From Opitutia bacterium (GTDB lineage: Bacteria > Verrucomicrobiota > Verrucomicrobiia > Opitutales > UBA953): a stretch of 55,104 nucleotides of DNA. The notes under the pieces were generated by a model. The model was not told the origin of the DNA, did no database searches, and saw nothing but the letters and a program-made list of their open reading frames with translations. The DNA lies in contig CANCHK010000008.1 in assembly GCA_947377865.1 (NCBI GenBank), positions 1-55,104 of the forward strand, in the 5' to 3' direction. Position numbers and translations under genes: made by a program. Below, one piece after another: positions 1 through 55,104 of the stretch. How positions within the stretch are numbered: position 1 is the stretch's first letter; each line of letters opens with the position of its first letter.

Positions 1-68
1 CCACGTCCTTTGCATAAGACCTATCCCCGCAAGGAGCAACCCCCGACCACCCTTCCCCTCTCATCACC

Positions 69-941
69 ATGCCCAACCCCTGGACCGGAAAAGGAAACCC
101 TTACACCCGCACCGAAGTCATCGCCCGCCTCCGCGACACGATGTCCAAAGGCAAGCCGATCATCGCCGCCGGCGCCGGCACGGGCATCAGCGCCAAGTTC
201 ATCGAACGCGGCGGCGCCGACCTGGTGATCGTCTATAACTCCGGTCGCTTCCGCATGGCCGGCCACGGCTCCACCGCCGGCATGATGGCCTACGGCGACG
301 CCAACGCCGTCGCGATGGAGATCGGCGAATACGAAGTCCTCCCGGTCGTCGAAGAGATCCCCGTCATCTGCGGCGTCCACGCCACCGACCCTCGCCGCCG
401 CATGTGGCACTGGCTCGGCAAGGTGAAGGACATGGGCTTCTCGGGCATCAACAACTTCCCGACCCACACGATCATCGACGGCAAGTTCCGCCAGATTCTC
501 GAAGAGACCGGCATGAGCGTTAAGAAGGAATTCGAGACCGTCGCCCTCGCCCGCAAGATGGAGATGTTCACCATCGTCTACGTCGGCTCGCCCGAAGAAG
601 CGAAGGCCATGGCCGAAGCCGGCGCCGATGTCATCATCGCCCACGTGGGCACCACGGTCGGCGGTTCGATCGGCGTGACCAACGCCACGATGAGCCTACC
701 GGAAGCCGCCAAGATTACCCAGGGCATCATCGACGCCGCGAAGTCCGTCCGCAAGGACCTCATCTTCCTCAGCCACGGCGGTCCGATCAATACCCCGGAA
801 GACGCCGCCTTCATCAACGAGCACACCGACACCGATGGCTTCGTCGGTGCCTCGAGCCTCGAACGCATGGCGGTTGAGCAGTCCCTCACCGACCTCACGC
901 AGCGCTTCAAGCAGATCCCGGTGAAGCGTAAGTTCTTCTGA
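69..941 (+). CDS. PEP-hydrolase-like TIM-barrel protein (PF09370 type)
   Basis: 290 aa cytosolic protein with no signal peptide. It resembles the 'phosphoenolpyruvate hydrolase-like' TIM-barrel family: early AAGAGTGISAKF motif (about residues 34-45), GGADLVIVYNSGRFRM segment (about 49-64), a central GINNFPT stretch and a late FLSHGGPI segment, as expected of barrel strand ends that bind an anionic ligand. The length suits a stand-alone barrel. The reaction in this family is not well established, so the name is only a family label. The next gene starts 4 bp after the stop and encodes a UPF0261 protein, so they are probably co-transcribed; the two families are fused in the tomato Tm-1 protein (established knowledge). 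ATG at 69 is preceded by a C/T-rich leader without a Shine-Dalgarno sequence. Confidence 0.88.
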   Translation: MPNPWTGKGNPYTRTEVIARLRDTMSKGKPIIAAGAGTGISAKFIERGGADLVIVYNSGRFRMAGHGSTAGMMAYGDANAVAMEIGEYEVLPVVEEIPVICGVHATDPRRRMWHWLGKVKDMGFSGINNFPTHTIIDGKFRQILEETGMSVKKEFETVALARKMEMFTIVYVGSPEEAKAMAEAGADVIIAHVGTTVGGSIGVTNATMSLPEAAKITQGIIDAAKSVRKDLIFLSHGGPINTPEDAAFINEHTDTDGFVGASSLERMAVEQSLTDLTQRFKQIPVKRKFF

Positions 942-945
942 GCCC

Positions 946-2151
946 ATGGCCACGATCGCAGTTCTCGGCACGCTTGATTCCAAGGGCGAAGAACATGCCT
1001 TCGTGGCCGCGCTCATCGCCCGCCACGGCCATAAGCCGCTGCTGATCGACGTCGGTACGGGCGGCCCGGCCACGGTGCAGCCCGACATCACCCGCGAACA
1101 GGTCGCCGCCGCCATCGGTCTCGACCTCGCCTCGTTGATGGCGAAGAAAGACCGTGGCGCCTGCGTCGTCGCGATGACCCACGCCGCCCCGGCCTTGGTC
1201 TCCAAGCTGGCGTCCGACGGACGCATCCACGGCATCATCTCCCTTGGCGGCGGCGGCGGCACCGCCATCGGTACGGCCGCGATGCGCGCCCTGCCCCTCG
1301 GCTTCCCGAAGCTCATGGTCTCGACCTTGGCCGCGGGCAATGTTGCCCCGTACCTCGGCACGAAGGACATCACGATGATGCCGAGCATCGCCGACGTGGC
1401 CGGCCTCAACCGCCTTTCTCGCGTCATCTTCACCCGCGCCGCCGGCGCGATCTGCGGCATGGTCTCCGCCGAACCCGAAGTCGGCGCCGCCAAACCCCTC
1501 ATCGTCGCCAGCCAGTTCGGCAACACGACCACCTGCGTCACGGAAGCCAAGAAGGTCCTCGAAGCCGCCGGGTATGAAGTTCTGGTCTTCGCCGCCACCG
1601 GCACGGGCGGACGCATCATGGAGTCGGTCATCGAGAGCGGCATCGTCTCGGGCGTGCTCGATGTCACCACGACCGAATGGGCCGACGAGCTCGTAGGTGG
1701 CAATCTCAACGCCGGCCCTGAGCGCATGGACGCCGGCGCCAAGGCGAACATCCCCGTGGTCGTCGCCCCGGGCTGCCTCGACATGGTGAACTTCGGCGAA
1801 CGCGCCTCGGTGCCGCCCAAGTTCGAAGGACGCAATTTCTATATCCACAACCCGCAGATCACACTGATGCGTACGACGGCCGACGAATGCCGCCAGCTCG
1901 GCGAGATCGTCGCAAAGAAAGCCAACGCCTATAAGGCAGGTACCGCGATCATGATCCCGAAGAAGGCGATCTCGGTCATCAGCGCCGCCGGCCAGCCTTT
2001 CCAAGACGCGGCCGCCGATGAAGCCCTCTTTACGGCGCTAAAGTCGAACGCCAAGGTTCCGGTGCAGGAATTTGACTTGGCGATCAATGACAAGGAGTTC
2101 GCCCAGGCTTGCGCCTATAAATTGATCGAGCTGATCGGGTGCCGTTCGTGA
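946..2151 (+). CDS. UPF0261 / Tm-1-like ATP-binding domain protein
   Basis: 401 aa, no signal peptide. The N-terminus (IAVLGTLDSKGEEHAF, residues 4-19) is the signature of the UPF0261/Tm-1-like family, a two-domain fold; the glycine-rich IISLGGGGGTAIGTAAM segment (about residues 95-111) fits a nucleotide- or phosphate-binding loop. Length matches the family. It follows the TIM-barrel gene by 4 bp and overlaps the transporter gene by 4 bp (GTGA), so the three genes probably form one operon. Bacterial members have no settled function; the plant homologue Tm-1 binds ATP and inhibits tobamovirus replication, which says little about the role here. A small-molecule metabolic role with the neighbouring barrel is my inference. 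Confidence 0.88.
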   Translation: MATIAVLGTLDSKGEEHAFVAALIARHGHKPLLIDVGTGGPATVQPDITREQVAAAIGLDLASLMAKKDRGACVVAMTHAAPALVSKLASDGRIHGIISLGGGGGTAIGTAAMRALPLGFPKLMVSTLAAGNVAPYLGTKDITMMPSIADVAGLNRLSRVIFTRAAGAICGMVSAEPEVGAAKPLIVASQFGNTTTCVTEAKKVLEAAGYEVLVFAATGTGGRIMESVIESGIVSGVLDVTTTEWADELVGGNLNAGPERMDAGAKANIPVVVAPGCLDMVNFGERASVPPKFEGRNFYIHNPQITLMRTTADECRQLGEIVAKKANAYKAGTAIMIPKKAISVISAAGQPFQDAAADEALFTALKSNAKVPVQEFDLAINDKEFAQACAYKLIELIGCRS

Positions 2152-3035
2152 ACGAGGCTTCTTCGATCCGTCGCTGGGCCACCATCGCGATGTTCTTCAA
2201 CGTCGTGGCCTGGGGCATGTCATGGGTGAACGTCCGGGCTGTCCTACCCGAAGTCGGCGCCGGCCAGCTCGGCGCCATGCGTTACCTCATCGCCTCTTCG
2301 GTCATGCTGCCGATCTGGCTCTATCGCGGCCGCCCCCTGCCCGCTCGTGGCGACTGGCCCGTGGTCGCCTCGCTCGGACTCTTCGGCTTCTGTCTCTATA
2401 ATCTCGGCATCAATTACGGTGAACGTACCGTGAACGCTGGCACAGGTTCGATGCTGATCTCCTGCATTCCCGTGCTGGTCATCCTGCTCGGCGTGCTCAC
2501 GGGTCGTGAACGCGTCGGCCTCTTCGCTTGGCTCGGGATCGGAGTCTCGATGACCGGAGTCGTGCTCACCGCCGCCGGATCCGAGGCGGGATTGACCTTC
2601 AATCTGGGTTCGATGCTGATCCTTGGCGCGGCCTTCTGTGCGGCCGTGCAGACCTTGATCAGCAAGGCCCTCACCCAACGCTATGCGGCGGTTGATGTGA
2701 CCACCTGGGCCATCTGGCTGGGCACGCTCGGGCTGCTGCCGTTCTCCGAAGACCTCATCGGCACGGCGGGTCGCCTCTCCGTAATGGGTTGGGTGCACCT
2801 CGCCTTCCTGGGCATGGTCCCCGCCGCTCTGTGCTATACGATCTGGTCCTGGGTGCTGGTGAAGCTACCGATCACGACCGTGATGAGCGCGGTATACGCA
2901 ATCCCGGTCTTCTCGGTGCTGTTCGGCTGGATGATTCTCGGCGAACGTCCTTCCTCCATGACCTTGGTCGGTGGCGCCGTCACCCTCGCCGGCGTCGCCT
3001 GGGTGCAGACGCTAACAAGGAAGCAGAAAAGTTGA
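2148..3035 (+). CDS. EamA/DMT-family inner-membrane transporter
   Basis: About 295 aa with roughly ten hydrophobic segments, in two halves each resembling an EamA repeat (first begins with MFFNVVAWGMSWVNVRAVLP; second with FNLGSMLILGAAFCAAVQTL). Usual length for drug/metabolite transporters of the RhaT/PecM/YdcZ-like group, which move small metabolites across the cytoplasmic membrane. GTG at 2148 overlaps the stop of the preceding gene (GTGA); an in-frame GTG at 2139 and ATG at 2190 are alternatives, and no Shine-Dalgarno sequence decides. The coupling suggests that it moves a substrate or product of the two upstream proteins (inference). Its stop codon lies inside the first unit of a GTTGAAYN octamer array. 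Confidence 0.85.
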   Translation: MNEASSIRRWATIAMFFNVVAWGMSWVNVRAVLPEVGAGQLGAMRYLIASSVMLPIWLYRGRPLPARGDWPVVASLGLFGFCLYNLGINYGERTVNAGTGSMLISCIPVLVILLGVLTGRERVGLFAWLGIGVSMTGVVLTAAGSEAGLTFNLGSMLILGAAFCAAVQTLISKALTQRYAAVDVTTWAIWLGTLGLLPFSEDLIGTAGRLSVMGWVHLAFLGMVPAALCYTIWSWVLVKLPITTVMSAVYAIPVFSVLFGWMILGERPSSMTLVGGAVTLAGVAWVQTLTRKQKS

Positions 3036-3058
3036 TTGGTTGGATGGTTGAATCGATG
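3031..3058 (+). repeat. Octamer array (GTTGAAYN-like), left arm
   Basis: Three phased units, GTTGATTG, GTTGGATG and GTTGAATC, begin at the stop codon of the transporter gene. With the opposite-strand array at 3106-3140 they make an inverted pair filling the ends of a 110-bp convergent junction. A second pair lies at 39691-39874. Confidence 0.7.
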
Positions 3059-3105
3059 AAATGACGCCGAAGGGTCGCAGCACGATTGTCTTGGGGGCAT
3101 CTCCT

Positions 3106-3140
3106 CTGGCCAACCATTCAACTATTCAACCCATCAACTT
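3106..3140 (-). repeat. Octamer array (GTTGAAYN-like), right arm
   Basis: Read on the minus strand the units are GTTGATGG, GTTGAATA, GTTGAATG and GTTGGCCA, followed by GAGG. They lie just downstream of the stop codon of the large fusion gene. The terminal GTTGGCCAGAG is shared with the array at 39837-39874. Confidence 0.7.
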
Positions 3141-3145
3141 ATCAC

Positions 3146-6100
3146 TCACTTCCCCAACTCCGCCGGCGTCCACGGCGCGGTACGGTCATGGGTCGCTTCG
3201 CGGACGGCTTTGACTTCCTCGGGCTTCACGGCCGGAGCCTGGTTGCCGAAGGCCGAACGCACGTAAGTCAGGACGTCGGCGAGCTGCTGATCGTCCAAGC
3301 CCATGGGCGGCATCGGGACAAGGCCGTAATCCTTGCCTTGGACCTTGGTGGGGCCGGCCAGACCATGCATGGTAATCCGGATGAGGGTCTGGGCATCGCC
3401 GGCAACCCATTCGCTCTTGGCCAACGGAGGGTAGACTCCAGTCAGACCTTGGGCCGAAGCCTGGTGGCAATTAAGGCAGAGGGCCTCGTAGATGGCTTGG
3501 CCTGGTGAAATCACCGCAGGACCGCTGCTCTGGATCTTTTTGAGATAGGCGGCCTGAGGAGCGGACAGTTCGGTAGGCAGCTTACCGGCGGTGGGTAGCA
3601 AGTGTCGAACGGTCTGCTTGAGGGCGTAATCAAGGAACTTGTCCGTGGGCTGATCAACAGTCGCTAGCGCGGTACGCAGCGAAGGCTGACCACCAACATG
3701 GCTGAGGGCCACGACCGCTTCAAGCCTGACGCGGGGCTGCGGGTCAGCGATAGCCTTGGCCAGACGAGATTGGGCGTCGGGCAGCTGGCTCGACCATTCA
3801 CCGACGACGCGGGCGGCATAGGCACGAATTCGGAAATCGGCCGAAGACTGAAGACGGTCAAGTAAGGCCGGACGCACAAGGCCGTGGGACTGCAATACGC
3901 CCATGGCTTCGAGATATTGAGACTCCGAGCGGTCCTTCGCGATAAAGGCATCCGCGGCGGGGGCGACATTCTCAGTCGGACGGTAGAATAATAGACGTCG
4001 GGCCTGGTAGCGCGTCCAGCGCTCAGTCGAACCGAGCTGAGCGAACAAATCACCTTCCGTCATCGATACGAGGTCAGGCTGTTTCACGGTCGGCAGGCCC
4101 TTGGCGGTGATACGCCAGATGCGTCCGTGCGAACGATCGCGGCGTGGGTCGGCGTAGCTGGCCTGATAATGGCCGATGACGGCGTTGAACCAATCGCAGG
4201 CATACAGCGCACCGTCCGGTCCGACCGAGACGTCGACGGGTCTGAAGGCCTTGCTGCTGGAGATGATGGGGCTGACGATGCGCTCGGTCTTGAAGCCGGA
4301 GCCATCATCCACGAAGCGATGCAAGTCGATGGTGTTGCCGTAATACCCGCCAATCAAAGCGGCACCTTGCAGGTCAGCCGGCATGGCCTTGGTGCCGACG
4401 ATATCGATAGAGTTGGACTTCAGCGGCGAATCAAAGAGCGAATGCGTGCCGGCATACTCGTCCGGAGTCTCGATCGCTCCGAGGCCCGGCAGGCTGTAGT
4501 AGCCGGCGACGCGGTCACCGCTCTTATGGAACGGCTGGAAGAAGTCGTCGAACGCGACACCCCAGCAGTTATGGCCGGCCTTGCCATACTGGAAGAACGG
4601 CTGCAGGCGCTGGTTCTTGAGATCGTAGCGCATCAAGCCCGACTTAGGTAGGCTAACGATACCACGCGGCGTCTCGACGCGCGTGATGGCGTGAAGGCCT
4701 TGGCTCATCCACAGCGTGCCATCTGGACCGTGGCAAATCGAATTGACCAACTGGTGGGTGTCACCAACGCCAAAGCCGGACATCAGGACCTCCGTCTTGT
4801 CCGCTTTGCCGTCTCCATCGGTATCGGTCAGCTTGATGAGGCGATCGAAATCGCAGACAAGGATCGACGTGTTACCGACATCGTCGGTCAGGGGCTCAAC
4901 GCCTTGGACCATGGTCAGGCCTTCGGCGAAACGTACGGCCTTGTCGGCCTTGCCGTCGCCGTCGGTATCCTCGAGACGGAGGATGTAGTCGCGAGGCTTT
5001 ACGCCAGGCACCGCCTGCGGATAGGTCGGCGAGCAGCAGACAAACAGACGCCCCTTGGCGTCCCAGGCCATCTGGGTGGGCTTGGCGAGACCAAGCAACT
5101 CATCAGCGAAGAGATTGACCTCAAATCCGTCGGCGACCTTGAAGGTGGCCTGCTCCTCGGCGGCGGACATGACCTTCTCGGTGCTCACGGCCGGTCCGGC
5201 CTGCGCCGCCGGAGCCTGGGACATCTGGCCGCGGGCCAAGGCTTGGATGTGCTTATCCCATGACGAGACCAAGGGTTTATAGGCTTCGAAGTTTTCCTTC
5301 AGCGAAGGCACCGGGCCGAAGCCCTTGCCGTAGTTCTGCGAAATGCGGTCCCCGTAGACGAACGACCAGTTGGCCGGGCGCCAACAATCGGCCCAAAGGC
5401 GATTCTTCTCAATGATGGCTAAGGGTAAACCAACCGGGCGATAAAGGGGTTCTGGCAGGCCGAGCTTCCGGGCGCATTCCTGCGCGACCACGGCGAGACC
5501 TTCGTCCGAGAGATGCAGGCCATCGGTCGACATCACGTCGCGGGCGACGGTGGTGAGGTCGACGTAAGGCAGGCCACGCAGCTTGGCGATCTCTTCGACG
5601 GCCGCGGCGTAATCGGCGAGATCCTGGCGGTGTGCCGCCGTCGTCAGGTCAGGCGGGCGCTGCGACTTCATGAAACCGGCCGGAGACAGCAGCACAATCC
5701 TCGGCGTATGGCGGCTGAGATCGTCGAGCAGTTTATGGTAGTCGGCCTTGAACTTCGCCAAGCCGGCCTGACCTTCAAGCGCTTCGGCCTGGCCGAACTG
5801 GACGATGAGCGTGGACGCGCCTGCGGACTCGAGCTGCCCTTTCCATGGACCGAAATTAAGGTCGCGCCACTGCTCATGGACCGTGTCCGCTTCCCAGGCC
5901 ATAGATCGGAAGACCGGATTCTTTGCGGCATAGGCTTGGGCGATGCGTGACTCTATTTCGCCAGACTTGGCTTCACGGACGAAATTCTCCTGACCGATGA
6001 AGACGACGACTTCGTCCTGACCAAGGTCGAATTTCCCATCCTTGAATGGAGCAGGCGGCACCCAGACTGACTTCACTTCGCCGAAACGGTTCAGCACCAT

Positions 6101-6772
6101 TTCCTTGGTCGTGACCGGAAGGTCGTTTAGGGGATCAAGAACGATATTCCGGTAATGAATCTCGGCCTTGTTGTTGCCGTGGATCTGGAGACCGATGAGG
6201 CCGTACGCATCGTCGATGGACGGATCCGTCTCGGTGTAATCCAGCGTGGCCTTGCCATTGAGGAAAATCGTGATGCGCGGACCCTCGGCGCGGACCTCAT
6301 ACTTATTCCATTCACCCTTCTTCTCGAGTTCGGCGATCTCCGTGTCGGCCTTGACGCCATAGGCGCCCACGCCGGTACCGGCACGGGCCAAGAACTTCTT
6401 GCGGCGGGATTCATCATAGAGGGAACCCGTATGGCCTTGTCCGATATCCGCCTGATAGCCGATCATCTCGTTGGGCGGATTGGTCGCGCGCAGGCTGCGG
6501 AACTGGACGCCGGCGTTCACGAAGCCCTCGGTGCCGATGAGCTTGTACTCCAACGTCAGGCGGAAGTTATAAAAGGTGCGCTTGGTCGTCAGGAACTCGT
6601 TACGCGGATTACCCTGCAGGGAGCCGCCCACAATCTCGCCATTCTCGACTCGCCAGACTTTGGCGTCCCCTTCCCACCCGGTGAGCGTCTTGCCATCGAA
6701 CAGCGGTGCCGGCGCGGCAACCAGGCCAAGGATGCCGGCGAACAGGCCGAAGACAGGAGCAAGTCGCTTCAT
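3146..6772 (-). CDS. Secreted DUF1080 - SGNH - beta-propeller - cytochrome c fusion
   Basis: 1208 aa multidomain protein. Residues 1-20 are a Sec signal peptide. Residues about 22-213 are a DUF1080 domain (3-keto-disaccharide hydrolase-like; LFDGKTLTGWEG). About 250-440 is an SGNH/GDSL-like module that keeps the DGLHLSDEG block, but the usual Gly-Asp-Ser nucleophile region reads FIGQENF, so esterase activity is doubtful. About 545-890 is a PVC-type 'membrane-bound dehydrogenase' beta-propeller with two DTDGDGKAD loops resembling calcium sites. A HEAT-like helical stretch follows, then a cytochrome c domain with CLNCH at 1099-1103 and a likely Met ligand in MPPMG near 1154-1157. Probably extracytoplasmic, coupling keto-sugar chemistry to electron transfer (inference). 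It lies downstream of the GMC/subunit-3 pair but behind a strong terminator, so it likely has its own promoter. Confidence 0.85.
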   Translation of the reverse strand: MKRLAPVFGLFAGILGLVAAPAPLFDGKTLTGWEGDAKVWRVENGEIVGGSLQGNPRNEFLTTKRTFYNFRLTLEYKLIGTEGFVNAGVQFRSLRATNPPNEMIGYQADIGQGHTGSLYDESRRKKFLARAGTGVGAYGVKADTEIAELEKKGEWNKYEVRAEGPRITIFLNGKATLDYTETDPSIDDAYGLIGLQIHGNNKAEIHYRNIVLDPLNDLPVTTKEMVLNRFGEVKSVWVPPAPFKDGKFDLGQDEVVVFIGQENFVREAKSGEIESRIAQAYAAKNPVFRSMAWEADTVHEQWRDLNFGPWKGQLESAGASTLIVQFGQAEALEGQAGLAKFKADYHKLLDDLSRHTPRIVLLSPAGFMKSQRPPDLTTAAHRQDLADYAAAVEEIAKLRGLPYVDLTTVARDVMSTDGLHLSDEGLAVVAQECARKLGLPEPLYRPVGLPLAIIEKNRLWADCWRPANWSFVYGDRISQNYGKGFGPVPSLKENFEAYKPLVSSWDKHIQALARGQMSQAPAAQAGPAVSTEKVMSAAEEQATFKVADGFEVNLFADELLGLAKPTQMAWDAKGRLFVCCSPTYPQAVPGVKPRDYILRLEDTDGDGKADKAVRFAEGLTMVQGVEPLTDDVGNTSILVCDFDRLIKLTDTDGDGKADKTEVLMSGFGVGDTHQLVNSICHGPDGTLWMSQGLHAITRVETPRGIVSLPKSGLMRYDLKNQRLQPFFQYGKAGHNCWGVAFDDFFQPFHKSGDRVAGYYSLPGLGAIETPDEYAGTHSLFDSPLKSNSIDIVGTKAMPADLQGAALIGGYYGNTIDLHRFVDDGSGFKTERIVSPIISSSKAFRPVDVSVGPDGALYACDWFNAVIGHYQASYADPRRDRSHGRIWRITAKGLPTVKQPDLVSMTEGDLFAQLGSTERWTRYQARRLLFYRPTENVAPAADAFIAKDRSESQYLEAMGVLQSHGLVRPALLDRLQSSADFRIRAYAARVVGEWSSQLPDAQSRLAKAIADPQPRVRLEAVVALSHVGGQPSLRTALATVDQPTDKFLDYALKQTVRHLLPTAGKLPTELSAPQAAYLKKIQSSGPAVISPGQAIYEALCLNCHQASAQGLTGVYPPLAKSEWVAGDAQTLIRITMHGLAGPTKVQGKDYGLVPMPPMGLDDQQLADVLTYVRSAFGNQAPAVKPEEVKAVREATHDRTAPWTPAELGK

Positions 6773-6828
6773 GGGGTTACGAGTTAGGCAATCCGCCCGA
6801 GGGATTGTTCCAAGAGTTTAAATGGGAA

Positions 6829-6902
6829 GGTAGGGACGGCACTACGTGCCGTCCTGAGCGTTGGGGGCACAAAAAAGGACAGCACGTGGTGCTGTCCCTA
6901 CC
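6829..6902. repeat. REP-like double hairpin (BIME-like element)
   Basis: Two short hairpins, GGACGGCAC-TAC-GTGCCGTCC (6834-6854) and GGACAGCAC-GTG-GTGCTGTCC (6877-6897), have related arms. The outer ends GGTAGGGAC (6829-6837) and GTCCCTACC (6894-6902) are also complementary, so the whole 74 bp can fold as one long stem. This is the architecture of paired repetitive extragenic palindromes. Confidence 0.65.
6871..6897 (-). terminator. Intrinsic terminator within the REP-like element
   Basis: On the minus strand a perfect 9-bp GC-rich stem (GGACAGCAC / GTGCTGTCC, 3-nt loop) is followed at once by six T residues. It would end transcription of the hydrolase-GMC-subunit-3 operon before the 3146-6772 gene. 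Confidence 0.75.
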
Positions 6903-6941
6903 TCTCGTGTCCTCGTGACCTCAGGGCCTCAAGCCCTCGGT
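6902..6941 (-). repeat. Degenerate octamer array after a stop codon
   Basis: Five phased 8-bp units on the plus strand: CTCTCGTG, TCCTCGTG, ACCTCAGG, GCCTCAAG, CCCTCGGT. They share the core CCTC at the same phase and lie between the REP-like element and the stop codon of the minus-strand gene ending at 6945. Confidence 0.5.
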
Positions 6942-6944
6942 GGC

Positions 6945-7622
6945 TTACGCCAAACCGAGGTGCTTTAACGCTTCGGGGGTAGGTCCGTCGAAGTTGACGG
7001 TCGGGACATTGCCGACGTAGCCGATATCCTTCCAGCCTTGCGGGGTAGTGTAATAGCCGCTGGCAGCGAGATAGCGGAAACGGGTGAAGAAGTGCTGAGC
7101 AGACTTGAACTCCTTTTTCGCCGTGGTCTTGCCACAGATGTCGTCCGCGATCGCGCACTTCTGCGGTTCCGCCAGCTCAGCGAAGTCCTTCTTGAAGCGA
7201 CGTTGGGCTTCGGCATCGAGCCAATCCAAGCCTTCGGTGATGATCGGACGATCCTTGGCGGTCTCGTCGTAAGGCGAGCTGATCCATTCGTCGATGAAGT
7301 CCTGGACGCCAAGCTGCGACGGCAGTTTGTCGCCAGGATTATCGGGCGGCAAGATGAGGTCGGTCAGCGAGCCTGCCGCCTTACGCTGCTTAGGCGTCAA
7401 GGTCAGGGGCCAGAGGTCGCCAGGAACGTAGTTCTTGTTAAGGACCGGGTCCCAGCCGATGCGGTTGCCGCCGCTGCCGGCAGGAGCGCCGGGCTGACGC
7501 TGCAAGCGACCTTGGGCGGAGGCATGGGGGAAGAGCGCGGCCGCCGCGGCCGCGGCGCCGATCCACTTGAGCGCCTGGCGGCGATCGATCTGTCCGGAAT
7601 TATCTGTGGGAATGTGTTCCAT
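6945..7622 (-). CDS. Tat-exported gluconate 2-dehydrogenase subunit 3-like protein
   Basis: 225 aa from the ATG at 7622; a TTG nine bases upstream (7631) is the alternative. The N-terminus holds a twin-arginine signal (DRRQALKWIG, arginines 14-15) followed by an alanine-rich hydrophobic stretch. The rest resembles the gluconate 2-dehydrogenase subunit 3 family (PF13618): LTDLILPPD segment, then QDFIDEW. In characterised gluconate, glucoside-3- and related dehydrogenases this small subunit partners a GMC flavoprotein and supplies the Tat signal that carries the complex out. The GMC gene lies 11 bp upstream and has no signal of its own, which fits that hitch-hiker arrangement. The pair is the likely catalytic core of a sugar or glycoside dehydrogenase; the substrate is unknown. 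Confidence 0.85.
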   Translation of the reverse strand: MEHIPTDNSGQIDRRQALKWIGAAAAAAALFPHASAQGRLQRQPGAPAGSGGNRIGWDPVLNKNYVPGDLWPLTLTPKQRKAAGSLTDLILPPDNPGDKLPSQLGVQDFIDEWISSPYDETAKDRPIITEGLDWLDAEAQRRFKKDFAELAEPQKCAIADDICGKTTAKKEFKSAQHFFTRFRYLAASGYYTTPQGWKDIGYVGNVPTVNFDGPTPEALKHLGLA

Positions 7623-7633
7623 GGTTTTCAAGT

Positions 7634-9409
7634 TCAGAGGTTACCCTTGCGCATCTCTTCGACGAGATGGTCGGTGGCGCGCCACGCGAGCGCCATGATG
7701 GTGAGCGTGGGGTTCTTATCGGCGTTACTGCAGAAGGCCGAGCCGTCGTTGAGCAAGAGGTTCGGCACTTCCCAACACTGGTTCCACTGGTTGGTGACGG
7801 ATTTCTTGGCGTCGGCGCCCATGATGGCTCCGCCGACTTCATGGATAATCGAACCCCCTGGCTCGATGGCCTTAGAACCATCGGCTTCAGGCTTCTTCGC
7901 CTTTCCGCCGACGGCGTCGATGATCATCGCGAAGGTCGCTTCCATGTGCGCGGCCTGCTTGAGCTCATGCTCTGACCACTTCCAATGGAAACGCAGGACG
8001 GGAATACCCCACTTGTCCTTCACGGCCGGGTCGAGGTCGCAGAAAGAATGCTCGTTCGGGATCATCTCTCCACGGCCGGAGAAACCGATGCCCGCACCGT
8101 ATTTCTGACGGACTTCTTCCTTGTAGCTCTTGCCGTAGCCAGGACCCGCGCCGCCGGCTCCTAGGCCAGGCATGCGGCGTCCGGTAGCGAATTCAATATG
8201 GTAGCCGCGGGCGAAGCCGAGTTTGCTGGCATCCTTGTAAAGCCACCAAGGAACGTAGACGTGGGCGCCGGCGCCTTCTTCGTTATGGACTGGAAGATTC
8301 TCGAAAGCAGGGACAGTGCCGCCGAGCTTGGCGCCGACGGTGTCCATGATGTATTTGCCGACCAGACCGGAGCCGTTGGCGAGGCCGTTCGGGAAACGGT
8401 TGGACTTGGAGTTCAGCAGGATGCGGGCGGTCTCACCTGAGCTCGCGGCGAGGATGACCGCGCGTCCCTTCACGGCGCGTTCCTGTCCGGTAGCTTTGTC
8501 GATGTAGATGACGCCGTTGGCCTTGCCGTCAGTTCCGACGGTGACCTCGCGGGCATGGGCGTTGCAGAGGATGTCCAGGTTACCGGTCGCGAGCGCCGGC
8601 GGGAGGTGCACGGTCGTGGACTGGTAGTTAGCCTTGATCGCGCAACCACGACCACAGTCGGTCGCCCAGAAACACGCGGCGCGCTCCTGCATCGCCTTGG
8701 CGATGATCTTCTGCGCCTTTGGATTGTTTGGGTGCAGGCGGGCCGGGAAGTTCACATGATCCTGGCGCGTCGAAAGCACGGCTCGATGGATCGGGACCAC
8801 GGGTATGCCGTACTTGGCGACGTGCTTCTTGACGAACAGTTCGCCGGCACGGGCTTTCGGCGGAGGTAGCAACGTCCCATTAGGAGAGTCGGGCGTGTTC
8901 TCCAGGCCTTCGTTGGAACCATAGACACCGACGAGCATCTCGACCTTATCGTAATAAGGGGCGACGTCTTCGTAGCTGATCGGCCAGTCGAAACCGAGTC
9001 CATCGCGCGAATACGGCTTGAAGTCGTAAGCTCCGTTGCGGAGCGAGATGCGGCCCCAATGATTAGTACGTCCACCGAGCATGCGGGCACGCCACCAGTC
9101 GAAGCGCTGCTTCGGGTCGGTCGATGCCTGGGTGTAAGGTTCGCCCGGGACCTCCCAGCCTCCGTCGACGGTAGCGTCGTGGAAGCCAAACGGCTTCTCC
9201 CGCGTACTCATCGCACGTAAAGGAGCGTCGGCCTTGGACTGGAACATCGGGGTCTCGGTGACCGGGTCGTAGTTGCGACCGGCCTCGAGCATGAGGACCT
9301 TCACGCCGTTCATGGTGAGCGTGTAGGCGGACTGACCGCCGCCGGCGCCGGAACCGACGACGATGACGTCGTAGGTGGGCTGAAGGTCTTTTTCGGTGAT
9401 GATGGCCAT
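7634..9409 (-). CDS. GMC-family FAD oxidoreductase (glycoside 3-dehydrogenase-like)
   Basis: 591 aa flavoprotein. The FAD-binding motif VGSGAGGGQSAY lies at about residues 18-29 and the FAD ribose-binding LMLEAG about 15 residues later. The C-terminal half carries HEVGGAIMG and NADKNPTLTIMAL, the His and Asn regions that form the GMC active site. Length and motif spacing fit the family that partners gluconate-dehydrogenase subunit 3, including glucoside 3-dehydrogenases that oxidise the C3 hydroxyl of sugars. No signal peptide; export probably depends on the Tat signal of the downstream partner. The upstream hydrolase gene is 18 bp away. Predicted reaction: periplasmic oxidation of a sugar or glycoside, with electrons passed to a c-type cytochrome (inference). 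It could equally be a polyol or inositol dehydrogenase. Confidence 0.9.
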   Translation of the reverse strand: MAIITEKDLQPTYDVIVVGSGAGGGQSAYTLTMNGVKVLMLEAGRNYDPVTETPMFQSKADAPLRAMSTREKPFGFHDATVDGGWEVPGEPYTQASTDPKQRFDWWRARMLGGRTNHWGRISLRNGAYDFKPYSRDGLGFDWPISYEDVAPYYDKVEMLVGVYGSNEGLENTPDSPNGTLLPPPKARAGELFVKKHVAKYGIPVVPIHRAVLSTRQDHVNFPARLHPNNPKAQKIIAKAMQERAACFWATDCGRGCAIKANYQSTTVHLPPALATGNLDILCNAHAREVTVGTDGKANGVIYIDKATGQERAVKGRAVILAASSGETARILLNSKSNRFPNGLANGSGLVGKYIMDTVGAKLGGTVPAFENLPVHNEEGAGAHVYVPWWLYKDASKLGFARGYHIEFATGRRMPGLGAGGAGPGYGKSYKEEVRQKYGAGIGFSGRGEMIPNEHSFCDLDPAVKDKWGIPVLRFHWKWSEHELKQAAHMEATFAMIIDAVGGKAKKPEADGSKAIEPGGSIIHEVGGAIMGADAKKSVTNQWNQCWEVPNLLLNDGSAFCSNADKNPTLTIMALAWRATDHLVEEMRKGNL

Positions 9410-9427
9410 GGGTATGGTTGAGTGAGA

Positions 9428-11449
9428 TTACTTAGAAGTGCGGAATTGCCAGGCTTCGTCAAAGAAGCCGGCGGCGGGGATGGCTCCCGGAGCGACGGCG
9501 TCCGGGGCGACCTTGAGGTCCACGACGGCCCAATCGGGCAGTTTAGCGACCTGGCGGGCGTTATTCAGGTAGTCGTACTCGCGGTAGGTGAAGCTGCTGT
9601 TGATCACGACGTACTTCAACGGGTTCAGAGGATTAGGGTAGACGAGGATCGGCGCGTGGTCGGCGGCCGAGTAGGTCTTACCATCGACGACGAGCTTCTC
9701 CGCGGTCCATTGGATGGGCAACTTGGCGACAATCTTGGCGAGGATGGCATTGGAGGAAGGATCGCCCCAGAGGATGAGGTTGTGTTTCGCGATGTCCTCG
9801 TCCTTGAGCTGCGCATCGGTCTTCGACGGAGCGACGCCGCGGAACTGACGGCGCCATTCGAAGGCGGCGCGATCCATTTCAGACTTCACCCAGCCGCCGA
9901 CCTTGGCGTTGAGCGGCTGGCCGGTCGGGGTGACGTACAGGAACGAGTCCATGAAGGCGTCGTCAATCGGACCTGAGAGGCCATGGCGCTTATGGGAACC
10001 CTTGTCGGCGTATTCGGCGACCTGGGTCCACTCGCCGCTCTTGGCGTCGCGGGCGAAGGTGGCCTTCCAGGATCGATCCGAGCAGGCCTTGACGGACGTC
10101 AGGACCTTGTGTCCGTCGATCGTGACGGCAGTCGGGGCGAAAAGGGACTGCACGGAATCGCCCGGAGCGAAATCCAGGGTAAGCCCGGCGACATTGGTCG
10201 TCTTGACCTCGATGGCGCGGTCATCAACCAGCTTGGCGTCGACCTGAGCCTTCTTCCAATGCTCGACCATGCGGTCTACCTGAACCCAGTGCATGCGGTC
10301 ATAACGGAGGAAGTAAGTGGCGAAAGAGACTTCCCTCGGCGTGCGGACGCGACCGCTGGCGGCGATGGCGGCGAGGCGACGCTCGATCTCGATCATGGAG
10401 TCAGGATGGATCTTGTGGGCGGTCTGGGGTCCGATGATGTGCGTCATCTCCATGCCGAGCTTACCCATCTCGCGGGCCATGACGTCGGCGGCCTGCTTCT
10501 GCTTGTCGATCTCACCGCTGTAGGCGACCGTCGGGGCGTTGCGGAAGTTGATGGCGACGTCGGAAGCGTTGTACCAAGCCCAGAGGGTCTTCTGCCAGGA
10601 CGGGATCTTCGAGACATCCTCGTTCTGGAAGACGTTCAGGAATTCCGGGGTCTCGGAGAAACCTGCGCCGGGATTGATGCCGCACCAGCGATCGGTGTAG
10701 TGGGCTCCGAACTGCCAGACGGCCGCGCCACCCATGGAGAAACCACGGATGAATAGACGGTCGTCGTCGATGTTGTAGCTCTTGCGGGCGTGGGCGTAGG
10801 CCTCCCAGAGGTCGACCTCACCGGCCATCTTGTTGGCGCAGCAGTAGCGGCCGTAGAGGTGGAGCACGAGTCGGTTGTTGGCCGGAAGCTGACCGACGTT
10901 CGCGCGACGGTCCTTCAGGAACGCGAGTTCGCTGAGGGTCTCGCCACGACCGTGGCACCAGAAATCGAGACGCATCAGCGAGCCCGCGTAATTGTCTGGG
11001 ATGACCATGCCGTAAGGCTGCACCGAGCCGTCGATCTTCGACTTATAACCTCGGACGACGAGGCCCGTCTGGCGGGTCCACGGGGTCTCGCCCTTCAGGA
11101 ACGAAGCCGCCCGTGCCTTGCCTTCGGCGATGAGGTCATGGGCGACCTTGAATTCGCCCTTGTTGAAATACTCGTTGTACTTGCCGGCCCAGTCGACGGC
11201 CTTGTGGAAGATCTCGATGTCGGCCAGGAATTCCTCGAGGCGAGGGTTCTTCGACTGAGCCTTAGTAGCGGCGTCGATGGCCGTGCGCAGTTCGGCGAGC
11301 TCCTTGGTCAGCGCGACCTTCTCGGCCTCAGGCAGCGCCACCGCCTTATCAGTCGGCGGGATCGGCCGGACCGCGGCGGGGATATTGTCTTTCGGACCGT
11401 CGGCCAAGACCGTGGCGGCGAAAAGGGAAAGCAGCAGGAAGGAGCGCAT
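9428..11449 (-). CDS. Secreted alpha/beta hydrolase (prolyl-oligopeptidase-like)
   Basis: 673 aa with a Sec signal peptide (residues about 1-17). A helical region (about 35-120) precedes an alpha/beta-hydrolase domain: substrate-facing WCHGRGE (about 164-170), nucleophile elbow GFSMGG with Ser238, probable acid in SGEIDKQ and catalytic His in TAHKIHP. About 250 further residues follow, with a dioxygen-hydrolase-like beta-rich part and no second catalytic motif that I recognise. PVC genomes carry many such prolyl-oligopeptidase-like proteins, often near glycan genes; peptidase, acetyl-xylan esterase or glucuronoyl esterase activity cannot be separated from sequence alone. First gene of the minus-strand run with the GMC and subunit-3 genes. 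ATG at 11449 has no Shine-Dalgarno sequence. Confidence 0.8.
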   Translation of the reverse strand: MRSFLLLSLFAATVLADGPKDNIPAAVRPIPPTDKAVALPEAEKVALTKELAELRTAIDAATKAQSKNPRLEEFLADIEIFHKAVDWAGKYNEYFNKGEFKVAHDLIAEGKARAASFLKGETPWTRQTGLVVRGYKSKIDGSVQPYGMVIPDNYAGSLMRLDFWCHGRGETLSELAFLKDRRANVGQLPANNRLVLHLYGRYCCANKMAGEVDLWEAYAHARKSYNIDDDRLFIRGFSMGGAAVWQFGAHYTDRWCGINPGAGFSETPEFLNVFQNEDVSKIPSWQKTLWAWYNASDVAINFRNAPTVAYSGEIDKQKQAADVMAREMGKLGMEMTHIIGPQTAHKIHPDSMIEIERRLAAIAASGRVRTPREVSFATYFLRYDRMHWVQVDRMVEHWKKAQVDAKLVDDRAIEVKTTNVAGLTLDFAPGDSVQSLFAPTAVTIDGHKVLTSVKACSDRSWKATFARDAKSGEWTQVAEYADKGSHKRHGLSGPIDDAFMDSFLYVTPTGQPLNAKVGGWVKSEMDRAAFEWRRQFRGVAPSKTDAQLKDEDIAKHNLILWGDPSSNAILAKIVAKLPIQWTAEKLVVDGKTYSAADHAPILVYPNPLNPLKYVVINSSFTYREYDYLNNARQVAKLPDWAVVDLKVAPDAVAPGAIPAAGFFDEAWQFRTSK

Positions 11450-11620
11450 GTCTGGGATAAATAATGAGTGGGCCGTGGGCAGGCCTTACCGGGGTGCCCA
11501 AGGTCTACACTACGACCCTCCTGACCGACAAGTATTCCTTCTAGCGAGATAACGACACGAATGGGGCCGGGCGGCCATTTTCCTCGCCTCCGCCCTTCCC
11601 CTTCCTCACATCTCCGGGCA
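11450..11620. promoter_or_regulatory. Divergent intergenic region
   Basis: 171 bp between the divergent hydrolase (-) and ABC-F (+) genes, so it must carry promoters for both. An AGATAACG stretch at about 11547-11554 could be a -10 element for the plus-strand gene. I see no convincing -35, operator palindrome or ribosome binding site. Confidence 0.35.
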
Positions 11621-13432
11621 ATGGCCCTACTCAGTCTCCTTGATGTCTATGTCAGCTTCGGCGGCCCTCCCGTACTGGACCACCTGAACCTCCAGATCGA
11701 GGAAGGGGAGCGCGTCTGTTTGCTCGGACGCAATGGCGCCGGCAAGACTACTCTCATGCGCATCGCCGCCGGGGAATCTGCCCCCGACACTGGGTCGGTC
11801 ACGATCCCTGACGGCGTCTGCATCGCCCGCCTGACCCAGGAAATCCCGGAGAGCCTCCCTGGCAACGTCCGGGACATCGTGACCTCAGGTCTCCGCGCCG
11901 ACGACCATTCTGAAGATTGGGAAAAAGACCTCCGGGTCGACGACCTAATCGCCCGCCTCGGCCTACCCGAGGACCGTGAGTTTAATGACCTCTCGGGCGG
12001 ACTCAAACGTCGCTGCCTCCTTGCCAAGGCCTTGGCCGCCAAGCCTGGTCTGCTGCTGCTCGACGAGCCGACCAATCACATGGACCTCGATTCGATCCTT
12101 TGGATGGAAGAGTTCCTCCTCGAACAGAAAATCCCCCTACTCTTTGTCACGCACGACCGCGCCTTCCTACGCCGCATGGCGAACCGCATCATCGAACTCG
12201 ACCGTGGCAAGCTTGCTAGCTGGTCCTGCGACTACGACACCTACCTCGTCCGCAAGGAAGAGCTCTTTGTCGCCGAAGAACGCCAGCGCGCCGCCTTTGA
12301 TAAGAAACTCGGACAGGAAGAAGCCTGGTCCCGCCGCAGCCCGGGCGCTCGTCGTACGAAGTCCAACGCCCGCATGGAAGCCCTCGTGAAGATGCGCGCC
12401 CAGCGTGGCGCGTTGCGCTCCGTCGCCGGCTCTGCGAAGATGGAAATCAGCGAAGCCGAACGTTCTGGTGTCCGCGTGGTCGAAGCCGAGAACATCGCCT
12501 TCGCCTACCCGGGCGGCACGCCCCTTATCCGCGATTTCAGCCTCGTCCTCAACCGCGGCGACAAGGTCGGCCTCATTGGTCCCAATGGCGCCGGCAAGAC
12601 CACGCTCGTCAAGATGCTCCTCGGCCAGCTGGCTCCGACCTCTGGTGTCCTAAAATTCGGCACGAAGATGGAAGTGATTTACTTCGACCAGATGCGTGAA
12701 CAGATCGACGACGATAAGACCGTCGCTGAAAACCTCGCCGGAGACAGCGATACCGTCACGGTCCAGGGCCGCTCGCGACACGTCATCAGCTACCTGCAGG
12801 ACTTCCTCTTCGACCCCTCCCGTGCCCGCTCTAAAGCCAAGGTACTCTCCGGCGGCGAACGCAACCGCCTCCTGCTGGCCCGACTCTTTACCAAGCCCGC
12901 CAACGTGCTGGTACTTGACGAACCGACCAACGACCTCGACGCCGAGACCCTCGATGTCCTGGAAGACATTCTCGTGGATTACGCCGGGACGCTGATCATG
13001 GTCTCACACGACCGTGCCTTCCTCGACAACGTCGTCACGAGCACGCTTGTCTTTGAAGGCGATGGCGTCGTCACCGAGCACGCCGGCGGCTACACCGACT
13101 GGCGCAATGAACTTGCCCGTATCGCCGTGGCCAAGCGCACCGCCGCCGTCGGGACCGCCACTAAGCCCGTGGCAGCGAAGTCGGCTGCCTCCGCTCAGCC
13201 TGGCGCCAAGCTCAACAACAAGGAGCGCAAGGAACTCGAGACCCTCCCCGGCAAGATCGAGCAGCTCGAAGCCGAACAGGCCCAGATTACCGTGCAGCTG
13301 GGCGACCCTGAGATTTATAAAGATGGTGGAGCCAAGGCCGCTGCGCTGCAGAAGCGCCTCCACGTCGCCGAAGCCGAGCACTCCGAAGCCCTGGCCCGCT
13401 GGATGGACCTCGACGCCCGCAAGGACGCCTGA
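11621..13432 (+). CDS. uup: ABC-F family ATPase, Uup type
   Basis: 603 aa soluble protein from the ATG at 11621; an upstream in-frame ATG at 11561 adds 20 residues not typical of the family. Two ABC cassettes: Walker A GRNGAGKTTL (about 36-45) with signature LSGGLKRR and Walker B LLLLDEPTNHMD; then Walker A GPNGAGKTTL with LSGGERNR and VLVLDEPTNDLD. No membrane segments, as in all ABC-F proteins. The charged C-terminal region (about 540-600) is a predicted coiled coil like the Uup C-terminal domain. ABC-F proteins act at the ribosome or, for Uup, also affect branched DNA and precise transposon excision. The gene is separate from the flanking secreted-enzyme genes and looks like a housekeeping insertion in the region. 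Confidence 0.9.
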   Translation: MALLSLLDVYVSFGGPPVLDHLNLQIEEGERVCLLGRNGAGKTTLMRIAAGESAPDTGSVTIPDGVCIARLTQEIPESLPGNVRDIVTSGLRADDHSEDWEKDLRVDDLIARLGLPEDREFNDLSGGLKRRCLLAKALAAKPGLLLLDEPTNHMDLDSILWMEEFLLEQKIPLLFVTHDRAFLRRMANRIIELDRGKLASWSCDYDTYLVRKEELFVAEERQRAAFDKKLGQEEAWSRRSPGARRTKSNARMEALVKMRAQRGALRSVAGSAKMEISEAERSGVRVVEAENIAFAYPGGTPLIRDFSLVLNRGDKVGLIGPNGAGKTTLVKMLLGQLAPTSGVLKFGTKMEVIYFDQMREQIDDDKTVAENLAGDSDTVTVQGRSRHVISYLQDFLFDPSRARSKAKVLSGGERNRLLLARLFTKPANVLVLDEPTNDLDAETLDVLEDILVDYAGTLIMVSHDRAFLDNVVTSTLVFEGDGVVTEHAGGYTDWRNELARIAVAKRTAAVGTATKPVAAKSAASAQPGAKLNNKERKELETLPGKIEQLEAEQAQITVQLGDPEIYKDGGAKAAALQKRLHVAEAEHSEALARWMDLDARKDA

Positions 13433-13435
13433 GCG

Positions 13436-13458
13436 AACCCCGGCATGGACGGGTTTTC
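13436..13458 (+). terminator. Possible weak intrinsic terminator
   Basis: AACCCCG and CGGGTT can pair across a 7-nt loop with one bulge, followed by TTTTCC, just after the ABC-F stop codon. The stem is short. The next 205 bp up to the regulator start show no gene or clear motif. Confidence 0.35.
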
Positions 13459-13663
13459 CGTCGATTTACAGAATAGTGCCGATTTTCAGGTAATAGTTTC
13501 AGTTTTCGGCGATTGCCCGGCTGGATACCAGACGCAGTATCGCTGATAGTACCCATCAAATAGGGGCTACTTCGACCTAAAACGCCTTGCACGACGATTC
13601 GCCACCCCTTGGACCAATCTGTGCCGATTCTTGCCGAGAATCGTTCCTCACCCTCTATTTCGT

Positions 13664-14815
13664 ATGAAACGACCTCGCAATGTCCTGCTCGCGCTGGGGT
13701 GGTATGACCATCGCCTGCTCCAAGGCATCGCTACCTACGCCTCCGAGCACCGCTGGCACCTGGCCTCCCATAGCATCATCCATGAGAAGGTGATCCCGTG
13801 GGGCTGGGACGGCGATGGCATCCTGGCCTGGCTGGGCGCCGGCGACGACCTGGCCGACTTCGTCCGCAAAGCCGATAAGCCGACGGTCGACTTCTCCCTG
13901 CGCCGTCGGGATACGCCCTTCGCGCACGTGGTTCAGGACCACGCCAAGACCGGCGAGCTGGTCGCCGAACACTTCATCGAACGCGGCATGACCCGTTTCT
14001 GCTTCTTCAGCGACACGGAGAACTGGTCGCAGGTCGAACGTGGCGAAGCCTTCGCGGAAGCCCTCAGGCGTCGCGGCCTGGCTTGCGAAACATTACGCTG
14101 GCAGCCCACGGGGAAGCGCGGGAACGCCCAAGACGAATGGCAGCGGCGGCGCACCTGGCTGATGACCCGCCTCAAGGAATCGCCCAAGCCGCTGGCGGTC
14201 TTCGCCGCCAACGGCACCTTGGCCGTCGAGGTGCGCGAACTGTGCGAAGAAGCCGGACTCCACGTCCCCACCCAGGTGGCGATCGTCGGCATCGACGACT
14301 ACCTGCTCTCGGTCGGAGCGATCAAGAAATACGTCTCCGGCGTCGATACGAACCTCGAGGAACAAGGGTATCGCGGCGCCGAGCTGCTCGACCGCCTCAT
14401 GCGCGGCGAGACTGCCCCAATCGAACCGATCCGCATCCAGCCGGCCGGAGTCATCACCCGCATGAGCAGCGACATCCTGGCCACCGGCCATGAAGGCGTC
14501 ATCCGGGCACTGCATCATATTACCGACCATTTCGCTGGCTCGCTTGGAGTGAAAGAACTGGCCGCTATCGCCCATATGTCCGAACGCGGCCTGCGTCAGG
14601 CCTTTGTGAAACACGTCGGGTGTACGCCGGGAGATCGCCTACGTACGGTCCGGATCGATTCCGCCAAACGCCTGCTCGCCGGTTCGACCGAGAAGATCGA
14701 AGCCATCTCCCATCGTTGCGGCTATCCGAACCTGAACTCGTTCTTCGCCGCCTTCCGCCGCACGGAAAACATGACCCCGGCCGAATACCGCCGGATCATG
14801 CGTTTCCGCAGCTGA
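13664..14815 (+). CDS. XylR-like AraC-family transcriptional regulator
   Basis: 383 aa from the ATG at 13664 (an upstream in-frame ATG at 13631 adds eleven residues that look non-conserved). Residues about 5-270 form a LacI/periplasmic-binding-protein-like sensor: opening VLLALGWYDHRLLQGI, then FCFFSDT, AVFAANG and VAIVGIDDY, the usual strand-turn motifs of this fold. Residues about 285-383 are an AraC-type double helix-turn-helix ending in ISHRCGYPNLNSFFAAFRR and MTPAEYRR. This is the architecture of XylR-like sugar-responsive activators, common in PVC bacteria. It ends only 9 bp from the convergent beta-propeller gene and has a 230-bp leader. Likely targets are the surrounding glycan genes, but no binding site can be assigned from sequence. 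Confidence 0.9.
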   Translation: MKRPRNVLLALGWYDHRLLQGIATYASEHRWHLASHSIIHEKVIPWGWDGDGILAWLGAGDDLADFVRKADKPTVDFSLRRRDTPFAHVVQDHAKTGELVAEHFIERGMTRFCFFSDTENWSQVERGEAFAEALRRRGLACETLRWQPTGKRGNAQDEWQRRRTWLMTRLKESPKPLAVFAANGTLAVEVRELCEEAGLHVPTQVAIVGIDDYLLSVGAIKKYVSGVDTNLEEQGYRGAELLDRLMRGETAPIEPIRIQPAGVITRMSSDILATGHEGVIRALHHITDHFAGSLGVKELAAIAHMSERGLRQAFVKHVGCTPGDRLRTVRIDSAKRLLAGSTEKIEAISHRCGYPNLNSFFAAFRRTENMTPAEYRRIMRFRS

Positions 14816-14824
14816 ACCGTCCGT

Positions 14825-17092
14825 TCACTCGGCCAAGGCGTGGAGGGTGTTGATCACCTGACCGCGCAGCTCGACGCCGTCGGCGGCCTTGAGCTCATAC
14901 TTGAGCTGCATCTGCATGGCCGGGCGAAGATCCGGGATCTCCAGGAAGACCGAACGACGGTCGGCGGAGACGGTGGCGGACTTCACGGTCAAGGGGTCGT
15001 GCTTGCGCTCGGACATCTGCGCCTTGCTGAATTGCAGTTTGCCGTCGTTGCCGAGCTCGGTGGCGGCCACCTTGGCATCGAGCGTGGAGACGTCGGGCGA
15101 CCCGTAGGCCGAGGACCAGACGTAGTTCCAGATCTCGATGTTCCAATTGCCCGCGTCGGCGGCGACCTTAGGGTCGATCTCGCACGCGAAGTCGAGCTTG
15201 ATGCCTTTCTTGGTCGCGGCGAGGGCGATGGGCATGCGGGTCGCGGCGCCGGTATAGCGCACGCGCTGGAAGCAGCCGTTCTGGGTCGCGGTGGTCTGCC
15301 AGCCACGAAGACCGGTGACGTAAAGCTGGCCATCCTTCGGATTGAAACGGGCCCGCATGGCACCGCTTCCAAAGTCGACGTTGAAGCGCGCCACCCCGCC
15401 CTGCATCTGCGGCTGGCCGTTGAAAGTCACTTCCTGCGGTAAGACGCCGAACAAGGAGCAGGTGCCGTAGCTGAGATGGAGCAGGCGGTCCTTCCACGGG
15501 CCGAACTTATCGGAGGTCACCCAGACCTGACCGCCGCTGGAGTTGTCCACCTCCTTCGGGAACCAGCACAGCGGGCGATCGTAGTCGGTCGGCTCCGTCG
15601 CGCGGTGGGCGAGCGGAGGGACGCCATAGAAGCCGCCCTGCTTGACCCAGTTGAGACGGCACACGGGCGTCCAGGTGCCTTCGTTGTCGCCGGTGGTAAC
15701 TTGGCCGGTCGGGCTGACGGCCATGCCGTTGGGCGCACGGAAGCCGGATGCGAAGAGCTCACTCTTCTTACCGTCAGGTGAGATTTTCAGGAGTGCACCG
15801 TGATGGTCGCAGATTTCGTCAAAGCCTCGGCCACCCTTGCGGACGGGACCGGCCTTGATGACATAGAAGTTGCCGGCGGGATCGGTCTGCAGGTCGAAGG
15901 TGAATTCATGGAAGCTCTTGGTGACCATGAGGTCGAAGTTGAACGCCTCATAGGTGTCGCACTCGCCGTCGTTGTTGGTGTCGCGAAGTTTCCAGACGCC
16001 GTCGCGGCAGGTGACATAGATCTCGCCGTTCACGACCTTGAGCCCGAGCGCATGATAGAGGCCTGCGGCGAACCGACGCCAGGTGACCTTCTCGAGCTTT
16101 TCGTCTATACCGGAAGCAATGAACACGTCGCCATGGAAGGTGCTGATGACCGCGCGTCCGTCCGGAAGAAAATCGAAGGCCGAGGTGAACATCGGGGCCT
16201 TCCAAGGATTGGTGACCGGGAGCTTTACGTCGTCCACCACATAAGCCTCGCCGGCTTTCTCGGAGAGCTTACCGGTCGTCTCGACCGTCTCTGGCCAGAG
16301 GGTCTTGGCGACCTTGAGGAGTTTGGACGGCAGTTCGGTGTCGAAAGACTGCGGCAACGGGACGCCGGCCGGCAGATAAGCCACGCGGACCGTGGTGACA
16401 TCCTTAGATGCGTCCACCCGGGCTACGGCATGGCCATCGAGCTGGTCGACCTTAGCGGCACCGAGCGTCACGATGCGGGCGGCGTCGGCCGACTTACCGA
16501 GCATGACGGTGACACCCTTGGCGGAAGGCGCGATCTCGAGGGTACGCACGACGAACTGGACCTCATTTGCGGTCACGACTTCGGCTGCCTCGTTAATGAC
16601 CACGCCATCGACGTCCCAGCGGACGACGACGGAACGGCCAGCATTATGGAAACCCTTGAACCGAACCTGACCCATCGGAAGCGGACCGTAACCCTTGCGC
16701 GGAGTCAGCGCAGCGGCATCCACACCAGGCATGTAACCCGCGAAATCGCCGGTGACGAAAATAGTCTCTCCCATGGCCGTCGGGTAATCACCGCGGGACA
16801 TCAGATTCATCTCGGTGGTGAACTTGCCCGACCACGCGCCGATCGGACGGCAAAGGTCGAGGTCGTAGGCGATGCCCTTCTTGCCGTCGTCGCCGAGGCG
16901 GACCGCCAAGCCCTTGAGACCGGTCGAATCGATGGAACCGTCCTTCTGCTGGCCGACGCCGACGGTGCCGAGAATCCACTGACCGGGGGCTTCGACGAGC
17001 GGTGCCGAGACGGTCGTCTTCTTGGCAGGCTTCTTGGCCTGACCATAGAGGAGGCCGATCGAAAGGAACAGGGCGACAAGGGACGTGCGCAT
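14825..17092 (-). CDS. Secreted PVC beta-propeller dehydrogenase-like protein (DUF6797), no heme
   Basis: 755 aa from the ATG at 17092, which opens a clean signal peptide (MRTSLVALFLSIGLLYGQ). The frame stays open upstream to 17242 but that extension runs through a REP-like palindrome and is rejected. Residues about 35-230 resemble a DUF6797-type beta domain (GLAVRLGDDGKKGIAYD). About 310-640 is the PVC 'membrane-bound dehydrogenase' propeller (ITCRDGVWKLRDTNNDGECD; NGMAVSPTGQ). A beta-sandwich tail ends the protein. There is no CxxCH, so unlike its neighbour it lacks a fused cytochrome. Convergent with the regulator gene (9 bp). The gene upstream on the same strand is 158 bp away behind a terminator, so it is probably transcribed alone. 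Substrate unknown. Confidence 0.8.
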   Translation of the reverse strand: MRTSLVALFLSIGLLYGQAKKPAKKTTVSAPLVEAPGQWILGTVGVGQQKDGSIDSTGLKGLAVRLGDDGKKGIAYDLDLCRPIGAWSGKFTTEMNLMSRGDYPTAMGETIFVTGDFAGYMPGVDAAALTPRKGYGPLPMGQVRFKGFHNAGRSVVVRWDVDGVVINEAAEVVTANEVQFVVRTLEIAPSAKGVTVMLGKSADAARIVTLGAAKVDQLDGHAVARVDASKDVTTVRVAYLPAGVPLPQSFDTELPSKLLKVAKTLWPETVETTGKLSEKAGEAYVVDDVKLPVTNPWKAPMFTSAFDFLPDGRAVISTFHGDVFIASGIDEKLEKVTWRRFAAGLYHALGLKVVNGEIYVTCRDGVWKLRDTNNDGECDTYEAFNFDLMVTKSFHEFTFDLQTDPAGNFYVIKAGPVRKGGRGFDEICDHHGALLKISPDGKKSELFASGFRAPNGMAVSPTGQVTTGDNEGTWTPVCRLNWVKQGGFYGVPPLAHRATEPTDYDRPLCWFPKEVDNSSGGQVWVTSDKFGPWKDRLLHLSYGTCSLFGVLPQEVTFNGQPQMQGGVARFNVDFGSGAMRARFNPKDGQLYVTGLRGWQTTATQNGCFQRVRYTGAATRMPIALAATKKGIKLDFACEIDPKVAADAGNWNIEIWNYVWSSAYGSPDVSTLDAKVAATELGNDGKLQFSKAQMSERKHDPLTVKSATVSADRRSVFLEIPDLRPAMQMQLKYELKAADGVELRGQVINTLHALAE

Positions 17093-17143
17093 GGAGGAGT
17101 GGAACATTAATAGGGATAAGCACTGGGTCAGGGACAGAACAAA

Positions 17144-17199
17144 GTAAGGGGTCAGACCGCTTCCGAGCGATATCAGTCGGAAGCGGTCTGACCCCTTAC
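17144..17199. repeat. REP-like perfect 23-bp inverted repeat
   Basis: Arms at 17144-17166 and 17177-17199 are perfect reverse complements, starting GTAAGGGGTCAGACC and separated by a 10-nt loop (GCGATATCAG). The GGGGTCAGACC core resembles repetitive extragenic palindromes associated with RAYT-type transposases in other bacteria (family knowledge, from memory). No transposase gene is present in this window. Confidence 0.7.
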
Positions 17200-17232
17200 A
17201 AAAAAGGTCGGAGTCCGCAGACCCCGACCTTT
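17200..17232 (-). terminator. Intrinsic terminator for the 17251-20403 gene
   Basis: On the minus strand a stem AAAGGTCGG / CCGACCTTT, extended inward by GGGGTC / GACTCC around a TGCG loop (with a G-U pair), is followed by a T tract. It starts 18 bp after the stop codon of the upstream minus-strand gene. Confidence 0.75.
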
Positions 17233-17250
17233 CATGGCCCACCCTCTGAC

Positions 17251-20200
17251 TCAGAGGCTTCGCAAATAAGCGGCGATGTCGGCGACGCCCTGTTCGGTCA
17301 GACCCATCTGAGCCGGCGTGAACATCAGCGAGCGATCGAGGTGCTTCTCATCCTTAATGCGGGCACGCGGTACGGACTGCACGAGCCCTCCCATGGACTT
17401 GATCATCAGCGGATCCCCGGAGGACAGCACCATGCCAGTGATGACCATACCGTCGTCAAGCTCGACACGCGTGCCTTCGAAGCCGTGCGAGATGTTGTTG
17501 GACGGCTGCGAGATATTGAGGACGAGGGTCTCAAGCGACTGCTGCTTGGCATAGGTCGTGAGGTCAGGACCGAAATCGATGCCCTTACCGTCGAACTTAT
17601 GGCAAGCCTGACAGACCGCGGAAGTGGCCTTCCCGCGCTCGGCATCGCCCTTGAGCGCAGCGATGACCTCGACGGACGCGAGCGCCTTGGAACCGGCAGG
17701 TTCTGGCGGAAGGTCCGAGCCGACCAGCTTAGCCGCCGATGCATCACCGCCGCGGGCCTTCACGATGGCATCCACATCAAAGGCCTTCCAGAGGCTGGCC
17801 TTACGGTTACCGACCCACCACTTGGCGAGATCGGCCTGGGCGAAGGTCTTGTTCAGCGACAGCTCGACCATCGTGCCGGCAGCCTCGGCGCTACGCGTGA
17901 AGGCCAGCGTGGTGAGATCTCGCTTAAGTTCGGTCTCATTGAGCTTACCGGAGAGCAGGCGGGCACGGACTTCACGCACGGCGGAAGCCGGGTGCAGACG
18001 CCAGGTAAGCCACGCATAAGCGGGAGACCATTCGAGCGCCGGCTTGGCCATCACCTTGGCGATGGCGGCATGGACTTCGGCTTCGCGGTCGGTCGAACCC
18101 AAGCCGATGGCTTCGAGATAAGCGCGGTCCTTTCCGTCGAACTGCTGGGCGATCGTCACCAGTGAGGCGATGGCCTCAGGGGTCTTAAAGTCGCGGAGAG
18201 CGATGGCAACTTCGCGACGAACGGCCGGAGATGCATCTTTGGATAGGGACTCGCAGAGAGAGAAAACGTCTCGATTGGCGGCGCGCAGAGCGCGGAAGGC
18301 AACGAGTCGACGGGTGTCGTCTGAGGAAGCGAGTTCCTTGCGAGCGAGCGCCACACCCTTGTCGCCTAGCTGAGCGAGCAACCACACGGCGCGGGAAGCG
18401 ACAAAGGGATTAGCGTCGGACAACAAACCGGCGACGTCATCGACAACCTTATCTCCGGATGCCTTGAGGCGATTAAAGCCTCCGGCACGGACATTAGGCG
18501 ACGGGCTACGTAGCGAGGCAATCTGACCAGCGACGGTGGCGAGGTCGATCTTTGGGATGACCGACTTGAAACCCCTGGGGGCGATGCGGTAGATCGTGCC
18601 GGAAAGGCTGTTATCTCGGGTACCATGCCCGCCCACGCCCGGGTCAAACCAGTCGGCGACATAGATAGCGCCATCCGGACCAACGCAGACGTCGGACGGG
18701 CGGAACTTTGTCTTCAGGATGCCCGTCGCCTTGCCGCCAAGGAAGTCGGAACCAGCCCACTCCTTCTCTTTGTTTGAAGTGAAGAAATCAAAGCGTTCCA
18801 GCTTCATGCCGGCACCGTAAGGCTTGGGCAGGTAGCCGAAGACGACGTTCTTTCCGGCTTCGCAAGCCAGAAGCAGGCCGTTCCATTTCGGATCGAGGGC
18901 GCCGTTCTCGTAAAAAGCCACGCCGGTCGGCGAACCGCCGCCATAGACATCGCCGGCAGGCATAGTGCCGGGGTCATCCTGGCGCCACTCGGCCACCGGA
19001 GTTTCCTGACCGGGACGTTTGTCGGCACCCCACGAGCGTTGACCATCGGCGGAAGCGAAGCCAGCGTTGCCGCCTTCCATCACGAGCGTCACACGACAGG
19101 CGGGTGGATCATCGTTGTCGCTCTGGTACATGTCGCCTAACGAGTTGATAGACTGCTCGAAGCTGTTGCGGTAGTTATGGCCGACGATGCGGGCGTGTGT
19201 GCCGTCGCCGTTCATGCGCACCGAAAAACCCCCAACCCAGATATTACCGTCGTCACTGCGGAGCCCGGCGATCTTCTGACTGTCGACCGCCTGTTTGGTC
19301 GATTCACCATGAGCATAGGGGCTGCCAATGCGAAAGGTCTTGCCCGACTTATCGGTGAACTGTGCACAGGTATTACCCTGGTTAAAGTTCCATTGGCCGT
19401 CCGGGCCGAAGGTCGTGCTGTGGAGCGAGTGGTCATGATTGCGGCCATTAAAGCCCGTCAGAAGGACTTCGCGCTTATCGACCTTGGGGTCAAAGATACC
19501 GTCGCCATTGACGTCGGTGTAGACGATGAGATCTGGAGGCTGGGATACTACGATCTTCCCGTCGATATGGGCTACACCCAGAGGCGAGATGAGATTCTCC
19601 TCCTGCGTGAAGACAGTGACCTTGTCGGCCTTGCCCGAGCCGCTCGTATCTTCCAGAACCACGATGCGGTCGCCTTCCTTACGACGACCAGCCTTTCCGC
19701 GATAATTGACGCCTTCGGCAACATACATCCGGCCACGTTCGTCAAAATCGATGTTGGTCGGGTTGAAAATCTGAGGCGAAGTCGCCCAGACACTGACCTC
19801 GAATCCTTCAGGCACTGTGAAGAGCTCAGGCGGAACAACGAAAGGCCCCGCATCGAAGTCGACCAACTTTAGGTTCCCGGGGGCTTCTGTGAAAACCATA
19901 AACCTCACGTCAGCTGAAGAAGGCTTATTGTTACGGATCGCACCGCCGTCATCGATGGCCACCTTTGCACGGAAGCCGACAACGCCAGCTGGCAAGTCAT
20001 AGCCAATGGTCGAATTAGCATGAGTACCGATACCCTTAGCGAAAATCTTGCCCGCGACTTTCAACGGGCCTCCGGTGTAATTCTTTCCTACCGCCGGTTT
20101 GCCGCTGGCTGCCTCGGCCCACTTCCATCCGATGGTCGTGAGGTCCTTCGTTGAACCGTCGGCCATCATGAGCACTGGTTCGAGCCAATCGGACCAATCG

Positions 20201-20403
20201 CAGGCCTGGTCACCGAGATCATTGACGACGAGGTAAAGCTGTGCTGCCCCCTTAAGGTCGGCTTCGATAACCACAATCCGCTCCTTATCCTTGGCGGAAA
20301 CATCCCGCGTCTGGGCGATAGGCTTGGGGGCAGCGGCCGACAAGGCGGTAAAACCGAGAAGGGCCAAGAGGAATGCTTTGGCCTTAGGGGGTACGAACGG
20401 CAT
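17251..20403 (-). CDS. Secreted NPCBM - beta-propeller - HEAT - cytochrome c protein
   Basis: 1050 aa. Signal peptide at residues 1-24. About 50-180 is an NPCBM-like carbohydrate-binding module (GIGTHANSTIGYDLPAG). About 195-600 is the PVC 'membrane-bound dehydrogenase' propeller (FEVSVWATSPQIFNPTNIDF; FRPSDVCVGPDGAIYVADWF). About 640-890 is helical with HEAT-like repeats. The C-terminus is a PVC-type heme domain with CQACH at 931-935, then DFGPDLTTYAK and a likely Met ligand near 1027. The protein probably binds a glycan, oxidises a sugar-like substrate and passes electrons to its own heme c outside the cytoplasmic membrane (inference). It is divergent from the PSD1 operon starting at 20575 and shares a 171-bp regulatory region with it. 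Confidence 0.85.
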   Translation of the reverse strand: MPFVPPKAKAFLLALLGFTALSAAAPKPIAQTRDVSAKDKERIVVIEADLKGAAQLYLVVNDLGDQACDWSDWLEPVLMMADGSTKDLTTIGWKWAEAASGKPAVGKNYTGGPLKVAGKIFAKGIGTHANSTIGYDLPAGVVGFRAKVAIDDGGAIRNNKPSSADVRFMVFTEAPGNLKLVDFDAGPFVVPPELFTVPEGFEVSVWATSPQIFNPTNIDFDERGRMYVAEGVNYRGKAGRRKEGDRIVVLEDTSGSGKADKVTVFTQEENLISPLGVAHIDGKIVVSQPPDLIVYTDVNGDGIFDPKVDKREVLLTGFNGRNHDHSLHSTTFGPDGQWNFNQGNTCAQFTDKSGKTFRIGSPYAHGESTKQAVDSQKIAGLRSDDGNIWVGGFSVRMNGDGTHARIVGHNYRNSFEQSINSLGDMYQSDNDDPPACRVTLVMEGGNAGFASADGQRSWGADKRPGQETPVAEWRQDDPGTMPAGDVYGGGSPTGVAFYENGALDPKWNGLLLACEAGKNVVFGYLPKPYGAGMKLERFDFFTSNKEKEWAGSDFLGGKATGILKTKFRPSDVCVGPDGAIYVADWFDPGVGGHGTRDNSLSGTIYRIAPRGFKSVIPKIDLATVAGQIASLRSPSPNVRAGGFNRLKASGDKVVDDVAGLLSDANPFVASRAVWLLAQLGDKGVALARKELASSDDTRRLVAFRALRAANRDVFSLCESLSKDASPAVRREVAIALRDFKTPEAIASLVTIAQQFDGKDRAYLEAIGLGSTDREAEVHAAIAKVMAKPALEWSPAYAWLTWRLHPASAVREVRARLLSGKLNETELKRDLTTLAFTRSAEAAGTMVELSLNKTFAQADLAKWWVGNRKASLWKAFDVDAIVKARGGDASAAKLVGSDLPPEPAGSKALASVEVIAALKGDAERGKATSAVCQACHKFDGKGIDFGPDLTTYAKQQSLETLVLNISQPSNNISHGFEGTRVELDDGMVITGMVLSSGDPLMIKSMGGLVQSVPRARIKDEKHLDRSLMFTPAQMGLTEQGVADIAAYLRSL

Positions 20404-20574
20404 GATTTATCGTGGGGTGTGATTCATAGACAGCACCTTTAACCGACGGTTCAAACCCTAACACCGTCGTTATGCCAATATTGGCTTAAAATCCACACGG
20501 ACGGCTTTACATCCCGATGACAGCCAACACGTTTTAGGAACCAAGGGCACCCCGCCCTGTCCTACCCTTTTCCG
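20404..20574. promoter_or_regulatory. Divergent regulatory region with palindromes
   Basis: 171 bp between two divergent glycan-type operons. It holds an inverted repeat CGACGGT (20444-20450) / ACCGTCG (20463-20469) and, 4 bp further, a perfect 12-bp palindrome GCCAATATTGGC (20474-20485). Their position suits operators controlling both directions; the cognate regulator is unknown. No Shine-Dalgarno sequence precedes either start. Confidence 0.45.
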
Positions 20575-23500
20575 ATGTCTTTCCGGCCTCTCCATTGTCT
20601 CTTTTTCCTGTCGCTCGCGGCTCATGCCGCCGAGACGGTCACCCCGCCGACGGCCGCCCAGCTTGAGTTCTTCGAAAAGGAAGTCCGCCCTATCCTGGCA
20701 GAAAACTGCTACAAGTGCCACGGACCCAAAAAACAGAAGTCCAGCCTCCGGCTAGATTCCCGCGAATTCATTCTCAAAGGCGGCGAAGTTGGTCCTATCG
20801 TCGTTCTCGGTAAGCCGGAGACCAGTCGCATGATTCTGGCAATCAACCATGCCAAGTCAAAGGACGTCGAACCGATGCCGAGCGCCGATGAGAAGATCTC
20901 GCCCAAGGCGATCGCTGCCCTTACCGAATGGGTTCGCCAAGGCCTACCCTGGCCGACCGAGTCTTCGCCGGTCGCCCATGACCCTCGCAACCATTGGGCA
21001 TTCAAGACTGTCGCGACGCCGTCGACGCCCGCCCTCGCACCGGCCGACGAAGCCAAGGTTCGAGAGCCCCTCGACCGCTTCGTCCTCGCCAAGCTGAAAT
21101 CCGCAGGACTCGACTTCAATCCCGAGGCGCCGCGCGAAGTCGTCATCCGCCGCCTCACCCTCGCTCTCTGGGGGCTGAATCCTTCCGCCGATGAAATCGC
21201 TGCATATGTCGCCGACAAGGACCCGCAGGCGACCGAGAAACTGGTCGATCGCCTCCTCACTGCACCGGCCTTCGGCGAACGCTGGGCCCGCCACTGGCTC
21301 GACGTCGCCCGTTACTCCGACACGAAGGGCTATGTCTTCCAGGAAGAACGCCGCTACCCTTACGCCTACACTTACCGCGACTGGGTCGTGAACGCCTTCA
21401 ACCAGGACCTGCCTTACGACCAGTTCCTGCGCCTGCAGATCGCCGCCGACCAGATCGCCAAGGATCCCGAGAACAACCGTGACCTGGCTGCGCTCGGTTT
21501 CCTGACGCTGGGCCGCCGCTTCCTCAATAGTACCCCTGATATCATCGACGATCGTATCGACGTCGTCATGCGTGGCACCCAAGGCATGACGATGGCCTGC
21601 GCCCGCTGCCACGACCACAAGTTCGACCCTCTGCCGACGTCCGAATACTACTCGCTCTACGCGATCTTCAATTCGAGCCAGGAACCCAAGGAACTCCCGC
21701 CGATCAAACCGTTCGCACGGACCAAGGAGACCGAAGAATTCGAGGCCGAGCTCGCCATCCGTCAGAAGAAGCTCGATGACTTCATCAACAGCCGCCGCGA
21801 ACTTTCATTCGGTCCGACCAAAATCGCCGACTACCTGACCTTGATGCTTCGGGCGGCCAAGGAGCCCAAATTCAACTACACCCAAGAAGCCAAGCGCACC
21901 AATCTCTACCCGACCGTGCTCAATGGTTGGCAGCACGTCCTAACGAAGAAGCTCAACGACAAAGACCCAATCTGGGGCGGCTGGCATCAGCTCAAGGAAA
22001 TCCCCGAAAACCAATTCGCCGCCAAGTACGCCGAGCTAATCGCCAAGCCGGAACAGTTCCAGGACGCCCTCCTCCGTGCCGAACTGCAGAAGAAGATGCC
22101 GAAGAAATTCAGCGAACTCACCGCCGCCTACGGTGCGCTCCTCGCTGAAGCCCACAAGCCCGACAAGGAAGGCGTCGCGGCCTGGAAGCCGTGGCGCGAC
22201 CTGGTCGAAGCCTCCAACGGACCTACCGCCGTTACCGCCACATCGCTGATCGGCACCTATAATGTCGCCGATCGCAACACCCGCAACAACCTCGAGATTC
22301 AGGTCGTGGGCTTTAAAGCAACGAGCCCTAAGAGTCCGCCCCATGCAATGGTTCTGCTCGACAAACCCAAGGCTGTCCAAGGTGTCGTGTTTGTCCGCGG
22401 CAGCGCCTCCCGCCCAGGCAAGACCGTTCCTCGCCAGTTCCCCTCCGTACTCACCGACGGTAAAGTCAAAGAATTCACCGAAGGCAGCGGGCGCCTCGAC
22501 ATGGCTAACGCCATCGCCAGCAAATCCAATCCGCTGACGGCCCGCGTCATGGCCAACCGAATCTGGACCGAACTCATTGGCCGCAGCCTAGTCGAGACGC
22601 CCAGCGATTACGGCGTGCGCACCCCACTCCCGAAGAACCCAGAGCTCCTTGAACACCTCGCCGCGTCGTTCATGAAAGACGAGTGGTCGATGAAGAAGCT
22701 CATCCGTTCGATCGTCCTCTCCCGCACCTTCCTACAGACGGCCGACGTTCGCCCCGAAGCCTTGGCTAAGGATCCTGACAACGACCTCAATTGGCGTGCG
22801 CAGCGTCGCCGCCTCGACTTCGAAGCCATGCGTGACAGCATGCTACGCGTTGCAGGTCGACTGGATGCCAGCAAGATCGGCGGTCAGCCATTCAACCTCG
22901 AAGCGAACTTCTCGGAACCCCGACGTACGCTCTACGGCAGCATTGATCGCCAGAACCTTCCCGCGTTCTTCCGCACGTTCGATTTTGCCAACCCGGACTA
23001 CCACGTCCCGAAGCGCAACCAGACCACCACGCCACAGCAGGCGCTTTGGATGATGAACCATCCGTTCGCCCGCACCCAAGCCGAGGCTCTCGTCGCCAAG
23101 GTTGCCGCTCTGCCCTCGAACGAAGCGAAGGTGAATGCGCTCTATCTTTCCGTCCTCGGTCGTTCGCCGAATAAGCAGGAAATCGCCCTAGCCCTCGACT
23201 ACCTCAGAGACGCCGAGCTCGCACCTGCTCCGGCGAGCTGGCGCAATGGCTATGGCGGCTGGAATGCCGCCACCAAGTCAGTCTCCTTCACCGAGATGAA
23301 CGTCCAGACCAAGGAACGCATCGCCCCTACCGACCAGCTGCCGGACAAGAAGTTTGCGCACACCTTCCTCACGGCCAAGGGCGGACATCCTGGCGACAAG
23401 AGCGACGTTACCGCCGTCATCCGCCGCTGGACGGCCGGCAGCGCCGGCAAGTATCGCATCGAAGGTACGCTCGCCGTTAGCAGCAAGGCCAGCGACGGCG

Positions 23501-23811
23501 TCCGCGCCCGCATTATCACCAACCGCAGGGGCATACTCGCCGAAGTCGTGACCAAGGGCGGAGCTTCGTCTTCGGTAGACCTCGTCGAAATCGAATTGGC
23601 CGCCGGCGAGAGCATCGACTTCATCGCCGACAGCTATATCGGCTCCACCAGCGACAGCTTCGCCTGGTCGCCCGTCATCAAGGACGCCAAGACCGGCGAG
23701 GTGCTGACCTCTGCCGCCGGCGAATTCGGCAAGAAGCCCGAACGCCAGTCACCCATCTCCACGTTCGCCCAGGTCCTCCTCACCAGCAACGAATTCATCT
23801 TCGCCGACTAA
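20575..23811 (+). CDS. PSD1 protein: PSCyt1 - DUF1549 - DUF1553 (pair 1)
   Basis: 1078 aa. Signal peptide about 1-19. An N-terminal Planctomycete-type cytochrome c domain has CYKCHGP (Cys45-His49). DUF1549 spans about 160-380 and contains FGERWARHWLDVARYSDT and a second heme-type motif, CARCHDHKFDPL, near residue 341. DUF1553 starts near 640 (NPLTARVMANRIWTELIG). The usual final DUF1553 segment (AQVLLTSNEFIF) sits at the extreme C-terminus, separated from the rest by about 180 residues that look like an inserted beta-sandwich (about 880-1060). The stop overlaps the DUF1501 start by 1 bp (TAATG), so translation is probably coupled. The molecular function of PSD1 proteins is not established; a periplasmic redox role with the DUF1501 partner is inferred. 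Confidence 0.88.
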   Translation: MSFRPLHCLFFLSLAAHAAETVTPPTAAQLEFFEKEVRPILAENCYKCHGPKKQKSSLRLDSREFILKGGEVGPIVVLGKPETSRMILAINHAKSKDVEPMPSADEKISPKAIAALTEWVRQGLPWPTESSPVAHDPRNHWAFKTVATPSTPALAPADEAKVREPLDRFVLAKLKSAGLDFNPEAPREVVIRRLTLALWGLNPSADEIAAYVADKDPQATEKLVDRLLTAPAFGERWARHWLDVARYSDTKGYVFQEERRYPYAYTYRDWVVNAFNQDLPYDQFLRLQIAADQIAKDPENNRDLAALGFLTLGRRFLNSTPDIIDDRIDVVMRGTQGMTMACARCHDHKFDPLPTSEYYSLYAIFNSSQEPKELPPIKPFARTKETEEFEAELAIRQKKLDDFINSRRELSFGPTKIADYLTLMLRAAKEPKFNYTQEAKRTNLYPTVLNGWQHVLTKKLNDKDPIWGGWHQLKEIPENQFAAKYAELIAKPEQFQDALLRAELQKKMPKKFSELTAAYGALLAEAHKPDKEGVAAWKPWRDLVEASNGPTAVTATSLIGTYNVADRNTRNNLEIQVVGFKATSPKSPPHAMVLLDKPKAVQGVVFVRGSASRPGKTVPRQFPSVLTDGKVKEFTEGSGRLDMANAIASKSNPLTARVMANRIWTELIGRSLVETPSDYGVRTPLPKNPELLEHLAASFMKDEWSMKKLIRSIVLSRTFLQTADVRPEALAKDPDNDLNWRAQRRRLDFEAMRDSMLRVAGRLDASKIGGQPFNLEANFSEPRRTLYGSIDRQNLPAFFRTFDFANPDYHVPKRNQTTTPQQALWMMNHPFARTQAEALVAKVAALPSNEAKVNALYLSVLGRSPNKQEIALALDYLRDAELAPAPASWRNGYGGWNAATKSVSFTEMNVQTKERIAPTDQLPDKKFAHTFLTAKGGHPGDKSDVTAVIRRWTAGSAGKYRIEGTLAVSSKASDGVRARIITNRRGILAEVVTKGGASSSVDLVEIELAAGESIDFIADSYIGSTSDSFAWSPVIKDAKTGEVLTSAAGEFGKKPERQSPISTFAQVLLTSNEFIFAD

Positions 23812-25250
23812 TGAACCATCTCGACCCCCTCTCCCTCGGCTCGCGCCGCGAGTTCCTCCGCCGCGTCGGCATGGGCCTCGGCGGCGTCGCCATGGCCTCT
23901 CTCCTCCAGCAGGAACTCCGCGGCACCGAGATCAAGGTGGACCCCCTCCACCCCCTTGCCGCCCGGAAAGCCCCGCTCCCCTGCAAGGCCAAGCGCGTCA
24001 TCCACATCTTCGCCAACGGCGGCGCGTCGCAGGTCGACACCTTTGACCGCAAGATCGCCCTCGATAAGTATCACGGACAGACGCTGCCCGGCGACTATAT
24101 CGCCACCGAGCGCAAGACTGGTGCGGCCTTCCGCTCCCCGTTCAGCTGGAAACGCTATGGCAAGAGCGGCCTTGAGGTCAGTGAACTTTTTGCCAAGACC
24201 GCCGAGCACGCCGATGACCTCTGCGTGATTCGCTCGATGAAAGCCGACGTGCCCAATCATGAGCCATCTCTGCTCCTTATGAACTGCGGTGAAGCCCGTC
24301 AGGTCCGTCCTTCCATGGGCTCATGGGTTACCTACGGCCTCGGCACAGAGAACGAGAACCTGCCCGGCTTCATGACGCTCTGTCCCGGCGGCTTCCCCAT
24401 TCAAGAGACGCAGAACTGGCAGTGCGGCTTCCTCCCTGGCGTTTACCAAGGCAACTACGTCGACACCTCAAAGCGTAGCGTCGAGGAGCTGATTGAGAAT
24501 ATCCGTAACTTCGGCCTCTCGCGTCCCGCTCAACGCAAGCAACTCGACCTCCTCGCCAAGCTCAACGCCGCCCACCAGGCCGTCCGACCGCAGGACGCCG
24601 CGCTCGAGGCTCGCGCCCAGTCCTTCGAGATGGCTTACCGCATGCAGCTCGAGGCCACCGACGCGTTCGACATCGGACGCGAATCCGAAAAGACCCGCGA
24701 GATGTACGGTGACACGACCCTCGGCCGCCAGTTCCTCATCGCCCGCCGACTGGCCGAACGCGGCGTACGCTTCATCCAGCTTTGGCATGGCGCCGGCCAA
24801 CCTTGGGACAGCCACGACGACATCGAGAAGAACCATAAGCGCCTGGCCCTCGAAGCTGACCAGCCCATCGCCGCACTGCTCACCGACCTCAAGCGACTCG
24901 GCATGCTCGACGAGACGCTCGTCATCTGGGGCGGCGAATTCGGCCGCACCCCGACCGTCGAACTTCCAACCCCCGGCTCCAACGCCGGCAAAATCAACGG
25001 CCGTGACCACAATAACCATGGCTTCACGATGTGGATGGCCGGCGGCGGCGTGAAGGCCGGCACGGTCTACGGCGAGACCGATGAATTCGGCTACAAGTCC
25101 GTCAAGGATGTTGTCCATGTGCACGACCTGCATGCGACGATCCTCCGTCTGCTCGGCTTCAATCACGAAGAGTTCACGTTCCGTAATTCCGGCCGCGACT
25201 ACCGCCTTACGGACGTCCACGGAAACATCGTCCAGCAGCTGATCGCCTGA
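23811..25250 (+). CDS. Tat-exported DUF1501 protein (pair 1)
   Basis: 479 aa. Twin-arginine signal SRREFLRRVGMGLGG (arginines about 13-14), followed by the DUF1501 core: HIFANGGASQVDTFDRK (about 64-80), CVIRSMKAD, NHEPS, then WGGEFGRTP near 370, GRDHNNHGFTMWMAGGG and the terminal VHDLHATILRLLG. DUF1501 belongs to the alkaline phosphatase/sulfatase superfamily, and these blocks match its metal-site regions, but there is no C-x-P-x-R formylglycine motif, so it is not a classical sulfatase. It is coupled to the PSD1 gene upstream and overlaps the esterase-like gene downstream by 1 bp (TGATG). Function in the family is unknown. Confidence 0.9.
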   Translation: MNHLDPLSLGSRREFLRRVGMGLGGVAMASLLQQELRGTEIKVDPLHPLAARKAPLPCKAKRVIHIFANGGASQVDTFDRKIALDKYHGQTLPGDYIATERKTGAAFRSPFSWKRYGKSGLEVSELFAKTAEHADDLCVIRSMKADVPNHEPSLLLMNCGEARQVRPSMGSWVTYGLGTENENLPGFMTLCPGGFPIQETQNWQCGFLPGVYQGNYVDTSKRSVEELIENIRNFGLSRPAQRKQLDLLAKLNAAHQAVRPQDAALEARAQSFEMAYRMQLEATDAFDIGRESEKTREMYGDTTLGRQFLIARRLAERGVRFIQLWHGAGQPWDSHDDIEKNHKRLALEADQPIAALLTDLKRLGMLDETLVIWGGEFGRTPTVELPTPGSNAGKINGRDHNNHGFTMWMAGGGVKAGTVYGETDEFGYKSVKDVVHVHDLHATILRLLGFNHEEFTFRNSGRDYRLTDVHGNIVQQLIA

Positions 25251-26095
25251 TGCGCCTCTTCGTCCTGCTGGTTGGGCTCGCCGCCACGACGGCTTCGGCG
25301 ATCGAGACCAAGGTCATCAAGGACATCGCCTACAAGGACGACGTCATCTCCCAGACGCCGTACGAGCAGGAACGCTGCAAGCTCGACCTGACCGTTCCCG
25401 TCGGCGCCAAAGGCTTCGCGACTTATGTCTGGTTCTACGGTGGCGGCCTGAAGAGAGGATCAAAGGACTTGCCGACGGAATATTGCGCAGAAATCCGCGA
25501 AAGCCTCGCCCAAACTGGCATCGCAGTGGTCACGCCGGACTATCGTCTCAGCCCCAAGGTGAAGTATCCCGCTTACGTCGACGATGCCGCCGCGGCCTTC
25601 GCCTGGACGGTGAAGCACATCGCCGAGCACGGCGGCGATCCGCATAAGGTCTTCATCGGCGGCCACTCCGCCGGAGCCACCCTCGCCCTGCTGGTCGGCA
25701 TGGACCCCAACCGGCTCAAGCCCCACGGCCTCACCCTAGGATCCGTCGCCGGCATCGCCCAGATCAGCGCACAGGTACTCACCCACTACACGATACGTGA
25801 AGAACGTGATCAGTCCCGCTACGCCATCACCTGCGACGAAGCTGCGCCAGCGTTCTATATCCGCAAGGCGCTACCGCCTATTCTCACAATCTACGCCCAG
25901 AACGATATGCTCAGCCGCGCCGAGGAGAACATGTTCTTCGTCGCGACGCTGAAATCTGCCGGTCATACCGAGAACTATTCGGTACGCGTCGACGACCGCG
26001 ATCACAGCACCGTCGGACACAATATCCGCAACCTTGATGACCCAGCCCGTCTCGCTATCCTGAACTTCATCGCCAAGCAGTCCGCCAGCCGCTGA
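25250..26095 (+). CDS. Secreted alpha/beta hydrolase (carbohydrate-esterase-like)
   Basis: 281 aa. Signal peptide MRLFVLLVGLAATTASA. Alpha/beta-hydrolase domain with the oxyanion-type motif FYGGGLKRG (about 62-70), nucleophile elbow GGHSAG (Ser140) and probable catalytic His in VDDRDHSTVG near residue 250; the acid is probably in TIYAQNDML. This arrangement is that of the hormone-sensitive-lipase/BD-FAE-like group, which includes acetyl esterases acting on decorated polysaccharides. Third gene of a translationally overlapping PSD1-DUF1501-hydrolase operon. A role in removing acyl groups from the glycan is inferred; lipase-like activity on other esters is possible. Confidence 0.82.
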   Translation: MRLFVLLVGLAATTASAIETKVIKDIAYKDDVISQTPYEQERCKLDLTVPVGAKGFATYVWFYGGGLKRGSKDLPTEYCAEIRESLAQTGIAVVTPDYRLSPKVKYPAYVDDAAAAFAWTVKHIAEHGGDPHKVFIGGHSAGATLALLVGMDPNRLKPHGLTLGSVAGIAQISAQVLTHYTIREERDQSRYAITCDEAAPAFYIRKALPPILTIYAQNDMLSRAEENMFFVATLKSAGHTENYSVRVDDRDHSTVGHNIRNLDDPARLAILNFIAKQSASR

Positions 26096-26100
26096 CCGCA

Positions 26101-26192
26101 AACCTCCTCTTGTCCTCGGGCCCTCCGGTCCTGAGACCCATGCGACCGTGTCATTTCCTAACCGCTAACCGCCAGCCGCCTACCGCTAACAC
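26101..26192 (+). repeat. Phased octamer and heptamer arrays in an intergenic gap
   Basis: After the hydrolase stop codon come four octamers (AACCTCCT, CTTGTCCT, CGGGCCCT, CCGGTCCT; 26101-26132), each ending CCT at the same phase. Then come five heptamers at 26158-26192 (CTAACCG twice, CCAGCCG, CCTACCG, CTAACAC). They fill most of the 112-bp gap before the FAD oxidoreductase gene. Confidence 0.5.
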
Positions 26193-26207
26193 CTCCTTCA
26201 ATTCCCC

Positions 26208-28298
26208 ATGCTCCTCCGCCTTTCCCTGCTCTGCCTCATCACCCTGCGCCTCGCCGCAGCGGAATCCTACGACATCGTCGTCTATGGCGGCACCGCCGCC
26301 GGCGTCATCGCTGCCGTACAGGCCAAGAAGATGGGTAAATCCGTCGTGATCGTCGGACCCGACAAGCACCTCGGAGGATTGAGCAGTGGCGGACTCGGCT
26401 TCACGGACAGCGGGGATAAATCCGTCATCGGCGGGCTTTCGCGTAACTTCTACCACCGCGTCTGGCAGTATTACCAAAAACCGGAGACATGGGTGCATCA
26501 GAAACCCGAGGAATTCGGCAATAAGGGTCAAGGCACCGTGGCGATGGATCAGACTGATCGCACGATGTGGATCTTCGAACCCAGCGTCGCCGAGAAGGTC
26601 TTCGAAGATTACGTGAAGGAATCCGCCATCCCCGTCCTTCGTGACGAGTGGCTCGATCGAGCCAAAGGCGTCCGCCTCACCGGTGGACGTATCGCCGCGA
26701 TTACGATGCTCTCGGGCAAGACCTTTGAAGGAAAGATGTTCATCGACGCCACCTACGAAGGTGACCTCATGGCCGCTGCCGGCGTTAGCTATCACGTCGG
26801 CCGCGAAGCCAACGCGACCTACGGCGAGAATCATAACGGCTCGCAGGTCGGCGTCCTGCACCATCGCCACCACTTCGGCGTGCTAAAGTCCGGCATCGAT
26901 CCCTACGTCATCCCTGGGGATCCCAAGAGCGGCGTCATCGCCCGCGTGTCGACGCACAAGCCCACCCCCAAGGGCGAGGCAGACCACCGCGTCCAGGCCT
27001 ATTGCTTCCGCATGTGCCTTACCAACGTGCCCGAGAACCGCGTGGCTTTCACAGCCCCCGCTGGCTACGACCCTAAGCAATATGAAGTCCTCGCCCGCGC
27101 CTACGCGGCGGGCTGGAAGGAGACGTTCGGCAAGTTCGACCTGATTCCCAACGGCAAGACCGATACGAATAACCACGGGGGTTTCTCCTTTGATAACATC
27201 GGCTACAACTACGATTACCCCGAAGCCAGCTACGAACGCCGCAAGGAGATCATCATGGAGCATGTGACCTACCAGAAGGGCCTGCTCTACTTCATTTGCA
27301 CCGATTCGCGCGTCCCGGCTGACGTCCGCGAAAAGATGAACACCTGGGGGCTTCCGAAGGACGAATTCAAGGACAACGGTAATTGGTCGCACCAAATCTA
27401 CGTCCGCGAAGCCAGACGTATGGTCGGCGCCTTCGTGATGACCGAGAATGAGCTGACGAAGGTGAAGCCGACGCCTGACTCCGTCGGCATGGGTTCGTAC
27501 ATGATCGATTCACATAACACCCAACGTTACATCACCCCCGAAGGTTTCGTGCAGAACGAAGGCGACATCGGAGTCTCTCCACGCGGGCCTTACGAGATTG
27601 CCTATGGTTCTCTCGTTCCGAAGAAAGGCCAAATCGCCAACCTCCTCGTGCCCGTCGCCTGCAGCGCGACGCACATTGCTTACGGCTCAATCCGCATGGA
27701 GCCCGTCTTCATGATCCTCGGTCAGTCCGCCGCTACGGCCGCGGTGATGGCAATCGACGGCAACATCGCCGTGCAAGACGTGCCTTACACCAAACTCAAG
27801 GCCCGCCTGCTCACCGACGGCCAGGTGCTCAGCAAGCCGGTCGATCTTTCGAAATACCCCGCCATATCCGACGAGCATGTCGCGGCTCATCGACCGCCGG
27901 GAGTCACGGTCGATGATTCGGATGCGAAACTTGAAGGCGACTGGACCCAAAGCCAGGCCGGCAAAGGCTTCATCGGCGAAGGCTACCGCCATGACGGCAA
28001 GGGCACTAAGGGCACGATGACCGCAACCTTCTCCACCAAGCTCCCCAAGAGCGGAAAGCACGAAGTCTTCCTCACAATCGTTCCGAACTCCAACCGGGCA
28101 ACGAACGCCAAGGTCCGTATCATCCACGCCGGCGGCCAGACCGACCGCGTGGTAAACCTCGCCAAAGGACCCGCCGACCGACTAGTTTCGCTCGGAACCT
28201 ACGACTTCTCTGACCAGCAGGAAGCCAAGGTCATCGTCAGCAACGAGGGCGCCAACGGCTACGTGGTCATCGACGCAGTGAACTGGCAGGCTCGCTAG
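26208..28298 (+). CDS. Secreted FAD-dependent oxidoreductase with C-terminal golvesin/xanthan-lyase-like domain
   Basis: 696 aa. Signal peptide about 1-19. The FAD-binding N-terminus reads YDIVVYGGTAAGVIAAVQA (about 22-40) followed by HLGGLSSGGLG, the pattern of the 'FAD-dependent oxidoreductase' family PF12831. Later motifs include DATYEGDLMAAAGV and a C-terminal flavin segment GQSAATAAVMAID. Residues about 560-695 form a beta-sandwich with GKHEVFLTIVPNSNRATNAK and ending in GYVVIDAVNW, typical of the golvesin C-terminal/xanthan-lyase-like domain, which may bind glycan. Exported flavoproteins of this type are frequent in PVC glycan clusters. Substrate unknown. The gap upstream suggests its own promoter, although read-through from the hydrolase is possible. 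Confidence 0.85.
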   Translation: MLLRLSLLCLITLRLAAAESYDIVVYGGTAAGVIAAVQAKKMGKSVVIVGPDKHLGGLSSGGLGFTDSGDKSVIGGLSRNFYHRVWQYYQKPETWVHQKPEEFGNKGQGTVAMDQTDRTMWIFEPSVAEKVFEDYVKESAIPVLRDEWLDRAKGVRLTGGRIAAITMLSGKTFEGKMFIDATYEGDLMAAAGVSYHVGREANATYGENHNGSQVGVLHHRHHFGVLKSGIDPYVIPGDPKSGVIARVSTHKPTPKGEADHRVQAYCFRMCLTNVPENRVAFTAPAGYDPKQYEVLARAYAAGWKETFGKFDLIPNGKTDTNNHGGFSFDNIGYNYDYPEASYERRKEIIMEHVTYQKGLLYFICTDSRVPADVREKMNTWGLPKDEFKDNGNWSHQIYVREARRMVGAFVMTENELTKVKPTPDSVGMGSYMIDSHNTQRYITPEGFVQNEGDIGVSPRGPYEIAYGSLVPKKGQIANLLVPVACSATHIAYGSIRMEPVFMILGQSAATAAVMAIDGNIAVQDVPYTKLKARLLTDGQVLSKPVDLSKYPAISDEHVAAHRPPGVTVDDSDAKLEGDWTQSQAGKGFIGEGYRHDGKGTKGTMTATFSTKLPKSGKHEVFLTIVPNSNRATNAKVRIIHAGGQTDRVVNLAKGPADRLVSLGTYDFSDQQEAKVIVSNEGANGYVVIDAVNWQAR

Positions 28299-28344
28299 GC
28301 CTTTTCCCTAGAAATCCATTGAAACCCTGAGGGCATAGGGTTGT

Positions 28345-28350
28345 CATAAT
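28345..28350 (+). promoter_or_regulatory. Possible -10 element (CATAAT)
   Basis: CATAAT ends 9 bp before the PSD1 start at 28360, so a transcript would have almost no leader. A TTGAAA at 28319-28324 is 20 bp away, longer than a normal spacer. AACCCT/AGGGTT at 28323-28342 forms a small inverted repeat just upstream. Confidence 0.3.
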
Positions 28351-28359
28351 GTCATCCCC

Positions 28360-31300
28360 ATGCGCGTCCTCCCGTCCGTCGCCCCCCTTCTCGCCTTCGC
28401 GTTGCTCGGAGCCGCCGAATCCGCCGACACTGTCCGTTTCAATCGCGACATCCGTCCGATCATGTCGGACACCTGTTTCCATTGTCATGGCTTCGACCCG
28501 AAGTCCCGAAAAGGCAGCCTACGTCTAGACATCCGCGATGACGCGCTCAAGGCCGGCAAGAGCGGCGCCATCGCCATCGTCCCGGGCAAGCCCGACGAGA
28601 GCGAAGTCATCAAGCGTCTCTTTACTAAGGACGAAGATGATGTGATGCCGAACAAGGAGTCACACAAGAGCCTCACGTCCGCTCAGAAGGAACTGTTCCG
28701 CCGCTGGGTCGCCCAAGGCGCCGTGTATGAACCCCATTGGGCGTACAAGGCGCTGGAAGCTCCCGTCGTCCCCACCCTGCCCTCCGGAGGCAAGAACCCG
28801 ATCGATGCCTTCATCGGCGCCAAGCTCGCCGAGAAAAAGATCAGCCCCTCCGCCGAAGCCACCAAGGAACGCCTGCTCCGTCGCGTCTCGCTCGACCTCA
28901 CTGGCCTGCCTTCCACGCCCGCAGAGACCGCCGCCTTCCTTGCCGATAAATCAGCCGATGCTTATGAGAAGCAGGTCGATCGCCTACTGTCCTCACCTCG
29001 CTTCGGTGAACGCATGGCGGTCTGGTGGCTCGATGTCGCCCGCTTCGCCGACACGGTTGGCTTCCACGGCGACCAGAATCAGCGCATCTTTCCTTACCGC
29101 GACTACGTCATCAATGCATTCAACTCTAACAAGCCGTTCGACGTCTTCACGCGGGAACAGCTTGCCGGCGACCTCCTTCCGAATCCAACCGAAGAACAGC
29201 TCGTCGCCAGCGGCTACAACCGCCTGAACATGATGACCCGCGAAGGCGGCGCCCAGGCCAAGGAATACCTCGCAAAGTATGGCGCCGAACGTGTCCGCTC
29301 GGTCTCCAACGCCTGGCTGGGCAGCACCTTCGGCTGCGCCGAATGCCACGACCACAAGTTTGATCCCATCAAATCGGCCGACTTCTACTCACTGCAGGCG
29401 TTTTTCGCCGACGTGAAGCAGTGGGGCGTCTATGCGGACTACAGTTACACCCCGGAACCCGAGCTCAAGGGCGTCGGAAACGACCACCCTTTCTACCCAG
29501 AAGTCCGCAGCAAGAACGCCTATCGCACCAAGAAGGACGCCGAGTTCCGCGCCGAACTTGCGGCGTTCTACGACCAGACTTTGGCTAAACAGAAGGACCT
29601 GACCGACTTTGCCGCCTGGCAAAAAGATGTCGCCGCATTCCTATCGGATCACCCGACCGGTCTAAACTCCCCAGCCGGCACCTTTTTGCATAAGGCTCCA
29701 TCTCCCGCTGCCACAGCCAAAATGGCTGCGAAGGCACCAGCCAAGAGCACCGCAACCAAGGTCGCTCCTAAAATCGTCGCCGCCCCTGCCCCCATCGCAT
29801 TCGCTGCCGATGCCTTCATTAAGATGCCCAAGGGTGTCGCTAAAGGCGAAGACTTCGCGATAACCTTGAACGCCATCACCACGGCCATTGCGTCAATCCG
29901 CATCGATATCCCCAAGGGCTCCATCCCCGCAGGCTCCGCCACCAATATAACGGCACGTTTCGCCATCGCTGACGCCAAGAGCAAGGAACGCCCCCTCACC
30001 TTCCATCTAGCGGACGCTTCGCATCGTGAAGCACGATACAAAGGCGGCGTCGAGTCGACGGACATCAACTCTGGATGGACCCTAAAGATGCCCGACGCCG
30101 ATGTTCATGCCGTCTGGTTGCTCGATACGCCCGTCACGACCAAGACCGACGAGAAGCTCGTCATCCACTTCGAGAGCAGCGCCGCCCTGACCCTCAAGGT
30201 CTCCGTCTCACCCCTCTCCCACGACGACCCCTTGATGGCGACCGCGCCTGCAACCCTCGAAGCCGTCAAGGACACGCGCCCCACATCTGCCAACTTCGCC
30301 GTCTACGTGGCTTCGCGCGGCAAAGATCGCGACACACTCGAGAAGAGCCGCATGCTCACGTCCACAATCCGCAGCCAATACGACGGTTATGCTTGGTCAA
30401 TGGTCACTCAGGCCGTCAAGCCTCTCACGGTTCGCATCCTTCCGCGCGGCAACTTCCTCGACGAAACCGGACCAGTGGTCCTGCCCACGACGCCTTCCTT
30501 CCTGCCCGGCCTGCGCACCAGCACCGAACAGAAACGCCTGACCCGCCTGGATCTCGCCGAGTGGATTACGTCAAAAGATAATCCAATTACCGCCCGCACG
30601 GTGATGAATCGCTTGTGGCAGATCTTCCATGGCTCCGGACTCAGCACCGGCCTCGACGACCTCGGCTCTCAAGGCGAACTCCCTTCGCATCCTGAATTGC
30701 TCGAGTGGCTCTCCCTAGAATTCCGCGATAAAGGCTGGGACGTGAAGAAGATGATCCGCCTGATGGTCACCAGCCGAACCTATCGGCAGAGCAGCAGTCT
30801 CCGCCCTGAGCTCAAGGACATCGACCCCAATAACCGTCTGCTTGCCTCGCAGAATCCCCGCCGACTCGATGCCGAGTTCGTCCGCGATAACGCCCTCTTC
30901 GTCGCTGGACTCCTCAACGTAGAAGATGTCGGCGGACCCAGCGTGAAGCCTTATCAACCCGAAGGTTATTACGAACCCATGCAGTTCCCCAACCGCACCT
31001 ACGTCGCGAGCAAGGATTCCGACCAATGGCGACGAGGGCTCTACATGCATTGGCAGCGCATGTTCCTCCACCCGATGCTGATTAACTTCGACGCACCCTC
31101 CCGCGACGAATGCACGGCGCTCCGCAACTACAGTAACACCCCCCAGCAAGCGTTGACGCTCCTTAACGACCCTACTTTCGTGGAAGCCGCCCGCGCGATG
31201 GCTGCACGCCTCCTCGCCCTCCCCTCCGGCGACCGCCTCTCACACGGCTTCCGCCTCGCGATGGGACGCGACATCAAGCCGGCCGAGCGTCCGTCGATGG

Positions 31301-31473
31301 AAAAATTGATCGGCGAACAGACCGCCTATTATAAATCGAATCCGGCCGAAGCCGCCAAACTGATTAAGGTGGGCTTCAGCCAGTCGATTGCCAGCGATCC
31401 GGCCGAGCTCGCCGCCTGGACCCAAGCCTGCCGCGTCCTCCTTAATTCCCACGAAGCGATCACCCGCTACTAA
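28360..31473 (+). CDS. PSD1 protein: PSCyt1 - DUF1549 - DUF1553 (pair 2)
   Basis: 1037 aa. Signal peptide about 1-21. N-terminal cytochrome domain with CFHCHGFDP (Cys39-His43) and a DDVMPNKESHKSL segment that may hold the Met ligand. DUF1549 about 145-350 with FGERMAVWWLDVARFADT and the second heme-type motif CAECHDHKFDPI near residue 326. A low-complexity Ala/Lys/Pro linker (about 445-485) leads to a beta-rich insert, then DUF1553 (NPITARTVMNRLWQIFHGSG onwards) ending in ACRVLLNSHEAITRY. The DUF1501 gene starts 4 bp after the stop, so they are co-transcribed. The function of these cytochromes has not been shown; a periplasmic electron-transfer role is inferred. Confidence 0.9.
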   Translation: MRVLPSVAPLLAFALLGAAESADTVRFNRDIRPIMSDTCFHCHGFDPKSRKGSLRLDIRDDALKAGKSGAIAIVPGKPDESEVIKRLFTKDEDDVMPNKESHKSLTSAQKELFRRWVAQGAVYEPHWAYKALEAPVVPTLPSGGKNPIDAFIGAKLAEKKISPSAEATKERLLRRVSLDLTGLPSTPAETAAFLADKSADAYEKQVDRLLSSPRFGERMAVWWLDVARFADTVGFHGDQNQRIFPYRDYVINAFNSNKPFDVFTREQLAGDLLPNPTEEQLVASGYNRLNMMTREGGAQAKEYLAKYGAERVRSVSNAWLGSTFGCAECHDHKFDPIKSADFYSLQAFFADVKQWGVYADYSYTPEPELKGVGNDHPFYPEVRSKNAYRTKKDAEFRAELAAFYDQTLAKQKDLTDFAAWQKDVAAFLSDHPTGLNSPAGTFLHKAPSPAATAKMAAKAPAKSTATKVAPKIVAAPAPIAFAADAFIKMPKGVAKGEDFAITLNAITTAIASIRIDIPKGSIPAGSATNITARFAIADAKSKERPLTFHLADASHREARYKGGVESTDINSGWTLKMPDADVHAVWLLDTPVTTKTDEKLVIHFESSAALTLKVSVSPLSHDDPLMATAPATLEAVKDTRPTSANFAVYVASRGKDRDTLEKSRMLTSTIRSQYDGYAWSMVTQAVKPLTVRILPRGNFLDETGPVVLPTTPSFLPGLRTSTEQKRLTRLDLAEWITSKDNPITARTVMNRLWQIFHGSGLSTGLDDLGSQGELPSHPELLEWLSLEFRDKGWDVKKMIRLMVTSRTYRQSSSLRPELKDIDPNNRLLASQNPRRLDAEFVRDNALFVAGLLNVEDVGGPSVKPYQPEGYYEPMQFPNRTYVASKDSDQWRRGLYMHWQRMFLHPMLINFDAPSRDECTALRNYSNTPQQALTLLNDPTFVEAARAMAARLLALPSGDRLSHGFRLAMGRDIKPAERPSMEKLIGEQTAYYKSNPAEAAKLIKVGFSQSIASDPAELAAWTQACRVLLNSHEAITRY

Positions 31474-31477
31474 GATC

Positions 31478-32914
31478 ATGCGCCCTTACGACCCCATTGC
31501 CCACGCCCTGTCAATCAACCGACGAAGCTTCCTCACCAAGAGCGCCTACGGCCTCGGCAGCGCCGCCTTCGCCATGCTCGCCGCGAAGTCGGGCTTCGGC
31601 GACCTGCAGGCCGCAGCCTTCTCCAAGGGCGTACTGCAGCAGCCGCACCTGCCCGTCAAAGCCAAGCGGGTCATCTTCCTCTGCATGGCCGGCGGGCCTC
31701 CCCACCTCGAACTCTTCGACAATAAGCCGGTGCTCAAGAGCCTCCATGGCCAGCCGTTCCCCGAATCGTTCACCAAGGGCAAGCAGATCGCCCAGCTCCA
31801 GAATGCGGTGCTCAAGGCCCGCGGAGGTTCCTTCGAATTCAAGAAGTGGGGTAAGTCAGGCATGGAACTCACCGACATCTTCCCGAACATCGGTTCCGTC
31901 GCTGACGATCTCTGCGTCGTCCGCTCACTGAAGACGGAACAGATCAACCATGATACGGCCCACGCCTTCTTCAACACGGGCTCAATCATCAAAGGGCGTC
32001 CGAGTATGGGTTCTTGGCTCCTCTATGGCCTCGGCGCCGAGACCGAGAACCTTCCAGGCTACATCGTACTGACCTCCGCCGGCCGCACCGGCTTGCAGCC
32101 GATCTCCTCTCGCCAATGGTCGAGCGGCGTCCTGCCCAGTAAGTTCCAAGGTATACAGTTCCAATCCAAAGGTGAAGCCGTCCACTACATCGGGAACCCC
32201 GACGGAGTATGCCAAAGCACCCAGCGTCAGGTTATCGACGAAATCCGCCGCCTCAACGGCCAGCTTGCCGAGGAGACGGTCGACCCAGAGATCGCCACAC
32301 GCGTCGCCCAGTACGAGATGGCCTTCAAGATGCAGTCGAGCGTGCCCGAGCTGCTCGACTTCAAGAGCGAGTCCGCGAAGACACTCGAAAACTACGGCAT
32401 CAAAGAAGTCGGCGACGGCTCCTTCGCCTCCAACTGCCTCATGGCCCGCCGTCTCGCCGAACGCGGCGTCCGCATGATCCAGCTCTACCACCGCGCCTGG
32501 GATCTTCACGGCAACCTCGACAACGGCATGAAGATGGGCGCCGAAGACGTCGACAAGGCCACAGGTGCCCTCATCCGCGACCTCAAGGAACGCGGGATGC
32601 TCGACGACACACTCATCCTCTGGGGCGGCGAATTCGGCCGCACCCCGATGGGACAAGGCACGGGCCGCGACCACCACATCGCGGGGTACTCGGTCTTCCT
32701 AGCCGGCGGCGGAATCAAGGCCGGCACGACCTACGGCGCGACCGACGAACTGGGCTACAACGCCGTCGAGAACGTCGTCGATGTCCATGACCTGCATGCC
32801 ACGATGCTCGCCCTGATGGGTATCGATCACCATCGCCTGAACGTGAAATACCAAGGCCTCGACGTCCGCCTGACGGGCATCGCCGGCAAGGTGGTCAAGG
32901 GCATCATGGCCTAA
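31478..32914 (+). CDS. Tat-exported DUF1501 protein (pair 2)
   Basis: 478 aa from the ATG at 31478; the frame is open upstream inside the PSD1 gene but the Tat signal fixes this start. Twin-arginine motif INRRSFLTKSAYGLG (about 13-27). DUF1501 core motifs are present: VIFLCMAGGPPHLELFDNK, CVVRSLKTEQINHD, WGGEFGRTP, GRDHHIAGYSVFLAGGG and VHDLHATMLALMG. The alkaline-phosphatase-superfamily fold is expected; no formylglycine motif. It follows its PSD1 partner by 4 bp. The 78 bp after the stop are followed by a DUF1080 gene that may have its own promoter. Confidence 0.9.
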   Translation: MRPYDPIAHALSINRRSFLTKSAYGLGSAAFAMLAAKSGFGDLQAAAFSKGVLQQPHLPVKAKRVIFLCMAGGPPHLELFDNKPVLKSLHGQPFPESFTKGKQIAQLQNAVLKARGGSFEFKKWGKSGMELTDIFPNIGSVADDLCVVRSLKTEQINHDTAHAFFNTGSIIKGRPSMGSWLLYGLGAETENLPGYIVLTSAGRTGLQPISSRQWSSGVLPSKFQGIQFQSKGEAVHYIGNPDGVCQSTQRQVIDEIRRLNGQLAEETVDPEIATRVAQYEMAFKMQSSVPELLDFKSESAKTLENYGIKEVGDGSFASNCLMARRLAERGVRMIQLYHRAWDLHGNLDNGMKMGAEDVDKATGALIRDLKERGMLDDTLILWGGEFGRTPMGQGTGRDHHIAGYSVFLAGGGIKAGTTYGATDELGYNAVENVVDVHDLHATMLALMGIDHHRLNVKYQGLDVRLTGIAGKVVKGIMA

Positions 32915-32953
32915 GCGGTAAACGACACTTATACGCCGTTAAAATTCGGCATT

Positions 32954-32982
32954 TAGACTTCATTGGTCGGGGCGGAATCATA
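32954..32982 (+). promoter_or_regulatory. Possible sigma70-type promoter for the first DUF1080 gene
   Basis: TAGACT (32954-32959), a 17-bp spacer and ATCATA (32977-32982) have the right spacing. The start codon is only 10 bp further, which would make the mRNA nearly leaderless. The match to consensus is modest. Confidence 0.25.
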
Positions 32983-32992
32983 AGGTCAGCGC

Positions 32993-33649
32993 ATGCCCCT
33001 CCACCGCCTCACCCTGACGGTCGCCCTGCTGGCGTCCGCCTTCGTCAACTCCTTCGCCGCCGATGCGATCACGCCGACCGCCAAGACCGAACTCTTCAAC
33101 GGCAAAGACACCGCCGGCTGGGTAGCGTTTCCGGCCGACAGCTTCAAGGACACTTGGTCCATCAAGGACGGCCTGCTCGCCTGCGTCGGCAAGCCCAGCG
33201 GCTTCCTGCGCACCGAGAAAAGCTACAAGCAGTATCGCTTCACGGTCGAGTGGCGCTTCACCAAGCCAGGTAATACCGGAGTGGTCGTCCACATGACCCC
33301 GCCCGACGCGATCTGGCCGAAGAGCATCGAATGCCAGGGCATGCATGACCGCCAAGGCGACTTCTATTTCTGGAACGGCGCGACGGTCAAAGACGGCACG
33401 GAGCTCAAGGACAAGAAGTCGGGCAAGGTCCGCGGCTATCGCATCGGCCGTCCGGGCGAAAGCGTCGAGAAGCCGGTCGGCGAATGGAATACCTTCACGA
33501 CGGTCTGCGACGGCAACACGGTCACGATTCTCGTCAACGGCAAGGAAGTGAACAAGGCCACCGGTACTAATCTTTCCGAAGGCTTCATCGGCCTCCAGGT
33601 CGAAGGCGGCGCCTTCGAGGTCAAACGCTGTACCCTCGAACCCCTGTAA
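32993..33649 (+). CDS. Secreted DUF1080 (3-keto-disaccharide hydrolase-like) protein
   Basis: 218 aa. Signal peptide about 1-23. A single DUF1080/PF06439 domain: opening motif ELFNGKDTAGWVAFP (about 31-45), IKDGLLAC, FTVEWRFTKPGNTGVVVHM and closing GFIGLQVEGGAFEVKRC. The fold is a concanavalin-like beta jelly roll. The family is annotated as 3-keto-disaccharide hydrolase from structural and biochemical work on members; many paralogues are untested and may simply bind sugar. It is followed after 45 bp by a double-DUF1080 gene, with which it is probably co-transcribed. Similar modules occur in the fusion protein at 3146-6772, so the window has four DUF1080 domains. Confidence 0.88.
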   Translation: MPLHRLTLTVALLASAFVNSFAADAITPTAKTELFNGKDTAGWVAFPADSFKDTWSIKDGLLACVGKPSGFLRTEKSYKQYRFTVEWRFTKPGNTGVVVHMTPPDAIWPKSIECQGMHDRQGDFYFWNGATVKDGTELKDKKSGKVRGYRIGRPGESVEKPVGEWNTFTTVCDGNTVTILVNGKEVNKATGTNLSEGFIGLQVEGGAFEVKRCTLEPL

Positions 33650-33657
33650 TCCGAATA

Positions 33658-33687
33658 CCCCTACCCCTATCCCCACCCCTACCCCTC
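33658..33687. repeat. C4-tract array (G-quadruplex/i-motif candidate)
   Basis: Five CCCC tracts (33658-61, 33664-67, 33671-74, 33676-79, 33682-85) separated by 1-3 nt lie between two DUF1080 genes, ending 9 bp before the second start codon. The minus strand therefore has five G4 runs with very short loops. Confidence 0.65.
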
Positions 33688-33694
33688 TTTAGTC

Positions 33695-34990
33695 ATGCGC
33701 TTCCTCACCACGCTCCTCGCCGTCGCGGCTTCCGCTCTCTTGGCGGATTCTCCGCCCGCCGGCTTCACCCCGCTCTTCAACGGCAAAGACCTTACCGGCT
33801 GGCACGGCTACAATCCTCACTCGGTCGCCAAGCTGACCGGCGAAAAGAAGGACGCCATGCTCGCCAAGATGCGCGAGGAGTTCCCGCAGCACTGGTCCAT
33901 CAAGGACGGCGAACTCTTCAACCCCGGCACTGGCGCCTATGCGACCACGGACAAGGAATACGGCGACATCGAGCTAGTGCTCGAATACAACATGGCCCCG
34001 CTCGGCGACTCCGGCGTCTACCTTCGCGCCTGCCCTCAAGTGCAGATCTGGGATCCGGCCAACCCGAAGGAACTCAAGAACAACGCCAACCTTGGCTCCG
34101 GCGCCCTCTGGAACAACACGAAGGGCAACCCCGGCAAAGATCCCCTCGTCCTGGCCGACAAGGCCCCAGGCGAATGGAACACGATGCGCATCCTGATGGT
34201 CGGCTCCCGCGTCAGCGTCTGGCTCAACGGCAAGCAGACCGTCGACCACGCCATCCTTGAGAATTACTACGACCGTAAGTCCGCAATCCCGGCCAAGGGC
34301 CCAATCTGCCTCCAGACGCACGGCGCATCGATCCGCTGGCGCAACATCGCCGTCCGCGAGATCTCCGGCACCGAGGCCAACCAGATTCTCGCTTCCCACG
34401 GCAAGGCCGGCTTCAAGTCGGTCTTCAACGGCAAGGACTTCACGGGCTGGGCCGGTCCGGTCGAGAACTATGAGATTCATGAAGGCGCCATCCGCTGCAA
34501 GACGGGCAAAGGCGGCACGCCGTACTACAACCAGGACCTCACCGACTTCGCGGCTCGCGTCGAATTCAAGCTTCCGGCCGGCGGCAACAACGGACTCGCC
34601 ATCCGTTACCCTGGAACTGGCGACACCGCTTACGCTGGCATGTGCGAACTGCAGGTGCTCGACGACAACTACGAGAAGGTTAAGGGTAAGATCGACCCCC
34701 GCCAGGTCCACGGCTCCGCTTACGGTATGGTCGCCGCCCAGCGCGGTTACCAGCGTCCCATCGGCGAATGGAACTTCCAAGAGGTCTCGATCATCGGCTC
34801 GACCATCAAGGTCGAACTTAACGGCTTTGTGATCCTCGATACCGACCTCTCGACGGTCGACATGGCCACGGTCATGGGAAAGAAGCCTCACCCGGGTAAG
34901 GATCGTAAGAACGGGTTCTTCGGCTTCGCCGGTCATAACGACGCCGCTGAGTTCCGGAACATCGACCTCAAGGACCTGGCTGTCAAATAG
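33695..34990 (+). CDS. Secreted protein with two tandem DUF1080 domains
   Basis: 431 aa. Signal peptide about 1-17. The first DUF1080 domain spans about 22-228 (PLFNGKDLTGWHGYNP; LEYNMAPLGDSGVYLR) and the second about 243-428 (SVFNGKDFTGWAGPVENY; FKLPAGGNNGLAIRYPG). The FNGKD-TGW opening is repeated in each, so the protein arose by internal duplication or fusion. Each domain has its own aromatic and acidic positions in the jelly roll, so one may be catalytic and the other carbohydrate-binding (inference). Same family as the preceding gene and as the N-terminus of the 3146-6772 fusion. A strong intrinsic terminator lies 22 bp downstream, ending this transcription unit. Confidence 0.88.
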   Translation: MRFLTTLLAVAASALLADSPPAGFTPLFNGKDLTGWHGYNPHSVAKLTGEKKDAMLAKMREEFPQHWSIKDGELFNPGTGAYATTDKEYGDIELVLEYNMAPLGDSGVYLRACPQVQIWDPANPKELKNNANLGSGALWNNTKGNPGKDPLVLADKAPGEWNTMRILMVGSRVSVWLNGKQTVDHAILENYYDRKSAIPAKGPICLQTHGASIRWRNIAVREISGTEANQILASHGKAGFKSVFNGKDFTGWAGPVENYEIHEGAIRCKTGKGGTPYYNQDLTDFAARVEFKLPAGGNNGLAIRYPGTGDTAYAGMCELQVLDDNYEKVKGKIDPRQVHGSAYGMVAAQRGYQRPIGEWNFQEVSIIGSTIKVELNGFVILDTDLSTVDMATVMGKKPHPGKDRKNGFFGFAGHNDAAEFRNIDLKDLAVK

Positions 34991-35012
34991 GGTGTGCCCC
35001 AAGGCCCTTCCA

Positions 35013-35036
35013 AACCCCTCGAAAGAGGGGTTTTTT
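35013..35036 (+). terminator. Intrinsic terminator
   Basis: Perfect 8-bp stem AACCCCTC / GAGGGGTT with a GAAA tetraloop, running into a T tract (TTTTTT). It separates the DUF1080 genes from the next PSD1 operon. Confidence 0.9.
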
Positions 35037-35095
35037 ATTAACTGCCCATTGCTATGAACCAGCGAGGACCTTAACTGTCTCACATCGCAAGCCCC

Positions 35096-38000
35096 ATGCG
35101 TCCTGCCCTCCCACTTCTCGCCGTCGCTGGCACCCTGCTCTTCGATTCCTCGCCGGCTGCCGAACGTATCCAGTTCAACCGCGACATCCGTCCAATCTTC
35201 TCCGACACCTGCTACGCCTGCCACGGCCCGGATGAGAACAAGGTGAAGGGCAAGCTGCGCCTAGACTCCCTCGATGCCGCGCGCAAGGGCGGCAAATCCG
35301 GCGAACCCGCCATCACTCCCGGTCACCCGGAAAAGAGCGAAGTAATGAAGCGACTGCTGACGAAAGACTCCGACGATCATATGCCTCCGGCAGAGTTCCA
35401 TAAGGTACTCAGCAAGGCGCAGATCGCCCTCGTCGAACAGTGGATCAAGGATGGCGCCGAATACCAAGGTCACTGGGCCTTCCAGACCCCCGTCAAGCCC
35501 GCCATCCCGTCCATTCCTGCCGGCGGCAACGCGATCGATGGGTTCCTCGCCCAAGGCCTCGCCGCCAAGGGCCTCAAGCCTAACGGGGATGCCCCTAAGG
35601 CCACACTACTCCGCCGCGCTGCGCTCGACCTGACCGGGCTTCCCCCTTCCGACGCCGACCTGCAGGCCTTCCTCGCCGATGCCTCGTCAGACGCCTGGTC
35701 CAAGGCCATCGATCGTCTGATGGCCTCGCCCCATTACGGCGAGAACATGGCGATGCAGTGGCTCGACTTCGCCCGCTACGCCGATTCGAACGGATTCCAG
35801 AGCGACACGCAGCGTACGATGTGGCCCTATCGCGACTGGGTGATCAAGGCCTTCAACGATAACAAGCCGTTCGACGCCTTCACGGTCGAGCAGCTCGCCG
35901 GCGACTTGCTCCCGCACGCTACCCGCGATCAGATCGTCGCCACGGCCTTCCATCGCAACCATCGCCTCAATGGCGAGGGAGGTCGCATCGTGGAAGAATG
36001 GTTCGCCGAAAACGTCATCGATCGCATCGAGACCACGGGTTCCACCTGGATGGGTTTGACGATGAACTGCTGCCGCTGTCACGACCATAAGTACGACCCG
36101 ATTTCGCAGAAGGAGTTTTACCAATTCTTCGCTTACTTCAATTCGAATGATGAATCCGGCGTCCTCGGGGATTTCGGCGGCTCCGGCACGACCCGTCGCG
36201 GTGGCAACACGCCCCCGGCGCTTTCTTTGCCAACCGAGGAACAGCAGAAGAAAATCGATGAGACGTCCGCCGCCCTTGCCTCCGCACAAACTGCGCTAAA
36301 GGAGATTCCCGCCTCGCAACCCGAGCTCTTTACCAAGTGGCTCGAACGTCAACGTGCCGCCTTCTCCAAGGAAGGCGTCGCCTGGCAACCACTGCCTAAC
36401 GAGAAAGTAACCGCCAAGGAAAACGCCGAATTCAAACGGCTCGACGACGGCTCCTGGCTCGTCTCGGGCGGCACGGCCGCGAAGGAGACCCACGTGGTCG
36501 AAGCTTCCCCCGACCCGGGCCTGCTGACCGCTGTCCGCCTCGAGGCCCTGCCCGACGATTCGCATCCGAACAAGAGCCTCGGCCGCGCCTTCAACGGCAA
36601 CTTCGTGCTGAGCGGCTTCGAGGTCCGTCTCCTCACCGCCGACGGCAAGACGACAAACCTTCCACTGGTGAAAGCGGAGGCCGACTTCGATCAACCGGGC
36701 TGGAGCATCGCCAAACTCGCCCCTGCGCCGATGGCCAAGGGCAAGGCGAAGAAGGCCGACAACACCAAGGCCGGCTGGGCCATCGGTGGCAACGCGGCCG
36801 AGAACCGCGTCCCGCGTAAGGCAATCTTCACGATCGCCCCGACGAACATCCCGGCCGGCGCCAAACTGGTCGTGGTCATGCGTCACGAAGCAGTTTCCGC
36901 CCACAGCATGGGCCGCTTCCGACTGAACACCTCAGGCCAGGATCCGAAGCTGCTCTCGCTCAAGACCGACCCCGCCGCCGAGGCCGCCCGCCGCTTGCTC
37001 GCCAAGCCGGCCGACCAACTGACCAAGGCCGATGGCAAGGCCCTTGAGAAACTCTTCGCCGACAGCCCGGAACACCCCCGCTTCGCCGCGACCGCCAAGG
37101 TCGCCGCCGCCAAGGTCGCCGCGGACGCTGCCAACGCGGCACCCGTGACGGTAATGGTGATGAAAGAAGCCGACAAGCCGCGCGACGCTTTCGTGCTCAT
37201 CCGCGGAGAGTACGACAAGATCGGCCCCAAGGTGGAACGTAAGCTCCCGGCCTTCCTTCCTCCGCTGCCCGCCGGCGAACCAAACAACCGCCTGGGCTTC
37301 GCCCGCTGGCTCGTCAGCGGCCAACACCCCCTCACCGCCCGCGTCTGGATCAATCGTGCCTGGGAACGCTTCTTCGGCATCGGCTTGGTGAAGACCTCCG
37401 AGAACTTCGGCTCGCAGGCCGAATGGCCGAGCAACCCCGAGCTACTCGATTGGCTGGCGGTCGAATTCGTCGATCGTAAATGGGACATGAAGGCGATGCA
37501 GAAATTGATCATGACCAGCGCCGCCTATCGCCGCAGCGCCGCGGTCACGCCAGAGATGCTCGATAAGGATCCGGAAAATCGCCTGCTCGCCCGCGGCCCT
37601 CGCTTCCGCCTTCCGGCCGAGGTCATCCGTGACCAAGCCCTCTGGACGGCCGGCCTACTCGTCGACAAGCAAGGCGGCCCCAGCGTGAAACCCTACATGC
37701 CCGAAGCGGTCTGGGACGAGACCAGCGTCTACGGTGACATGCGCAATTATAAATCCGACACGGGCGAGGGCCTCTGGCGCCGTTCGCTCTACACGATCTG
37801 GAAACGCACCGCGGCGCCGCCCACGATGCTGCTCTTCGATTCGGCCGGCCGCGAGGTCTGCACGGTGAAGCGCTCCCGCTCCAACACGCCGATGCAGGCG
37901 CTCTCGCTGCTCAACGAGGTCACGTTCGTCGAAGCCGCCCGCAAGCTCGCCGAACAATCCCTGCGCCAACCCGGCGACAACGACGCCAAGCTGGCCTGGA

Positions 38001-38230
38001 CCTTCCGCAAGGTGGTCCGCCGCGAAGCGACGGCCGCCGAACTGGCGGTGCTGCGCAAGGGCCTCGACAAGCGCCTCGCGACGTACGCCGCCGATCCCAC
38101 GCTCGCCCCGAAGCTGCTCGCCCAAGGCATGAGCCCCGCGCCGACCGACCTCGACCGCAACCAGCTGGCCTCCTGGACGGCGACGGCTAACATCCTCCTC
38201 AATCTCGACGAAACCGTCACCCGCGAATGA
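35096..38230 (+). CDS. PSD1 protein: PSCyt1 - DUF1549 - DUF1553 (pair 3)
   Basis: 1044 aa. Signal peptide about 1-22. PSCyt1 domain with CYACHGPDENKVKG (Cys42-His46) and DDHMPPAEFHK, whose Met is the probable second heme ligand. DUF1549 about 140-350 with YGENMAMQWLDFARYADS and the second heme-type motif CCRCHDHKYDPI near residue 325. A central beta-rich region (about 430-600) and an Ala/Lys-rich helix (about 620-680) precede the FVLIRGEYDKIG motif. DUF1553 follows (HPLTARVWINRAWERFFGIG) to the C-terminus (ANILLNLDETVTRE). The stop codon overlaps the DUF1501 start by 4 bp (ATGA), so they are coupled. Its promoter must lie between the terminator at 35036 and 35096. Confidence 0.9.
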   Translation: MRPALPLLAVAGTLLFDSSPAAERIQFNRDIRPIFSDTCYACHGPDENKVKGKLRLDSLDAARKGGKSGEPAITPGHPEKSEVMKRLLTKDSDDHMPPAEFHKVLSKAQIALVEQWIKDGAEYQGHWAFQTPVKPAIPSIPAGGNAIDGFLAQGLAAKGLKPNGDAPKATLLRRAALDLTGLPPSDADLQAFLADASSDAWSKAIDRLMASPHYGENMAMQWLDFARYADSNGFQSDTQRTMWPYRDWVIKAFNDNKPFDAFTVEQLAGDLLPHATRDQIVATAFHRNHRLNGEGGRIVEEWFAENVIDRIETTGSTWMGLTMNCCRCHDHKYDPISQKEFYQFFAYFNSNDESGVLGDFGGSGTTRRGGNTPPALSLPTEEQQKKIDETSAALASAQTALKEIPASQPELFTKWLERQRAAFSKEGVAWQPLPNEKVTAKENAEFKRLDDGSWLVSGGTAAKETHVVEASPDPGLLTAVRLEALPDDSHPNKSLGRAFNGNFVLSGFEVRLLTADGKTTNLPLVKAEADFDQPGWSIAKLAPAPMAKGKAKKADNTKAGWAIGGNAAENRVPRKAIFTIAPTNIPAGAKLVVVMRHEAVSAHSMGRFRLNTSGQDPKLLSLKTDPAAEAARRLLAKPADQLTKADGKALEKLFADSPEHPRFAATAKVAAAKVAADAANAAPVTVMVMKEADKPRDAFVLIRGEYDKIGPKVERKLPAFLPPLPAGEPNNRLGFARWLVSGQHPLTARVWINRAWERFFGIGLVKTSENFGSQAEWPSNPELLDWLAVEFVDRKWDMKAMQKLIMTSAAYRRSAAVTPEMLDKDPENRLLARGPRFRLPAEVIRDQALWTAGLLVDKQGGPSVKPYMPEAVWDETSVYGDMRNYKSDTGEGLWRRSLYTIWKRTAAPPTMLLFDSAGREVCTVKRSRSNTPMQALSLLNEVTFVEAARKLAEQSLRQPGDNDAKLAWTFRKVVRREATAAELAVLRKGLDKRLATYAADPTLAPKLLAQGMSPAPTDLDRNQLASWTATANILLNLDETVTRE

Positions 38231-39690
38231 ACTGCAACGACCGTCAATTCCTGGGATTAGACCAGGCCACCCGCATGGCCCTGTCCCGCCGCACCTTCAT
38301 CAAGGGTTCCGCCGGCGGCATCGGCCTCGCCGCGCTGGGCTCGCTGATGGGCACGCCGGCCTTCGCCGCCAACCCGGGCCTGGGCTTCCCGAACTTCAAG
38401 CCGAAGGCGAAGCGCATCATCTACCTGTTCCAGTCCGGCGCGCCGTCGCAGATGGACCTCTTTGACCCGAAGCCGCAACTGGAAGCGATGCGCGGCAAGG
38501 ACCTCCCGGAATCCATCCGCAAGGGCCAGCGCCTGACGACAATGACCTCGGGTCAGAAGGCCTTCCCTGTCGCGCCGACAATCTTCAAGTTCAAGCAGCA
38601 CGGCCAGTCGGGCAACTGGTTCAGCGAACTGATCCCCCACATCGCCTCGAAGTCCGATGAATGGTGCGTGGTGCGCGCGATGCACACGGAAGCGATCAAC
38701 CACGACCCGGCGATCACCTTCATGCAGACGGGCAGCCAGCTGGCGGGTCGCCCGAGCATCGGCGCCTGGTCCGCCTACGGCCTCGGCAGCGAGAACGCCG
38801 ACCTCCCCGCCTACGTGGTGATGACGTCCTTCGGCAGCGGCCGCCCTGACGATCAGCCGCTCTACGACCGCCTCTGGGGCGCGGGCTTCCTGCCCTCCAA
38901 GCTCCAAGGGGTGAAGCTCCGCAACAAGGGCGAGCGCGTGCTCTACCTCAAGGATCCTGAAGGCATCCCCCGCGAGGTCCGTCGCGAACAGCTCGACGAG
39001 ATTGCCGCCCTCAACAACCAGCGGCACGGCGTCCTGGGCGACCCGGAGATCCAGACCCGCATCTCGCAATACGAGATGGCCTTCCGCATGCAGACGAGCG
39101 TCCCTGACCTGCTTGACCTCTCGAAGGAACCACAGCACGTGCTCGATCTCTACGGTCCCGACGTGAAGCGACCCGGATCCTACGCCTCGAACTGCCTCCT
39201 GGCCCGCCGTCTCTGCGAACGCGACGTCCGCTTCGTCCAGCTCTTCCACATGGGCTGGGACCACCACGGCGGCCTGCCCAAGGCCATCAAGGGCCAGTGC
39301 AACGACACCGACCAGGCCACAGCCGGCCTCCTCACCGACCTCAAGCAGCGCGGGCTGCTCGACGACACGCTCGTCGTCTGGGGCGGTGAATTCGGCCGCA
39401 CGACCTATTCGCAAGGCACGCTGACCGAGACCAACTACGGCCGCGACCACCACCCCCGCTGCTTCACGGTCCTGATGGCCGGCGCCGGCGTCAACAAGGG
39501 CACGACCTTCGGCGAGACCGACGACTTCAGCTACAACATCGTCAAGGACGGGGTGCACGTGCACGACCTCAACGCGACGATCCTGCACCTGATGGGCGTC
39601 GAGCACACCCGCCTGACCTACCGACACCAAGGCCGCGACTTCCGCCTCACCGATATCCACGGCGAAGTGGTCAAGAAGCTCTTGGCGTAA
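38227..39690 (+). CDS. Tat-exported DUF1501 protein (pair 3)
   Basis: 487 aa. The Tat motif SRRTFIKGSAGGIGLAALG starts near residue 20 and ends in a PAFAA-type cleavage region. DUF1501 core motifs: IIYLFQSGAPSQMDLFDPK, CVVRAMHTEAINHDPA, WGGEFGRTT, GRDHHPRCFTVLMAGAG and VHDLNATILHLMG. The whole family layout is present, so the protein is intact. It overlaps its PSD1 partner by 4 bp. The sequence immediately after the stop is an octamer array that, with an opposite-strand array before the sulfatase stop, fills the convergent junction. Enzymatic function unknown. Confidence 0.9.
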   Translation: MNCNDRQFLGLDQATRMALSRRTFIKGSAGGIGLAALGSLMGTPAFAANPGLGFPNFKPKAKRIIYLFQSGAPSQMDLFDPKPQLEAMRGKDLPESIRKGQRLTTMTSGQKAFPVAPTIFKFKQHGQSGNWFSELIPHIASKSDEWCVVRAMHTEAINHDPAITFMQTGSQLAGRPSIGAWSAYGLGSENADLPAYVVMTSFGSGRPDDQPLYDRLWGAGFLPSKLQGVKLRNKGERVLYLKDPEGIPREVRREQLDEIAALNNQRHGVLGDPEIQTRISQYEMAFRMQTSVPDLLDLSKEPQHVLDLYGPDVKRPGSYASNCLLARRLCERDVRFVQLFHMGWDHHGGLPKAIKGQCNDTDQATAGLLTDLKQRGLLDDTLVVWGGEFGRTTYSQGTLTETNYGRDHHPRCFTVLMAGAGVNKGTTFGETDDFSYNIVKDGVHVHDLNATILHLMGVEHTRLTYRHQGRDFRLTDIHGEVVKKLLA

Positions 39691-39730
39691 TTGAGTAGTT
39701 GACCTGTTGAACGGTTGAACTGTTGGCCAG
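39691..39730 (+). repeat. Octamer array (GTTGAAYN-like), left arm of second locus
   Basis: Phased units after the stop codon: TTGAGTA, GTTGACCT, GTTGAACG, GTTGAACT, GTTGGCCA, then GACATAG. The first full unit starts at 39698. Confidence 0.75.
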
Positions 39731-39836
39731 ACATAGCGCATTGCGGCCTGGTATTAAAAAGTCCATGAGGCATCCAAGGGTCACTCAACTGGACTCCTGG
39801 TTAGCATTCACCAATTAGAGGTAGCAGGCAGCCTCT

Positions 39837-39874
39837 CTGGCCAACCAATCAACAGTTCAACTGTTCAACTAACG
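39837..39874 (-). repeat. Octamer array (GTTGAAYN-like), right arm of second locus
   Basis: On the minus strand: GTTGAACA, GTTGAACT, GTTGATTG, GTTGGCCA, then GAGAGG. It lies 5 bp after the sulfatase stop codon. The 106 bp between the two arms show no ORF or tRNA. Confidence 0.75.
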
Positions 39875-39878
39875 CAGG

Positions 39879-41384
39879 TCACTTCCCCATCTGCTCCCGG
39901 TACATCACCTTGAAGGGATTCTCGGCGGGGCCTTGGGCGTTCTCATTGACCATCAGCGGGCGACATTCCTTCCACCAGGCGTCATGCTTGGCGATGAGCT
40001 CGGCGACGACTTCCGGATGCTTCGCGGCGACGTCGGTCGTCTCGCCATAATCGACGCTCAGGTCAAAGAGCTCCCAATTAGCCGCCACCTGGACAAAGTC
40101 TGCCGGTGACTGCTGGGCTTTCTTCCCGGCCTTGCCTTTAACCTTGGCGGCTCCGGCGACCGCGGCACCGGTCGACACGAGATGCCACCGAGTCGTACGC
40201 ACGCTCGTACCCGAAAACTTACCCGTCTCAGGATCGACACCTTTGACCATATTACCCCAGCGGCCGACGTGCGTGAAGAGCACTCGATCCGGCCAGGCGA
40301 TATCCTGACCCACTTTTGCGGTCAGCAACGGGACGAGGCTGCGGCCTTCCATCTGGGCCTTCATCTGGTCAGAAGCTGGCGTGCCGGTGAGCTCAAGAAT
40401 CGTCGGGGCAAAATCAATGTGAGCGGCCAGCGCCTTGACGTCGGCTGGGAGGAACTGTCCCGGCAAGCGCCAAAAAGACATGGCCCGGATACCGCCCATG
40501 TAAGGCGTACCTTTGCCCGAGTGCATGCCCGCGTTGAAGACCTTCACGCCTGCGGTACCGCCGTTGTCGTTCATCAAGACAATCAAGGTGTCTTTGGCGA
40601 TACCCATGGCCTCGACCTTCGCCAGTAGCTTGCCGACGTTCTGGTCGATGTTATGTATCATGCCGAAGAAGTTCTCGGTATCCTTACCCAAATCTTTGCC
40701 TTCGTAGAGAGCGGCGTCTTCCGGCTTAGCGTGATAAGGACCGTGCGGCGCATTGGTCGCGATATAAGCGTAGAACGGACGCTTGGCCGCGGACTCGCCC
40801 TCGATCCATTGCGTCGCCTGCTTAAAGAACTCATCGGTACAATACCCTTCGGTCTTCACGAACTTGCCGTTGTGCAACAGGGTCGGTCCGTAATAGGAAT
40901 TTTTGGGCACATCACCGCAGCTGCCCGGGTAGCTCTGACCGATGCCACCGGCGCCATGGATATAAACTTCGTCGAAGCCGCGCTTGCCGGGCTGATACTC
41001 GGCCTCGTCGCCGAGGTGCCACTTGCCAAAAATGCCGGTGCGATAGCCGGCCTTCTGCAACTGCTGGGCGAGCGTCACCGAGCCGAGTGCCATGCGCTCA
41101 CGTTCCAAGATCGTATGGGTGATACCGTTCTTGAATTCGTGGCGGCCCGTCAGCAAGGCACTGCGCGTCGGCGAACAGGTCGGCGAGACCTGGAAATCGG
41201 TGAAGCGGACACTTTCCGATCGGAGCTTGTCGATATTAGGGGTCTTCAGCACGGGGTTACCGTGGGCGCTCAGGTCGCCGTAACCCTGGTCGTCCGTCAG
41301 GATGAAGATGACGTTGGGTCGATCCGCGGCCACGACGGCCACCGAGCAGACAAGCATCAGGATGCGGAACAGGGGTGTAAGCAT
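39879..41384 (-). CDS. Secreted sulfatase, arylsulfatase A-like (type I)
   Basis: 501 aa. Signal peptide about 1-20. The N-terminal metal motif is ILTDDQGYGDLSAHG (Asp31-Asp32). The formylglycine motif is CSPTR with Cys70 in SPTCSPTRSALLTGR, so it needs a formylglycine-generating enzyme. Then come KWHLGD, the metal/sulfate-site MNDNGGTAG and SGKGTPYMGGIR. Length fits S1 family sulfatases. Acts outside the cytoplasm on a sulfated sugar or aryl sulfate; subfamily cannot be assigned here. Convergent with the DUF1501 gene at its 3' end and divergent from the cytochrome gene at 41473. No maturase gene lies in the window. Confidence 0.93.
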   Translation of the reverse strand: MLTPLFRILMLVCSVAVVAADRPNVIFILTDDQGYGDLSAHGNPVLKTPNIDKLRSESVRFTDFQVSPTCSPTRSALLTGRHEFKNGITHTILERERMALGSVTLAQQLQKAGYRTGIFGKWHLGDEAEYQPGKRGFDEVYIHGAGGIGQSYPGSCGDVPKNSYYGPTLLHNGKFVKTEGYCTDEFFKQATQWIEGESAAKRPFYAYIATNAPHGPYHAKPEDAALYEGKDLGKDTENFFGMIHNIDQNVGKLLAKVEAMGIAKDTLIVLMNDNGGTAGVKVFNAGMHSGKGTPYMGGIRAMSFWRLPGQFLPADVKALAAHIDFAPTILELTGTPASDQMKAQMEGRSLVPLLTAKVGQDIAWPDRVLFTHVGRWGNMVKGVDPETGKFSGTSVRTTRWHLVSTGAAVAGAAKVKGKAGKKAQQSPADFVQVAANWELFDLSVDYGETTDVAAKHPEVVAELIAKHDAWWKECRPLMVNENAQGPAENPFKVMYREQMGK

Positions 41385-41472
41385 GACCTAGGTCTAGGCC
41401 TTTTCCTTACGTCTGCCAGCCTGAGTTGGCGGTCTCGACAAGCCCGCCGTAACCCATCATTAACAACCTAGG
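41385..41472. promoter_or_regulatory. Divergent intergenic region with CCTAGG sites
   Basis: 88 bp between the sulfatase (-) and cytochrome (+) genes. A perfect 10-bp palindrome GACCTAGGTC lies at 41385-41394 next to the sulfatase start, and CCTAGG recurs at 41467-41472 just before the other start. This is a possible pair of operator half-regions; no clear -35/-10 is visible. Confidence 0.3.
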
Positions 41473-43050
41473 ATGACCCCTCGCCTCCTCGCCCTCTGCC
41501 TGCTGACGGCCGCCTCGCTGTCTGCCCAGGTCGAGCCGACGGGGGCCGAGCTCTATCGCCAATATTGCGCCGCCTGCCACGGACAAGAAGGCCTCGGCAT
41601 CCCGCAGGCCTTCCCCCCGCTAGCCGCCTCCGACTTCATCGCCAATCAACGCGAACGGGCCCTCCGCGCCCCGCTGGAAGGCCTCAAGGACAGAATCGAA
41701 GTCAATGGCCAGGCCTATCAAGGCTGGATGCCTCCAGTGACCCTACGCGACGAGGACCTGGCCAAGGTCTTCAATTATGTCTTCAGCAGCTGGGGCAATG
41801 CCTACGCACCGACCTCCGCCGCCGAGATTGCCGCGATCCGGGCCCAGACGACATACCCGACCTACGAGAAGCTCCTCGCCGCGATGTCGCCCGACGTCCT
41901 GCCGCCCGCACCCGCAGGCTGGAAATTCTCCGTTGCCGCGAACCTCGATTTTCAACCGACCCGTCTGACGGCCCACCCCGACGGCCAGCACGTCCTCATC
42001 CTGGCCGCGAAGGGAGATATCTGGTCCTGGAACATCGCCACCCGCGAAGTGGCACTCCTCTGGTCCGGCAAGGAGCTGCAAGACTTCAAGCTGGGGGACC
42101 CCACCTGCCTCGGCCTCGGCACGGATGACAAAGGCCGCCTCTACTTTATCAGCAACCAGTGCAACAAGTCGAAGATGCCAGTCGTGAACGAGGTGACAAT
42201 CTTCCGGACTGAGCCTTGGGCTGGCGCAAGTTCGTGGACCAAGCCGAAGCCATGGATGGTCACGGCCTATAACTTCGGAGTCGGTCCGTATAACCATGGC
42301 GTAAACCACATCGCCCAAGGCCCCGATGGCCTGCTCTACGTCAGCAGCGGCTCCCGCACCGACGGAGGGGAGACAGGCCAGTCCCCCAATTACGACAAGT
42401 CGGGCGAGAATCCGCTGACGGCGACGCTCTGGCGCCTTAATCCTGAAACCGAACATCCCAATATCGAGATCTTCGCGAACGGACTCCGTAACACCTACCA
42501 TTTCACCTGGGATCACGCAGGCCATCTCCTTGGTGTCGAGAACGGCACCGACGCCGATACACCGGAAGAGCTCAATCTGATCGAGCGCGGCAAACACTAC
42601 GGCTTCCCGTTTGAGTTCGGCGACTGGACGAAGAAACCCTATCCGCATACCCCGGACGCGCCCAAGGACCTGGCCTTCGTGCGGCCGTTCAAGAACGTCG
42701 GACCAGACGCCAACGATCGCGGCGGCTCGGCGACCTTCACGCCCCACTCCTCTCCTTCCACGATCCTCGAACTCGGACCAGACTGGCCCGCCCCACTAGG
42801 CAATAGCTTCTTGATCACCCGCTTTGGCAACTACCTCAAGGACCAGAGCGGCTTCGACCTAGTGCAGGCGCGCCTCGATTTCGCGAAGAAGGAAGCGGTG
42901 GTCACTACGGTCGCCGCTCCGCTGGCCCGCCCGATCTCGATGATTACCCTGCCCGGCCACCGCCTGCTCATCGCCGAATATTGCCGCGGCAACTCTCTCG
43001 CCGCCGGCACGAGCACGCCGGGACGACTGATCATCCTGGAGCCGAAGTAA
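41473..43050 (+). CDS. Secreted cytochrome c - glucose/sorbosone dehydrogenase-like protein
   Basis: 525 aa. Signal peptide about 1-19. An N-terminal class I cytochrome c domain with CAACHGQEG (Cys32-His36) and a probable Met ligand in QGWMPPV. From about 150 on is a beta-propeller of the glucose/sorbosone dehydrogenase type: NHGVNHIAQGPDGLLYVSSG, FANGLRNTYHFTWD and GVENGTDADTPEELN, ending in RPISMITLPGHRLLIAEY. The order (heme first) is opposite to the propeller proteins at 3146 and 17251. Likely a periplasmic PQQ- or metal-dependent sugar dehydrogenase that reduces its own heme (inference). It ends 2 bp from the convergent methyltransferase gene. Confidence 0.87.
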   Translation: MTPRLLALCLLTAASLSAQVEPTGAELYRQYCAACHGQEGLGIPQAFPPLAASDFIANQRERALRAPLEGLKDRIEVNGQAYQGWMPPVTLRDEDLAKVFNYVFSSWGNAYAPTSAAEIAAIRAQTTYPTYEKLLAAMSPDVLPPAPAGWKFSVAANLDFQPTRLTAHPDGQHVLILAAKGDIWSWNIATREVALLWSGKELQDFKLGDPTCLGLGTDDKGRLYFISNQCNKSKMPVVNEVTIFRTEPWAGASSWTKPKPWMVTAYNFGVGPYNHGVNHIAQGPDGLLYVSSGSRTDGGETGQSPNYDKSGENPLTATLWRLNPETEHPNIEIFANGLRNTYHFTWDHAGHLLGVENGTDADTPEELNLIERGKHYGFPFEFGDWTKKPYPHTPDAPKDLAFVRPFKNVGPDANDRGGSATFTPHSSPSTILELGPDWPAPLGNSFLITRFGNYLKDQSGFDLVQARLDFAKKEAVVTTVAAPLARPISMITLPGHRLLIAEYCRGNSLAAGTSTPGRLIILEPK

Positions 43051-43052
43051 GC

Positions 43053-43856
43053 TCAGGCCTTCTTGGTCAGCCTGAACGAACGGTAGCTCATCTCGCCGCT
43101 CACGGCGTCGCGATGCAGCCGCGACCCCTTGACGCCGGCAAAGTCCAACGCCAGGCCATGCAAGCATCGAGGTAACGCCTGTTTCACCATGGCGATGTAA
43201 CGTGGTGTATTCAGTTCCATGCCACGGATGACTTCCGGGTTGATCAGGCGCATCTCATCCAGCCTCAACCGAGGATGCTTCGCCAAGGCGGACACCCATT
43301 CGTCGATGCCATTCTGATAACGCAGGTCTGCATGACAGAACCTACCCCCAGGTTTGAGCACGCGCGACACCTCGTCGACGAAGCCTGGAAAATCCGGGTA
43401 GCAGTGCGACGCTTCGACATTGATGACGACATCGAAGGACGCGTCAGGGAACGGCAACTTCTGGGCGTCTCCGACCTGAAAGCGAAGGCCGGTAGCCTGA
43501 TGGCGGGCCTGACAATGCCGGATGGCCTCCGGATTGAGATCCAGCCCGATGTACTCGGCCGGCTGATGGGTCCTGGCGAAATATGAAGCTCCACCACCAT
43601 GGCCGCAGCTGACCTCGAGTACCCGTAATCCGCGCAAGGCGACACCGCCGCGAACATGCTCATACAATTGAATATTCGGCCGATTCGGCTCATCGGCTTC
43701 GGACAGAAGCAATGAGGAGCCTTCGGCCTCCTGAAAGGCATAGTTCAGAAAATCGATACCCTGCGCACGCACGCGCCGGGTGAAGAACGGATACCACCAG
43801 GCCCAAAGTTTCTGGCGAAGCTTCGGGCGGACAAGAATCTCTTCGATGAATCCCAT
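43053..43856 (-). CDS. Class I SAM-dependent methyltransferase
   Basis: 267 aa, cytosolic. The SAM-binding motif I is VLEVSCGHGGGASYFAR (about 77-93), followed by YIGLDLNPEAI and VGDAQKLPFPDASFDVVINV (motifs II-III). The tail FCHADLRYQ matches motif IV regions of small-molecule methyltransferases such as phthiotriol/tocopherol-type enzymes. The glycine-rich loop has an unusual GHGGG in place of GCGxG, but this occurs in that subgroup. Its start codon overlaps the stop of the uracil-DNA glycosylase gene (TGATG), so both are likely transcribed together. Substrate unknown: a lipid, quinone or secondary metabolite are all possible. Confidence 0.82.
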   Translation of the reverse strand: MGFIEEILVRPKLRQKLWAWWYPFFTRRVRAQGIDFLNYAFQEAEGSSLLLSEADEPNRPNIQLYEHVRGGVALRGLRVLEVSCGHGGGASYFARTHQPAEYIGLDLNPEAIRHCQARHQATGLRFQVGDAQKLPFPDASFDVVINVEASHCYPDFPGFVDEVSRVLKPGGRFCHADLRYQNGIDEWVSALAKHPRLRLDEMRLINPEVIRGMELNTPRYIAMVKQALPRCLHGLALDFAGVKGSRLHRDAVSGEMSYRSFRLTKKA

Positions 43857-44584
43857 CAGGACCAGACCCCCTGCTCGACCAAGGCCTTCGTCGCCGCCGC
43901 CGACCAGCCGCGGTTCGCGACGGGATTCGCCGGACTCGGATGCGGGACCTTCGCGTACTTGACCAGGAGCCCGTCCAGTGCTTCGCGCGCCCGCGTCTCG
44001 GCATAACCGCCGACGCCGACGACGGTGCTGACGCCGAGCGTCTCGACGATCACGCGCAGGAGTTTGTCACATTCCTTGTTCACCGGGGCCATGACCTCGT
44101 TCGGCAGCTCCTCGGGGATGACATTGCGACCCTGCTTGGTGTTCTCCAGGAACAGCAAGGGACAGTAGTTGTGGACGAGATGATCGGCAAAGAAAGCCTC
44201 CGCCTTACCGAAGCGTTCCTGGAACAAGCCCCAAAGACGGCGGCCGCTGACTTCGGAACGATGGCAGGCGAAACCTGTCACCTTCTTGCCCGGGTGCTCC
44301 TTCTCAGGTCGGCCAACCGGCATCTCGAGGCCCATCCAATCTCGGACGGCGGCGATCTCGCCGAACGGCACTCCCGTCTGAGCCATGCCGAAGGGACCGG
44401 GATTCATACCCAAGAAGAGCACCTTCCGAGGGCCGGCAGCCGCGTAACGACGCAGGTAAGCCTCATGCGAAGCCCAAGCATAGTCCAGCGGTTGATAGAC
44501 GAAGTCCGCCGGTGCAGGAAATGAACGTCCAGCCAAGGCCTTCCGTAACGTGATTGTCGCTCGGATGACGGGTTCGGCGGACAT
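43856..44584 (-). CDS. SMUG1-type uracil-DNA glycosylase
   Basis: 242 aa from the ATG at 44584; the frame is open further upstream (to 44683) but overlaps the start region of the divergent arginine decarboxylase gene. Key motifs: GMNPGPFGMAQTGVPFGEI (family 3 UDG motif 1), VHNYCPLLFLE, and VPHPSPANP near the C-terminus (motif 2), plus VVGVGGYAETRAREAL. This is the layout of single-strand-selective monofunctional uracil-DNA glycosylase, which removes uracil and oxidised pyrimidines from DNA in the cytoplasm. Length fits. Co-transcribed with the methyltransferase gene (1-bp overlap) without obvious functional link. Confidence 0.9.
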   Translation of the reverse strand: MSAEPVIRATITLRKALAGRSFPAPADFVYQPLDYAWASHEAYLRRYAAAGPRKVLFLGMNPGPFGMAQTGVPFGEIAAVRDWMGLEMPVGRPEKEHPGKKVTGFACHRSEVSGRRLWGLFQERFGKAEAFFADHLVHNYCPLLFLENTKQGRNVIPEELPNEVMAPVNKECDKLLRVIVETLGVSTVVGVGGYAETRAREALDGLLVKYAKVPHPSPANPVANRGWSAAATKALVEQGVWS

Positions 44585-44694
44585 GTGGTCAGACAATCGC
44601 CCGACGCCTCCGGGTCGAGCCGTAAGCCACCCGCTGAGGCGAGATTTCCCCTTGCGCTTCCCCCCGCACGATAAAAAGTCCACCTCCTACCGAC

Positions 44695-46644
44695 GTGAGC
44701 AAACAGCAGCCTTGGACTACTAAAGACGCCGAAGAGTACTACGGCTTCAAACGATGGGGAGGTAACAACTTCTCCGTGGACCCTCAGGGCCACCTTTGCG
44801 TGCACCCGAAAGGTGACCACCGCAAGATCCGTATCACCGACATCGTCAAGGAAGTCGAAGCGTCCGGCCTGAAGCCCCCGCTCACGATCCGCGTCCAAGA
44901 CCTGCTCCGCAACCGCGTGACGCAGATCAACGAGGCCTTCCGCAACGCCATCAAGGAAGAAGACTACGATGGTCGCTACCGCGGCGTCTTCCCGATCAAG
45001 GTCAACCAGCTCCGCGAAGTGGTTGAAGAGATCCTCGACGCCGGCGAAGAATATGACTTCGGCCTCGAAGCCGGTTCAAAGCCGGAGCTCATCATCGCCC
45101 TCGCCCTCCTCGAGAACCGCAAGGCCCTCCTGATCTGCAACGGGTACAAGGACGAGGAATACATCGAGCTCGCTCTGATGGGTCGCCGCCTCGGCAAGCA
45201 GACCATCATCGTGGTCGAACAACTCTCCGAGATCGACGCGATCATCCGCATCGCCCGCCGCATGGGCGTGCAGCCCCACATCGGCCTCCGCGTCAAGCTC
45301 ACCACCGCCGGCGAAGGCAAGTGGGCCGACAGCACCGGCGAGAACGCCAAGTTTGGCCTGACGGCTTCCGAGATCGTCGAGGTCGCCCAGCGCCTCGCCA
45401 AGGCGAAGATGAAGGACGCCCTTCGCCTCGTCCACTTCCACATCGGCTCGCAGGTCCCGAACATCGGCACGATCAAGAAGGCCGTGGTCGAAGCCACGCG
45501 CTTCTACTGCGAACTCAAGCGTATGGGCTTCCCGATGGGTCTCCTCGACGTCGGCGGTGGCCTAGGCATCGACTACGACGGCAGCCGCTCGGCTTACGAA
45601 TCTTCCATGAACTATAGCATGGAAGGCTACGCCCGCGACGTCGTCGCAAACGTCAAACAGATTTGCGAAGAGAGCAAAGTGGAGCTTCCGGACATCGTCT
45701 CGGAATCCGGCCGCGCGCTGGTCGCCCCCCATTCGATCCTGATCTTCGAAGCAGTCGACCGCATCACCCGCGACGACGGCAAGGTCGATACCTCCAAGGG
45801 CAAGACCCACCAGCTCGTCAAAGAACTCGAAGCCATCCGCAAGAACAAGCGGAAGTTCGACCCGCTCGAGCGCTACCACGACGCGAAGGAAAAGCGCGAG
45901 GAAGCCCACGCCCGTTTCAGCCTCGGAAACCTCCGTCTTGAAGAACGCGCGGCCGCCGACCGTCTCTTCTGGGATATCTGCCGCCAGATTCGCGATGACC
46001 TCAAAGACTCGTCCGATGTCCCCGACGAACTCGCCCGCCTCGACTCGATGCTGGCCGAACAGTACGTCTGCAACTTCTCGGTCTTCCAGTCCCTGCTCGA
46101 CCACTGGGCCCTCGACCAGCTCTTCCCGATCGCCCCGATCCACCGCCTCAACGAACGCCCGACCGTCCAGGCGACCCTCGTCGACATCACGTGCGACTCC
46201 GACGGCAAGGTCGACGACTTCATCGACCTCGAGGACGTCCGCAAGACGCTCGCTCTCCACCCGCTCAAAGAAGGCCAGCCTTACTACGTCGGGGCCTTCA
46301 TGGTCGGCGCCTACCAGGATATCATGGGCGACCTCCATAATCTCTTCGGACGCGTCAACGAAGCCCACGTCTTCCTCGAGGACGACGAAGCCGACGGCTT
46401 CTACATCGAGGAAAGCATCCCGGGCTACTCCGTCGAACGCATCCTCGGCATGATCCAGTACAACGCCGAAGACCTCTGCCGCATGCTTAAGCGCCAGGTC
46501 GACCGTGCGACGAAGGCCGACTCGGTCCGTCCCCGCGAAGGCGTAGCCATGGTCGACCTCTACGAACGCCTCATCCGCGGACGCACTTACCTGATCCCGC
46601 AACGCGAAGAGCTGAAGTCGAAGAAGTCTTCGAAAAAGAAGTAA
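44695..46644 (+). CDS. speA: Biosynthetic arginine decarboxylase
   Basis: 649 aa from GTG at 44695 (no upstream ATG fits the family). PLP-dependent, alanine-racemase-fold arginine decarboxylase: PLP lysine in GVFPIKVNQLREV (about 98-110), HFHIGSQVPN, LDVGGGLGIDYDGS, SESGRALVAPHS and the C-terminal catalytic-cysteine region VDITCDSDGKVD. It converts arginine to agmatine for polyamine synthesis in the cytoplasm. Length and motif order match SpeA. The lysine-rich tail (about 640-649) is unusual but short. Divergent from the glycosylase gene (110 bp) and followed by a clear intrinsic terminator. Confidence 0.95.
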   Translation: MSKQQPWTTKDAEEYYGFKRWGGNNFSVDPQGHLCVHPKGDHRKIRITDIVKEVEASGLKPPLTIRVQDLLRNRVTQINEAFRNAIKEEDYDGRYRGVFPIKVNQLREVVEEILDAGEEYDFGLEAGSKPELIIALALLENRKALLICNGYKDEEYIELALMGRRLGKQTIIVVEQLSEIDAIIRIARRMGVQPHIGLRVKLTTAGEGKWADSTGENAKFGLTASEIVEVAQRLAKAKMKDALRLVHFHIGSQVPNIGTIKKAVVEATRFYCELKRMGFPMGLLDVGGGLGIDYDGSRSAYESSMNYSMEGYARDVVANVKQICEESKVELPDIVSESGRALVAPHSILIFEAVDRITRDDGKVDTSKGKTHQLVKELEAIRKNKRKFDPLERYHDAKEKREEAHARFSLGNLRLEERAAADRLFWDICRQIRDDLKDSSDVPDELARLDSMLAEQYVCNFSVFQSLLDHWALDQLFPIAPIHRLNERPTVQATLVDITCDSDGKVDDFIDLEDVRKTLALHPLKEGQPYYVGAFMVGAYQDIMGDLHNLFGRVNEAHVFLEDDEADGFYIEESIPGYSVERILGMIQYNAEDLCRMLKRQVDRATKADSVRPREGVAMVDLYERLIRGRTYLIPQREELKSKKSSKKK

Positions 46645-46652
46645 GCGACATG

Positions 46653-46680
46653 AGAGCCGGACTTAGTCCGGCTCTTCTTT
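46653..46680 (+). terminator. Intrinsic terminator of the arginine decarboxylase gene
   Basis: Perfect 10-bp stem AGAGCCGGAC / GTCCGGCTCT with a TTA loop, followed by TCTTT, 8 bp after the stop codon. Confidence 0.88.
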
Positions 46681-46688
46681 GCCCTACA

Positions 46689-46728
46689 TTCTCCCCGTGT
46701 CCCCTTGCCCACGTGCCAGCGTGTCCCC
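46689..46728 (-). repeat. Phased octamer array after a stop codon
   Basis: Plus-strand units TTCTCCCC, GTGTCCCC, TTGCCCAC, GTGCCAGC, GTGTCCCC. The two exact GTGTCCCC copies are 24 bp apart, three periods of eight. It lies 9 bp downstream of the stop of the minus-strand flavin-reductase-like gene. Confidence 0.5.
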
Positions 46729-46737
46729 TTTTGGCCT

Positions 46738-47223
46738 TTAGGCCAGAATCAGCTTCAACCGCTTGAGCTCTTCCAACATGAGCGGAGGGGCTTCACGAAG
46801 ATTCTCGTAGGATTCGACATGCGCGAGCCAGGCCCAGTGATCGCCGCAGTCCAAACGCTCCATGAATTTCAAACGCAGCGTGGCAATCGACCCCTTGAGC
46901 ATGAACAGACCTTCCCCGACATGTTCAATTTGATTGCCCAACTGCGTGATCTTGTCCGTCGAATTACCGGACTTCTTGCCGAGCAGCTTGATGTGGTTGG
47001 CCTGATCCTTCGCCATGTAGTTGAGCAGACCGACCGGATTGATCTCCAGATTAGCCAAGGTCTTGGTGTCCTTATAAACACCGATGATAAAGCGCTTGGG
47101 CTTCATCGAGATCGGGGTGACGTAACTGCAGATATTAAGGTTACCCTTGCCGTTGGCCGTAGTGGCTAAGCTGTAGATAGGGCCGTCGACACGGTTCCAT
47201 GGTTTTACGCGGATGCCAGGCAT
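46738..47223 (-). CDS. Flavin reductase-like FMN-binding protein
   Basis: 161 aa from the ATG at 47223; a further upstream in-frame start at 47343 would add 40 residues of non-conserved sequence. The core GPIYSLATTANGKGNLNICS (about 15-34) and KPKRFIIGVYKDTKTLAN match the split-barrel flavin reductase/FMN-binding family. These proteins bind FMN and reduce it with NAD(P)H, or act as flavin-dependent oxygenase components. The C-terminal part is short for a typical reductase. No neighbouring oxygenase gene is seen, so its partner is unknown. It faces the arginine decarboxylase gene convergently, with its octamer array and the decarboxylase terminator in between. Confidence 0.78.
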   Translation of the reverse strand: MPGIRVKPWNRVDGPIYSLATTANGKGNLNICSYVTPISMKPKRFIIGVYKDTKTLANLEINPVGLLNYMAKDQANHIKLLGKKSGNSTDKITQLGNQIEHVGEGLFMLKGSIATLRLKFMERLDCGDHWAWLAHVESYENLREAPPLMLEELKRLKLILA

Positions 47224-47348
47224 AGCGGGGGTGATAGTATTACCCTTAAATGTGACGCTTGTTCCCTGTTTATTCTGTCCCCCGTTCGCACCCTGACCTA
47301 CAACCTCGCCATGGTCCTGCCCAGCCTCCCAGGCTCCCTTCAAACCCG

Positions 47349-48080
47349 ATGAACCAAGTCGTCGCCTTACATGGCTTTACCGGCCAAGGGGCTGATTTTG
47401 AGTCTCTCCGTGCCCTCCTGCCCCCTAGTTCGTCCTTGGTCTCTCCCGACCTGCCCGGACACGGCTCTAAAAGCCTCCTGAAGGACCTCTCCGCCTACTC
47501 CCTGCCCGCCCACCTCGCTGCCATCTCGGAAGCCGCCACGGAGCCGCAAATCACCCTTCTGGGCTACTCGATGGGCGGACGACTCGCCCTCCATTGGGCA
47601 ATCGCCCACCCGGAACGCGTCCGGCGCCTGATCCTCGTCGGCGCCAGCCCCGGACTGGCCACGGCTGAAGCACGCGAAGAACGACGTCTCGGCGATGCGA
47701 CCTTGGCGGAGTTCATCCGTACCCGCGGTTTGGAAGCTTTCTTCAATTATTGGCACAACCAGACATTCTTCCAGCCGATGCTGCGCCTGCCCAAGGAGCA
47801 GCTCGACCCCATTCTGGCCCGTCGCACCCAGAATAACCCGGAAGGCCTGGCCCTGAGCTTGGAGAACGTCGGTACGGGCACGCTGCCTTCCCTCTGGCAT
47901 CGGCTGAAAGAAATCCGCTTCCCGGTCGACCTCGTCACGGGTGAACACGACGTAAAGTTCGCCCGCATCGCCCACGAGATGGGTGCCCACCTTCCGAAAG
48001 CACGCCATAGCCTAATCGAAGGCGCCGGCCACGCGGTACACCTGGAAAAGCCCGCCGACCTCGCGATGCTGCTACAATAA
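47349..48080 (+). CDS. Alpha/beta hydrolase, MenH-like
   Basis: 243 aa, cytosolic; start chosen at the ATG at 47349 (MNQVVALHGFTGQG), the frame upstream being non-conserved. Motifs: oxyanion region ALHGFTG (about 6-12), SPDLPGHG, nucleophile elbow LLGYSMGGRLALHW (Ser near 78) and catalytic His in EGAGHAVHLEKP. This pattern resembles 2-succinyl-6-hydroxy-2,4-cyclohexadiene-1-carboxylate synthase (MenH, menaquinone pathway). No other men gene is in the window, so assignment to menaquinone synthesis is tentative; it could be another small esterase or lyase. Divergent from the flavin-reductase-like gene and convergent with the fourth DUF1501 gene. Confidence 0.78.
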   Translation: MNQVVALHGFTGQGADFESLRALLPPSSSLVSPDLPGHGSKSLLKDLSAYSLPAHLAAISEAATEPQITLLGYSMGGRLALHWAIAHPERVRRLILVGASPGLATAEAREERRLGDATLAEFIRTRGLEAFFNYWHNQTFFQPMLRLPKEQLDPILARRTQNNPEGLALSLENVGTGTLPSLWHRLKEIRFPVDLVTGEHDVKFARIAHEMGAHLPKARHSLIEGAGHAVHLEKPADLAMLLQ

Positions 48081-48103
48081 GAAAGCCGCCAAGTGCGGCG
48101 GCT
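48079..48103 (-). terminator. Intrinsic terminator between convergent genes
   Basis: Stem AGCCGCC (48084-48090) / GGCGGCT (48097-48103) with a 6-nt loop. On the minus strand it runs into TTCTTATTG, so it serves mainly the DUF1501 gene ending at 48129; on the plus strand there is no T tract. Confidence 0.6.
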
Positions 48104-48128
48104 CTCGTAAAAGGAACTAGACTTTATT

Positions 48129-49436
48129 TTAAGCGAAGACGCCCGTCTGCGGAGCAGCCTTGTTGCCGACCTGCATCGGACGACCGGCAGGAGTGATGAT
48201 GTCGGTCTGTACCGGCAATCCGGCGGCGTGTGCAATGGTGGCATGCAGGCTGCCCGGCGAGACGCCGTTCTCCTTGGGCGCATAGCCTTTCTCGTCGCTG
48301 GCGCCGAAGACGAAGCCGCGTTTAACGCCGCCACCCGCGAGGACGGTCGAAAAGACAAGCGGATGGTGACCACGACCGCCGCCTTCGAAACTAGGCTTAC
48401 GGCCGAACTCGGAAGCGACGACGACGAGGGTGGTATCAAGGAGGCCCTTGGACTCAAGATCCTGGATCAAGGCGGCGTAGACGCGGTCGAAATCACCACC
48501 GACATCCGTCAGGCGATCGTCGAGCCCGGCATGCATGTCCCAGCCGCCGATGGCGACCTCGACGAAACGGACGCCGTTCTCGACCAAGCGACGCGCCAAG
48601 AGACAGCCCTGGCCGAACTTGCTCTTGCCGTAACGCGCCTTCGTCTCGGCGGATTCGGCCGAGAGATCGAAGGCCTTAAGATCCGTGCTCTTCATGAGCT
48701 GAAAGGTGGACTCGTAGAATTCGTTGTAGGACTTGACGCTCTCATCCGTTGCCTTGCCACCGAAGCTCGAGTCGAGCTCGGCCAGCAGGCCAGTGCGCTT
48801 GGCGACGGTCGCTTCGCTCACGGGGCTCTTGGTATCAAGGAGGCCGTCCGCGGGATTGAGGATGGGCAGCGGCGAGTAGGCCGCCGGGAACCATCCATTT
48901 CCGTGATTGGACGAACGGTTGACGGTGACGGAGGACGGCAACGTCTTGTGGCTCGCGCCGAGGAAGTGCTGAGCCCAAGCCCCGATGGTCGGGTGCTGCA
49001 AGGTGCCGCGCTGCTCGAAGCCAGTGCGCATGAGATATGATGCCGAAGCATGGACGCCGACCTTGGCGGTCATGGAACGGATAACGGTGATCTTGTCGCT
49101 GATCTTGGCCGTCTGCGGGAGATAGGAAGTCAGCTGCATGTCACCCTTGGCCGAGACGATCGAGCCGGGACCCTTGGAGGCGCCGGTCTTCGGATCAAAG
49201 GTGTCGATGTGCGACATACCGCCGTTGAGCTGCAGGAAGATCACACGCTTGGCCTTGCCGAAACCAGGCAGGCCGGCATTGGGCGCCTTCGCGGCGCCAG
49301 GCGTCTCGGCGGCCTCGGCGATGCGCGTGAAGAACGGCAGGACACTCAGGCCGAACGAGACCTTGGCGCACTTCTCGATGAAGCTGCGACGGTCCTCAGG
49401 ATTACGGAGGAGATTGGCGGAGGGGAGGATGCTCAT
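48129..49436 (-). CDS. DUF1501 protein (pair 4)
   Basis: 435 aa, shorter than the other three in the window (478-487). N-terminal Tat-like signal DRRSFIEKCAKVSFGLSVLP (about 16-35). DUF1501 motifs: VIFLQLNGGMSHIDTFDPK, then FGQGCLLARRLVENGVRFVE, VASEFGRKP, GRGHHPLVFSTVLAGGG and the terminal SLHATIAHAAG, so the family core is complete though divergent: VASEFGRKP replaces WGGEFGRTP and GRGHHP replaces GRDHHP. No formylglycine motif. Start codon overlaps the stop of its DUF1549/DUF1553 partner (ATGA). Function unknown. Confidence 0.88.
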   Translation of the reverse strand: MSILPSANLLRNPEDRRSFIEKCAKVSFGLSVLPFFTRIAEAAETPGAAKAPNAGLPGFGKAKRVIFLQLNGGMSHIDTFDPKTGASKGPGSIVSAKGDMQLTSYLPQTAKISDKITVIRSMTAKVGVHASASYLMRTGFEQRGTLQHPTIGAWAQHFLGASHKTLPSSVTVNRSSNHGNGWFPAAYSPLPILNPADGLLDTKSPVSEATVAKRTGLLAELDSSFGGKATDESVKSYNEFYESTFQLMKSTDLKAFDLSAESAETKARYGKSKFGQGCLLARRLVENGVRFVEVAIGGWDMHAGLDDRLTDVGGDFDRVYAALIQDLESKGLLDTTLVVVASEFGRKPSFEGGGRGHHPLVFSTVLAGGGVKRGFVFGASDEKGYAPKENGVSPGSLHATIAHAAGLPVQTDIITPAGRPMQVGNKAAPQTGVFA

Positions 49437-51574
49437 TGGACGAAGAGGAATTCGCGGGTATTGGCGAGGACCCAGGCCAGGTCCGTCAAGGCGAGACCGT
49501 CCGCCAGCGACTTGCTCGCGGCGGCCAGCTCCTTTGCGGTCGGCTTACGGGAGAGATAAGAAAGATACAGAGACGTGACCTCGCCGTCGGTGGTCTTGGC
49601 CTTCATCGCATCCATGACGGCGGCGGACCGGACGTCGGCGACGAGCTTGCCGACGGAGCCGTTCATCATCTGCAGGACTTGCGGCACGCTGCCGTCGTTG
49701 GTCGCGGAATCCGCCAGCAACCGGTCACCCTGGCCCCAGAGGCGCAGGAAGTGGGTCTCGGACGAAGGCTGCGGCAGTTCGCTGGCCCGGGCGAGCATCA
49801 TAGAGAACCGGCTGATGGGCTTGTCCCCGTCGTAACCGTTGGCGAGACCCAGGGCCGAGCCGCCGGCCGCCTTCTTGCCTCCGGCTGCTTTGCCACCACC
49901 GGAAAAGGCCTTCTTGGTACGTTCGACGGCATTCTTCACTTCGGCCAAGGTGACTTTACCGGCCGGCAGCGCCATGGCCTTGAGGTCGTCGCCGCGACGA
50001 AGCAGGACGTTGTCGGCGTAGGTGCCGACGGCGGTGACGATCAGGCTGTCCCACACCTGTTCGGCGGTGAGGCGACGGACGAGCGGACCGTTGAAGAGAT
50101 ACTTGGCCTTGCCGAGGTCGGGCGTGGCGCTGGCCGAAGCCTGGTAGGTCTTGGAATTGTAGATGACGCGCTGGACTTCACGCAGGTCAAACTTGGCGGC
50201 CTTCATGACGAAGGTGAGGTGGGCCATGAGCTCGGGGCTGCTCGCTTCCTTGAGATCATCGATGTCGTTGACCGGCTCAATCACGCCGAGACCAAAAGCC
50301 TTCTTCCAGATACGGTTGGCAATGTTGGTCGCGAAGCGCGGATTCTGCGGGCTCGTCAGCCAGCGAGCGAACTCATCGCGCAATTGCGACGGGGTCTTGG
50401 TGTTGACGTTATAGACCGGCAAGGTCTTGTCGCCCTTGCTCCAGGCAATCAGCGAAGGGGTCACAGGGTCGCCGGCCTTGGCATCCTTGTACTTATAGTC
50501 CTTCGGAAAAGTCAGCTTCTGCTTGTCGGTGTCTTCCATCCGGAAGGCATTCATTTCACTAATCTTGATTACGGCGGCCTTCGGCAGGCTGGCGTCGGCC
50601 CGGACCGCCTTCTTGATAGCACCGAGGATGGCTTCGTCCTTGCCATCCGTGGCGCCAAAGAAAGCCGCCATCTGATAGAAGTCGCGCTGTTTCCATTCGG
50701 CCAAAGGGTGATCGTGGCACTGAGCGCAAGCCATATTGGTTCCTAGGAAGGTGGTCATGAGGTTCGAGACGCCATCCAGGGGCATCTCGGCATCGAAGAG
50801 CATGAAGCCGGTGGCACCGTTATCGCACAAGCGCCCGTCAGCGGTGATCATCTCGGAGACAAGCTTGTCCCAAGGGGTATCCGCGGCGAGGCGAGCCTTG
50901 AGCCAGTCCTCGAAGGTGAAAGCGGGTACGCCCTTGGCGAAGGTGTCCTTGACGCGCAAGAGGTCGGCCATCCAGTTGAACATCTGCATGGTGTAGCTCG
51001 GCGAGAATACGAGCTCGTCGATCAGCTTGGCTCGCTTGTCCGGCGCGTTGCTGGAGAGAAAAGTGGACGCCTCCTTGGCCGTCGGCACGCGGCCGGCGGC
51101 GTCGAGGTAGATACGGCGCAGGAACTGTTCGTCGGTGGCCGGCGCATTGAGCGACTGTTTGTTGGCGGTCAAGACGACGCCCACCAGACGGTCAATATCT
51201 GCCGCCGCGGAGGCAACCACGGCAGGACTAAAGCTATTGGTACGGTTACGCTCAACGCAGCTCTTGGCGAAATCGCCGTCTTCGGAGCAAAGCATCTCGA
51301 GCTTAAAGTGGAATGTGCGGCCATCGCGCGACTGCAGGGTGATGTACTCGCCGGCGAGACCGCAGAAACGGGCGTCGAGCTTCTGACCTTCCTTGTCCGT
51401 CCATTCATGCCAGATCGGGGTACGCTCACCCAGCGCGGCAACCGGAGCGGCCGACGGGGTCACGACCTTGATGACGGGCTCGGTCTTCTTGGCATCCTTC
51501 TTGCCCTCCTTCTTGACAGCGGCCTGGGCGGAAAGACCAAGGAAAAGGCAGGCAAACAAGGCGAGGAGGCGCAT
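49433..51574 (-). CDS. SHD1-like - DUF1549 - DUF1553 protein (pair 4)
   Basis: 713 aa from the ATG at 51574 (signal peptide MRLLALFACLFLGLSAQA); a GTG at 51586 would add four residues. Instead of the N-terminal PSCyt1 cytochrome of the other PSD1 proteins here, residues about 50-110 form an SHD1-like (SLA1 homology 1) domain, HEWTDKEGQKLDARFCGLAG. DUF1549 follows (about 120-340) with the only heme-type motif, CAQCHDHPLAEW, near residue 292. DUF1553 (about 400-705) ends in AWVLANTREFLFVQ. So it has one CxxCH instead of two. The DUF1501 gene overlaps by 4 bp (ATGA), as for the other pairs. Function of the family unknown. Confidence 0.85.
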   Translation of the reverse strand: MRLLALFACLFLGLSAQAAVKKEGKKDAKKTEPVIKVVTPSAAPVAALGERTPIWHEWTDKEGQKLDARFCGLAGEYITLQSRDGRTFHFKLEMLCSEDGDFAKSCVERNRTNSFSPAVVASAAADIDRLVGVVLTANKQSLNAPATDEQFLRRIYLDAAGRVPTAKEASTFLSSNAPDKRAKLIDELVFSPSYTMQMFNWMADLLRVKDTFAKGVPAFTFEDWLKARLAADTPWDKLVSEMITADGRLCDNGATGFMLFDAEMPLDGVSNLMTTFLGTNMACAQCHDHPLAEWKQRDFYQMAAFFGATDGKDEAILGAIKKAVRADASLPKAAVIKISEMNAFRMEDTDKQKLTFPKDYKYKDAKAGDPVTPSLIAWSKGDKTLPVYNVNTKTPSQLRDEFARWLTSPQNPRFATNIANRIWKKAFGLGVIEPVNDIDDLKEASSPELMAHLTFVMKAAKFDLREVQRVIYNSKTYQASASATPDLGKAKYLFNGPLVRRLTAEQVWDSLIVTAVGTYADNVLLRRGDDLKAMALPAGKVTLAEVKNAVERTKKAFSGGGKAAGGKKAAGGSALGLANGYDGDKPISRFSMMLARASELPQPSSETHFLRLWGQGDRLLADSATNDGSVPQVLQMMNGSVGKLVADVRSAAVMDAMKAKTTDGEVTSLYLSYLSRKPTAKELAAASKSLADGLALTDLAWVLANTREFLFVQ

Positions 51575-51664
51575 AAAGGGGTTCACTGACTATATAACCC
51601 CACCTGCGTAATGATAGTTTCATCTCATCTTAAGCTTCCTGCCACCCCCATCCCCGAACAGCCC

Positions 51665-52072
51665 TCAGGCCTCCAAAGCGTCCGTAAAGAAGGCTAATCC
51701 GAAGATCAGGCCGGTCAGGACATCGGACCAGCCGCCTAGGTAGGAAAGGAGACCGGGCTCAACGGTAGGACTGAACAGTACCTGGAGGGAAAAGACCAAG
51801 ATCACGCCGAGAAACATCCAAGCGGCCCAGCGCTGGTAGAAGAAAAGTCCGGCCATGCTGATCAGCAGGAGACCCAAGCCGACCAACCAGAACAACAGTC
51901 CGGCGATGTCCGTCAGGCCCAGCTCCCCGGTGCTGTGCTGATGCTGCCAATCGGCGAGCTCGGCCGGCAGAAGCTTGTCACTGACGAACGAGAGACCGAT
52001 GGAAAGGACGACCACTGCAAACAACGCCAGCAGGATGACACGTAACACGATCCGAAGCTTGGATTTGTCCAT
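51665..52072 (-). CDS. Small four-helix membrane protein of unknown function
   Basis: 135 aa with four hydrophobic segments at about 8-28, 53-73, 76-100 and 110-130; the first is followed by a polar loop (SDKLLPAELADWQHQHSTGE). Weak resemblance to DoxX/DUF-type small membrane proteins, not enough to name it. Intact frame, ATG at 52072, 51 bp after the cupredoxin fusion gene on the same strand, so probably co-transcribed with it. It could be a membrane anchor or quinone-side partner for that redox protein (speculative). Confidence 0.6.
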   Translation of the reverse strand: MDKSKLRIVLRVILLALFAVVVLSIGLSFVSDKLLPAELADWQHQHSTGELGLTDIAGLLFWLVGLGLLLISMAGLFFYQRWAAWMFLGVILVFSLQVLFSPTVEPGLLSYLGGWSDVLTGLIFGLAFFTDALEA

Positions 52073-52123
52073 GCCTTCGATTTTCCCGCCCTAGCTCGCC
52101 TCCGCAACGCCAATCCGCCACGG

Positions 52124-55104
52124 TCACTCGACAACGAGCACCCCGCGCATGAGCTGCGAATGACCGGGAAACGAACACAGGTACGTGTATCGTCCCGGCT
52201 CCTTCGGGGCGTTGAAGTAGACGGTGGTCTTCTGACCCGGATCCAGCATGCGAGAATAGCAGAAGACTTCCGGCGTCTCCGGGACGTAATGCCGCGCATA
52301 GCCGTCAGGCTCCGCCACCATCTTGGCCGACTGCTCGGCGACCTTCTCTTCGGCGCCCTTGGCGACGAGGACGAAGTTGTGCGGCATGATGTCGAGATTC
52401 TCGAACTTGAGGGCGATGCCCTCTCCCGCCTTAACGCGCAACTCCCTCTGCGCATATTGCATGGCGTTTCCGGTCTGGAGCTTCATCTCGCGCACCGGAC
52501 CACGGCACATCTCGAACTCCCATTTGACGGGATTGGCCTTGCCGGTCGCGACAGGTGCGGAGTGCTCGTGAGACTTGTCCTTAGATACCGCGACGTAACC
52601 GGTGAAATCCATGAAAGGCTTACCAAGATGATGAGTAGTGAGGAAGATATCCTGGGCGCGATCCGCGGCTACACCGACATGGAGATGAATCTGGCTGGCG
52701 GGCACCAGCTGCGGGATCTCGAGAAACAAAGTCTTTCCGCCGTCGAGGACTTGGGCGCTCTTTACCGCGAGGACGTCATGCCCCGGGCTTTCCGGATACT
52801 TCACCGAATACTCAGGCGAACCGTAGGCCGGGCCGTAGAGGTAGTTCCAGCACTGGGCGAAATGTGCCGAGGCTTTGCTGGCGACGGCCTGATCGAGCGC
52901 ACGGTCGAAACGGAGAAGCACGCCGTTGTCACGCGCTTCATGTCCGATGAGCGTGGGGAAACTTCCCCCGACGTGCCGCACGCGATGAATCGCGCCGTCC
53001 TCCGGGGTATAAGTACCCCATCCGATCATGCCGCTGACATACAAGTGCCCGTCATGCGGAGCGAAACGTCCATGCTGCGGACCGCTCACGAAGTTACCCG
53101 TAAGCTTGACGGCCGCCGACTGCCAGACGCCTTCTAGGAGCTGCCGCGACACGAGCCACGCGCTGCCGGTACCAAATGAGAAGTGCAGGAAGTTTCCATC
53201 GCCCTTGAGGGACGGCCAGTTCTTGTCCGAGAGGAAGACCTGGCCACCACATGAATTGTCTTCGCCCCGGGGAAGCTGCAGGATCGGAAGAGTCGTCGTG
53301 ACGCCAGCCTTAGGACCGCCGGCGCCGAAGTGGGTCCCGGCGTTCAGGGTCGTATCGACTTGGAAGACAGCTGATGCGGGCGTCCAGTTGCCTTCCTGAC
53401 CGTTCGAGAGGACGAACCTGCCGTCCGGGGTGACGCTGAGCCCGTTGGGATTCCGCAAGCCAGTCGCCAAGACTTCGACTTTATTGGGCTGGCTGAGGCG
53501 AAGGATGCCCTGATTGCCTGAAGAGGTGTAAAAGCGGCCTTGAGCATCGGCATCCAGCCCGACGATGAAGTCGTGGCCGCCGGGCGATGTGGTCATGGCG
53601 TTGTTCACGCATTCGTAAAAATCCGCCTCATCATCACCATTGAGGTCGTGCAGACGGGTCACCTGGTCACGCCCGATGACGTGGAGCTTTTCGTCGATGA
53701 TCTTCACGCCGAGCGGCTGATGCAAGCCGGTCGCGAAACGCTTCCAGCGCACATGGTCGAGCTTGGCATCGAGGCCCTTCACGAGCCAGACCTCGCCGGT
53801 CATGGTACTGACGGCGGCGGTGCCATCCTTGAAGAAATCCATGCCGCTGATGAAAAAGAGAGTGCCGTAAGGGTTATTGATCGGAGGGAGAATGATGTCG
53901 GTTGCGAAAGGCTGTTGCGATCCCAGCGTTCCTTTGGATTCAAGCCATGCAGGCCACCGCGCGGGACCTCCTTTCGTAAAGGCGGCAAGCTTCTCGAATG
54001 GCTGCTCTCCCTCCCAAGCCGTGGCGAGGAATTCGACCCCATCCTTACGATAGGCAAAGAGCGTGCGATCGCCGTGACGATAAAAACCGCGGTAAGACCA
54101 ATCACCTTTGGGCCTTTCGACCGAAGTCTTCGACCGAAGGCTTCCCGCCATGGTAGCGCCACTCGTGAAACCATACCTCCCTCCGCCCAAGCGGATAAAA
54201 TCACCCGACCAACGTACGGGGAAAGACAACGTCAGCGGATCAAAACAGGCTGCATCGTTCCCCTGACGTACGCACACACCCTTGGGAATCGTAAGACCAG
54301 CCCCACGGAACACCCCGCTGAATAGCGGTCCATGCTGGGCCTTGTCCCATCGATCGTCCTTCCAGGTGACGGCATCGTTCTGATTACCCCAGTGCCCCTG
54401 CTTGCCGCCATCCAGGCCGGGGTAGACGGCCAATAGCTCCGGCACAGGACTCTGGCCCATGGCCTCGATGGCCTGCTTGGCATAGAAATCGAAGATGCGG
54501 TCACGGTTCACGAAATGTCCGGCGGTCAGATTGTCTTCGGCGCGAAGCGGAGGGAGCGCAGGCTTGAACTCCGGAATGGAAGGCGCCTTCGGCACGACCT
54601 TGGCTTCGCCCAGCTCCTCGAACGACCAAATCCCCAAGGTGGTGTCCGCCCGCTTACGTGGCACTTTGAGCGAAGGTGAAGGTTCGATGACTCCGCGCGA
54701 GATGCGGACATCGTCGATGACACCGTCGCAACCGATCGTGCCTTCGACGAGACGTCCGAGTCCGATTTTTCGCTGTTGAGCGGGCCGATCCTTACCGGCC
54801 GCCGCTGGCTTTCGCTCCAACACCCATTTACCATCCAGCCAGATCTTCACGGCCTCGTCGCTGAGGCTCACAAGGATGTCATGCCACTTGCCGTTGCAGA
54901 TATCGACACCGGTATCGAAGTCTCCCCCTCGGCCAGGCAGATAGACGCTCAAGGCGCCTCGCTTGGCATGAGTATAGACTTCCCAATGCGCGCTCGCGGC
55001 CTTCTCGCTACTGGCGAGGAGAATGTTAAATGCGGCCTTACCATCCAGCTTCGCACGGACTTCGATGGTAAGTGGCCACTGTTCGAAAGGCACCCCACCC
55101 TCCG
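52124..55104 (-). CDS. Secreted LamG - DUF6797 - beta-propeller - cupredoxin protein (5' end outside window)
   Basis: At least 993 aa; the frame is open to the window edge, so the true start and any signal peptide are missing (a GTG at 55093 preceded by GGAGG looks like a start but would fall inside the LamG domain). Using that GTG as residue 1: LamG-like domain about 1-135 (LSVYLPGRGGDFDTG), DUF6797-type region about 185-370, PVC 'membrane-bound dehydrogenase' propeller about 400-700 (NGLSVTPDGRFVLSNGQEGN), and a C-terminal cupredoxin (about 870-989) with a complete type I copper site: His905 (MPHNF), Cys973 and His978 (CSFPGH), Met982. No CxxCH. The copper domain takes the place of the heme domain found in sister proteins at 3146 and 17251. 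A secreted dehydrogenase using blue copper as electron relay is inferred. Confidence 0.85.
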   Translation of the reverse strand, partial: EGGVPFEQWPLTIEVRAKLDGKAAFNILLASSEKAASAHWEVYTHAKRGALSVYLPGRGGDFDTGVDICNGKWHDILVSLSDEAVKIWLDGKWVLERKPAAAGKDRPAQQRKIGLGRLVEGTIGCDGVIDDVRISRGVIEPSPSLKVPRKRADTTLGIWSFEELGEAKVVPKAPSIPEFKPALPPLRAEDNLTAGHFVNRDRIFDFYAKQAIEAMGQSPVPELLAVYPGLDGGKQGHWGNQNDAVTWKDDRWDKAQHGPLFSGVFRGAGLTIPKGVCVRQGNDAACFDPLTLSFPVRWSGDFIRLGGGRYGFTSGATMAGSLRSKTSVERPKGDWSYRGFYRHGDRTLFAYRKDGVEFLATAWEGEQPFEKLAAFTKGGPARWPAWLESKGTLGSQQPFATDIILPPINNPYGTLFFISGMDFFKDGTAAVSTMTGEVWLVKGLDAKLDHVRWKRFATGLHQPLGVKIIDEKLHVIGRDQVTRLHDLNGDDEADFYECVNNAMTTSPGGHDFIVGLDADAQGRFYTSSGNQGILRLSQPNKVEVLATGLRNPNGLSVTPDGRFVLSNGQEGNWTPASAVFQVDTTLNAGTHFGAGGPKAGVTTTLPILQLPRGEDNSCGGQVFLSDKNWPSLKGDGNFLHFSFGTGSAWLVSRQLLEGVWQSAAVKLTGNFVSGPQHGRFAPHDGHLYVSGMIGWGTYTPEDGAIHRVRHVGGSFPTLIGHEARDNGVLLRFDRALDQAVASKASAHFAQCWNYLYGPAYGSPEYSVKYPESPGHDVLAVKSAQVLDGGKTLFLEIPQLVPASQIHLHVGVAADRAQDIFLTTHHLGKPFMDFTGYVAVSKDKSHEHSAPVATGKANPVKWEFEMCRGPVREMKLQTGNAMQYAQRELRVKAGEGIALKFENLDIMPHNFVLVAKGAEEKVAEQSAKMVAEPDGYARHYVPETPEVFCYSRMLDPGQKTTVYFNAPKEPGRYTYLCSFPGHSQLMRGVLVVE

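Follow-up and report, generated by a model that had tools for sequence, protein, structure and literature searches.

What are the short phased repeats that open and close the gap between two convergent genes at positions 3031–3140 of this DNA, and how do they relate to the ends of those genes? The window (the whole stretch of 55,104 nucleotides that we analyzed) comes from a 2.32-Mb MAG (76% complete) of a freshwater genus of the Opitutales, and loci orthologous to its own were found mostly in Opitutales/Opitutae MAGs, many of them from lakes. An earlier note, made from the sequence alone, had described phased octamer arrays at both ends of the gap, each following the stop codon of its own gene in the sense direction, as well as the same family in a second convergent junction, and in all three respects the sequence agrees.

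The gap is preceded by an EamA-family transporter gene on the plus strand (2139–3035; PF00892, E 1.2e-42), whose stop codon TGA (3033–3035) indeed lies inside the first octamer of the left array. This array is composed of three GTTG octamers, GTTGATTG GTTGGATG GTTGAATC (3031–3054, plus strand), whose four variable letters (N4) read ATTG, GATG and AATC, and of a degenerate fourth octamer, GATGAAAT (3055–3062, plus strand), which keeps the phase, four being the usual number of cores. After a 44-bp interior (3063–3106, no strand), the last letters of which, CTCCTCTGGC, are the inner end of the right array, there are four octamers on the minus strand, GTTGATGG GTTGAATA GTTGAATG GTTGGCCA, then GAGG (3107–3138; N4 ATGG, AATA, AATG and GCCA; inner end GTTGGCCAGAGG). 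This right array stands 7 nt from the stop of a minus-strand fusion gene (3146–6772) with domain matches to a 3-keto-disaccharide hydrolase, GDSL lipase, DUF7133, HEAT and cytochrome c. The second element lies between a DUF1501 gene (38227–39690, plus strand; PF07394) and a sulfatase gene (39879–41384, minus strand; PF00884), the stop of which is 9 nt away, and consists of four octamers on the plus strand (39698–39729; N4 ACCT, AACG, AACT and GCCA), a 108-bp interior (39730–39837, no strand) and four octamers on the minus strand (39838–39869; N4 AACA, AACT, ATTG and GCCA; inner end GTTGGCCAGAGAGG). Two details had been put too broadly: the arrays occupy both ends of the gaps but do not fill them, the 44-bp and 108-bp interiors holding none, and in the window just one of the two arms in each pair has the complete form (GTTGGCCAGAG) of the terminal sequence described as common to the pairs.

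The window contains 7 matches to GTTG(N4GTTG)2 where 0.01 were expected from dinucleotide shuffles, which excludes chance; low complexity was likewise ruled out, by the shuffles and by the finding that among spacings 5–14 only a spacing of 8 is enriched (83 vs 0–9). When all 256 four-letter cores were compared at this spacing, GTTG (complement CAAC) ranked first and GAGG second. The whole genome holds 51 + 57 three-unit matches, and from sampled stretches of this genome and of same-genus species, some of them picked for bearing arrays and all with gene calls from a home-made finder, we collected 171 arrays of at least 3 units. The element they represent spans 32 nt, as four octamers with the consensus A-GTTGAYCN-GTTGAYCN-GTTGGCCR-GTTGGCCA-GAGAG, so that, like REP elements, they share a common consensus motif. 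Exactly four cores are present in 140 of the 171 arrays (three in 26, more in 5), and 490 of 493 units have a purine at position 5. The sense strand is rich in G and poor in C (G 0.35, C 0.17; antisense C 0.35, G 0.17), and what follows the array is the purine-rich tail GAGAG and no T-run. The window gave no match in Rfam, the best sub-threshold hit, to let-7 (22.7 bits against a gathering cut-off of 53.5), being taken as chance; a phage origin was set aside after viral contigs yielded no exact match.

Relative to genes, the arrays are neither randomly placed nor internal: 167 of the 171 are intergenic, which, together with the 51 + 57 matches, makes them extragenic and many in copy number, as REPs are. 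After a stop codon, 113 arrays are sense-oriented, at a median distance of 18 nt, and many of the distances fall into two groups (-5 to 24 nt and 44 to 66 nt). Up to 30 nt from a stop we counted 55 sense arrays and 1 antisense (the latter counted in tandem gaps), and tandem gaps with a single array hold 32 in sense and 8 in antisense. Opposed arrays within one gap point inward in 40 cases and outward in 0. By gap type, the counts were 76 for tandem, 49 for convergent and 16 for divergent gaps, where gap length would predict 87, 25 and 29 (p 1.6e-7); convergent gaps are thus enriched and divergent gaps depleted, though not empty of arrays. The convergent setting first described therefore holds as an enrichment but not as a rule, as tandem gaps bear arrays too and single sense arrays behind tandem genes are the most frequent arrangement. 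Since the unit often stands behind a single gene, the inverted convergent pair is one arrangement among several.

The intrinsic terminators of the same genes were scanned as a hairpin plus T-run in a 300-nt window, comparing genes with an array at most 30 nt away to genes without one. In convergent gaps, a terminator was found behind 0 of 33 array genes and 48 of 163 others (p 7e-5); tandem gaps displayed the same trend, not significant (3 of 27 vs 93 of 352, p 0.11), and the scan was positive behind 5 of 86 array genes. The array itself was rejected as an intrinsic terminator: such terminators sit where arrays do, behind the stop, and at one orthologous junction the two replace each other, but arrays lack a single GC stem with a T-run (U-tract) after it. 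That junction lies behind a DUF59 (SufT-like) gene, where an array stands 13–18 nt from the stop in 13 of 30 loci and several other loci carry a stem GTCCGCC..GGCGGAC with a T-run where the array would be. Of two loci here (L183 and L185), each with a protein 99% identical to the query, one has the array and the other the terminator, and the sequence further downstream is common to both. The suggestion that the array is a transcript-end element thus gains from the sense position after stops, from the near-exclusion of terminators in convergent gaps and from the DUF59 exchange; the inverted convergent pair is one case of it and not the rule.

Orthologous arrays are present in related species, as conservation of the family would have it, and they come and go: at the purC junction and at that of a third gene, the array is found in some species and is missing in others, and at the junction of the window's fusion gene an inverted pair is present in L055, L074 and L077, almost no gap is left in L080 and L082, and different repeats are found elsewhere. 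Some of these loci (L036, L040, L057 and L038) carry GGTAGGG...CCCTACC hairpins at this junction, which resemble GTAG-tagged REPs; such REPs are reported to be abundant in Opitutus terrae (PMC3733652). Across four orthologous junctions, divergence per site was 0–0.11 in the cores and 0.12–0.38 in N4, a contrast that is in part one of ascertainment, because arrays are recognized by their cores.

As for folding, the pair of element 2 folds better than shuffles (z -5.2), as does that of element 1 (z -3.6 for one strand and -2.1 for the other), and single arrays with no mate are barely better than shuffles (mean z -0.6). A hairpin maintained by compensatory changes was rejected, since the arms revealed no covariation in register, nor in any register by duplex energy; the variable letters of an element's two arms complement each other no better than those of arms from different elements, and, as to MITE-type terminal inverted repeats, the arms match at the cores only. 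An apparent covariation over all pairs (p 0.001) came from the mixing of two subfamilies. Given arms without matched variable letters and the conservation of mateless single arrays, pairing would be a by-product of the cores, or else the cores would suffice for it. A small hairpin of units 3–4 showed weak covariation (p 0.01) and was dropped as a general feature, being complete in only 42%.

We further considered whether the array may be a mobile miniature repeat, as the earlier note had also proposed. Speaking for this, compact elements of 4+4 units (97–111 bp) recur, with 81–97% identical copies on contig C4 and one on C48, and sites turn over between species; against it, neither a transposase nor a target duplication nor a clean empty site was found for the arrays, orthologous sites without the element notwithstanding. 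The near-identical copies have flanking repeats in common and may hence have moved as larger blocks. In three stretches of genome G014 (L164, L174 and L178), a 97-bp array element is repeated with both flanks in common and is thereby part of a larger repeat. Contig C4 (genome G000; L021, L119–L121) is densely populated by compact array elements, of which some are nearly identical and some lie in divergent gaps, and at about 20119–48837 it holds one predicted gene of about 28.7 kb. Y1_Tnp genes are present in 28 of 55 genomes of the genus, and a RAYT/Y1 transposase was rejected as the mover because none of 30 Y1_Tnp loci of the genus bears a GTTG array of at least 3 units; the array consensus also lacks the GTAG tag by which GTAG-REPs with a RAYT are recognized. 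Of the Y1/RAYT genes at L272–L301, the four examined in full (L272, L275, L276 and L300) have GGGGTCAGGCC / GGTCAGACC repeats next to them, which form a separate family unconnected with the GTTG arrays. At one locus (L348, near 2682), the element's first GTTG falls on a GTTG with which, in related species, the YqeY-like gene upstream ends, and octamer 2 supplies the stop; in this one case the overlap is a possible insertion target.

Beyond the genome, 19 of 38 relatives carry arrays, all of one genus and with a patchy distribution; 13 other families of the order were sampled and had none, and the same design is present in other families of the class. In genome G345 (family f26), four GTTGAGNN units with the inner end GAGAGGA are followed by a 19–42 bp interior and four units back (about 83–106 bp in all), forming long hairpins with breaks some eight bases apart (z -8 to -10). 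Here pairing was worse between the two arms of one element than between swapped arms (p 0.004, n 12; p 0.08 with genome G075 added), which is suggestive only. In this family, 13 of 14 pairs, two of them from G075, lie between co-directional genes, in most cases 1–8 nt from the next gene, for example before tsf and before ispD, and they probably occupy gaps inside operons. Across species of this f26 genus, the ispD/tsf gaps (L418–L425, L426–L433) contain GTTGA octamers, heptamers of AACGTCC type or GTTGAGA, a different hairpin, or nothing, the octamers being absent from the species other than that of G345; architecture and address outlast the sequence of the unit. The exact compact pattern was found in 4 of 387 genomes of the phylum, and the reversed control in 0.

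The GTTG arrays may belong to a wider group of phased repeats. Intergenic arrays of period 6, 7 and 8 number about 250–360 per Mb, against about 2–5 in coding sequence, and the same intergenic spaces hold none of period 5, 9, 10, 11 or 13. In convergent gaps, GAGG octamers (13:0) and GCGG heptamers (20:3) are mostly oriented as sense arrays of the nearer gene. GAGG octamers (GAGGCCCG GAGGCCCA GAGGCTCA GTTGACCA) were seen in L159, L161 and other stretches of genomes G000, G015, G011 and G016, the gaps of which also contain G[GT]GG octamers, GCGG and GAGTAT heptamers and GGGGTA hexamers. Cores can be mixed within one array: near 7766 of L156, GAGG, GTTG, GTTG and GAGG follow each other in one 8-nt phase.

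Among known systems, the closest in behavior are the REP/BIME elements, GTAG-tagged ones included (PMC3733652, PMC12306157, PMC2817692), which are likewise short, extragenic and present in about a hundred copies per genome, stand downstream of coding regions in tandem and convergent gaps and more rarely in divergent ones, frequently form inverted pairs, and have ends able to supply a stop codon. They differ in form: REP units are palindromes or stem-loops of about 14–40 nt, whereas the array unit is four phased octamers with variable letters and no palindrome, carries no GTAG/CGTC tag and has no RAYT gene seen adjoining; and as to BIMEs, composed of two opposed REP units, opposed arrays do point inward (40 to 0), but they are not built of REPs and many arrays are solitary. 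As the unit is no palindrome, lacks the GTAG tag and has no RAYT association, we do not claim the array as a REP. Imperfect long palindromes and MITEs (Correia/NEMIS, RUP, ERIC) share with the compact form its length of about 88–111 bp, its non-coding nature, inverted ends and intergenic site, but the arms here are repeat arrays with different letters left and right, solitary arrays exist and no target duplication was found. The STRR repeats of cyanobacteria are short tandem intergenic repeats too, yet they are heptamers not limited to four units, and we know of no inward pairing among them. To our knowledge, repeated extragenic elements are described almost only as palindromes. The TAACTGA heptamers of Beggiatoaceae (PMC4679880) also form many intergenic sets of 2–6 phased repeats with fixed orientation and unit-step indels, but those lie mostly upstream of starts and have identical units, whereas GTTG arrays lie behind stops, have a degenerate half-unit and form inward pairs. 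The literature we searched, literal repeat strings included, held no described match for the array, so that the statement that no described element has this form stands for the array as such, but not for its location, inward pairing and stop-codon supply, all described for REP elements (PMC3733652).

Taken together, we tentatively read the array as a dispersed extragenic, REP/BIME-like 3'-boundary element, made of phased octamers instead of one palindrome, and hold this to be possible at somewhat less than an even chance. Four octamers, constant in their GTTG(A/G) core and free in the other letters, with a purine-rich GAGAG end and lying in sense just after a stop, would be expected in the 3' end of the mRNA; two inward arrays would pair into one long stem with regular breaks, and the array would mark or protect the RNA end where a gene lacks an intrinsic terminator, for example if Rho-dependent termination occurs further downstream, a single inward pair serving both genes of a convergent gap. 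In E. coli, REP hairpins stabilize RNA 3' ends and do not terminate transcription (PMC13289151). A role of this kind would cover both settings, the terminator-less gene ends of the window's genus and the operon gaps of f26, whose elements, in probable operon gaps such as that before tsf, fit a REP-like hairpin and not a terminator. That the arrays are transcribed, fold in the cell and have any effect on RNA or transcription we infer from their sequence and placement. A terminator proper, necessarily protein-dependent as no U-tract follows the array, would account for the DUF59 exchange, the exclusion of intrinsic terminators from convergent gaps and the GAGAG tail without a T-run, but it would silence the next gene in the co-directional f26 gaps, and the G-rich, C-poor sense strand is unlike a Rho loading site, which makes it quite unlikely. 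Read in antisense, G4 and R5 of each unit would give a YC every 8 nt on the C-rich opposite strand, a ladder that could load Rho and block antisense transcription into the gene; this would suit convergent gaps, yet many arrays lie in tandem gaps with no evident antisense source, and rut sites are usually spaced more widely than 8 nt, so we regard it as highly improbable.

More probable than either, though still doubtful, is a selfish miniature element of MITE/REP-like kind, with array ends read by a transposase and insertions tolerated behind stops. The recurrent compact copies on contig C4, the orthologous sites that are filled (the window, L055, L074, L077) or nearly empty (L080, L082) and the patchy distribution all point this way; the lack of target-site duplications and clean boundaries, the common flanks of near-identical copies and the array-free Y1 loci do not, random insertion would leave the 32:8 sense bias of single arrays unexplained, and the cores kept at orthologous sites suggest constraint. 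The fixed phase, the four units, the kept cores with free N4, the arms without covariation and the use of other cores (GAGG) in the same 8-nt phase in the same genomes would also be consistent with a four-site platform on RNA or DNA for a protein that recognizes GTTG(A/G) at 8-nt intervals; we consider this very unlikely, as no candidate protein was identified, cores vary by family and species, and inward pairing (40:0) and the regular f26 hairpins would go unexplained. Extending the boundary-element reading, the arrays could even constitute a separate 3'-end class of Verrucomicrobiota, an unlikely proposal in which phased arrays of period 7 or 8, with a fixed core, a free remainder and hairpins broken at each period, would have their units replaced by lineage while site and architecture last, read or made by a dedicated putative factor.

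To conclude, this freshwater genus has an array that attains the address and behavior of a REP from four phased, fixed-core octamers and changes places with intrinsic terminators. A selfish array would have, in its degenerate arms, an unusual type of transposon end; one that sets RNA ends would represent a novel way to end or protect messages, a question that can be tested directly in species pairs of which only one has the array at a given junction.
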